In this document: positions 1-43,973 of the stretch, one piece after another | Layout of the letters: every line of letters starts with the position of its first letter | How positions within the stretch are numbered: the first letter of the stretch is position 1 | Assembly: GCA_013306675.1 (NCBI GenBank) | Contig: JABLUY010000280.1 | Coordinates: 1 to 43,973, forward strand | Length of the DNA: 43,973 nt | Reading direction: 5' to 3' | DNA from: Thraustochytrium sp. TN22 | Taxonomy: Eukaryota > Sar > Bigyra > Thraustochytrida > Thraustochytriidae | Program-made: the position numbers and the translations under genes | The notes under the pieces: generated by a model | What the model saw: the letters and a program-made list of their open reading frames with translations, nothing else | What the model was told of the DNA's origin: nothing | The model's database searches: none

Positions 1-101
1 GACTCCAAAAGGTCCACACAAACGCCTACTACGAATACCACTGACTCGGTGTTAAAAGAGCGATGTCATGACGACCATTCTTTGGCTTTGACAACTGTAA
101 G

Positions 102-1172
102 TCAGAGGTCGAGTCCCGTGATCTTGACAGAGAGCGCCCAGAGCGTCTCGGCAAGCTGATCATCAAGAGCCATGTCCGTAATACCAAAGGAGAGCTCGAG
201 CGGGTGCGAGCCCGGCTTGCGGGCCGTGGGGATGTAGTACTCGCCGGTGATCTTGCGTTCGGAAATGATGGGCATGGCAAGGTAGAGCTGAGTCGTGGCG
301 CCCTCGCGCGGGGTGAGGCCGATGCGCGCAAAGGCGCTACGCACGCGCAAGATGGTCTCCTCACTCATGTACTTGGAGAGGAGCTTGCGAACCGGGCGGT
401 CAAGCTCGGTGTCGACCATGCCCGGATGCGCGCTGTTCACCATGATGCCCTTGCCCTCGAGACGGCGCGCGAGCGAGCGCGCGAATAAAATATTGGCGAG
501 CTTGCTGCGGCCGTAGGCCTGGGTCGCGTCGTATGTGGCCTCATCATTCATCTTCTCCACGTTGAAGGGGTCCTTGGGCGCGAATCGGTGGCCAAGGCTC
601 GAGACGGAGACTACGCGCGCTGCTGGCGCTGACTCGAGCGCCGGCAGCAGGCGCAGCGTCAGCGCGTAGTGCCCGATGTGATTGACCGCGAACTGCTGCT
701 CATAGCCATCCTTGCTCAGGCTGAAGGGCGTCTGCATGATGCCGGCGTTGTTGATGAGCATGTCGATGCGTGGTTCAGCCTCCAGCACGGCGTTGGCGAA
801 GGCCTCCACGGAGGCGAGCGAGGACAGCTCAAGACCGACGTCGAGCGCCACGGCGTTCTTGCACTGCGCCGGCGTCACGCCCTTCTCCTTGCAGAGGCGC
901 TGCACGGTGTCCTTGATCTTGGCCGCAGACCGGGCCGCAACCACGACCTTGGCGTCGTGCTTGAGCAGCTCGAGCGCCGAAGCGTAGCCCAGGCCGCTGT
1001 TGGCGCCCGTCACCAGCGCGACCTGGCCGTCCAGGTCCGGCATCTCCTCCAGCGACCACTCCGGCGGCGGCCAGAACATGCGGGCCTTGCCATCGCCAGC
1101 CAGGGCGAGCGCCACGACCAGCGCCACGGCTGTGACCACCACTGTCAGCGAGCAGCACCCGAGCGTCGCCAT
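102..1172 (-). CDS. Membrane-anchored short-chain dehydrogenase/reductase, paralog 1
   Basis: A 356-residue classical SDR of the retinol-dehydrogenase/WWOX-like type. Residues 8-26 form a hydrophobic N-terminal segment that should act as a signal anchor. It is followed by a WPPPEW motif (34-39) and a Rossmann fold. Visible are the cofactor motif TGANSGLG (55-62), NNAG (141-144), the catalytic serine in VSVSS (about 192) and YGRSK with Tyr220/Lys224. The Arg ending strand beta-2 (VVAAR) is typical of NADP(H) preference. The family oxidises or reduces alcohols, ketones or retinoids at membranes; the substrate cannot be read from sequence. The start is the only ATG placed before the hydrophobic segment. 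It is divergently transcribed from paralog 2. Confidence 0.9.
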   Translation of the reverse strand: MATLGCCSLTVVVTAVALVVALALAGDGKARMFWPPPEWSLEEMPDLDGQVALVTGANSGLGYASALELLKHDAKVVVAARSAAKIKDTVQRLCKEKGVTPAQCKNAVALDVGLELSSLASVEAFANAVLEAEPRIDMLINNAGIMQTPFSLSKDGYEQQFAVNHIGHYALTLRLLPALESAPAARVVSVSSLGHRFAPKDPFNVEKMNDEATYDATQAYGRSKLANILFARSLARRLEGKGIMVNSAHPGMVDTELDRPVRKLLSKYMSEETILRVRSAFARIGLTPREGATTQLYLAMPIISERKITGEYYIPTARKPGSHPLELSFGITDMALDDQLAETLWALSVKITGLDL

Positions 1173-1938
1173 GGCGCCCGAGTCCTCCGCGCCCGAGCCT
1201 CCGAGACCGTGACGTAGCCCAAGTCCTCGTCCTCGAAGCTTTTACTTTCACAGTCAGCGCAGGCTGCCTGTCTGATCAGCCTCGGCGCGTCGAGCCGGAT
1301 CGCCGCCGCGCGCCACGCCGACACCAACGTGGCGTGATTCCTCTGCTTTCCTCCTTATAACTGGTAACCAAAGGTCCAAAGGCGCTCGGAGCCTTGCCTT
1401 CAAGTTGGCCGCAGTGGTTGCACAGTGGCTGGCGTCACTGTCCGATTACTGCGCCGCTCTGCGCCGCTCTGCGAGCTCTGCAGCGCGCTCCACGGCGCAC
1501 CACGAAGGACCCGGACTTGGACATGCCGCGTACTCATCAGAGTCGTGACTTGCGACGACACAAAGGCCGCAAACGCACGCCTCCGGCCGGGCCGCGCACT
1601 GCACGTCACCGGCCCGAGACTCCGAGTCAGCGCACTGCACGGCGGCGGCGCAGCCTGGTCCGTAGCCTTCTTCGTTCGCCGGTCGTTCGCCGCCGCGGCA
1701 GACTCGGACGGCGCAGAGTGAGAGGGCGTGAGAGGCACGTTTGTGTCGTGCTTGGCTTGCCCCCCTTGCGACGCGCCCTTGCTTGCCCCGCCCGGGGTCC
1801 AGTCCCGAAGAGGCGGCAAATCCCTGTCAAACCTCTTGCTCGGCGGCGTCGAGCTAGCTAGCTAGCTAGGCCCAGAGACAGGACAGGCCACGGCGTGCGA
1901 CGCAGCAGCCGGGTGGAGGCGCCGAGGCTTTCGCCAGG
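1173..1938. promoter_or_regulatory. Divergent intergenic region between SDR paralogs 1 and 2
   Basis: 766 bp separate the two outward-facing start codons, so both promoters must lie here. Open frames on both strands look like GC-driven noise with no family signature. The only clear structure is a short tetranucleotide array about 70 bp before the paralog 2 ATG. No TATA box was seen. Confidence 0.5.
1853..1869. repeat. (GCTA)4 microsatellite
   Basis: Four uninterrupted GCTA units lie about 70 bp upstream of the paralog 2 ATG. The unit, read as TAGC/GCTA, is self-complementary. The same unit recurs at 26872-26902 and, shorter, at 35431-35439 and 42174-42183, always outside genes. Confidence 0.85.
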
Positions 1939-3009
1939 ATGATGTCGTGCGCCGCGTTGGTGTTGCTGGCTGCCGTGGCTGGGACGCTGCTGCTGAGCCT
2001 GGTCATCGACGGCCAGATGCGCATGTACTGGCCGCCGCCGACGTGGACGCTGGAGGATATCCCGGCGCTGGACGGGCAGACGGCGCTGGTGACGGGCGCC
2101 AACACGGGCCTGGGCTATGAGACAGCGCTGGAGCTGCTCAAGCATGGTAGCAGGGTCATCCTCACGACGCGGACGGCCAAGAAGGCGCACGACACGGCGA
2201 AGCGCCTGTGCGCGGAGCCCGGCGTGACAAAGGCGCAATGCGAGAATGTCGTCGCTCTGGATCTCGGCCTGCAGCTCGCGTCGCTGGAGTCGGTGCGCGA
2301 GTTTGCTGATGCGGTGCTCGCAAGCGAGAAGCGCATCGACATGCTCATTCTGAACGCCGGCATCGCGGTCACCGAGCTGCAGTTGTCAGAAGAGGGTCAC
2401 GAGCTGCACTTCGCCGTGAACCACTTGGCCCACTACGCGCTCACGCTGCGGCTGATGCCACTGATTCGCGCGGCGCCGGGGGCCCGCATCGTGAGCGTGT
2501 CGAGTCTTGGGCACTCTTTTGCGCCAAAGGATGACCCCTTCGACCTGGCCAAGATGAAAGACGCCGCGAACTTCGCGCACTTTCCTTTTTACGGCCGCAG
2601 CAAGCTGGCCAACATCCTCTTTGCGCGCTCCCTGGCGCACCGCCTCGAGGGCAGCGGCATTGTCTCCAACAGCGTGCACCCAGGCTTCGTGAGCACGGAG
2701 CTGACTCGGTACGCGCGCGAGGCGGTGTCCAAGGTGGTCAACAGTGAGTGGCTGGCCAACACGGCAGCCGATATCGTCATGTCGTTGGTGCTCAAGCCCA
2801 AGCAGGGTGCCATCACGCAGCTCTACTTGGCCATGCCGGAGGTCGCGCGCAAGGGCATCACCGGCCAATATTATGTGCCCACCGCGCGCCCCGTCGATTC
2901 CAGCCCGTTCGCCCTCGCGGCCGGCATCACTCCGGCAGCCCTCAACGACACGCTGGCGGAAGAGCTTTGGGCTCTCTCGGCCCAGCTCACTGGCCTCGAC
3001 CTGGAGTAG
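1939..3009 (+). CDS. Membrane-anchored short-chain dehydrogenase/reductase, paralog 2
   Basis: A 356-residue SDR, paralogous to its three neighbours along its whole length. It has a hydrophobic N-terminal anchor (5-23), WPPPTW (31-36), the cofactor motif TGANTGLG (52-59), a catalytic SS pair (188-189) and YGRSK (Tyr218, Lys222). The usual NNAG is LNAG (138-141), a conservative change just before the core NAG. Arg78 after strand beta-2 again suggests NADP(H). Two consecutive ATGs open the frame; the first is used here. It is divergent to paralog 1 and convergent with paralog 3, with only 72 bp between the two stop codons. The substrate is unknown. Confidence 0.9.
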   Translation: MMSCAALVLLAAVAGTLLLSLVIDGQMRMYWPPPTWTLEDIPALDGQTALVTGANTGLGYETALELLKHGSRVILTTRTAKKAHDTAKRLCAEPGVTKAQCENVVALDLGLQLASLESVREFADAVLASEKRIDMLILNAGIAVTELQLSEEGHELHFAVNHLAHYALTLRLMPLIRAAPGARIVSVSSLGHSFAPKDDPFDLAKMKDAANFAHFPFYGRSKLANILFARSLAHRLEGSGIVSNSVHPGFVSTELTRYAREAVSKVVNSEWLANTAADIVMSLVLKPKQGAITQLYLAMPEVARKGITGQYYVPTARPVDSSPFALAAGITPAALNDTLAEELWALSAQLTGLDLE

Positions 3010-3081
3010 TAGGAGCAAGTGCAAATCTAAGCCAAAGTGCCGTGTCCTGCAACAAAGGAGTGCTAACGTCGACTTCATGGA

Positions 3082-4200
3082 TCATGACAAATCCAGCCCT
3101 GTAAGCTGAACGCTAAGCTTCCAGAGCTCGCGGGCAAGGGCCTCATCCCGAGCCTGATCCGAGATGGAGAACGAGACATCGACCGGGTGCGAGGCCACGG
3201 GACGGGCGAACGGAACATAGTACTGGCCGGTGATGTTGCGCTCCACCACGTCAGGCATGGCGAGGAAGAGCTGCGTGGAGGCGCCGTCCCGCGCACCGAG
3301 CATCCACTGATCCTCCATCAGCCCGCGCACCTTGGAGAACATAAAGAGGCATGCCTTGATGACCACCTGCTCCACGCTCGCGTCAGCTTGGTGTCTGGAC
3401 ATGATAGACACGTTATGCGCCGGGGCGTAGCGCCACACCTCCGTCTTAACCATGCCGGGATGCGCAGCGTTGACAAAGAGCCCCGGTTTCCGGCGCGCCA
3501 ACTCGCTTGCGAAGAGAATGTTGGCCACCTTGCTCCGGCTGTAGGCCGCGACAGGATCGTACACGGTCTCGTCCTTCATCTTGTCCAGGTCGAGCAGATC
3601 CTTGGGTGCCCAGCGGTGGGCGGCGCTCGTCACGCACACCACGCGCGCGGGAGGCTGCGCCGCGTCCAGCAGCGGCGCGAGGCGCATCGTCAGCGCGAAG
3701 TGACCGAGGTGGTTCACCCCGAACTGCTGCTCGTGGCCGTCCTCTGTGAGGCCATAGGGCGTCACAAAGATGCCCGCATTGTTAATGAGCATGTCCAGGC
3801 GAGTCTCGGTCGCGAGAATGTGCTCTGCGAAGGCTTGAACGGACGCCAGTGAGGCCAGGTCCAGGCCGACCTCTGGCACCACCACGAGCGGGCACAACGC
3901 CTCGGAGACAGTTTCTTCGGCACACAGCCGCTGCGCAGCCTCTTGCATCTTGGCCGGAGAGCGCGCCGCCACGATCACGCGGGCACCGCGCTTGACGAGC
4001 TCCAGCGCGGTCGCGTAGCCCAAGCCCGAGTTGGCGCCCGTCACCAGCGCGGTCTGCCCGTCCAGCGCCGGCATGTCCTCTAGAGCCCACTGCGGCGGCG
4101 GCCAGTATACTCGCAGCGAGCCATCGCTCAAAAGGTTGCTCAGCGCGCCGTAAAGGACGCTGCCCAACGCCACGGCCACCGCCATCGCCATGCCCCGCAT
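3082..4200 (-). CDS. Membrane-anchored short-chain dehydrogenase/reductase, paralog 3
   Basis: A 372-residue SDR. The frame stays open 41 codons further upstream, but that extension is Arg/Pro-rich and unlike the paralogs. The ATG at 4200 puts the hydrophobic segment (5-24) at the N terminus as in the other copies. Motifs: WPPPQW (33-38), TGANSGLG (54-61), NNAG (140-143), catalytic TS (191-192) and YSRSK (Tyr220, Lys224). It is closest to paralog 4, sharing the DGSLR..WPP..W and ALELVKRGAR blocks, which points to a recent tandem duplication. A CACGTG box lies 33 bp upstream, and a CRE plus second CACGTG about 230 bp upstream. The substrate is unknown. Confidence 0.9.
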   Translation of the reverse strand: MRGMAMAVAVALGSVLYGALSNLLSDGSLRVYWPPPQWALEDMPALDGQTALVTGANSGLGYATALELVKRGARVIVAARSPAKMQEAAQRLCAEETVSEALCPLVVVPEVGLDLASLASVQAFAEHILATETRLDMLINNAGIFVTPYGLTEDGHEQQFGVNHLGHFALTMRLAPLLDAAQPPARVVCVTSAAHRWAPKDLLDLDKMKDETVYDPVAAYSRSKVANILFASELARRKPGLFVNAAHPGMVKTEVWRYAPAHNVSIMSRHQADASVEQVVIKACLFMFSKVRGLMEDQWMLGARDGASTQLFLAMPDVVERNITGQYYVPFARPVASHPVDVSFSISDQARDEALARELWKLSVQLTGLDLS

Positions 4201-4232
4201 CGTGTCCAGGCTTTTCCGCGAGTGAAGAGGTC

Positions 4233-4238
4233 CACGTG
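4233..4238. promoter_or_regulatory. CACGTG box just upstream of SDR paralog 3
   Basis: A perfect palindromic CACGTG, preceded by TC, lies 33 bp before the paralog 3 ATG. The same TCCACGTG string lies 77 bp before the start of paralog 4. CACGTG is the classical E-box/G-box bound by bHLH or bZIP factors. Function here is inferred from position and recurrence. Confidence 0.45.
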
Positions 4239-4429
4239 CTGGAGTCGGCGTGGGTCGCGACCCAGGCTGCGCGGAGCGCTCTCCGCACGCGTGCGCCTCT
4301 GCTCCCTTGCGCCAACGCCGCACGCCACGGCGCCTGGAGTCCTGACAGTGAGATGACGCGTGTGCGATGTGTCGAGCGCTGTCGAGCGCAGTGCAGTGCT
4401 CGGAGCTGGCTCAGCTGTGGAAGAAACCG

Positions 4430-4446
4430 TGACGTCACATCACGTG
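4430..4446. promoter_or_regulatory. CRE palindrome next to a CACGTG box
   Basis: TGACGTCA, the full 8-bp CRE palindrome bound by bZIP factors, spans 4430-4437. CACGTG follows at 4441-4446, three bases away. The pair lies about 230 bp upstream of the paralog 3 start. Two full palindromes side by side are unlikely by chance but have not been tested. Confidence 0.45.
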
Positions 4447-4698
4447 CGGTGGCTACTTGTCAGGAGCTCAAGGCGGCCTCTCTAAGGCCAAGGCGGTCAA
4501 GAAGCAGAACCCTGTACTTCTTTTGGAGAATGAAAGTCAACACCTTGGGCAAAAGCAGAACTGTCTCGTCATGTCAGGACGAGGGTGCCACCATCGAACT
4601 TGCACCACCCCTTTACAACGTATGTCAAGACTTGCCGCAAGGTGACACTCGCCCGGCACTCGTATTGAAGTCAAGCATTGGGCCCAAGATCGAGCTCT

Positions 4699-4770
4699 CG
4701 CTTCTTCAGGCGCGCATGCTTCTTCAGAAGCTCTTGCTTCTTCAGGAGCTCTTGCTCCTTCAGGAGAGGT
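4699..4770. repeat. Imperfect short tandem repeat at the 3' end of SDR paralog 4
   Basis: Four imperfect copies of a 15-18 bp unit built on CTTCTTCAGGAGCTCTTG run into the stop-codon region of paralog 4. They lie mostly in its 3' untranslated part. No coding role is apparent. Confidence 0.7.
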
Positions 4771-5886
4771 CGACTCCGGTGAGCTTGGCGCTCACCTCCC
4801 AAAGTTCGCGCGCGAGCTCCTCGTCGCAGGCCTGGTTGGCGAGCCCGAAGGAAAGGGCGATGAGCGGAGTGGAATCAGCAGGACGGGCCATGGGAACGTA
4901 GTATTGGCCCGTGATGTTGAGCTCCGCCATGTGGGGCATGGCAAGGAAGAGCTGCGTGGTGGCCCCTTCCTGCGCGGTGAGCATGAAAACGTCCGCGACA
5001 TTGTCTCTGATTTGGAGAACAAGGTACAGGAGGGCCTTGATGATTCTGTGCTCGAGGTGGGCGTCGGGCTGGTGGTCCGTCGCAAAGGAGGTCCCATGCT
5101 GCGACATGTGTCGCCAGACCTCCGTCTGCACAAGACCCGGATTCAAAGAGTTGGCGAAGATCTTCGGGTTCCGGCGTGCCAGTTCGCTGGCGAAGAGGAT
5201 GTTGGCCGCCTTGCTGCGGCCGTACGCCAGGAGAGGGTCATAAAGCGCCTCGTCGTTGATCTTGTCCACGTCGAAGGGGTCCACGCTCGGCGCGTAGCGG
5301 TGCGCAACGCTGGAGACGCTGACCACTCGCGCGGGCGGCTGCGTCGCCTCCAGCAGCGGCATGAGGCGCATCGTCAGCGCGAAGTGGCCAAGGTGGTTCA
5401 CTCCGAACTGCTGCTCGTAGCCGTCCTCGGTGAGGCCGTACGGTGTTGCAAAGATGCCCGCGTTGTTGATGAGCATATCCAAGCGGTCCTCTGTGGCCAA
5501 CACGTGGTCCGCGAACGCCTCCACGGAGGCCAGCGACGAGAGGTCAAGGCCACCTCCGGCACCACCGCGCGCGCGCAGGCGGCCTCGGAGACGTCGTCCT
5601 CGGCACACATACGCTGTGCGGCCTCGCGCATCTTGCTCGTAGATCGCGCAGCCATCAGCACGCGGGCGCCGCGCTTGACGAGCTCGAGCGCCGTCGCATA
5701 CCCCAGGCCTGAGTTCGCGCCTGTGACCAGCGCCGTCTGCCCTTCCAGCGCCGGCATCAGGTCCAGGCTCCACTGCGCCGGCGGCCAGTGGAGCCTCAGA
5801 GAGCCATCAGCCAACAGATTTGTCACCACGAAGGCCAGCACAGCCGCCGCAGCGACCGCCACGGCCTTGCGCGCGCTCGTCTTCAT
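4760..5886 (-). pseudogene. SDR paralog 4, broken by a one-base frameshift
   Basis: This is a complete SDR in content but split over two frames. Residues from the ATG at 5886 give the anchor, WPPAQW and TGANSGLG up to VVPEVA. The downstream frame gives the rest: DLSSLASVEAF, NNAG, VSVSS, YGRSK and the conserved C terminus ending LTGVDLS at 4760. Compared with paralog 3, one G is missing between 5551 and 5552. The remaining sequence is intact with no other lesion. It is therefore either a very young pseudogene or an assembly or sequencing error. A codon earlier in the frame (5904) is GTG, so 5886 is the first ATG. As written, the product would stop after about 162 residues without a catalytic site. 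Confidence 0.8.
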
Positions 5887-5962
5887 CCCGAAGACCGGAT
5901 GCACCGCTCGCCAGCCCCGCCGACGAGACCGCCGAGACCTTTATGGGTTTGCTTTCTGCTTC

Positions 5963-5968
5963 CACGTG
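5963..5968. promoter_or_regulatory. CACGTG box upstream of SDR paralog 4
   Basis: A perfect CACGTG lies 77 bp before the paralog 4 ATG, with the same TC prefix as the box before paralog 3. It was probably copied with the gene. Confidence 0.4.
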
Positions 5969-7806
5969 ATGGTGGTTCTCCTACGCTGTCCGCGACGTCC
6001 GAAACAATTTCAGCACGCCCAAAACCCGTACTTTATCCTCGACAACTAAGGCGTTTGTTCGCTGGGCGCGCTGGGCGGGACACTTCTTGGAGGAAAGGTC
6101 AGACCATTTGTTCTTTGCAAATGACACGCCCGTCAGACGCGCAGCAGGAGGCCGCCGCAGAGCCCGCGTGCGGTTTTGCCATGGCAGGCAACCGCCACGT
6201 TGTGTCAAGCAGCTGGCGCCTGCACTAGCGTTGCGCGACGAAAGAGAGAGGTGGCAAGCCCCTTACGGACGCTGCTCATGCTGATTGTGGGTGGGGCTAC
6301 GGGTACCATGGGTTACGGAGTCAGCTGATGGCGATAAAAAAGGTGATGACGTCGACCTACAGACGCCCAAGAGGGGCTTCTTCGATCCGAGGTCCGTGGC
6401 TCTGCGTCGCGGCTGCCCTGTCGCTGAATCGCATTGATCAGCAAGTACGCAGGGGCGCGTTCATGTCGTCCAGGCTGACCACGGGTGCATAGTATGCCGT
6501 CCGTGTGCCCAGGCCAGGTCCACAATGATCGCCAGCAATGACTATACACGCTGGCCCGTGCACAGGCTCACGCGCCACACTTGAAATCTCACAAGCGCGC
6601 ATGCTCGCAGGCCACATCCCAACAAGCCGGGGAAAGTTTCATTGCAGCCCTCCTGCATGTTTTTTTCTCCTCCGCGAGCGCGGCATGACTGTGTTTCCGG
6701 TTGTCAAGCCGCTCCCAACTGGTGATTTCTCCTTCTCCACGCACCGCCTGGTGCCCGGTCGCAAGGCGAGGCAGCAAGCGCGAGGACGAGAGCAGCAGGC
6801 GAGGCACGGCGGCTCGGAGGGCTAGCCATCGGTGCCATACGAGCTGGAAAAGAGCCTGGCGAGCTTGCTGACATGCGAGTCATGCGAAAAGCACCCAGGG
6901 ACTCCACGAGTGATCTTGCGTTGTCCGAACAGCGAGCGATCGACTGAGAGAGCGCATAGAGAGTGTAAATCTCTTGCAGCTGCGCTTCTGAAGGCAAGCG
7001 TGCCGCACGAGAGTCCATGAAGTGAAAGAAACTGGTACATCCTGAGTTCCGGACACCATTCAACGTATTATAAAATAAAAGACAAATTATTTTGTATCTT
7101 ATACCAGCGTCAAGGATTTTGCTGCCGCGGCGCGGTCTTGTGGTGGCTGTGGTGATTAACTTGTGTGGTGACAAGCCTAGGCTAATCAAGAAGCATCGAG
7201 ACTGCAGTGCTTGGATAATTTGACGGACATAGGTTATTCGCTTGCCTACTAGCTCGAAAAGCAAGCTTAGGTGCGCGCACAAGCGCCTGTCACCGGACCG
7301 GAGAGCAAACCATACCACTTGCACCCATCCGATCCACCTGTGCTGAGAGACGACGAGACGAAGAGATACTTGCATGAAAATTTGAACCCAAGGGGCCTAC
7401 TTTAGGTAAACTTCTCTCCGGCTGCGCCCTTCCACAGCTCTGTCTCTCTCTCGGTCTGCTGCCTGTTCCCTGGAGTAGCAACGCAACGCAAAGTTCACGC
7501 CGCGCCCATACGGGGGGGTTCCTCAAGCACGTCGCGGCGGCGCTGGCAGCGCCGACAGCGCCTTCACGCTTGAGCGCACGCCGCCACGGCCCTAACTGTA
7601 CATCAGCATCTTGAGCTCACTCACGCGGGCGGCTTCGTTCGACCTCTACAGCAGCGGAAAGGCTGCTGCCTGCGCTGCCACGTTTGATTGTGAGAGAGCC
7701 AACCTCGCTAACTGTAAGGCTCGCTGGATGGCCGCTGGGCTCGCTGGAGCGCGCGGCCGCGCGGCGCGCCCGGCCAGCAAAGCTGCGCGCGGCGGCGCGG
7801 CGGCGC
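5969..7806. other. Gene-poor interval with an AT-rich patch
   Basis: About 1.8 kb with no supported gene. It lies between the divergent paralog 4 and WDR33 starts, so it must hold both promoters. The most distinct part is an AT-rich patch near 7050-7110 in an otherwise GC-rich region. The longest frame here (6704-7375, minus) has no recognisable domain and mixed composition and is not called. No tRNA-like structure was found. Confidence 0.5.
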
Positions 7807-7831
7807 GGGGGCGCGGGCGGGCGCGGGCGGG
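7807..7831 (+). promoter_or_regulatory. G-quadruplex-type motif in the WDR33 leader
   Basis: Five runs of at least three G separated by 1-3 bases lie on the sense strand, 36 bp before the WDR33 ATG. The run sits inside a longer GGGC/GCGC-rich stretch (about 7800-7862). It satisfies the standard G4 pattern. Folding in RNA or DNA is untested. Confidence 0.5.
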
Positions 7832-7867
7832 CGCGCGCGGGCGGGCGCGCGCGGGCGCGCGGCAGAC

Positions 7868-10121
7868 ATGGGCCAGGCGGGCGATGACGACGACATGGAC
7901 GAGCTGGAGCGGCGCGACCGAGAGCGCGAGCGCGACGGCGGGCGGCGGCGCGGCGGCAAGGGCGACGCCAACGAGGAGGATGAGACGATGGAGGACGCAG
8001 GCGGCGAGGAGGGCGGCGGCGGCGAGGGCGGAGACGACGACAACATGCTGGTGGAGCCGCAGATGCGGTCGGATCGCGCGTACCTGGACATTGGGTGCGG
8101 GATCACGCAGATGCTCACGGAGGACCGCGTGTTCAAGCGGCAGAACGATTGGCGCGACCGCTGGTACCTGCAGCCGAGCCCGGCGTACAAGCGCTTCCTG
8201 CTGCCGCCGAGTGAGCACCTGGACCAGCCCGAGGCGAGCCTCACATCGCGGTACTGCCACACAAGTCTGGCGCGCACGCGGTACCCGATTTTCGCGGTCA
8301 AGTGGAGCCCAGATGGGCGGCGGCTCATCACGGCGTCGCAAAAGGGCGAATTCATGCTGTGGAGCAGCTTCGGCTTCATCGCCGACAGCACCATCAGCGG
8401 CCAAAGCGTCGTGCGCACCATGACGTGGACGAACAACGGCGAGTACATGTTGACGGGCGACATGGACGGCAGCATCAAGTACTGGAACCCGCAGATGCGG
8501 CCGCAGCAGGACCTCGCGGCGCACGACGGTGCGGTGCGTGAGGTCAGCTTCAGCCCGACGGACCTTAAATTCGTGAGCTGCTCCGACGACGTGCAGGTCA
8601 AGCTGTGGGACTTCGAGACGGCACGTGAGGAGCTCGTGCTGCGCGGCCACGGCTTCGAGGTCAAGACAGCGCAGTGGCACCCGTTCAAGTCACTCGTCGT
8701 AACAGGCTCGCGGGACAAGCAGATCAAGCTGTGGAACCCGCGCTCCGGCAAGGAGCTGTGCACGATCCTCGGCCACAACAATGCGGTCAGCGCTGCACGC
8801 TGGAACCCGATCAACGGCAACTGGTTCGCCACCGCCAGCCGCGACAAGACCGTGCGCGTCTTTGATATCCGCATGTTGCGCAAGGCCGACCCCTGCCTGT
8901 ACACGCTGCCGGGCCACAACACCGAGGTGTACTCGCTGGCCTGGCACCCGCAGCACGAGCAGGTGCTCGTATCGGGCGGTTATGATGGCTGCATGATCTT
9001 CTGGCTCGTGCACGGCCCGGACAAGGAAGTCAAGGCGCAGGCCACCGTGCCGGCCGCGCACGAGGGCTCCATTTGGACCATGGACTGGAGCCCGGCCGGG
9101 AACCTGCTCTGCACGGGTAGCCAGGACCGCACGGCCAAGTTCTGGAGCCGCATGCGCCCCGGCATGGGCGAACTTCTCCTCTATAAGGGCTACCTGCGCT
9201 GCGTCGACGAGCTCGACATCCTGCGCGAGATGAACAACGCGCCGCCCACCTTTCAGGAGTACGAGAGCTTTGTCGAGCAGAAGGAGTCCGAGGCCGCCAG
9301 CTTGCTGGATGTCGCCGAGCTCAAGCGCGCTTCGGACCCGGCCGAGCTCCAGTTCGACCAGGTCCTCGCGCACGGCAAGAAGTTTTTCGATGACTTTCTC
9401 TCGCCTGCGCAGCTGCAGCGCGACTGCGCCACCAAGACCATCCCGGGCTTGGACGGTCCGATTGGTCTGGATGCCGCCGCCAAGCAGGCCGTCCCTCCCA
9501 GCGTGCCGCCCAAGGTCTTTTACACCTTCAACGACGGCGCCAATTATTCTGCGGACTTCGACATGGACAGCTACGTTCGCGTCATGAGCAGCGGCCTCCT
9601 GGAGAAGCGTGACCCGGCCCTGGCCAGTCAGCGCGAGGACATGGGCGCCGACGGCACCATGGGCGGCAGCGGCATGCGCGTCGGCGGTGGCGGCGCCATG
9701 GGCGGCGGCCCGGGCGGCGCCAATGGCCCAGGCGCAGGTGGCGGTGTCGGCGGGGCCATGGGCGCCAACTTCGGCGCGGGCGCTGGCGGTCGCGAGGTCG
9801 ACCTCAGCTCGCTTCCAGAGCCGCGCATCACCGGTGTGGTCAAGATGTTTGACGATGGCAAAGGCTTCGGTTTTGTCAAGCCACACGACCCCAAGTACCC
9901 GGACCTCTTTGCGCAGCGCTACGACATCGTGCCGGGCTACGGCAAGAACGGCGAGCAGCGCCTGGACCGCGGTGACATCGTCGTCTTCCGAGTCGAGGTC
10001 GGCGAAAATCGCCGCACCGGCGCCACGCAGCAGAAAGCCAAGCAGATCGTGCACGCCGACTATGACAAGGAGCGAACCAAGCACGTTCGGGACCGCCCGC
10101 GCAACCACTTTGACGACCGAC

Positions 10122-10153
<32 letters not shown>

Positions 10154-10606
10154 CAATTCCAGGGCCGCAACGGTGGCGGCGGCGGCGATCGCTTTGACGT
10201 GCGTCGCGACTACAACTCTCAGGCGCACTTCGGCGCAGGCGCTGGCGGTCCTGGCGGCGGCGCCGCCGCCGGCCCGGGCGGCTACCAAGCCCAGCCCCAG
10301 CGCGGCCACATGGGCGGACCGCCGCAACCGCCGCAACCGCCCCCGCCTCGGCATGGCGGCTATCCGCCTCCGCCCCAGCAACAGCAGCAGCAGCAGCAGC
10401 AGCAACACCAACAGCCGCAGTACCGCCAGCAGCCAGCAGCGCCGCCAGTGGTCCACCGGCTCCGTATCCCGCCCGCGCAGCTGCTCATGGAGTTGCAGCA
10501 GCATCAGAACGACTCTGAGCAGCTCAACCGCGTCCTCGCGTACCACGGCGTCTCGCACGATGAGGTCGAGCAGCTTATTCACTACGTCACGCAGCAGCCG
10601 CAGTAG
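7868..10606 (+). CDS. WDR33: WDR33/Pfs2-like pre-mRNA 3'-end processing factor with an added cold-shock domain
   Basis: 912 residues. After an acidic/Arg-rich N terminus comes the WDR33/Pfs2/FY signature (WYLQPSPAYKRFLLPP, then the R-T-R-YPIFAVKWSPDGRR block). Seven WD40 repeats span about 140-432, with typical pieces such as SFSPTDLKFVSCSDD. In CPSF this protein recognises the AAUAAA signal with CPSF30. Unusually, a cold-shock domain follows at about 654-728 (GVVKMFDDGKGFGFVKP, RNP-1 KGFGFV; RNP-2 is altered to DLFAQRYD). It is embedded in Gly-rich linkers containing RGG-like stretches, then a polyQ tract and a C-terminal helical block (about 860-912). The family is nuclear. The ATG is the first in frame. 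The WDR33 identity is strong; the role of the added domain is inference. Confidence 0.92.
10378..10408 (+). repeat. CAG/CAA repeat encoding polyQ in WDR33
   Basis: A mostly CAG trinucleotide tract with CAA and CAC interruptions reads in frame as about ten Gln plus His. The interruptions suggest moderate rather than extreme instability. Confidence 0.85.
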
Positions 10607-10987
10607 GCTGATTTGCATCGACAACGCACGCACGCCTGCCTCCACGCGCACACGTTCGGCTCACTATCCGTGTGAACCTGCTTCTTAGCGAACAACTTCG
10701 TAGCATTGGAGGTGAGCATCTCAGACTCGCCTCGGACCGTGAAACTGTTTTTATCAGCAAAGTAATAGACAATTGCCCACGTCAGCAACCGCGTTTCTTG
10801 AGGTGCGCGGCGTGACGCTACGCCCCAGCCCTACCCCCCTGTACCGGTCGCCAAACAAAAAAGGGGGAGGCATGCAGGGCAGGCAGGCATTCTATGTCAT
10901 TTCATCACATCATGATGTCGTGGCATGTCAGATGGCATGTCAGATCTCACGTTCATGTCAGGAGGTCAGATCCACGCACGTCGGCTC
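10607..10987. other. Convergent intergenic region WDR33 / MFS transporter
   Basis: 381 bp between two facing stop codons, so it holds both 3' ends. It contains short ATGTCA-type direct repeats around 10895-10965 and an A-run near 10855. No gene was seen and no canonical AATAAA was found downstream of WDR33. Confidence 0.5.
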
Positions 10988-12646
10988 TCACATCACCGCC
11001 AGCTCCTGCTCGTTGTGACGGCCATTCGTGCGGGCGTGCACGCCCTGGCGCGTCTCCTCAAGAACGGGCTCAATCTTCCCGGCGAGATGGGCGTCGAACT
11101 CTTCGGGCGTATCAGCCAGCGCTGCGCCCTGCGTCTCAACCGGCAGAAGCACGCTGACTAGCGCCGCGAGGCCAGCGCAGACGAGGAAGATGGCGAGCGC
11201 CGTTTGGCGGTCGCCTCGCTCGATCAGGTCCTGCCCGACAAAGGGTGCAACCATACCGCCCACGCGACTAAAGGCATTGGCCAAGCCAAATGCCGTCGTG
11301 CGAATCGTCGTCGGGTACACCTCGGGCGTGTACACGTAGGTGACCACAAAGGCCGCCTCGATGAGCGCGCGCGCAAAGAAGAGGCAGGTCGTGTCGAGCG
11401 TCGCAGAGGACGGCAGGGAGCACATGATGACGAGCGAAAGAAAGGTGCCGAGGAAACAGATGCCGAGCGAGGGTTTGCGACCTAGACGGTCCACGATGAG
11501 CGCGGCGAAGAGCACGCCAGGCAGCTCCGCCGCGGTCGCGACGAAAACCGATACGAAGGCGGACGATGTCTGGAAGGGCGACTGCGTGGTCGCGTCGCAG
11601 TATACCTCGTCTGGACCGGCGCCCGCCGCCTCCTCGTCGCGCGCAACGGCCAGCGAGGTGGTCATGAGCACCGAGCCGTAGTACACAAAGGCGGAAGTGA
11701 ACCAAATGCCCCAGAGGAAGATGGTGAGCACGCGAAAGGTCGGCGAGAAGAGCGTACGCAAGACTTGCCAAACCTTGAGCGGGTTTCCCATGCTTCCGCC
11801 GTGTGCGTCGCCGCCGTCCGCGCCAGCCACCTCGCGCAGGCTGCCACCCGCCGGGAGCGACTTGCCGTTGCGTTGCGCCGCGCGCTGCAGAACCTGGTAT
11901 GCGGCGTCTGACCGGCCTTGCGTTGAAAGGAAGCGTGGTGACTGGGGCACGAGATTGAGGAGAAAGCAAAGTGCCGCCACGAAGACCGGAACAGAGCTCA
12001 CGATCAGCAGCGTGCGCCAGGCGCCTGGCCGCCCCTGTAGGCTGTAGATGATCCAGGCCAGCGCCGCCTCCAGCAGCGTGCCAAGCGTCCAGAAGAGCTC
12101 AATCAAAATGCCCCAACGCCCGCGGCTCTTCGTGGGAAGCAGCTCAAGCAGGTACGAGAAGCCTACGCTGGACCCCCCGAGGCAAATGCCCATGACGCCA
12201 CGCACCACGAGCAGCGACCAAAAGTCTGGCATGAAAGCCGACGCTAGCCCCAACACGAACATGATGGTGGACACCCACTTGAGCAGTGTCCGCCGACCGA
12301 ACTTGTCAGCCAGCACGCCGCACGAGTACGCACCAAGCATGGCGCCCACGAAAACCACCGTGGTCAGCAACGCCTCCTCCTCCTCGCTCACGCCAAACTC
12401 GCACCGCACGCTCGGCCCCAGGAACGAGAGCAGCATCATCTCCATGGCGTCAACCGCCAGCAGCAAGCCGGCAACCGCAATGGCCTGGTACTGGAACGGC
12501 CCGAAGCCGATCAGTTCCAGCGCCTCGTCCATGTCCATCACGCGGTCCTCGCCCGCGTCCGACATGCTGCGGCCCGTCCCGCGCGAGCTCCTGCCGTGCA
12601 GCTCCACCTCCACCGGCCCGTACGACTCCCGCTCGCCTGCGTGCAT
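10988..12646 (-). CDS. Major facilitator superfamily transporter, SVOP/organic-solute type
   Basis: 552 residues with about 12 predicted membrane segments. MFS hallmarks include DKFGRRTLLK in the loop 2-3 region, RGVMGICLGGS in TM4, LPTKSRGRWG, SPRFL after TM6, DRLGRKPSLG in the second-half repeat and TPEVYPTTIRTTAFG near TM10-11. These match the SV2/SVOP and SLC22-like branch, which moves organic ions or nucleotides at membranes; the cargo is not predictable. The frame stays open upstream to 13036, but that stretch is low-complexity and overlaps a duplicated non-coding repeat. The ATG at 12646, or MSDAGED at 12565, precedes the conserved ELIGFGPFQYQ block. It is divergent to the polymerase gene. 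Confidence 0.85.
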   Translation of the reverse strand: MHAGERESYGPVEVELHGRSSRGTGRSMSDAGEDRVMDMDEALELIGFGPFQYQAIAVAGLLLAVDAMEMMLLSFLGPSVRCEFGVSEEEEALLTTVVFVGAMLGAYSCGVLADKFGRRTLLKWVSTIMFVLGLASAFMPDFWSLLVVRGVMGICLGGSSVGFSYLLELLPTKSRGRWGILIELFWTLGTLLEAALAWIIYSLQGRPGAWRTLLIVSSVPVFVAALCFLLNLVPQSPRFLSTQGRSDAAYQVLQRAAQRNGKSLPAGGSLREVAGADGGDAHGGSMGNPLKVWQVLRTLFSPTFRVLTIFLWGIWFTSAFVYYGSVLMTTSLAVARDEEAAGAGPDEVYCDATTQSPFQTSSAFVSVFVATAAELPGVLFAALIVDRLGRKPSLGICFLGTFLSLVIMCSLPSSATLDTTCLFFARALIEAAFVVTYVYTPEVYPTTIRTTAFGLANAFSRVGGMVAPFVGQDLIERGDRQTALAIFLVCAGLAALVSVLLPVETQGAALADTPEEFDAHLAGKIEPVLEETRQGVHARTNGRHNEQELAVM

Positions 12647-12787
12647 GCCCTGCGCCTCGCCTCGCGCCAGCCACGGCTCGGCCCGGCCGCAGCCAGAGCG
12701 CAGCGCGCACTCGCGCAGCAGGCCCTCCGTCGCGCGGAGCCCGGCGGTGGTTCTTCTTCTGCAGTGGCGCTCTCCGAGTCCACCCCG

Positions 12788-12831
12788 TTGGGGCGGTCGA
12801 TGATCTTGATTGGGGCGGTCGATGATCTTGA
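12788..12831. repeat. 22-bp tandem duplication
   Basis: Two perfect head-to-tail copies of a 22-bp unit beginning TTGGGGCGGTCGATGATC. The array ends directly at the first TGACTCA site in the divergent MFS/polymerase promoter interval. Confidence 0.85.
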
Positions 12832-12832
12832 T

Positions 12833-13019
12833 TGACTCACTGACTGACTCATCTGCTGCTGCTGCCTGCGCGCGATGTACCGATACCAGCCGGCTCGATC
12901 GAGCCCACAATGGTATCGCATCGCTGCGTACCACTCGCACACGATGGACATGGCCAACTTGCGTCGCAGGACCGGACGACGACGAGATTGAAGTTGCCTT
13001 CGTGTCGCTGATTGACTCA
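12833..13019. promoter_or_regulatory. Three TGACTCA bZIP (AP-1/GCN4-type) sites
   Basis: Perfect TGACTCA lies at 12833-12839, 12845-12851 and 13013-13019, between the MFS and polymerase start codons. TGA(C/G)TCA is the palindromic site of AP-1/GCN4-class bZIP factors. The third copy lies within the 173-bp-spaced repeat; its downstream counterpart is mutated to TGACCCA. Confidence 0.4.
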
Positions 13020-13280
13020 TGGAGCGAGGACACCAAGCGCTCCGTGCTTGGGTAGCAGTAGGGCAGGAGGGAGGGGATTCAGACAGCACGACAAGCTCGA
13101 GAACGACAACCAAGTTGCGTCGCAGCGTCGCAGGCGTCGCAAGACCAGACGACGACGAGATCGAAGTTGCCTTCGTGTCGCTGATTGACCCATGGAGCGA
13201 GGACACCAAGCGCTCCGTGCTTGGGCAGCAGTAGGGCAGGAGGGAGGGGATTCAGCCAGCACGACGAGCTCGAGAACGAC
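12961..13280. repeat. Direct duplication, two 147-bp copies with a 173-bp period
   Basis: 12961-13107 and 13134-13280 match at constant offset 173 with only about ten differences. The 26-bp spacer carries extra GCGTCGCA repeats. No coding constraint is evident: each copy contains an ATGGAGCGAGG start followed by a short frame that stops. It lies upstream of the polymerase gene. Confidence 0.9.
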
Positions 13281-13637
13281 CACCACCACCCGTGCGGCCA
13301 CGTGCGGCCTCATCGGAGCGAGCCACACGTCACTGGCAAGGATGGGCTGCTGCTCTCCCGGTCTTCGAGGGGAAGGGTTCTCGCTGCACGCTTGTTATTA
13401 GCCCCAGCCGCGGCCACCTCGTTGCATCAAGAAAAAGGCCTGCTCGCACTCTCGCTCCGCGACAGGCAGTCCCGCTTCGCCGAAAGAATGCGCGGTGCGC
13501 TGGCGGCGCGGTGAGCGGGACAGACGGCCGGCCGGAGTGCGCACTGGCGGCCCAGTCCGCCGCCTGCGCGCGCGGCGCCGTGCCGTGCCGCCTTCGCCGC
13601 GCGCGCACTTCTCCTCTGGTCTTCGCGCGACAGCGTC

Positions 13638-15314
13638 ATGGCGCGCGTGATCATCTGCGTGGACCTGGACTGCTTCTACGCGCAGGTACTGGAGCGGCTG
13701 CAGCCTGAGCTGCGCGGCAAACCGCTGGCCGTGCGGCAGACCTACATTACGGTGACATGCAACTACGAGGCGAGGCGCTTTGGCGTGACCAAGCTCATGT
13801 CGCTCGAGGACGCCCGCAGACGTTGTCCGGGCCTGCAAGTCGTTGACGGCAGCGATCTGCGGCCCTTCCGGGAGGCGAGCGAAGAAATCGCCGAGGTGCT
13901 CGAAGGCTTCGGCTGTCCCGTGGAGCGCAAGGGGATGGACGAATCCTTCCTTGATGTCTCGGCGCTTGTGGACACACGCTTGCAAGGGCTCGCGGCGGAC
14001 GCCGCAGGCAGCTTCGAGGGTCACCTGCTCGGCGACCCGGAGACGCTCAACACGCGCACGCGCGCTCGGCTTGCCCTGGGCTCCGCGCTAGCGCAGGAGA
14101 TGCGCGATGAGATCCGTCGGCGCCTCGAATTCACGTGCTGCGCCGGGGTCGGCACGTGCAAGACGAGCGCCAAACTCGCGGCGGAGCTGCACAAGCCCAA
14201 CCAGCAGTCCACGATCTTGCCGGCGGCGCTCGAGGGCTACATGCAGGACCTGCCGGCTGGCCGGGTGCAGGGCGTGGGCCGCGCAATGCTCCGGGACATT
14301 TGGAGCGCGCTGCGCGCGCGCACGCCCGACCTGCCAGATTCGCCGTACGCGCTCTCGTGCGCCCAGGTGCGCACGCTGTCGCAGGCGGAGCTCTCGCGGG
14401 CGCTGGGCAGCGCCTCGCAAGCTGCTTTCGTACACGGGGTCGTCCGCGGCGTGGACCCGCGGCCCGTCACGCAGTCCGCGCCGCCCAAGACTATCTCGCT
14501 CGAGGAAACCTCGCTGCCGCACCCAGAGACGTGGGAAACCGCCGACGCGCGCGTGCGCGTGCTCTGCGAGCGCATCGCGGAATTCATCGCAAAGCGCCGC
14601 GAAAAACACGGCGACCTGGCCACCACGCTGCGCGTCTCGGTCTCCGACAAGGCAGGCGCCCTTTCGCGCGACAGTCAGTCCTTCGCGAATCGCGGAGAGC
14701 ACGAGTCGTATCGAAGCCGGCGCCGCCACGTCTCGCGCCAGGCCAAGGTTGGGCCTGCGGATCTCGCCAGCGTTGATGCGCTGCACCGCTGCGCGCGCAG
14801 CCTGCTCCGGGCTTGCCTACCGCCGGGGGGCGGGGCCTTTGTGCTGTGCCGCGTGAACCTGGCCATGACGGACTTTCGCTTGGCACGCGGCACGCAGCGC
14901 GAGCTCTCTGCTTACTTCACTGCCCCCGCAGCTTCCTCGGAGGTCGACGCGCCGTCCCCTCGGTCGAGTAAGAGGCTTCGAGACACGAGTGCGGCTGTTG
15001 GGACGTTGCCCGCGGAGCTGTCATCCTCGTCATCCTCTTCCAAGGCCTCTCCGTCCGCTTCTACGCCTGCATCGTCACTGGCCCAGTTCTTCGGGCGCAA
15101 GTCGGCCCAAGCCGCCGTCCCAAGCGAAGATAGGAGCGCTGCCGCTGTTGCTTCAGGCGCCGCTGCCGCATCGCCCGCCGGCGAGGTCATTGACCTGGTC
15201 GACAGCGACGAGGAAGGCGACCGGCGCCCAAAAGCCGGCGGACCCGGCCTCCCACTCAAGCAAGGCAACAAGTCAAAGCGAGCCAAGATCACCAGCTACT
15301 TCAGCAAGGGCTGA
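13638..15314 (+). CDS. POLI: Y-family translesion DNA polymerase, iota-like
   Basis: 558 residues. The N-terminal catalytic half matches DNA polymerase iota better than eta or kappa: VDLDCFYAQV (Asp9 metal ligand, Tyr14 steric-gate position), TVTCNYEARRFGVTKLM (39-54) and GMDESFLDVS (Asp101/Glu102). Palm, thumb (CCAGVGTCKTSAKL, then KPNQQSTILP) and little-finger regions follow to about 430. The family inserts bases opposite damaged template. The tail is disordered and carries two PCNA-box-like motifs, SSLAQFFG (479-486) and KITSYF (550-555). A SUMO-interacting-type motif, VIDLVDSDEE (517-526), lies between them. No ubiquitin-binding motif like those of animal iota was recognised. It converges with NMD3, 82 bp between stops. 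Confidence 0.9.
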   Translation: MARVIICVDLDCFYAQVLERLQPELRGKPLAVRQTYITVTCNYEARRFGVTKLMSLEDARRRCPGLQVVDGSDLRPFREASEEIAEVLEGFGCPVERKGMDESFLDVSALVDTRLQGLAADAAGSFEGHLLGDPETLNTRTRARLALGSALAQEMRDEIRRRLEFTCCAGVGTCKTSAKLAAELHKPNQQSTILPAALEGYMQDLPAGRVQGVGRAMLRDIWSALRARTPDLPDSPYALSCAQVRTLSQAELSRALGSASQAAFVHGVVRGVDPRPVTQSAPPKTISLEETSLPHPETWETADARVRVLCERIAEFIAKRREKHGDLATTLRVSVSDKAGALSRDSQSFANRGEHESYRSRRRHVSRQAKVGPADLASVDALHRCARSLLRACLPPGGGAFVLCRVNLAMTDFRLARGTQRELSAYFTAPAASSEVDAPSPRSSKRLRDTSAAVGTLPAELSSSSSSSKASPSASTPASSLAQFFGRKSAQAAVPSEDRSAAAVASGAAAASPAGEVIDLVDSDEEGDRRPKAGGPGLPLKQGNKSKRAKITSYFSKG

Positions 15315-15396
15315 CTCCGACTGAATGTAAAATGCATGCAAAACTGTTGATGACAAAGAACAAAAGCTCCTCCCCGCCTGCAAGGAGCATGCCCAT

Positions 15397-17031
15397 TCAC
15401 TGCTTCGGCGCATCCTCGTCGAAGTGCACGCGGAGCTGCTTCTCCGCCTGCTCCGACAGCTCGGCGAGTGCAGCTTCGTGCGCCTCGACCGTGCCCTCCT
15501 CAGCCTGCTCCTGAAGCTCGTCCGCGCCGTCCTCAAGTTCGTCTGACTCGTGCGCTGTCAACTGCGCACCGACCGAAGCACCCTCCCCGTCCATGTCGTC
15601 GTCCTCATCATCCACTTGAACGGCGTCCACATCCTGAAAGCCCTCGCCCCCGTCGTCGTCCTCGTCATCCCCTTCGAAGTCCTCCTCGAAATCCTCCACA
15701 TCAAACTCCTCATCACCGCCAGCAGCCGCGCCCGCCTCCTCCGTTGCCGCCTGGCTGCGCAGCTCAGCGGCCTCCCGGCGACGGCGACGGCGGCCGGCGT
15801 GCTTGTCCATGACCTTTTGCACGAGCACAACAGGCTGGAGCTCGCGGCCCTTGAGCGGAGCCGTCAGCTCGTCGCTGAGATTATGGCTCGAAAAGTCGAA
15901 GCCAAGAACCGTGTCGCCCGCCTCGAGGCGCATGCCGATGTGCGAGGTGACCGTGAAGCGTTCGTCATTCTCGCCGAGGTCCGCCAGCCGCGCGACCTCG
16001 ACCTCGGCCAGCCCAGAGGCGCCGGCCTCGGCGTCCGTGTAGCTCAATGGCTGCACGTCCAAAACGGTGTACTCGGTGAACTGGCGGGCCGTGGCGACGG
16101 CGCGGAACGGGTTGGACCAGAACTTGGCGTCCTGCAGACGCGCGCGCGCGCCCGTATACGGGTCAACGAAGTTGACGGTGCTAGCGACGCCGGCGCAGAG
16201 AACGGCGGCGCTCTTTCCGCCAAAGAGGCTGTGCTGCAGCTTGTGTGGCAGGATGACAAAGTCGTGCTTGCAAATGGGCACCACCTCGATGTGCACGCTG
16301 TGCCGAAAGGTGTACTTGTTGCTCTTGAGGTCCGAGCCCTGCAGCTTCTTGCTGTCCTTGCGGCGCGCCGGCACACTGGCGAGCACAAAGTCGCAAAACT
16401 TGTTGGCGTTCGTCTTGTTGGCGAAGTAAAAGTCGATGCCGTGCGGCACGGGGATGACGTCGAGAGCCGACTTGGCCGCGCCGCCCTTGAGCAGCTTGTT
16501 CTCCAGGTTGAGCAGCGTGCGCTTGTGCAGCACCTGCTGGCGCACCTGCACGACCGTGGTCCACTGCTGGTCCGTAGTTTCCTTGACGCAGTCCGTGCAG
16601 AGCCGCGACTTGACCACGAACTCCACCTCGAAGCGCTGCCGCACCATGGCGCTGTTGAAGACCTCCTTCTCCACGGTGACGCGCACGCGGAGCCGCCGCG
16701 AGTGCGGCTCGGTCCACACCCAGGCTGCATCCACGAAGTTGGCCCCGTTCTTTTGGCCCTTGCCCTTGCCCTTGCCCAGCCCGTGCACCGCCTTGAGGCA
16801 GAGCGCGAGCAGCTCGGGCGACTCCGGCTCGCACATGAGCCAGCGCCCCTCGCTCGACCGCGTCTTGCCGCACCCGCTGCACGTCCAGATCACCTCCTGC
16901 CGCGAGATGCCCTCGGTCACGTCCACGCGGTCCTTCAGGCACTGCAGGCACATGTTCACGTCGTTCGGCTGGATGCTCACGCCGCACAGGCAGCACGCGA
17001 TGTCCGGCATGGCCGCCGACATGGCCGCCAT
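15397..17031 (-). CDS. NMD3: 60S ribosomal subunit nuclear-export adaptor NMD3
   Basis: 544 residues. The N-terminal zinc region has ordered Cys pairs: CCLCG (13-17), CLQC (28-31) and CSGC (51-54). Next come ELLALCLK, FVDAAWVWTEPHSRRLRV (98-115), LCTDC, HGIDFYF, VEIVPICK and FWSNPF, all NMD3 hallmarks. NMD3 loads on the nascent 60S subunit and bridges it to CRM1 for export. The C terminus is very acidic and ends in a Leu-spaced helix (LAELSEQAEKQLRV) that could serve as a nuclear-export signal. A Gly/Lys insert, GKGKGKGQKNG, sits before the FVDA block. The start is the ATG at 17031; the frame is open upstream but only as Arg-rich leader. Confidence 0.95.
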   Translation of the reverse strand: MAAMSAAMPDIACCLCGVSIQPNDVNMCLQCLKDRVDVTEGISRQEVIWTCSGCGKTRSSEGRWLMCEPESPELLALCLKAVHGLGKGKGKGQKNGANFVDAAWVWTEPHSRRLRVRVTVEKEVFNSAMVRQRFEVEFVVKSRLCTDCVKETTDQQWTTVVQVRQQVLHKRTLLNLENKLLKGGAAKSALDVIPVPHGIDFYFANKTNANKFCDFVLASVPARRKDSKKLQGSDLKSNKYTFRHSVHIEVVPICKHDFVILPHKLQHSLFGGKSAAVLCAGVASTVNFVDPYTGARARLQDAKFWSNPFRAVATARQFTEYTVLDVQPLSYTDAEAGASGLAEVEVARLADLGENDERFTVTSHIGMRLEAGDTVLGFDFSSHNLSDELTAPLKGRELQPVVLVQKVMDKHAGRRRRRREAAELRSQAATEEAGAAAGGDEEFDVEDFEEDFEGDDEDDDGGEGFQDVDAVQVDDEDDDMDGEGASVGAQLTAHESDELEDGADELQEQAEEGTVEAHEAALAELSEQAEKQLRVHFDEDAPKQ

Positions 17032-17661
17032 GGCGCCCGCCGCCGCTCCGCGACGCCCCGCGAGCCGGCCGCGCGACCGAGAGCGCCTCCGCTCGCCGCC
17101 GCCGCCGTCGCCGCCGCCGCTCCGCTCGCGCTCGCTCCGCCCACTCGCGCGCCTCGCAGTCGGTCGGGCTCGGAGCGGGTTTGCCGGGCTCGGGCGCCTC
17201 GGCGCCGAGCGAGGGCTGCGCCGGCGTCGTCGTCGTCGGCGGCGGCGGCGCCTTCTGGATGGCGAGTGACGGCGATGACGGCGGGGCTCGCGGATGACCG
17301 CGCCGGCCTGATTCTCATGATCGTGGTCACGGTCAAGTTCAGGTTCAACTTCGTGGCGGCATGCAAGCGCATGCAAGGCCTCGCGAGCAGCAGTGGCAGG
17401 CAGAGCGGCGAGAGACCCAGGCTAGCTTGTGGGCTGGCTGGCTGGCTGGCTGGCTTGGTTGCGGCATCGTGAAGCGCAGGCCTGCGCACAGTGCGCAGGC
17501 AGCCCAGGCCTTTCCTTCGAACTTGATGAACCTGGTGCGCGTGCGCGTGGCGTGGCATGCCATGGTGGTGGTGTGGGAGAGAAGGAAAGCAAAGCTCCTC
17601 AGGCTGTGTTTGACACAGGCTGTGTTTGACAAAGAAGAAGAAGTGCGTGTCTGTCGTGTGT
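17032..17661. other. Intergenic region between NMD3 start and CEP135 stop
   Basis: 630 bp with both flanking genes on the minus strand, so it should contain the NMD3 promoter and the CEP135 3' end. The NMD3-proximal part (17040-17280) is CCG/CGC-rich, that is, GGCG-rich on the sense strand. No gene was supported. Confidence 0.5.
17431..17456. repeat. (GGCT)n microsatellite
   Basis: Six or so GGCT units lie upstream of NMD3. It is one of several different tetranucleotide arrays found only in gene-flanking DNA in this window. Confidence 0.85.
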
Positions 17662-20600
17662 CTATCGGTAGGGGGAGGAGGGCGGGGGCGGCGGCGTGGA
17701 GGGCTCGCCGTCGTGCTCGCCGGAGGTGGCGGCATCCTCGATGATGCGGCTCACGGGCGAGGCGGCTCCGCCGCGCTGCTGCGCCGCGAGAATGGAGGCC
17801 CGCGAACGCGAGGTTTCCAGGTCCTGGCGCACGTCGGCAGTGATCTGGCCGAAGGTGCGCCTGTCGCGCTGGATGCGGCGGATAATCTCCGACTGGTCCG
17901 AGATGATGGCCTCCAGCTCCGAGGTCATGTGGTCCAGCTCACCCGAGCTCGACCCGCTGAACGGCGATTCCGGCACACGACGATCGTGCGAGCTCTCGGC
18001 GCGAGACGGCACTTGGGAGGCGGTCTCCCTCTCACGTCGCCGGGGCCCACCGGCGCTCGCACTCGAACGCGACGCACCAGAAGGAGCACGGGCATGGGCG
18101 CCAGCAGCTGCGCCGGTCCCAACGGCGGCGCCGGCGCCCCGTGCGCCGGCACTGCTGGTGGTCCTGCTGGTGGTCCTCACCGGCTCGGGCGTCGCGGGAG
18201 GTGTCGAAGGTGCAAGCGGCACTGCAGGGGTTGAAGCCCTTGTTGTTGCTGCTGTTGTTGCTGCTGTTGTTGCTGCTGCTGCTGCTGCTGGCGCGGGTGT
18301 TGTTGGTGCTGCGGATGTCGGAAACGAGCTCTCAGGCGGGCTCGCAGGGGGCGGCGTTGCTGGCTTTCCGTCGTCCGCCGAAGGCGCAGTCTCGGAAGCA
18401 GCCGCCCCGGCCGAGGAGGACGACGGGGCGGTGATGCCCGAAACAGGCGGTGAGCGGTCCCGGTATTGAAGGCTCTCCGGCTCGTGAAACGGGAGGCTTT
18501 CGGGCTCCTCCGCATGGTCTTCGCCGCCCGTCGCTGTGGCGGTGTCCGCCGAGGGAGACGGCGGCGGGCGGCGCTGAGGACCGAGGGCCGCTGACGCGGA
18601 GGTGGCAAAGGAGCGCTCAAGGTCGATCTCGCGGTCGATGAGGCTCGTACGCAACGCGTGAAGTTCCTCGGCGCGCGCCTTCTCGGCGATGGAGGCCTGC
18701 GCCTGCGCAGCGCGAGCCTTGGAGGCGACGAGCTCGAGGTCCTGGTAGCGACGGCGCTCCTGCAAAAGCTGCTGGTGCAGGGCCTCGTTGTCCGCCGAGA
18801 GCTTCGTTGCGCGCAGCGTGAGACGGTCGATCTCGGCCTGCAGCTGCGCAAGCTGCCACTTGTAGGTCTGCTCGCGATGGGCGAGGCTGGCGGTGGTCTC
18901 GCGCGCCGAAGAGGCGGAACGCTCCGCGAAGGACTTCTCCTCCTCATAGAGATCGAGGCGTGCCTGGATGGCGTGCATCTGCCGCGAGAGCTCGGCGGAC
19001 TGGCGCTCGTACGCCTGGAGATCGACCTGCTGCTTGCGCACGACCTCCTCGGACTCGGCCAGACGCTGTCGCAAGCGCGAGGTATCGGCGAGGTGCGCCT
19101 GGTTCTCGCCGACGACCTTGGCCCGCGAGGAACTGAGCTCCTGCGCGAGCTGCTTGAGGCGCGCGTTCTCGTCACAGGCGCGGCGGTACACGTTGAGCAG
19201 ATCGGCCTTCTCGAGCTTGCCGCTCTCGAGCAGGCCGTCCATGCGCGAGGCGCGCGCGAGCGCCTCGCTGAGCTGCACGCGAAGCTGGTCGCGCTCCACA
19301 CGCAGCGTCTGGCAGGAGGCGTTGACGGCCTGATTCTCGCGGGTCATGTTCGAGAGGTCCTGCGCCGCCGCCTTGAGCTCCGTGGTGCGCGCCTTACAGA
19401 CCTGCTCCAGGTGCGCAACGGCACGCTTGGCAGCGGCCAAGTCGTCGCGCACCTCGTCCAGGTCGGCCTCGCGAGACTCGAGCGCCTGCGCTTGAGCGTG
19501 CAGCTGGCGCTTGGCAGCGCCCAGACGCTGCTCAAGCTCGCGATAGGTAAGCTCCTGCCGGTTCACGGCGGTCTCCAGCTCGGAGGTCATCTTGCCCTTG
19601 GACTCAAGCTGCGCGATGAGGCGCTCGTTCTGCTCGCGGGCCTCGCGCAGGGTGCGCTCCAGCTGGCCGCGGCGCTCCGTGGCGGCGCGTGCCACCTCCT
19701 CGACGGCCTTGTGCTTGGTCTGCAACGCCTCGAGGCTGGCCTTCTCGCCGCGCAAGGCGGTGTGCAACTCGCGCACGCGGTTCTGCAGGTTGCTGCGCGT
19801 CTCGTCCAGCTTGCTGAAGACCGACTTGAATTGCTCCAGGTGCGCGGCCAGCTTGGTGCGCTCGCCGCTCTCCACGTCGACCTGGGCGGCCAGCTCGCGC
19901 GAGCGTTCCTCAGCGGCGCGCAACGCCTCCTGCAGCCGGCGCTCCTCCGCGCGCAGCGCCTGGGCGTCGCGCTCCAGGGACGCCACGGTCTCGCGCGTAC
20001 GGTCGCGTTCGGCGCGCGTCGTGGTGAGCGCCTCGCCGGCCTGTGTGCTGGCGGCCTCGGCGCGCGCCTGCGCCTCGCGCGCTGTCTGCAGCTGCTCGCG
20101 CAGCACGGCCTCGCGACGCGTGGCGGCCTCAAGGTTGGCCGCGGCGCGCTGCGCCTCGAGCTTGTAGTGGTCCATTTCTACGTCGGCGGCCGCCGACGCC
20201 GCGGTCCGCTGAGATAGCTGCTCCGAGGACGCCTTGGACAGCTTCACCAAGTTGTCCCGGTCCGCGGTCACGGCTTCCAGTTTGACGGACAGCTCCTCGA
20301 CCTGCGCGCGCGCGTCGCGCTCCTGCACCACCAGGCGCTCGCGCGCCGCGCGCAGGTCCGCCACGGTGCGCTCCAGCTGCTCGCGCTCGGCGTGTGCATC
20401 GCGTGCCTCGGCCTGCGCCGCATCCAGCGCGCGCGCTGCACGCTTTGACTCGGTGTCTAGGTCTGCAGCGCGTGCGCGCCAGCGCTTCACCTGCTCCTCC
20501 AGCTCGCTCACCACGCCGGGCAGGCTCGAGAGCTGCTCAAGCTCTGCGCGCACGCCGGCCTCCTTGTACGCCTCTGCCGACTTGGTCTGCAGCTGCGCGG

Positions 20601-22434
20601 TGAGCGCCTGCACCTCCTCCTCCAGCACGCGCACGTGGCCGTGGTAGTGCTCCGCCTCGGCGCGGGCGCCCTGCACCTCGGACCGCAGGTCCTGTGCCGC
20701 CACCTCTGCGGCCTTGAGCCGCGCCTGGAGGCGATCCACCTGCTGCTGCAGCGCATCGCGCTCCTCCTGTAGAGCAGCGTGCCCGCGCTCCGCGTGCCGG
20801 ACGCGTTCGCGCAGCGAGCCGGCATCGCGCTCGGCGCGCTCCACCTCGGCGCGAAGTCGCTTGGCGTCGGCGGCCGCCTCCTGTTGCGCGGCGCGGGCGC
20901 GCTCCAGCTCGCCGCGCAGAGCGCCCAGGTCGGCGCGCTGGTCCTCGATCAAGGACTCTAGACTGCCCACCTCGCCACTCATCGCCGCCGAGGTCTCCTC
21001 CGCCGACACGCGCGCCTGGTGCAGCTTGGCCAGCGCGCGCTGCGCATCGCCCAGCTCGCCCCGCAGGCGCTGCCGTTCCGCGTCGGCGCGTTCCAGGGCC
21101 GTCTCGGCCTGCACCTGCGCCGCCACGCGCTCGTGCAGCTCCACTTCGAGCTGCTCCGCGCGCGCGCGATGCTCCATGGCGGACCGCTCGAGCCGCTGCA
21201 CGGTCGCGCCAAAGCGCGACTTGTCTTCGCGGTACGCCTCCAGCAGTGTGGCCAGCTCGTCCGACTTGGCCGCCTCCAGCGCCGCCTCCAGTCGCTCTGG
21301 GTCCATGAAGGGCGCGCGCGCCGCCGCAGCGCGTGCCTCCTCCTGCTCGCGCGCCTGCTCGCGCTGCTCGTCTGCGGCGGCGCTCTGCGTCTCGCGCGCG
21401 GCCACGGCCTCGCCCAGCTGCCGCTGCACGTCCTGCAGGTCCGCCTCCTTGCGCTTCACCTCGGTACGCATTTGGTCCAGCAGCTTGACGTCCAGGCTTG
21501 CCTGTTGCAGCTTCGCCTCCCGGTCCTGCAGTTGCGCGCTCAAAAAGTCGATCTGATCATAGAGCTGCGCCACCACCTTCTCGTCCGCGAAGCGCGCCTG
21601 CTGCAGCTGGCCAGCGCCGCCCGAGGGCGCCGGGTTCTCGGCCGCCGGGTTCTCCGCGTCTTCAGCTGGCGCCGCGCCGTGCTGCGTGCCAGCGCCGCCA
21701 GCGCCGGGCGCGAAGTCGCGCCGCTCCAGCTCCTTGCCGAGCCGCACCACCTCGGCGTCGCGCAGCTCGACCTGCTTGGACGCGTGGGCAAGCCGCTCGC
21801 GCAGCTCGCCGGCCTCGCGCGAGACGCCGGCCAGGCGTTCCTCGAGCGCCGCAATCTTGGCCTTGGTCGCGGCGTCCTCCGGCCGCAGCTGCTGCGGCGC
21901 CGCCGGCGTGCCGCTGCTCTCCGCGGCCAGCGGCGAGAGGGCCTGCGACATGGTGATGTCGCTGCCCTCGCCCCCTTGGCCCTCCTCGGCGCCGCCCGCG
22001 CGCGCCTGTGCGAGCGCGCGCTCGGCGTCCGCCAGGCGCTGCTGGAACTGCGCGGCCGTGAAGCGCGCCTCGGCGACGCGGTCGTTGGCAGCCTGCGCGT
22101 CCGCCTGCATGAGGCGCTCCTGCTCGTCCAGGTCTTCGGCGCGCCGGATCATATCAATGTGGAGCTGGTTGTTCTCGCGCACCAGCCGCGCATTGTCTCT
22201 GCGCAGCGTGTACGCGCTCTCCTGGGCCAGCGTCAGCTCCTTCTGCAGCACCTCAATCCTGCCCTGCTGCTTTTCATGGCTCTCCGTCGTCATCACCAGG
22301 TCCGCCAGCAGCGCGCGCACCAGCTGCAGCGACTCCACGCCCAGGAAGTCATAGTACTCCATCGCCGCCAGCTCCGCCTTGGTCTCCTCGTGCAGCTGCA
22401 CCACCGGCGCCTTGCTCGCGCCCGCCAGCATCAT
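17662..22434 (-). CDS. CEP135: CEP135/Bld10-like centriole and basal-body coiled-coil protein
   Basis: 1590 residues, close to the 1640 of Chlamydomonas Bld10p. The N terminus carries both conserved CEP135 blocks: FLGVESLQLVRALLADLVMT (30-49) with TES, and NARLVRENNQLHIDMIRRAE (81-100). Nearly continuous heptad coiled coil rich in Glu, Arg, Gln and Ala follows to about residue 1270. A Pro/Ser/Ala/Thr-rich disordered region comes next, including an Ala/Thr run from a CAG/CAA tract (18235-18290). A short terminal helix and a Pro-rich end (PPPPPSSPYR) close the protein. CEP135/Bld10 forms the cartwheel pinhead of centrioles, so the organism should build flagella. The ATG pair at 22434/22431 is taken as start because upstream residues are low-complexity. 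TSGA10-type relatives are the main alternative. Confidence 0.82.
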   Translation of the reverse strand: MMLAGASKAPVVQLHEETKAELAAMEYYDFLGVESLQLVRALLADLVMTTESHEKQQGRIEVLQKELTLAQESAYTLRRDNARLVRENNQLHIDMIRRAEDLDEQERLMQADAQAANDRVAEARFTAAQFQQRLADAERALAQARAGGAEEGQGGEGSDITMSQALSPLAAESSGTPAAPQQLRPEDAATKAKIAALEERLAGVSREAGELRERLAHASKQVELRDAEVVRLGKELERRDFAPGAGGAGTQHGAAPAEDAENPAAENPAPSGGAGQLQQARFADEKVVAQLYDQIDFLSAQLQDREAKLQQASLDVKLLDQMRTEVKRKEADLQDVQRQLGEAVAARETQSAAADEQREQAREQEEARAAAARAPFMDPERLEAALEAAKSDELATLLEAYREDKSRFGATVQRLERSAMEHRARAEQLEVELHERVAAQVQAETALERADAERQRLRGELGDAQRALAKLHQARVSAEETSAAMSGEVGSLESLIEDQRADLGALRGELERARAAQQEAAADAKRLRAEVERAERDAGSLRERVRHAERGHAALQEERDALQQQVDRLQARLKAAEVAAQDLRSEVQGARAEAEHYHGHVRVLEEEVQALTAQLQTKSAEAYKEAGVRAELEQLSSLPGVVSELEEQVKRWRARAADLDTESKRAARALDAAQAEARDAHAEREQLERTVADLRAARERLVVQERDARAQVEELSVKLEAVTADRDNLVKLSKASSEQLSQRTAASAAADVEMDHYKLEAQRAAANLEAATRREAVLREQLQTAREAQARAEAASTQAGEALTTTRAERDRTRETVASLERDAQALRAEERRLQEALRAAEERSRELAAQVDVESGERTKLAAHLEQFKSVFSKLDETRSNLQNRVRELHTALRGEKASLEALQTKHKAVEEVARAATERRGQLERTLREAREQNERLIAQLESKGKMTSELETAVNRQELTYRELEQRLGAAKRQLHAQAQALESREADLDEVRDDLAAAKRAVAHLEQVCKARTTELKAAAQDLSNMTRENQAVNASCQTLRVERDQLRVQLSEALARASRMDGLLESGKLEKADLLNVYRRACDENARLKQLAQELSSSRAKVVGENQAHLADTSRLRQRLAESEEVVRKQQVDLQAYERQSAELSRQMHAIQARLDLYEEEKSFAERSASSARETTASLAHREQTYKWQLAQLQAEIDRLTLRATKLSADNEALHQQLLQERRRYQDLELVASKARAAQAQASIAEKARAEELHALRTSLIDREIDLERSFATSASAALGPQRRPPPSPSADTATATGGEDHAEEPESLPFHEPESLQYRDRSPPVSGITAPSSSSAGAAASETAPSADDGKPATPPPASPPESSFPTSAAPTTPAPAAAAAATTAATTAATTRASTPAVPLAPSTPPATPEPVRTTSRTTSSAGARGAGAAVGTGAAAGAHARAPSGASRSSASAGGPRRRERETASQVPSRAESSHDRRVPESPFSGSSSGELDHMTSELEAIISDQSEIIRRIQRDRRTFGQITADVRQDLETSRSRASILAAQQRGGAASPVSRIIEDAATSGEHDGEPSTPPPPPSSPYR

Positions 22435-22573
22435 CCTAACCACCGCGACGCGCCGCCCGCGCCGCCCGCGCCGCCGCGCCGCCCCGCGCGCGCCGCGACT
22501 GTCTGTCTGTCTGCCACGCCTGGCCGCCGCTGGGCCGCGCGGTCGCCGCCGCCAACGACCTGTGCGGCGCCAC

Positions 22574-22607
<34 letters not shown>

Positions 22608-23303
22608 TCCGGCGCGAAGGACTACGCGGAGACGAGACGACCTTGAGAGGGCCGGAGGAGGAGGAGGAGGAGGAGGAGGAAGAGGAGAAGGAGACGCCAC
22701 TGCACGACGGGAAAGCTTTGATGGCAAGAGAACAGGGAGGAGCTGGAGAGTCCGAAGGCGTCGTGCTCTGCAGCTTGTCATCGGAGGCGGGAAAGAGGTT
22801 CGCGGAGAAGGGGGTACGACGCGGACGACGCCTGGGCGCGGTGTGAGTGGTACACGGCTTGTCGAGAGCCGTGATTGCGTACAGGCGAGGCCAGATCTTT
22901 GTAAGAGGCCTCAAAAATGGGCTGTGCATGTCTCAGAAAGCTCATGAAAATGAAATAAAATGACTCGGGATCAGTGCATGCAAGTGACGCCTGCAAAGGG
23001 AGCTGCCGGTGCCGTGCAAGGTACGCCGTGATTCTGGCCCGTCCTCGTACCTCTCCTCTGCGAGAGGGTGGTGATGCCTGGGGTTCCGCCCCTGGTACTC
23101 TACCTACACGCCAGCGAAGTCCCTGGCGCAAAGTCGCAGCGTCGTCGCAGCTCGGATCAGAGCGGCGGCGTGCTTGGTGCGGCGCGGGGCGGGCGGCAGC
23201 CGCGGCAGCCGCAGCCGAGCCTACGGCAGTTGCAGCAGCAACAACAACCACAAAAGCGGCAGCAACAGCAGGACAGCCTGGTGCTGCTTGCGAAAGGCAC
23301 GCC
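22435..23303. promoter_or_regulatory. Divergent region CEP135 / small membrane protein, with trinucleotide arrays
   Basis: 869 bp between outward-facing starts. It contains (CGA)n at 22574-22607 and a (GGA)n-type purine run at 22654-22693, both in the presumed CEP135 leader. An AAATAAAATG stretch at about 22948-22960 is the most AT-rich part. The plus-strand frame remains open from 22974 into the downstream gene, so its start is uncertain. Confidence 0.5.
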
Positions 23304-23780
23304 ATGGGCATGGCGCGCACGGCGTCTCGCGTGGAGGCGACGACGGAAAGCGAAGCGGCGGAGGACACGCCCGCTTCGGCTGAGGAGCAGGATGGCAACA
23401 AACGAGCCTATGTCGAACGGCGGCACCCGCCCTGGCTGATGGCACTCGTGCTCGTGCCGCCGCTGATACCTTTCTTCTGGTCCTACCATGTCAAGCTCGC
23501 AGACGGGGATCTTGTCTTCGGGTATAGCTCGTCGTGCACACGGTGCAAGGTCCGCGTGGAGGACGTAGCGGAAGTTCGCACGCTGAACCGTGTGCGGCCT
23601 CTGCGCGAGTTTGGCGGCTACGGAATTCGCACCGGCATGACGGGCGGCGTGGCGTACATTGTCAGCTCTGGGCCCGCACTTGAAATTACTCTGCGCGATG
23701 GCAAGAAGCGCATCTTTAATGTGCGCCGACCTGACACCCTACAAGGCCTCTTGCAGCAGCAGCAGCAGCAGCAGCCGTAA
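23304..23780 (+). CDS. Small one-pass membrane protein with a bacterial-PH-like domain
   Basis: 158 residues from the chosen ATG. Order: an acidic N terminus (11-30), a membrane segment WLMALVLVPPLIPFFW (44-59), and a compact beta-rich domain. The domain contains VRVEDVAEVRTLNRVRPLRE, GGYGIRTG (104-111) and LRDGKKRIFNVRRPDTL (130-146). It resembles small bacterial membrane proteins with PH-like folds, by motif memory only. The protein ends in seven Gln from a CAG repeat. The frame is open 110 codons further upstream, but that part is low-complexity; MGMARTASR is therefore used. Function unknown. It is divergent to CEP135 and convergent with uL22m. Confidence 0.65.
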   Translation: MGMARTASRVEATTESEAAEDTPASAEEQDGNKRAYVERRHPPWLMALVLVPPLIPFFWSYHVKLADGDLVFGYSSSCTRCKVRVEDVAEVRTLNRVRPLREFGGYGIRTGMTGGVAYIVSSGPALEITLRDGKKRIFNVRRPDTLQGLLQQQQQQQP

Positions 23781-24119
23781 TGCAGCAGGTGTATCCCTAG
23801 CTCTTTTCCTCGCAATGCACAATGCTTCCGCCGCCAGCAACACCGAGAGGTCGTTCGCCCCTCCTTTTGTCGCTGCCTCGTGAGCGGCGTGCTCGCTCCG
23901 AGCCAGTCTGCACGTAGCTGACACCGTCACCGTCACCGTCGCCGTCGCCGTCACCGTCATCGCGCTCGTGCTGGCGCGTGTGTCCGTAAGATACCAGCAA
24001 GCCCACTTCTTTCCAACAAGTCAGTCTGTTCAAGTGGTTGTCTCAATGTTTCTATTTTTATGGGTTATTTGTTGGGGCTGGGTCGGTGGTTACCTTTTTT
24101 TTTTTAAACGTTTGTTGTC
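23781..24119. other. Convergent intergenic region with hexamer repeats and a T-run
   Basis: 339 bp between facing stop codons. It contains a (CACCGT/CGCCGT)n hexamer array at 23922-23962. An 11-T run lies at 24095-24105, an A-run just beyond the uL22m stop on its sense strand. No gene was seen. Confidence 0.6.
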
Positions 24120-24887
24120 TCACTGACTCCCGATGGCGCCAGGAATCTCCCTTGTTGGGAGCGGATGCTCGTTGCCATAGCCCTCGGCGGCCAAGCGGCG
24201 GCGCAGGTCCTCGTAGTGCTCCGGCGTGGGCTTCTCGCGCAGAACAATATGCACGTGCGTGCAGGGGATGCGGATGACGCCGGTGCGGCCGCGACCCTTG
24301 AAGTCGACGCGCTTCTGATAGGGCCCCCGGCCGAGGTCAACGATCGCCACCTGCAGCTTCTCGGCAGGGAGGCCATGCTTCTCCTCAGCGTACTTGACGC
24401 CCTCCTTGATCATCTGCATGAAGTCGCTGGAGCGCAGCTTGCGGCAGTAGCGCAGCTGCACGAGCGCCTCGGGCACCATGAGCTTGCGAATGAGACGCGC
24501 CAAGTGCTGGCACTTTTGCACGCTGCCCTTGAGGTGCCGCTTGCGCACGTTGACCTCCTTGAGGTCCAGCAGGTTGCGCTGCGGGTACCGCTCGCTCGTG
24601 AGGCGCTCCCCAAAGCCGGCCTCGGCCACGCGGCCGCCCCAAGACAGCCCCTTGGCCACCACCACGCCGCCCTCGGCGACCGATGTCTCGCCGCTGCCCG
24701 CGGTCGAGCTGAGCGGGCGCGCCGCGAGCGCGGCCAGCGCCGGCCGCACTGCCTGCGCCAAGGGCAGGCGCGCCGGCGCGCCGGCCGCGCCCGCGAGCGC
24801 CGCGCCGCGCGCCAGCGCCGCCGCCGGCCGCGGGCCCGCGCCGCGCGCCAGCGGCAGCGCCGCGCGCAGGCCGCCCACCACCAGCAT
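24120..24887 (-). CDS. MRPL22: Mitochondrial large-subunit ribosomal protein uL22m
   Basis: 255 residues. Residues 1-62 are Ala/Arg/Leu-rich with no acidic residue, an expected mitochondrial presequence, with a plausible cleavage near ARPLSST. The uL22 fold spans about 118-220: the first helix KCQHLARLIRKLMVPEAL, the second helix with YCRKLRSSDFMQMIKEGVKYAEE, the beta-hairpin region VAIVDLGRGPYQKRVDFKGRGRTG and THVHIVL at the end. uL22 lines the peptide exit tunnel. Divergent to SGT1, 526 bp between starts. The start ATG directly precedes the presequence. Confidence 0.9.
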   Translation of the reverse strand: MLVVGGLRAALPLARGAGPRPAAALARGAALAGAAGAPARLPLAQAVRPALAALAARPLSSTAGSGETSVAEGGVVVAKGLSWGGRVAEAGFGERLTSERYPQRNLLDLKEVNVRKRHLKGSVQKCQHLARLIRKLMVPEALVQLRYCRKLRSSDFMQMIKEGVKYAEEKHGLPAEKLQVAIVDLGRGPYQKRVDFKGRGRTGVIRIPCTHVHIVLREKPTPEHYEDLRRRLAAEGYGNEHPLPTREIPGAIGSQ

Positions 24888-25017
24888 CGCGCCCGTCCCT
24901 CGGCCCGCGCCGCGCGCTCCTCGCTCCTCGCTGCCCCGCTGCCGCCCGCTCCCTGCTCCTCGCGCCGCCGCGCTCTGCCTGCCTCCCGCGCGCGCCGCCG
25001 CGCCGCGCCGCGAGCCT

Positions 25018-25049
25018 CAAGCAGGCAGGCAGGCAGGCAGGCAGGCAGG
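25018..25049. repeat. (CAGG)n microsatellite
   Basis: About seven uninterrupted CAGG units in the uL22m/SGT1 divergent region. Confidence 0.85.
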
Positions 25050-25340
25050 CGCCTGCGGCCACGGGCGCGCCCGCCTCGCGCCGCCTCGCGGAACGCGCGC
25101 GAACGCCGTTCCGTTCCGCGCGCCGGCGGCCCGGCGTTCGTTCCGTTCCGCCCGGTTTGAAAGGGCGGCCGCGGCGGTTACGCGCGGTTGCGCCTCGCGC
25201 GGTTGCGCCTCGGCTCGCGCGGTTGCGGCGGCCGGGGCGGCGCCGGCGGGCGAGCAGCGTGTTCGAGAACCTGAACCTGCTGCGCTCGCCGAGGCTCGCC
25301 GAGGCGCGCGGGCGCGGCGCGGCGGCGCGGGCGCGGGCGC

Positions 25341-25365
25341 GGGCGGGCGCGGGGCGGGCGCGGGG
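25341..25365 (+). promoter_or_regulatory. G-quadruplex-type motif in the SGT1 leader
   Basis: Six G-runs of three or four separated by 1-3 bases, about 50 bp before the SGT1 ATG on the sense strand. It closely resembles the run before WDR33. Confidence 0.45.
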
Positions 25366-25413
25366 CGCGGCGGCGCGGGAGGAGGCGCGGCGCCGGGCAG
25401 GGCGGAGCGCAGC

Positions 25414-26657
25414 ATGGCGGGGCGCGAGGCGTACGTGGCCGGGCTGGAGCTGCTGGCGGAGGACGACGTGGAGGGCGCCGTGGAGCGGCTGTCGGAGGTA
25501 GGTTGCGCGGGCGGCGGCGCCGCGAGGCGAGGCGAGGGGCTGACCGCGAGCTGGCGACGCAGGCGATTGAGGCGGAGCCGGGGAATGCGGACTACAGACT
25601 GAAGAGGGCCACGGCGTACAAGAAGCTCAAGCAGTTGGACAAGGCCGAGGCGGACGTGGGCAAGGCGGCGGAGAGCGCGGCGGAGGACGCGAATGTGCAC
25701 TTTCGCCACGCGACGCTCAAGTTCGAGCTGGAGCAGTACAGGGACGCGCACAGATGCCTGGAGCTGGCCAAGTCGCTGGCCAGCAAGGACGATGAGAAGC
25801 TGCAGGCCTCCATCGCGACCTGGATGCGCAAGTGCGAGGCGGAGCTTTCGGACGAGGAGATCCAGCTGGCCGCGGACCCGGAAACGGCCGCAAGTGCGCC
25901 TGCAGATGCTCCAGGTGCTGCCGCCGCGACCCCCGCGGCGCCCGCCGCCGCGTCCGCCGTCACGCCTGCGCAGCAAAAGCCCAACTCCGCCTTCCCCGTC
26001 GACTGGTACCAGTCCCAAACGCACGTGACCATTGAGATCGCGGCCAAGGGTGTGGCCCAAGACCGCGTCTCGCACGAGATCTCGCCCTCGGCCGTTTCTG
26101 TGGACATTGCGCTTGAGTCCGCGGACCAGACGTTCGCGTTCAACTGGGAGCTCTTCGGTATGGTCGACCCGGAAGCGAGCAAGCTGAGCGTCGGCAAGCG
26201 CATGATCGAGATTAGGCTCAAGAAGGTCGATGCAAACCTGCACTGGCCTTCGCTCGAAATGGGCGCTGGTAGTGGCGCGCCCTTGGCGCCAGTCTCGGCG
26301 CCGCCGCCCGCTTCCAAGCCGACACCCTACGCTGGCAAGAAGAACTGGGACGCCATCGGCAAGGAGATCGAGGAGACCGAGGCTTCCGAGAAACCTGAGG
26401 GCGACGAGGCGCTCAACAAGCTCTTCAAGGACATTTACAAGAATGCGTCTGATGAGACGCGCAGGGCCATGATCAAGAGTTTCCAGACCTCGGGCGGAAC
26501 CGTACTTAGCACCAATTGGGACGAGGTCTCGAAGAAGGACTACGAGAAGGAGCGACCCGCGCCGCGCGGCATGCAGTGGAACAGCTGGGAGGGCAACAAG
26601 CTTGACGTTGGCGACGACGACGACGACGACAACGGCAAGGATGCCGCCAAGACGTAG
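25414..26657 (+). CDS. SGT1: SGT1 co-chaperone (TPR-CS-SGS), one intron
   Basis: 392 residues encoded by 25414-25497 joined to 25563-26657. Joining completes the first TPR helix pair: exon 1 gives MAGREAYVAGLELLAEDD..ERLSE and exon 2 continues AIEAEPGNADYRLKRATAY. Three TPR units span 1-120. The CS domain (172-262) begins DWYQSQTHVTIEI. The SGS domain (283-392) has KKNWDAIGKEI, LNKLFKDIYKNASDETRRAM and SGGTVLSTNW, all diagnostic. SGT1 bridges HSP90 and SKP1, acting in SCF ligase and kinetochore assembly, and in immune-receptor stability in plants. An acidic Asp run ends the protein. Without the intron the N-terminal TPR would be missing. Confidence 0.95.
25498..25562 (+). other. 65-nt spliceosomal intron in SGT1
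   Basis: The donor GTAGGT directly follows the Glu28 codon. A CTGAC branch-point-like site lies at 25540-25544, and the acceptor GCAG ends at 25562. Removal keeps frame and restores the SGT1 TPR. It is the only intron supported in this window. Confidence 0.85.
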
Positions 26658-26871
26658 TGAACCGGAAGACTGAGCGACAAGCGCCAGCCTCATGTTTTGG
26701 CACAGCTTTTAACCAGAGATCAGAACAGTACACACCAAAGGCTGAGTGAGGTGCCGGGCGCGTCGCTCCGGAGAGCTAGCGGGCGAGCTTGCGAGCAAGA
26801 CGCTGTTCCCATCTTTTTCGGTCGGTCCACGGCTGACCACTTCGTTCGCTCTTCACAAAGCTCTGGCTAGA

Positions 26872-26902
26872 GCTAGCTAGCTAGCTAGCTAGCTAGCTAG
26901 CT
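26872..26902. repeat. (GCTA)n microsatellite, about 7.5 units
   Basis: Uninterrupted GCTA units, the longest of the GCTA arrays in the window. Confidence 0.9.
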
Positions 26903-27077
26903 GGAGCGCCAGACCGCTCTAGCTAGCCAGCGTAGCAGCCACAAGAATGAATTCACAGATACCGCGTATCGTATCGCTCGTCCCAGAGCGTTTGCCGCGT
27001 TTGCAAATTTCCCAGGCAAAAGAGTCACCTCCACTTCCAACAAGTAGTAAACATTGGAAGCATCATGAGCTGTTCGC

Positions 27078-27079
27078 GA

Positions 27080-27111
<32 letters not shown>
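27078..27111. repeat. (GA)n microsatellite
   Basis: A GA dinucleotide run with one GGG interruption near its left end, 40 bp beyond the stop of zinc-finger gene 1. Confidence 0.9.
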
Positions 27112-27114
<3 letters not shown>

Positions 27115-27150
27115 TCTACGACATTGTCTACAAGTCAGCTGTGGCGAACA

Positions 27151-28311
27151 TCAACCATCTGTGCCGTGAGCTCTGCAAGAGTTGGTCCCTGATACAACGG
27201 GTTTGTGACAGTTTGGGTACCGACAGCGCCGGCCACCTCCATGAGTCGTGCAAAAGGCAAGACCGCCATCGGCCATACCCTTGTCGCAGTCTGGGTGCTG
27301 ACAGCGCCGGCCACCTCCGTGAGCCATGCAAAAGGGAAGACCGCCATTGGCCACGCTCTTGCCGCAGTCTGGGTGCTGACAGCGCCGTCCACCTCCGTGA
27401 CTCCTGCAAAACGGAAGACCGCCACTGGCCATGCTCTTGCCGCAGTCTGGGTGCTGACAGCGCCGGCCACCTCCGTGAGCCATGCAAAAGGGAAGACCGC
27501 CACTGGCCACGCTCTTGCCGCAGTCTGGGTGCTGACAGCGCCGTCCACCTCCGTGAGCCTTGCAAAAGGGAAGACCGCCATTGGCCATGCTCATGCCGCA
27601 GCCTGAGTGCTGACAGCGCCGTCCACCTCCGTGAGCCGTGCAAAAGGGAAGGCAAGCAGAGCGCCTGATCTTGCCGCAGTCTGGGTGCTGACAGCTCCGG
27701 CCACCTCCGCGGGCAGCACACTCGCTGATCCGATCTGCTTGTCCCTTCCGGTGCGCTTCATTATCGCTGCCAGGGGTACTCGCCGCACGCTGCGAGTTGT
27801 TCATGGCGTCGTCCAGCGCGGCGAGCTCTTCCATCTTTACAAAGCTGTTATTGCCCAGATCCTGTAGTTCCAAGGCATCCACGAAGTGGGCCGGCAAGGC
27901 AGCCGGCTCGCGCTTGATGGTCAAGCTGCACCGCGCATCCAACAAACCTTCGTCGAGGCGAACACCAAAGTCCAAGCACTTCGCCGGAGGGTGTTTTGCC
28001 TCCTCTCCCGCACCATCTGTCGCGCGGCTGGTAGCGTGCCGCTTCTTGCAAGCGCCATGGACCGGCGTTTCCGGCTCGGCGTCGCGGCGTCTTTTGCAGG
28101 CGCGACGGACCGGCGTGCCCGGCTCGCCTGCCTCCTTGGTATCGCTCACTAGGTCCACCACGTCCGCGTCGGCCTCCGCGGCAGCGCGCTTCTCGCTCGC
28201 TCTCTCGCTCCGCTCGCCGTCGTCCGCCGGCTCCCTGGCCTCGCCGCCGGCTCCGATCAGCGCGGCCCCCTTGCCGTAGCGTAGCCAGGCGAGCAGCCTG
28301 CGCGGAGCCAT
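27151..28311 (-). CDS. C-x4-C-x11-C-x2-H finger-array protein 1 ('WRKY19-like' type), left inverted copy
   Basis: 386 residues. The N-terminal half (1-195) is charged and disordered. It contains VVDLVSD (51-57), a SUMO-interacting-type motif, and a basic RRACKRRRD stretch (69-77) that could be an NLS. Two consensus sumoylation tetrapeptides are present, IKRE (132-135) and VKME (158-161). The C-terminal half has seven 26-residue repeats, each HGGGRRCQHPDCGKS..GGLPFC plus two residues, giving C-x4-C-x11-C-x2-H zinc-binding units. Such arrays are common in stramenopile proteins annotated as WRKY19-like and occur in plant WRKY19; no WRKY domain is present here. The frame is open upstream, but only as an antisense image of the other copy. 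Function is unknown, probably nuclear. Confidence 0.75.
   Translation of the reverse strand: MAPRRLLAWLRYGKGAALIGAGGEAREPADDGERSERASEKRAAAEADADVVDLVSDTKEAGEPGTPVRRACKRRRDAEPETPVHGACKKRHATSRATDGAGEEAKHPPAKCLDFGVRLDEGLLDARCSLTIKREPAALPAHFVDALELQDLGNNSFVKMEELAALDDAMNNSQRAASTPGSDNEAHRKGQADRISECAARGGGRSCQHPDCGKIRRSACLPFCTAHGGGRRCQHSGCGMSMANGGLPFCKAHGGGRRCQHPDCGKSVASGGLPFCMAHGGGRRCQHPDCGKSMASGGLPFCRSHGGGRRCQHPDCGKSVANGGLPFCMAHGGGRRCQHPDCDKGMADGGLAFCTTHGGGRRCRYPNCHKPVVSGTNSCRAHGTDG
27163..27711 (-). repeat. 78-bp zinc-finger-coding tandem array, left copy
   Basis: Seven units of about 78 bp. Because 78 is a multiple of three and stop-free, other frames on both strands also stay open; those are shadows. 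Confidence 0.9.
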
Positions 28312-28746
28312 GAGCAAGCTTGGGGCTCTTCCCACCAGCGCCGCTGGAGGCCCGCCCACTCGCCGCCGCCGCCGACCGACCGACCGACCGACCGATCGGC
28401 CAAGCGTGGGTGGATCGGCGCCGCCAACCGCGCGCCTGGCAGCCTCTGGCGCATCCGACTCGATCTGCCCGTGGCCAGGCGCCTGTCGGCCCAGGCCAGG
28501 CAGGCCTCGCGAGGCCTTGACTGTCTGAGATTTTTCCCTTCGCAGCCTCCGAGCCTGGCCGCCGACTCCGGCGAGGGAAAAAAGGAAAAGAGCGCAGCCT
28601 GCGCAGCCTGCGCAGCCTGCGCAGCCTGCGCAGACCGCCAGGCCGACCGCGGCCTGGCGATCGATCAATCGCCAACGCGCGATCGGGGGCGAGCGCGCGA
28701 CAGGCGCCTCGGAGGGACGCGGCACGAGGCGCTGCCAGCGGGAGCG
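28312..28746. promoter_or_regulatory. Divergent spacer of the inverted zinc-finger pair
   Basis: 435 bp between the two start codons, the centre of the inverted duplication, which itself is not palindromic. It carries (CGAC)n at about 28374-28396. A 9-bp tandem repeat (GCAGCCTGC units, five copies) lies at about 28594-28634. It must contain both promoters, which therefore differ although the coding arms are near-identical. Confidence 0.55.
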
Positions 28747-30290
28747 ATGGCGCCGCGCGGGCTGCTCGCCTGGCTGCGCTACGGCAAGGGGGCCGCGCCG
28801 AACGGGGCCGGCGGCGAGGCCAGGGAGCCGGCGGACGACGGCGAGCGGAGCGAGAGAGCGAGTGAGAAGCGCGCTGCCGCGGAGGCCGACGCGGATGTGG
28901 TGGACCTGGTGAGCGATACCGAGGAGGCAGGCGAGCCGGGCACGCCGGTCCGTCGCGCCTGCAAAAGACGCCGCGACGCCGAGCCGGAAACGCCGGTCCA
29001 TGGCGCTTGCAAGAAGCGGCACGCTACCAGCCGCCCGACAGATCGTGCGGGAGAGGAGGCAAAACACCCTCCGGCGAAGTGCCTGGACTTTGGTATTCGC
29101 CTCGACGAAGGTTTGTTGGATGCGCGGTGCAGCTTGACCTTCAAGCACGAGCCGGCTGCCTTGCCGGCCCACTTCGTGGATGCCATGGAACTACAGGATC
29201 TGGGCAATAACAGCTTTGTAAAGATGGAAGAGCTCGCCGCGCTGGACGACGCCATGAACAACTCGCAGCGTGCGGCGAGTACCCCTGGCAGCGATAATGA
29301 AGCGCACCGGAAGGGACAAGCAGATCGGATCAGCGAGTGTGCTGCCCGCGGAGGTGGCCGGAGCTGTCAGCTCCCAGACTGCGGCAAGATCAGGCGCTCT
29401 GTTTGCCTTCCCTTTTGCAAGGCCCACGGAGGTGGACGGCGCTGTCAGCACCCAGGCTGCGGCATGAGCATGGCCGATGGCGGTCTTCCCTTTTGCATGG
29501 CTCACGGAGGCGGCCCGCGCTGTCGGCACCCAGACTGCGGCAAGAGCATGGCCAACGGCGGTCTTCCGTTTTGCAAGACTCACGGAGGTGGACGGCGCTG
29601 TCAGCACCCAGACTGCGGCACGAGCATGGCCAATGGCGGTCTTCCGTTTTGCTGGACTCACGGAGGTGGACGGCGCTGTCAGCACCCAGACTGCGGCACG
29701 AGCATGGCCGGTGGCGGTTTTGCAGGACTCACGGAGGTGGCCGGCGCTGTCAGCACCCAGACTGCGGCAAGAGCATGGCCGGTGGCGGTCTTGCCTTTTG
29801 CAAGACTCACGGAGGAGGCCGGCGCTGTCAGCACCCAGACTGCGGCAAGAGCATGGCCGGTGGCGGTCTTCCGTTTTGCAGGACTCACGGAGGAGGACGG
29901 CGCTGTCAGCACCCAGACTGCGGCAAGAGCATGGCCGGTGGCGGTCTTGCCTTTTGCAAGACTCACGGAGGAGGCCGGCGCTGTCAGCACCCAGACTGCG
30001 GCAAGAGCATGGCCGGTGGCGGTCTTCCGTTTTGCAGGACTCACGGAGGAGGACGGCGCTGTCAGCACCCAGACTGCGGCAAGAGCATGGCCGGTGGCGG
30101 TCTTGCCTTTTGCAAGACTCACGGAGGAGGCCGGCGCTGTCAGCACCCAGACTGCGGCAAGAGTATGGTCGACGGCGGTCTTCCCTTTTGCACGGCTCAC
30201 GGAGGTGGCCGGCGCTGCCTAGATCCTCGATGCCACAAGCCCGTCATCTCTAAGAGCGCCTACTGCGCTGTTCATGATTCCCAAGCCTGA
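28747..30290 (+). CDS. C-x4-C-x11-C-x2-H finger-array protein 2, right inverted copy, frameshifted
   Basis: The N-terminal 195 residues are nearly identical to gene 1, with the same VVDLVSDTEE (51-60), basic stretch, FKHE (132-135) and VKME (158-161). By content there are twelve finger units, ending CHKPVISKSAYCAVH at 30290. In unit 5 (about 29715-29722) seven bases are missing relative to sibling units, shifting the frame. As written, translation from 28747 makes four fingers. It then enters a different open frame through the same repeat (units like ARLTEEAGAVSTQTAARAWP, no Cys pairs) and stops at 30222, about 491 residues. The intact finger frame resumes for units 5-12. Either a recent mutation or an assembly error in a repeat is possible. 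Confidence 0.7.
29347..30275 (+). repeat. 78-bp zinc-finger-coding tandem array with a 156-bp higher-order unit
   Basis: Twelve units. Units starting at 29767, 29845, 29923, 30001 and 30079 alternate between two variants (LAFCKT and LPFCRT). They form 156-bp dimers that are almost identical, a sign of recent unequal exchange. Confidence 0.9.
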
Positions 30291-30760
30291 GTGGGCACAG
30301 AGGTACCATTACTCTAGCTCGCTGGAGAGAGCCACTGGGGTGGTGGTGCTAGAGATATCATCGGCGTGCGATGCACACACCTTAACAATTTCATGCCCCC
30401 CTCACGGTCAGTGTCCTTGGTTTCGTCGCTCTGCCCGGGGAGCCCACATCGGGACAACTCGACGTTTACCATGAGTCAGGCACCACCAGGCAGCGCACAT
30501 TTTGGGCCCTGTCGCCGTCTGCTCAATGGCCATGATCCCGAGCGGACTCTCGGCCTCGACGCCTGCAAGTCACGCTGGGCTGTCCACTACGAGCATCGAC
30601 TTGGAATGAGCTCGCGTCACTGCTTTTCGCCAGTTGAAGCTCTGGTACTCACAGTTATAAGGCCATCGTGACACGGTACTGGTACCTGGTAACAGTACCG
30701 CATAGACAGTGAGGCGCAGTGCCCGGCTCGTCTCGTCTCTCTCAAACCTTGATCCTGGCG
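30291..30760. other. Intergenic region before PIG-V
   Basis: 470 bp between two plus-strand genes. Only short frames with no signature were found. It presumably carries the finger gene 3' end and the PIG-V promoter. Confidence 0.5.
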
Positions 30761-32017
30761 ATGGACGTCACGGCGCGTGCGCGCGCGCGCGTGGCGTGGG
30801 CGGCGGCCGCGAGCCGCGCGCTCGTGTGGGCCGCCGCAATTACAGCGCGGGCGGCGCTGCCGGCGTACGACTCAAGCGCGGCGCTCCGCCATGGTGAGTG
30901 GGCGGCAAGGTGGCTGGCGCTCGGCACGAACTGGGACGCCGAGTACCTGGCGATAATTGCCAGCGAGGGGTACAGGCTGGAGCAGATGCACGCGTTCTTC
31001 CCGCTTGTGCCCTCGGTGATGCGCCAGGGCGGCGCGGCGCTGGAAATGGCACTGGAGGTGACCACGGGAGTCATAGCGCGCGACGCTTGCCAGCTCGCGG
31101 CGGGCCTGTTGTGCAGCAACCTGTGCTTCGTGGCGGCTGCCGTGGCGCTCTTCGACCTCACGCTGCAGGTATGGGGCGACGAGGACATGGCGCTGCGCGC
31201 CGCGGTGCTCTTTTGCTTTTCGCCAGCAAGCGTCTTCATGTCAGCGGTCTACACGGAGGCGCCCTTCGCGCTGCTCAGCTTTGCGGGCATGCGCCTGGCG
31301 TGTCGGCCGAGCGACAAGGACGCGGTCGTGGTGACGGCAGACCTCGCGCGCGCCGCGCTCGCCTTCGGGCTCGCAACGCTGGCGAGGTCCAATGGCGCGG
31401 TGCTCGCCGGCTACCTTGGCTACCGGCTCCTGCGCCCGCACTTTCGCGCCAGGGCGATGCCGTCGGCCCGGGCGCTGGCGGTGGCTGCCGTGCAGTTCGC
31501 CATGCCGGCGATGCTGGCGGCCGTGTTGCCCCTAGCGGCCGTGCTGGGCAGCGCCTGGGTGCTGTACTGCAAAGTTGATGACGAGGCCGCGGCGCAGGGA
31601 CGTCGGCCGTGGTGTGCGGAAAGCGTGCCAAATATTTATAGCTTTGTACAGCGCGAGTACTGGGATCAGGGGTTCATGCGCTTTTACAGGCCGGAGCAGA
31701 TTCCGAACTTTCTCCTCGCCGCGCCCTCGGCTGTGTGGGCGGCGAGCAGCCTGCGCTGGGCCGCGCGCCGTCTCCGGGCCGAGGCGTCTAACGCCACGCT
31801 CGACCTCTTGCCCTTTGCCCTACATCTCGGCTTCCTCCTCCTGGTGTGCACCTTCTTCATGCACGTGCAGGTCATGACACGCTTCCTCTCGGCGAGCCCG
31901 CTGCTCTACTGGTTCGCGGCGCAGTCGCCAGAGCTCCGGACGTGGCTGGTGCCGTGGAGCTGCGTCTTTTTGCTCCTCGGCACCTCGCTCTTCGCCTGCT
32001 ACTACCCCTTCGTGTGA
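30761..32017 (+). CDS. PIGV: GPI mannosyltransferase 2 (PIG-V/Gpi18)
   Basis: 418 residues, a multi-pass ER membrane GT-C glycosyltransferase that adds the second mannose to the GPI anchor precursor. Signature blocks in order: NWDAEY (57-62, catalytic Asp region), EQMHAFFPLVP (74-84), FCFSPASVFMSAVYTEAPFA, LARSNG, EYWDQGFMRFYRPEQIPNFL and HVQVMTRFLSASPLLYWF (368-385). About eight or more hydrophobic segments are visible. The open frame starts 14 codons earlier only through a GTG; the first ATG is at 30761. It is alone in its pathway here. Confidence 0.93.
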   Translation: MDVTARARARVAWAAAASRALVWAAAITARAALPAYDSSAALRHGEWAARWLALGTNWDAEYLAIIASEGYRLEQMHAFFPLVPSVMRQGGAALEMALEVTTGVIARDACQLAAGLLCSNLCFVAAAVALFDLTLQVWGDEDMALRAAVLFCFSPASVFMSAVYTEAPFALLSFAGMRLACRPSDKDAVVVTADLARAALAFGLATLARSNGAVLAGYLGYRLLRPHFRARAMPSARALAVAAVQFAMPAMLAAVLPLAAVLGSAWVLYCKVDDEAAAQGRRPWCAESVPNIYSFVQREYWDQGFMRFYRPEQIPNFLLAAPSAVWAASSLRWAARRLRAEASNATLDLLPFALHLGFLLLVCTFFMHVQVMTRFLSASPLLYWFAAQSPELRTWLVPWSCVFLLLGTSLFACYYPFV

Positions 32018-32137
32018 CGAGTCGTGCGTGTCGCGGTGCCGACGCTGGCCAGAATAGATAACATGTAATCATCGTCGACGTCGTGGATATGTGAGTGAGT
32101 GAGTGTGTTGTTGCCATGGTTCGACGGATGTAATAAG

Positions 32138-32167
32138 CGTCCCGCCAATGGGCGTCCCGCCAATAGG
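32138..32167. repeat. 15-bp tandem repeat carrying two CCAAT boxes
   Basis: Two near-perfect copies of GCGTCCCGCCAATGG lie in the 279-bp convergent interval between PIG-V and the Hint gene. Each holds a CCAAT. The location is downstream of both genes, so a promoter role is doubtful. Nothing else is seen in this interval. Confidence 0.6.
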
Positions 32168-32296
32168 CGCCAGCACGCGACATTCTCTTGGTTCTCTTCT
32201 CTTCTTTTCGCTTGTCTGCGATTTCTCTCGCTTGCGCGTGTGCCTCACACGTGCGTAGACTCCTGCCATTCGTGCCAGCACATCGCTGTCAGCCCG

Positions 32297-33482
32297 TCAG
32301 GCCTCGACGGCCTGGAAGAAAAGCACGAGGAGGAACTTGGCAAAGGTGGAAACCTCCGAGAAGCGAAAGAGCAGGGCGCCAACGAGGAGCGCCGTGAGAA
32401 AGTGCAGCGGGCCGGAAAAGGCCACAATAATCTGGTCGTGAATAATGACGTACCAGGAAAGAGGCACGATGGCGTGCAGCACACGCACCGGCACGAAGAG
32501 CGCCGCCATGAGGCTGGGCGGCGCCGTGCCAGTGGAGGCGCACGACACAATAATACCGTTCACGTCCAGGCGGCAGCTGGGCGTGAGTGGCATGCGCACG
32601 TCGCAGGGGTTCTTGACGGCGCGCGTTTTGTACACGGGTACATGGGTCAAGTTGTTCTCGTTGTCCACCTTGAGCGCGTCGCCGGGGATGAGGCGCGCCG
32701 CTGGCAGCTGGCCCGTGTCGAGGAGCACAAGGTGCGCCACGCTCAGCGTGAACGACTTGCCATCCTCCAGCTCGACCTTGACCAGGTCCGCAGCCGTGTC
32801 CACAGGGCTCTGCGGCAGAAGCGCCAGCACTGGCTCGTATGTACCGCCGCCCACATGCACGAAGTCGCCCACTTGCACGTTGCGCACCTGAATGGGCTCG
32901 CCCGAGCGCGAGAGCAAGTAGTTCCACTCGCCCACACCGCCGCGAGCCGCCACGGTGAAGCCCACGTCCGCAAACGCAGCGGTCTCAGCGCGCGTCTCCA
33001 CCTGCGCCCTGAACTTCACTGGCCTCCCCGCCTCGTCCTCGTCCTCCGCCTCAGCGGGTCCGCCGGCGCTCGCGCCGGCGCCGGCGCCGGCGCCCGCGCG
33101 CGCGGCGCTCGCGCCGCGCCGCTGCTGCAGGAGCGAGGCCGCCACCGTGCCGGCGCCCGCGCTCGCGCGCCCGGGCCGCGCGCCCCTGCTGTGCACGACC
33201 GAGGACGGCGGCGCCATTGCCGGCTCATCCTCCTCCAGCCGTCCCCGGCGCTCGAGGCCAAGCCCGCGCGCGGCGTCCGCCTCGAAGACGGCCTGCAACT
33301 GCATCTCCATCAACTCCATCATCTCCAGCTCCATCTCCGACTCCATCTCCGTCTCCATCTCCAGCTGCTCCAGCTCCCGGTCCTCCGCGCCGGCGCGAGC
33401 GCCAGCGCCAGCGCCAGCGCCGACTTCGTGCGCCCGTGCACCAGCGCGCGCCGGCGCCAGCGCCGCCGCTGCCGCCCCGGCC

Positions 33483-33522
<40 letters not shown>

Positions 33523-33586
33523 CGGCCAGCGCCGCCGCCGGCAGCAGCGCGCGCGCCGCCGCGCCGCCGCGCCGCCGCGCCGCCAT
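32297..33586 (-). CDS. Secretory/membrane protein with a degenerate Hedgehog-type Hint (Hog) domain
   Basis: 429 residues. It starts with an N-terminal signal sequence (Arg-rich, then 12 consecutive Leu). A disordered Ala/Gly/Glu/Met-rich region follows to about 210. The C-terminal half reads as a Hog-type Hint: SGEPIQVRNVQVGDFVHVG, LEDGKSFTLSVAHLVLL, AARLIPGDALKV, MPLTPSCRLDVNGIIVSCAS, then LFVPVRVLHAIVPLSWY. These align with Hedgehog blocks LT-x-x-H, PLT..G and SCY. The cysteine that starts a Hint domain is replaced by Ala (TAAFADVG where GCF is expected), and the T-x-x-H Thr is Ser. Two or three hydrophobic segments near the C terminus could be membrane-spanning. Known Hog domains self-cleave and attach sterol; this one should not cleave by that route. 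The ATG at 33586 precedes the signal; earlier in-frame codons are not ATG. Confidence 0.75.
33485..33520. repeat. (CAG)12, read as CTG/polyLeu in the Hint-gene signal peptide
   Basis: Twelve pure CAG units on the plus strand. On the gene strand they are CTG and encode the whole hydrophobic core of the signal sequence. Confidence 0.9.
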
Positions 33587-34010
33587 GCCGCCGCGCCAAG
33601 GGGTTCTGCCGCGCGCGCGCCGGCCACGCCGCTGCCCTGCCGGCCCTTTCCTGTTCAAAAAAAAAAAGCGAAAAAAGTCGGCGACTAGCTGGCCTGCGCA
33701 ACGCGCGGCGCGGCGGGCGGCGCGCGAACCCTGACCGGCGGCGGCGGCCTAAGCGCGACCCTAACCGGGCGGCGCTGCTTGGGCCGGTTTGCGGCTGCGC
33801 GTCGCGCGCTTGCTCGAGGGCGCGCGCGGCGGCGGCGGGGCGCGCGCGCGGAGCTGCTTAGGCGGGCGGCGCGCGGGCGAGCGGGGCGCGGCGGCGGAGA
33901 GCGGCGGAGAGCGGCGGAGAGCGGGCGGCGCGGGAGCGGGTGCGCTTCGCGGCCGAGCGAGCGAGCGAGCGAGCGAGCGAGGGCGCCGGCCGGAGGGCGA
34001 GCGCAGCAGG
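33587..34010. promoter_or_regulatory. Divergent region Hint gene / NDUFS4
   Basis: 424 bp between outward-facing starts. It contains an A-run (33657-33667), a 10-bp repeat of GCGGCGGAGA type (about 33887-33927) and a (GAGC)n array at 33955-33981, 30 bp before the NDUFS4 ATG. Confidence 0.5.
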
Positions 34011-34850
34011 ATGATGCAGGTGGCGGCGCGCGGCGGGCGCGCGGCGGCGGCGCGCGGCGCGCGCGCGGCGGCCGCGGCGCGGCAGACCACGCGCGGGTTC
34101 GCGGAGGAGAAGAAGGAGGTCGAGACCGAGGTCGCCCCCGGCGTGTGGCGGCCGCCCACCCAGGAGGAGCTGCTCGAGTACAACACCACCAAGGCCACGC
34201 CCGGCCACGTGCAGGAGCTCCTGCAGCCGGCCGAGCCCAGGGCGCCCGAGCCGGAGGGCGCCATCAAGGGCTGGGAGGGCGCCATCAACTGGGTGCCGGA
34301 GGAGATGAAGAAGCGCACCGTGCGCATCTTCAAGGACTCCAAGAGCGCCAACCAGATGGAGGACGACATGACGCACTACTGGAGCCTCAACCTGGACCGC
34401 CGCGCCAACTGGACCAACCAGCTCATGAAGTACGCCAGCAGCGGCGACCCGCTCAGCGGCACCGGCCTGCAGACGCTGCGCTTCGACGACCTCAAGGACG
34501 CCAAGGAGTTTTGCGAGCGCCAGGGCTGGACCTACGAGGTCGACGAGCCCCTCCTCGTCAAGAGCCAGGAGGGCCAGAAGCAGTACGCCCAGAACTTCCT
34601 CAACTACCACGTGCGCTCGCGCCGCGAGAAAATGCCCCCCAACCAGCTCATGGCCACCCAGTTCCTCCACCGCGAGGGCCGCAAGTCCGCCTGGGTCAAC
34701 CTCAAGCACACCAACTGGGGCAAGATGCCTTCCAAGACCGTCTCCCACACCCACTGGTCCAACGACCAGCCCGCCAACCACAAGGCTTCCGACTGGTACA
34801 TGCGTGCTCTTGACGGCAAGCAGGAGCTCGCGCGCAAGCTCGGCAAGTAA
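34011..34850 (+). CDS. NDUFS4: Mitochondrial complex I subunit NDUFS4 (18 kDa) with a C-terminal extension
   Basis: 279 residues. The N-terminal presequence (1-30) is Arg/Ala-rich and ends TTRGF before AEEKKE, a typical processing site. The conserved ETC complex I domain (about 102-205) has RTVRIFKDSK, YWSLNLDRRANWTNQLMKYASSGDPLSG, DAKEFCERQGWTYEV and YAQNFLNYHVRSRR, matching human NDUFS4. It sits at the NADH-oxidising arm of complex I. After this domain, where the animal protein ends, about 74 further residues follow, rich in Trp, His and Lys (TNWGKMP, THWSNDQ). The first of two adjacent ATGs is used. The upstream open frame is Arg-rich leader. Confidence 0.93.
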   Translation: MMQVAARGGRAAAARGARAAAAARQTTRGFAEEKKEVETEVAPGVWRPPTQEELLEYNTTKATPGHVQELLQPAEPRAPEPEGAIKGWEGAINWVPEEMKKRTVRIFKDSKSANQMEDDMTHYWSLNLDRRANWTNQLMKYASSGDPLSGTGLQTLRFDDLKDAKEFCERQGWTYEVDEPLLVKSQEGQKQYAQNFLNYHVRSRREKMPPNQLMATQFLHREGRKSAWVNLKHTNWGKMPSKTVSHTHWSNDQPANHKASDWYMRALDGKQELARKLGK

Positions 34851-35562
34851 ACATGGTACAGGGTAGTAGCAAATTGACTAGCAAGAAAGTGACAGTCAAG
34901 TGATACATGTGACGAGCCAGAGATCAGGTCAACGTGGCGAAAGCACACGTTGTTGTTGAGTCATACCTTACCTTTAGGAAATCGCCCAACGAAGATCGTC
35001 GCCTGCGCAGACATGAATCTTGCAAACACATTGCGTATGCGTGGCTTGCTCGCGCCTGCCTCTTGGCCGCGCGTGTCCCATCCCATCTTAGCTTGACTCT
35101 TGCACCAAAAATGGCAGACTCTGATGCAACCTTTCCGCACTCGGCATCTTGCTTCAGAGCAAGCTAATAGCCAGCCAGCTCGCTAGACCGCTTGCTCACC
35201 TTGCTAGCTTGCTTGCCTGCTTTCTTGCGATGCCTCTCTCGTGCCAAGGCCTCTCCTGTGGCGCCAGTGACCACGCCATGGACAGTGCGTGACCAATGAG
35301 CCGCAAGACGCGAGGTGTCCACCAGCCGAGGACCGCCACACACCTCAACGGCTCGCCCTCCATGAAAAATTCGAACTTTCGAACAGGAGCAAGCAAGGAC
35401 GAGCTCGCATCGCTCCCTGCGTAGCTCGCCAGCTAGCTAAATCCAAGCTCGCGCGCGCGCGCGCGGCGGCTGCAGTCGCGCTCGCGCGCTCGCGCTCGAG
35501 GTCGCGCTCGCGCTGGCTGCCGCGCTCGCGCTGGGCGGCGGCGCGGCAGGCGCGACGGCGAA
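34851..35562. other. Intergenic region before the IQ/WW/ankyrin gene
   Basis: 712 bp between two plus-strand genes. It holds scattered GCTAG/GCTTGC repeats (35180-35230, 35431-35439). CTCGCG-rich units lie at 35450-35540. No gene was supported. Confidence 0.5.
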
Positions 35563-38500
35563 ATGCCGGCGCGGCCGCGAGGCGCGCGCGGCGCGGCGGC
35601 CGCGGGCGGCAGCGGCGGCGCGAGCGGCGCGGAGGCGCGGCTGACGTCGCTGGAGGAGCAGACGGCCGCGCTCTTGCGCGAAGCGAGGGCCTCCGTCGGC
35701 AGGACGACGAAGAAGAACGCGCCGAAGAGTCGCAAGCGCAGGAGGGCGGCCACGGCGCAGCGCGCGGTGACGCTGGGCGACGAGGAAGACAACGAGCAGC
35801 AGGAGGTGAACGCCAGGACCGCCGCGCGCGTCACGACTTCGGCCGGCGCCGCGCCGACGGCGCAGACCGCCCTCGCGCAGAAAGACGAGACACTCCTCGC
35901 GGCGCAAGCGGAGGATCTTGACGCTGACGCGCAGGATGAACCTATTGCCGGCCATGCACAGGAGGACCTGCCTCGCGGAAGCGATGATACAGGCGAGGCT
36001 GACGAGGCTGACGAGGTTACCGAGGTTGTCCGGCCCACGGTGTCCTCGTCGGGGGAGGCGTCTGGCAACGCCTTGAGGCTAGCTGACCTCATTGCGGCGG
36101 AGACGCGCAAGAGCGTCGATGCAGACATGCTGCAGCTCGACGAGGCGTTCTGGCCGGAGGAGGCGCGCTTCGACCCAGGTGCGCCCACGTCGCTCGACAG
36201 CCCGGAGCGGTCCGCGCCGTCCCCGGTGCGTCGCAAGCGTGTCCGGCGCAAGCGGCGTCGTCCGCGACGGGCCGAGGCCGAAGACTCCGAGCCCGAGGAG
36301 GAGGAGATCAAGGCAGACCAGGACGAGGCCGCCGAGAAAACCCCTGTAGATGCCAAGACTCAAGCCGTCACGGCGGAGCCTGCCGTAACCACGACCCAGC
36401 CACCCAAGACGGACTCCACGACGACACAGGCCGCGGGAAGCGTGAATGACGACCATCGAAAAGCACGAAGCGCGGAGAGTCCAGATGAAGTGGACATATC
36501 CTCACCGAGAGAAAGGGACGTCGAGGCTGACGCCATCGAAGAAGACGGTGTCCGCGACGACATCATCCCGGCGACGCGTCGTCCAAGCATGCTCATGGCC
36601 AAGGCGGAGGAGCAGCCGATGCGTGAGCTGCGCTTTGTCGAAGAAGCGCAGCGCGTGGCGCTCAAGGTCGATGACTTCGTGCCGGGAACCAACGTGGACG
36701 TATCACAATACGAGGAACAGGTTCGCCTCGTGGACGAAGTGGAGTTCGCCGCAGAGCAACGCAAGGAGGACGAGGCAGCCGCTCTGGAGCGTACGCTGCA
36801 GAGGCATCAGCGTGCACTGGAGCACCAGGCGGCCACGACGATCCAAGGCTGTGCACGCGGCCGGATGGGCCGGCAGCGTGCCGCTGCCGTGCGCGCCCGA
36901 GGCGGCCTGCGGCGGCCCAGCGTCGGCCAGGGCAGCATTGGCACAGGAGTGACCGAGGACGAGGATCAGGCGCAAGAGCAGGGCGAGCCCCCCGTGGAGG
37001 CGGAGCCGCTCGACGAGGACTGGACTCGCGTGCACGATCCGGCGACAGGTGACACCTGGTACTTTAACGAGGCAACCGGCGACTCGCAATGGGAGCTTCC
37101 CGCAGCGCTCGGGAGGCTGCGCAAAGCGGAGGACGACTTGCAGGTGAGCGTGGGCGTGGACCACCAAGCTGCTTCGCTCCGCAACGCAACCATCGTGGAG
37201 GAACCTTCGGTGCCCTCCGGGCTGGAGGCCGACAGCGACTCCGTGCAAGGCTCGAGCGCAGTGGACGCGCCCGAGGCCAACAGCACCGCGGAAGGCGCGC
37301 CAGGCAATCACGCGGACGACGACCTCGAGTACCTCACGCAGCTGGGGCCGCCATCTTCGTACGCGGGCGGCCCGCAGCACCCCCAGCACCCACACCATGA
37401 GGAGAAGATCTCGGACCAGAATGCGGACCGCGACCCAGATGTCGATGGCATGGGCGATCGGATCGAGGGCCAGACTACCTTGGACACGACGATGAGCTCG
37501 CAGCGCTTCGGCGACGAGGTGTCCGAGGCCGGGTCTGAGCTGAGTCAGTCGACAGGAGTCTGGTCGCAGTCGTGCGAGACACCGCGCTTCTTCCTGCCGG
37601 ACGGCACGACGGACGTGAAGCTGCGCGAGACGGTGCGGCACGCGCTTAAGCAGAACAAGTTCGACTCGGTGTCCTCGCTGCTGTCGAGCATGGCCAAGGA
37701 GGCCAAGTCGCTGCGCAAGCGCGCTGCTCGCAAGACGAAGCGAGGCGAGGACCCGCTGGACATGAAGGCCGTGCTCAAGTGCGCGAACCTGAGCCGCCAG
37801 GAGCCCCGCATGGTGAGCGACCTGCGCATTCGGCCGGGCGCGCGCGGAAAGCGCGTGCGTAAGCAGCCACGCGACCGGCGCGCCGGCACGGACGTCCGCG
37901 ACGAGGATCGCCAGCGCGCCGAGGATGACGACATGGACACGCCCGCCATCTACAACGTGACCTACCCGGGCATGCGGCGCCAAGACCTCCAGGGCGTGGA
38001 CGAGGTGGACGAGGAGAAGCTGCAGGAAGCGGAGGATGGTGCCGACGCGGCGCGGCCCGCCAACAACCCACAGGGCGGGGCTGGCGGCCACAAGGAGATT
38101 TGCTTCCTCTGTTGGAGCGCCGGCGACGACATGGTGAAGCGGTGTGACGAGCATCAGCACGCACGCGCGTCGTCGTCCTCCGAGGGCAGCGTACTGACGT
38201 GCGCGAACTGGAACCTGACCGCCCTGCAGCGCAAGTACCGCGCGGAGGAGATCCAGGAGCTCTTCGCCAAGGCAAACGCCTCCCTGCGTTGGGACGTGAA
38301 CCGCAAAAAGTTCATCACCGTCGTGCAGGCGCGACATCCGACGTACCGCGCGACCTTCGAGGCGCTGGCCGGCTTCAATCGACGCGTGCGCAGCTTCAAC
38401 AAGCTGCGAAAGTGGTTCCTGAGCGTGTTGGACCAGCTGCAACTCGGCAAGGTCAAGGGCGACCGCGCGGCGCGCAAGTGCTCCATCCTGCGCGCCAAGG

Positions 38501-41500
38501 AAACCATCGAGAACAACCGCTGGATCCGCAAGTTCAAGGAGACGGTCGTGCTGGTGGAGCCACAGGCGCCGGTGACGGCGGACGATATCATGTTGTGCGG
38601 CGCGCTGGACCTAGAGGCCGGCTACAAGGTCATGGTGCGGTCCGAGGACGAGACGCCGAGCCGGGCCTTCCGCTTCGTGATGGCGCCGACCGCGCTGCCC
38701 TTTGCGCTGTACCGGCCGCGCGTCCTCAACGAGATTCCGCCGGCGCGCTTCGTCCGCGTGCCGCCGCCCTCGTACGTCTTCACACCGGATGCAGACCGCG
38801 AGTTGGTGCGCAGGTTCACGACGGCTGCCAGCAAAGTCAAGCCGGTGGACGAGTTCGCGCAGGAGCTGCGCGGTACGGCGGTGAACGTCTTCATGGACAT
38901 GCAGATGGAAGGTTCGTGGATCGAGCGGCTCGCCTCGCACGCAGCGCGCAGTGCAACGGAGAAGGCAGTCAAGGAGATCCGCGATCAGATCCCGCAGATC
39001 GTGCGCCTGCGCACCAAGCACCCGCCCCCCACCTCGATCAAGTACGCGACCTTTGCGCGGCGCGACTTCGACCTCGAGGGCATCAAGCGCATGGGCGGCT
39101 ACCCGCCCATGATGGCCATTCTCTCGCAGGAGGTCACCACGGCGGTGTGTGCTCAGTACGGCAAGTTCGTTGTGACGAGCAAGGCCAGCATCGCGCCCAT
39201 CAAGAAGAAGTACGCGGACTTCCAGGACGAGGACGGTGTTCTGGACCAGTCGGCCACCTTCAGATCCTTCCTGCCGCCCGATACGGCCAGCCTCGGCACA
39301 TCGTACTCGCCTCTGGTCTCGGTGCTCAACACGCGGCTGCCGCCATGCATTGTGGCGAGCGCCGCTCAGCACGAGAAGCTGACCATCGAGCGCAACGCGG
39401 AGAAGGCAGAATTTGCCGGGGCGCTGCGCGCGCGGTATCTCCAGGGCGAGCTCACCAAGCGCCAACACGACGACGCCTTTCAGCGATATCTGGAGGGCGA
39501 GTACGCACGGCGGCTGGACGACCACAAGGTGCGGCACATGAACGGGACGAATCGCGAGGTGCAGACGGGCGAGACGGCCGACGTCGGCTTCCGCACAACC
39601 GCCGTGGCGCCGACGCAGCCGGTGGAGAGCTTCGTGGAGACCACCGAGTTCGTGCCCTCCTCGGACATTGCCGTGCCGAACGCGCCGGGCATTCGCGGGG
39701 CTGTCACCACGCAGGCCGGCCCGGACTATCCGTTCTGCATCCCGTCCACGCGCGAGCTGACGCTGCTGGACCACTTTCACCTTCTGGTGACGGCGGCGGC
39801 CTCGAGCAACTCTACATGCTGCTTCACGACGCTAGGCCGCCAGGACCCGGGCCTGTACATGGTCAAGGCGCGGCACGACGAGGTGCTGGGCATTCTCGAG
39901 CTGCGCGTGTACCGATCGTTCGCGTATTTTCAGATGCCGCACATTGAAGAGTTCATGACGGCCGAGGGTGTGCCGTACTGGTACAACCGCAAGACGGGCG
40001 AGACGTTCTGGGAGTCGCCGCTAATCGACCTGAGCGTCACAGACGGCGGCGACGAGGACCGCCCGCTCGTGGAGGAGCCGGCCAAGGTGGTGACTACTAC
40101 ATCGGAGCGCAAGAAGTTCAGCGACTCGCTCGGCGCCAAGCGCAAGCCGCCCAGCCAGCTCCGCATGCGCCAGCACCTGCTCAAGAGCTACGAGGAGGAC
40201 GTGCCCGAGCCGGGCGGCGAGGCAAACGGCGACGACCAGAACGAGGACTACGCGCGGGAGATCGCGCGCGCCGACGAGAAGCGGCGCGCGCTCGACAAGC
40301 GCTTCCGTGACCGCGTCGGTCAGACCTCGGTGCTCAAGGGCACGGCGCCCCTGCGCAGCGTCGAGGACGAGCGCGCCGAGGCCAAGCGCAAGCGCCGCGA
40401 GAAGCGCAAGAAGATGAAGAAGGCGCGCAAGGCCGCCGCGCGTGAGGACGGTGCGGCTGCTTCGCCCGTTGTGCGCGCGCGCGACCGCGGCGCCGAGCCG
40501 GCGCCAGGGGTTGTTGCCCCCTCTGCGTCGGAGCCATCGCTCGCGACCACCTCGCTCTCGGACCCAACTTCGTCCACGTGGTCCTCGACGCTGGCATCCT
40601 CGTCCTTGACATCGTCCGCCACGGGGACTGCTGCAACGGCCGCCAGCCCGAACGAAGGCGACGACGCCGATGACCATGCGGCGCTGCTATCCACAATCCA
40701 GACGGCGCTCCAGACCGTCATGGCGCAGAAGCAGAGCGACGCCAAGGACATGTCAAGCGACGACCTGCTCAAGCTTGGCATGGGCCTTGGGCTTGGCCTC
40801 GGGCTACGCAAGAAGGCTACCACCCCCAAGGCTGCGACGATCGCGAATGCGCGCGCCCCGGGCTCTCCGCAAGCGCAAAAGGCCCGCCGCTCGATGCAGC
40901 TCACGGCCCGGAGCGACGCGGAGGAGGACCAGGAAGAGGAAGAGGAGGAGACCTACGAGCCAGTTGTGGACATGGACGATTCGGCGTCGGTGCTGGCCGC
41001 CAAGGCAGGCAAGCAGGGCGAGGGTGAGGGCGAGGGCGAGGGCGAGGGCGAGGGTATGGACGCGCTGCTGGTGGGCACGCCGAGGCACGAGGGTCCTTTC
41101 GGGCGTCGCGCTCGTGTCAAGCCGACGCCAACCCCGGACGAGCAGGAGATCCTCGTCCCCGGCGACGAGGAGGACGGCGAAGGCGGCGACAAGGAGGGCG
41201 ACGATTCCGACTCGGACTCCGAGGCGAGCAGCGAGGACGGCGAGCGCGAGTTCGACACGCACGAGCCGGCCGGCGAGGGCACGTACTGGACGGCGACCGG
41301 CACGGCGGTGGCCAAGTCGCGCGGCCAGGTCATCCACACAAACGTGGCGCTTCCGGAGGGCTTTGTGAACTCCGTGTACAAGCCGCACACAGCCAAGCAG
41401 CATGCCGACTACCTGCCGTCGTTGCCGAACCTGAACGAGGCACGGTCTGTGGGCGTGGTGAAGCCGCGAAACATCATCAAGGACTGGGAGCACGCAGGCT

Positions 41501-42018
41501 TCGACCCATGGTCCGACGGCAAGGACCGGTACACGACGAGCTTTGTGCCATCGCTCTTTGTGGACGAACGCGGCGAGGACCAGTCCGGCGGCTACTTCGG
41601 CGACAAGGAGGGCCTCGCCGAGCGCCGCGCCGAGGTGGCCGACCAGCAGCGCCTGGCCGAGGACCTTGACAAGCTCTTCTCCTGGTGCCGCCACGGCAAG
41701 TACGAGGACATTGACGAGTACTTCAAGGACCCCGACTGCACCTACCCGGTCGACTCCAAGGACAGTCTGGGCAATACGCTGCTCAGCATCGCCGCTCAGA
41801 ACGGCAACAAGCGCATCGCCAAGCTCTGCCTGCGCCGCGGCGCCGACATCAACACGCAGAACCTCAACGGTCAGACGGTCCTGCACTACTGCATGGCGTA
41901 TGGCTTCGACGCGCTTGCCGAGTACTTTATGACCAAGGGGGCCGACGACTCTCTCGTCAATGCCGACGGCCTCACCTGCTATGAGGGCCTCTCGCTCGAG
42001 GACGTCCAGAACCTCTGA
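35563..42018 (+). CDS. Giant IQ/WW/ankyrin-repeat scaffold protein
   Basis: 2151 residues, one exon. N-terminal 400 residues are acidic and disordered, with a basic RRKRVRRKRRRPRR patch near 222-235. A perfect IQ motif IQGCARGRMGR (427-437) follows, then a full WW domain with W487 and W510 (NEATGDSQWELP). The middle (about 870-1460) is the best-folded-looking part but matches nothing I recognise. A second WW-like segment, YWYNRKTGETFWESP (Trp1483), lacks the first Trp. Lys/Arg-rich helix, Ser/Thr linker, a GEGEGE run and acidic stretches follow. At least two ankyrin repeats close it (about 2064-2150: GNTLLSIAAQNGN, NGQTVLHYCMAYG). Calmodulin binding and Pro-ligand binding are inferred from the motifs; the cellular role is unknown. 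Confidence 0.85.
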   Translation: MPARPRGARGAAAAGGSGGASGAEARLTSLEEQTAALLREARASVGRTTKKNAPKSRKRRRAATAQRAVTLGDEEDNEQQEVNARTAARVTTSAGAAPTAQTALAQKDETLLAAQAEDLDADAQDEPIAGHAQEDLPRGSDDTGEADEADEVTEVVRPTVSSSGEASGNALRLADLIAAETRKSVDADMLQLDEAFWPEEARFDPGAPTSLDSPERSAPSPVRRKRVRRKRRRPRRAEAEDSEPEEEEIKADQDEAAEKTPVDAKTQAVTAEPAVTTTQPPKTDSTTTQAAGSVNDDHRKARSAESPDEVDISSPRERDVEADAIEEDGVRDDIIPATRRPSMLMAKAEEQPMRELRFVEEAQRVALKVDDFVPGTNVDVSQYEEQVRLVDEVEFAAEQRKEDEAAALERTLQRHQRALEHQAATTIQGCARGRMGRQRAAAVRARGGLRRPSVGQGSIGTGVTEDEDQAQEQGEPPVEAEPLDEDWTRVHDPATGDTWYFNEATGDSQWELPAALGRLRKAEDDLQVSVGVDHQAASLRNATIVEEPSVPSGLEADSDSVQGSSAVDAPEANSTAEGAPGNHADDDLEYLTQLGPPSSYAGGPQHPQHPHHEEKISDQNADRDPDVDGMGDRIEGQTTLDTTMSSQRFGDEVSEAGSELSQSTGVWSQSCETPRFFLPDGTTDVKLRETVRHALKQNKFDSVSSLLSSMAKEAKSLRKRAARKTKRGEDPLDMKAVLKCANLSRQEPRMVSDLRIRPGARGKRVRKQPRDRRAGTDVRDEDRQRAEDDDMDTPAIYNVTYPGMRRQDLQGVDEVDEEKLQEAEDGADAARPANNPQGGAGGHKEICFLCWSAGDDMVKRCDEHQHARASSSSEGSVLTCANWNLTALQRKYRAEEIQELFAKANASLRWDVNRKKFITVVQARHPTYRATFEALAGFNRRVRSFNKLRKWFLSVLDQLQLGKVKGDRAARKCSILRAKETIENNRWIRKFKETVVLVEPQAPVTADDIMLCGALDLEAGYKVMVRSEDETPSRAFRFVMAPTALPFALYRPRVLNEIPPARFVRVPPPSYVFTPDADRELVRRFTTAASKVKPVDEFAQELRGTAVNVFMDMQMEGSWIERLASHAARSATEKAVKEIRDQIPQIVRLRTKHPPPTSIKYATFARRDFDLEGIKRMGGYPPMMAILSQEVTTAVCAQYGKFVVTSKASIAPIKKKYADFQDEDGVLDQSATFRSFLPPDTASLGTSYSPLVSVLNTRLPPCIVASAAQHEKLTIERNAEKAEFAGALRARYLQGELTKRQHDDAFQRYLEGEYARRLDDHKVRHMNGTNREVQTGETADVGFRTTAVAPTQPVESFVETTEFVPSSDIAVPNAPGIRGAVTTQAGPDYPFCIPSTRELTLLDHFHLLVTAAASSNSTCCFTTLGRQDPGLYMVKARHDEVLGILELRVYRSFAYFQMPHIEEFMTAEGVPYWYNRKTGETFWESPLIDLSVTDGGDEDRPLVEEPAKVVTTTSERKKFSDSLGAKRKPPSQLRMRQHLLKSYEEDVPEPGGEANGDDQNEDYAREIARADEKRRALDKRFRDRVGQTSVLKGTAPLRSVEDERAEAKRKRREKRKKMKKARKAAAREDGAAASPVVRARDRGAEPAPGVVAPSASEPSLATTSLSDPTSSTWSSTLASSSLTSSATGTAATAASPNEGDDADDHAALLSTIQTALQTVMAQKQSDAKDMSSDDLLKLGMGLGLGLGLRKKATTPKAATIANARAPGSPQAQKARRSMQLTARSDAEEDQEEEEEETYEPVVDMDDSASVLAAKAGKQGEGEGEGEGEGEGMDALLVGTPRHEGPFGRRARVKPTPTPDEQEILVPGDEEDGEGGDKEGDDSDSDSEASSEDGEREFDTHEPAGEGTYWTATGTAVAKSRGQVIHTNVALPEGFVNSVYKPHTAKQHADYLPSLPNLNEARSVGVVKPRNIIKDWEHAGFDPWSDGKDRYTTSFVPSLFVDERGEDQSGGYFGDKEGLAERRAEVADQQRLAEDLDKLFSWCRHGKYEDIDEYFKDPDCTYPVDSKDSLGNTLLSIAAQNGNKRIAKLCLRRGADINTQNLNGQTVLHYCMAYGFDALAEYFMTKGADDSLVNADGLTCYEGLSLEDVQNL
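41020..41058 (+). repeat. In-frame (GGCGAG)n hexamer repeat
   Basis: About six hexamers encode alternating Gly-Glu in the acidic tail of the giant protein. Confidence 0.85.
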
Positions 42019-42220
42019 TGGAGGGCAAAACAATGCAGTAAAGGCAGCAAGCAAGAGCCTCAGGGGATGGACGGATGCAGATGTCAAGCCGCATGACTGC
42101 CCGCAACGAGCTGTCAGGAATATTGTAAGAGTCGTCTGGCTGCTTGTGAGAAGCTGTCAGGATCATCGTGGAAGCTAGCTAGCCGCACGCGACGAAAGTT
42201 TATGTGATTTCTATCTCAGT

Positions 42221-42239
42221 TGAGTCGGTTCGCGACTCA
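42221..42239. other. Perfect 7-bp inverted repeat with 5-nt loop
   Basis: TGAGTCG and CGACTCA flank GTTCG. Each arm contains a half of the TGAGTCA-type bZIP site. It lies 200 bp downstream of the giant gene's stop, just before the AAGCC array. Confidence 0.5.
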
Positions 42240-42272
42240 GTTAGTCACCTTGAAGAAGTCAGGGCGAAGGTC

Positions 42273-42539
42273 AAAGCCAAGCCAAGCCGAGTCGAGCCAA
42301 GACAAAGCCAAGCAAAAAGCCAGTCAAGGCCAAGCAAAGCAAAATGCCAAGCCAAGCCAAGCCAAGCGAAGTCAAGCCAAGCCAAGCCAAGCCAAGCCAA
42401 GCCAAGCCAAGCCAAGCCAAGCCAAGCCAAGCCAAGCCAAGCCAAGCCAAGCCAAGCCAAGCCAAGCCAAGCCAAGCCAAGCCAAGCCAAGCCAAGCCAA
42501 GCCAAGCCAAGCCAAGCCAAGCCAAGCCAAGCCAAGCAA
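42273..42539. repeat. (AAGCC)n pentanucleotide satellite
   Basis: A degenerate lead-in (42273-42372) is followed by about 33 perfect 5-bp units (42373-42537). It is stop-free in every frame, which creates spurious KPSQA or GLAWL open frames. It does not match a common telomere repeat. Confidence 0.95.
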
Positions 42540-43973
42540 AATGCAATGGAAACAAGCAACTTGAACGCTGATGGTTTGCCGTTCACCCAACGTCGAACAG
42601 AGAAGCAGCAAGATTCTTCCCCTGTCGCCAACGCAAATGTCCAGACATGAAGCTCTCTCAACGTTGTCCAGGCTCCTACGCCGGCTGTTCTTGCCGACTT
42701 CCCAGCACCGTGCCGCGCCGAGCTGCCATGGCGATTGGGAGTTCAAGTTGTCTCACTGGCAGTGCGAGGAAAAAAAAAGTCGAGCCATCAGCCCATTGGC
42801 AATGCTGCCCCATGACCTCGTGCTGTCCACAGAGTGGCCGCAAGCACTCAGGCTCCAGCTCTCGGACCGCACGAGCTCCCCGACGCCTTGCGCGCCTTGC
42901 GCGCTCGCGCCAGGAACCGAGCACCGCGCCGCCCATGTCCCGTGGGACAGCCCCGGGAAGTCAAGCCAGCCACTTGGTGCCTGGAGTGCGCGCTGCGAAC
43001 GCGCCGCAACCAAACCCACAATTGAGATTCTTGGTTGCTGGTGGCCAGCCAGCCAGCCCCGCCGCGCCGCCAGCGCTTGGCAACTTGTCCGAGCCAGGCA
43101 GGGAAGCCGCCGGTTGGTTGGCCAGCTGTGCAGCCAGCGACCTTCAGACAGGCCCAGCCTGATCTGACAGTGAGTCGCGGTGCGGCGCCTATCCAACGCT
43201 ATCCAACGCCTGTCCGGCCCCGAGCGCCCCCGAGCCCAAAGGTCCACGTTCGCGAGGGGTCGGTCGCCCCGGAGTCCGGACCGCCCACTGGCAGGCCCGG
43301 CCCGCCGCCTCTGCGCAGACGCAGCCAGCACCAGCATGCTGCCGTCCTGCCCATCACGTGTCGCCATGATGGCGCCGCGACCGAAGCGGCGCCGCGCCGA
43401 CGCCGACGCCGACCTCTGCGTCTCCATGATCGTCGTCCCCGGGCCGGCGGCCTTGTCTGGCACCGGTCATGGCAGCAGCCCCGGCATGCGCCATCATGAT
43501 GTCCGCGCAGGCGCCGCCGGCCAGCCACCATGGCCACTGGCGACGGCGCCGGCCGCGACGGCGGAATCCGCCGCGTCGGTCACGGTATCCTCGGCCATCG
43601 ATGATGACGACGACGACGACGACGCCGGCGCCGGCGAGTCCCGGTCCGCGTTCTCCGGCGCCCCGGCGGCAGCGATCACGCCTGTCCTCGCGCGCGCGGC
43701 CCGGGGCGGCGCCTCTGCCGAGTCCTCCTCGCGCGCCTCCTGCTGCGACTGCTGCTGCGGCCGCTGCTCCGGCGGTGGCCACTCCGAGTCCAGCCCGGGC
43801 GCCGCGCCGAGCTGGTGCAGCTCCGCGGCCTCGTTCGGGTTCTGCCGCGGCGTGGAGCGCAGCGCCCCGGAGCTGCGCGCGTTCAAACTGGCGCGGGAGG
43901 GCCGCGCGCGCGCGTTCAAACCCGCGCGGCGCGCGCGCGCGGCGGCGGCGGCGCGGCGGCGGCGCGGCGCGGG

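Follow-up and report, generated by a model that had tools for sequence, protein, structure and literature searches.

The window analysed here is a 43,973-nucleotide stretch of the genome of Thraustochytrium sp. TN22, and it encodes a Y-family DNA polymerase, Pol iota, of 558 amino acids plus stop (13638..15314, + strand, as are all features of this gene given below). The palm/fingers/thumb core (aa 1-293; 13638..14516) was delimited by the match to the IMS catalytic domain (PF00817, 4.4e-37 in Pfam), by alignment and by model confidence (pLDDT mostly >80 to about residue 270). A little-finger (PAD) domain was placed approximately at aa 297-400 (14526..14837) from the secondary structure of the model and a weak IMS_C match over residues 290-420 that falls below the cut-off. 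In alignment to solved structures, D9, D101 and E102 coincide with catalytic acids of human Pol iota. Q34, I37 and V39 align with the human fingers residues Q59, L62 and V64, which narrow the active site; I37 is a conservative change. Pol iota is characterized by dG misinsertion opposite T and by Hoogsteen pairing. The 3' end of the gene looks normal, with TGTAA, a poly(A) signal in some protists, at 15326, 12 bases past the stop.

Also present in the window is a cluster of four short-chain dehydrogenase genes (102-1172, - strand; 1939-3009, + strand; 3082-4323 and 4760-5773, - strand). A Zf_WRKY19-type zinc-finger repeat protein is encoded at 28471-30222 (+ strand), and has a stretch resembling a SUMO-interacting motif (SIM), DADVVDLVSDTEEAG, at its N-terminus. 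Beyond the first repeats, this ORF appears to run through the repeat sequence in a different reading frame, and the array may be frameshifted or mis-assembled.

The polymerase was assigned using searches in both directions. By sequence, the best solved structure in the PDB is human Pol iota (8.7e-53), ahead of eta (2.2e-31) and kappa (1.6e-22), and identity to the human iota core is 39% over 295 aligned columns. When the human iota core was used as the query among the five Y-family proteins of this genome, the window protein ranked first (2.1e-56) and kappa next (2.6e-32). An AlphaFold2 model, built from an alignment of the same five proteins, has a mean pLDDT of 64, with high values in the core and values below 50 for residues 398-558. 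Among the best 50 Foldseek matches listed for this model, ranks 1-28 are all iota and eta appears from rank 29. In both search directions iota is its closest family, before eta, kappa and Rev1, which makes the protein a Pol iota ortholog; the iota-like identity suggested in a preliminary description of this DNA is borne out by all three rankings. Solved structures align only up to residue 293 and are therefore uninformative on the tail. Relatives of the protein were also sought in viral contigs (11 pattern matches, none a relative), in GTDB genome contigs (one bacterial locus, 28% identity) and in phages (24 records, all <60% identity); the bacterial and phage matches were of no use.

Residues 398-558 (14829..15311) form a predicted disordered tail (pLDDT below 50). 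Ser and Ala abound in residues 428-558, where the share of order-promoting residues is 0.15 vs 0.30 in residues 1-420. Directly behind the little finger lies QRELSAYF (aa 420-427; 14895..14918), here PIP1, a PCNA-interacting box of the canonical form Qxx[ILM]xx[YF]F that is modelled as a short helix at low pLDDT. It matches the published PIP consensus Q-x-x-[ILMV]-x-x-[FY]-[FY] (PMC11276120). Further along are the PIP-like or RIR-like ASSLAQFFG (aa 478-486; 15069..15095), the SIM VIDLVDSDEE (aa 517-526; 15186..15215), recognised as a sequence pattern, and the PIP-like RAKITSYF (aa 548-555; 15279..15302), which ends three residues from the C-terminus. The SIM follows one PIP-like motif by 31 residues and precedes the other by 21. 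The preliminary description had placed SSLAQFFG (479-486; 15072-15095), VIDLVDSDEE and KITSYF (550-555; 15285-15302) exactly where we find them. It had observed correctly that the first and last lack the leading Gln, and what it called a SUMO-interacting core with an acidic flank has the look of a good acidic SIM. Its inventory of PCNA boxes stands for these two Gln-less motifs, and missed the main box, QRELSAYF. The FF of QFFGRKS in the middle motif fits that of the RIR consensus nFFhhhh (PMC8468184), with no proline behind it. Because PIP and RIR overlap is known in human Y-family enzymes, the middle motif is ambiguous, and it may equally be a Rev1-interacting motif.

How readily such motifs arise by chance was estimated by shuffling residues 431-558 of the tail 100,000 times; the patterns were set after the motifs had been seen, and the resulting figures therefore flatter the case. 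At least one [ILM]xx[FY][FY] motif occurred in 0.64% of shuffles and at least two in 2 of the 100,000, and a motif of this kind ending no more than 4 residues from the C-terminus occurred in 1.7e-4 of them. The core [VI][VI]D[LVI] followed by D/E, directly or after one V/I/L, was found in 2.8e-4 of shuffles, and a looser SIM rule was satisfied at least once in 0.7%. Two PIP-like motifs together with a SIM were obtained in 0 of 100,000. As a background we used 36 other coding-like ORFs (22,275 aa; at least 250 aa each, GC3>GC1>GC2) drawn from the window plus 18 loci; loci retrieved through the SIM pattern were excluded, and Y-family ORFs were labelled separately. Under a similar rule, 3 of the 36 contain a SIM; 8 contain at least one PIP-like motif and one contains both; at the locus of the second eta-like polymerase (eta2) the filter chose wrongly, keeping a longer overlapping frame on the opposite strand and counting it as background in place of the eta2 ORF, and other background frames may be wrong too. 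Thus, single motifs are not rare, and each alone is weak evidence. What stands out is their clustering: some 140 residues of a tail predicted to be disordered hold three PIP-like motifs plus a SIM.

In the textbook scheme, ubiquitin attached to PCNA K164 turns on translesion synthesis. The Y-family polymerases are all described in a review as carrying UBZ or UBM readers (PMC11276120). We did not identify either in the iota protein, in agreement with the preliminary description, which had recognised no ubiquitin-binding motif of the animal type. Pfam gives no UBM at E<=1, the two-UBM tail of animals is absent, and there is no Cys or His after residue 426, so that stretch of the tail cannot hold a zinc-finger ubiquitin reader. 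The zf_UBZ search gave no match above the cut-off and three weak matches below it. A ubiquitin-binding motif in the same tail, which had been named beforehand as the discovery that would count against a SUMO-based reading, was hunted for, and only the degenerate LPAEL was found: a VxxLPxxL-like VGTLPAEL at about 454-461 (LP at 457-458) is a faint echo of a UBM and runs into serines with no second helix. Across the genome, UBM matches at E<=0.001 occur only in two frames, neither of which is any of the five Y-family genes. One of the proteins concerned (locus L017, contig C437) is a non-polymerase protein with two UBM matches among repeated segments. The idea that a two-UBM protein is a displaced tail of iota or Rev1 was rejected, as the frame lacks a polymerase domain and has no IMS match.

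Five genes with an IMS domain were identified by genome search: kappa and Rev1 (both named from sequence and Pfam), the iota of the window, an eta (eta 5.2e-34 vs iota 3.2e-22) and the eta-like paralog eta2 (eta 2.3e-22 vs iota 5.7e-19). Kappa carries two CxxC...HxxxC fingers of the Rad18 kind, CPLCSRDLSSMLVPAANAHVEVC and CPACGKALPGVSNEELNKHLDSC, unnamed by Pfam, which we take to belong to the class called UBZ4. The tail of eta contains DDIVDLVDLTD and ends in a lysine- and arginine-rich stretch. The acidic flank of this core is weak, and the core does not pass the SIM rule applied to the background ORFs; no PIP-like motif lies near it by a 120-residue rule, and only the looser stretches QARFQSFF and STLLSAW were seen. 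A pattern search found no UBZ-like finger in eta. In eta2 the stretches SEIEVVD and DVEIVEIVE were identified, with QRTLHAFLKPS at the end of the protein and no DLVD core. The motif scan revealed no SIM in kappa or Rev1, and for Rev1 Pfam gave neither a UBM nor, at E<=1, a Rev1 C-terminal domain in its frame; one loose UIM-like pattern match is present.

Genes for modification of PCNA were also identified. The genome encodes a single PCNA, whose alignment to the human protein runs without gaps across 259 residues; K164 is retained, and position 127 is occupied by Ala. SUMO is present with a QQGG site (Rad60-SLD, 2.1e-12). The SUMO frame (locus L022, C343:69500-70900) is preceded in frame by LDVMVQQVGG, which is like the end of another SUMO unit, and the gene is perhaps a tandem one. 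A SIZ-type E3 has SAP and MIZ domains, a PINIT match below the cut-off, and a frame that ends in the acidic SIM-like PIEILDSDDDE. A Rad18-like RING E3 (locus L063, C129) scores 74.7 bits, where the family cut-off is 175, and its frame contains another stretch that scores 39.7 bits. Behind its RING is the acidic EEGVVVEDVD and at its end an NZF-like CTFFN finger; no UBZ was found in this frame outside the RING. Yeast Rad18 is reported to have a SIM between RING and UBZ (PMC7074500).

For a genome-wide scan, the core [VIM][VIM]D[LF][VIM]D, picked once the iota and eta cores had been seen, was turned into a DNA pattern, and the reversed pattern served as a control. The pattern has 29 sites in 37.9 Mb vs 11 for the control. 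Twelve sites failed the GC3>GC1 criterion for coding-like sequence and were dropped; of the 17 retained, two share one ORF. Ten of the 17 appear, by eye, to be in folded or unrelated contexts. The other seven, also picked by eye, are in linkers or tails: those of iota, eta, a FAN1 nuclease, the strawberry notch (SBNO) helicase, a SWIM-RING protein, a calpain with a GRF finger and an ORF with no Pfam domain above the cut-off. A PIP-like motif lies within 120 residues at three of these seven (iota, FAN1 and SBNO), compared with none of the remaining ten coding-like sites and 10 of the 93 windows taken as background; FAN1 and SBNO were no input to the design of the pattern. Another two patterns of the SIM type, with 61 and 142 sites (20 and 47 for their controls), were rejected as too unspecific. 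The SWIM-RING protein (locus L034, C8:45793, - strand) belongs to the RING-H2 type, matches SWIM weakly and has two acidic SIM-like cores in tandem; it is a candidate SUMO-targeted ubiquitin ligase. The calpain-type protease (L052, C224) is fused to a GRF zinc finger and has SIM-like stretches in its N-terminal linker.

The FAN1 protein found by the scan (L073, C44, 931 aa) has near its start the PIP-like GLARYF (MSEPRGLARYFSP), then the SIM-type AEVIDLIDDSDGEE, with the stretch VIDLIDDSDGEE, and a VRR_NUC domain at its end. A second FAN1 paralog (L074, C320, 962 aa) has the internal SIM-type EELVIDLVSDQEDAD, and a pattern search found no UBZ-like finger in either. Human FAN1 is described as binding ubiquitin-PCNA via a UBZ and a PIP (PMC6213728). 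In the SBNO frame (L035, C14; its 5' side is open within the locus), PAKLTSFFTK is followed by SVTEVIDLID, which closes the protein; the final 110 residues contain two PIP-like motifs in all, with EVIDLID as the terminus. This layout is reported for the Srs2 C-terminus (PMC9225081). Before the search for SNM1A, we fixed the prediction that a general swap of readers should leave an SNM1A-like nuclease with a SIM and no UBZ4. The prediction half held. Of three DRMBL frames, the one read whole has the SIM-like DVEVLDLSMED and also a UBZ4-like finger, CHQCGKVVSELESAARSAHEAMC; the other two showed neither in the part read, which excludes their 3' parts. A ubiquitin-to-SUMO swap is therefore at most partial, and a wholesale one was rejected, kappa having two UBZ4-like fingers.

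We propose that the disordered tail of iota is a multivalent docking arm whose SIM most likely reads SUMO on PCNA K164, a reading to which we give a probability of about 0.45. The canonical PIP1 (420-427) would hold the catalytic core on PCNA, as its motif and position suggest. The non-canonical PIP-like motifs (478-485 and 548-555) would add weak PCNA contacts, or Rev1 contacts in the case of the FF motif. The SIM (517-526) would add a beta strand to SUMO, most likely on K164 and written by the SIZ-type E3. Iota would then be enriched on SUMO-PCNA as Srs2, PARI and Elg1 are. The features of the tail suggest that the tag bringing iota to DNA damage may differ from the one used in animals.

The SIM might instead bind SUMO elsewhere (on SUMOylated Rad18, RPA, Rev1 or chromatin), or guide SUMOylation of iota by the SIZ-type E3, with PCNA bound via PIP1 alone. 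SUMO groups of this kind may exist, given the SIM-like stretches seen by eye in the Rad18-like and SIZ-type proteins, and the SWIM-RING protein, the calpain with the GRF finger and the ORF with no above-cut-off Pfam domain have SIM-type cores with no PIP-like motif nearby. In addition, C. elegans POLH-1 is reported to be itself SUMOylated near its PIP (PMC3386174). However, the position of the iota SIM, flanked on either side by a PIP-like motif (31 and 21 residues away), and the recurrence of PIP-like and SIM pairs in FAN1 and SBNO argue for a partner on PCNA, and we consider another SUMO partner somewhat unlikely.

It is also conceivable, if rather improbable, that the tail is an arm for PCNA and Rev1 only, with QRELSAYF as PIP1, SLAQFFGRKS as a Rev1-interacting motif, KITSYF as a second PIP and VIDLVDSDEE fortuitous. 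Human Y-family enzymes are described with a PIP1 adjoining the core and with overlapping PIP/RIR motifs (PMC4652755, PMC8468184), a Rev1 ortholog is encoded in this genome, and SIM-like stretches occur in 3 of the 36 background ORFs. A fortuitous core is harder to reconcile with the rarity of the VIDLVD type (29 sites in 37.9 Mb, 17 coding-like) and its recurrence in eta and FAN1, as is a Rev1 partner with the Pfam result (E<=1) for Rev1, in whose frame no Rev1 C-terminal domain was found. Reading of ubiquitin-PCNA through a divergent, unrecognised element, as in animals, would fit the Rad18-like E3, the UBZ4-like fingers of kappa and the SNM1A-like protein, and the degenerate VxxLPxxL. Against it are the absence of a Pfam UBM at E<=1 and of Cys or His after residue 426, and the serine run, with no second helix, behind LPAEL; this explanation is very improbable.

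The preliminary description had gone further than the docking arm preferred here, and proposed recruitment by SUMO-PCNA rather than ubiquitin-PCNA. The parts for SUMO-PCNA (PCNA K164, SUMO and a SIZ-type E3) are present; excluding ubiquitin from the entire pathway goes too far, given the Rad18-like E3 and the UBZ4-like fingers in kappa and the SNM1A-like nuclease. From the Rad18-like E3 and the fingers of kappa, we infer that ubiquitin-PCNA is probably used too. Across these genes, SUMO reading has probably been widely added and ubiquitin reading replaced in part. A bolder version, which we hold to be doubtful, is that in this lineage the signal that recruits bypass enzymes has in part shifted from ubiquitin to SUMO. 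Iota, eta, the eta-like paralog and the two FAN1 proteins would have lost UBM or UBZ and would read SUMO-PCNA via PIP and SIM, kappa and SNM1A would have kept ubiquitin readers, and the two tags would call different sets of enzymes. If some Y-family polymerases and FAN1 do carry a SUMO reader instead, the K164 tag would be exchangeable, and a role of SUMO-PCNA in bypass outside fungi and animals would become testable. Among the matches listed in a search of titles and abstract openings in the open-access literature, we found none that describes a SIM for FAN1 or for any Y-family polymerase.

In comparison with known systems, the protein resembles human Pol iota in its catalytic core and fold, and in having a PIP that adjoins the catalytic domain and is followed by a long tail (PMC4652755). 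A core-adjoining PIP1 is described as stimulating synthesis in human Y-family enzymes, in which PIP and RIR overlap (PMC4652755, PMC8468184). Unlike the human enzyme, whose PIP is non-canonical (PMC11276120), the 558-aa window protein has a canonical Gln-type PIP1, an apparent acidic SIM and two further PIP-like motifs, and no UBM pair was found in it. Yeast and human Pol eta and human FAN1 are similar in that a PIP is combined with a modifier reader on PCNA-linked repair enzymes (PMC11276120, PMC6213728). Their reader is a UBZ, whereas the eta and both FAN1 paralogs of this genome have SIM-type stretches and no UBZ-like finger. The yeast Srs2 C-terminus, PARI and Elg1, like the iota tail, combine a PIP-like motif with a SIM on a single arm, which is how SUMO-PCNA is known to be read (PMC6356670, PMC4904029, PMC6213728), and the parallel with Srs2 drawn in the preliminary description is correct (PMC6356670, PMC4904029). 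They differ from the window polymerase in that Srs2 and PARI are helicases and Elg1 is an unloader, and in that iota has one canonical PIP and a SIM between PIP-like motifs, not at the very end. The combination itself is already known; here it would be carried, in the style of Srs2, PARI and Elg1, by a Y-family polymerase.
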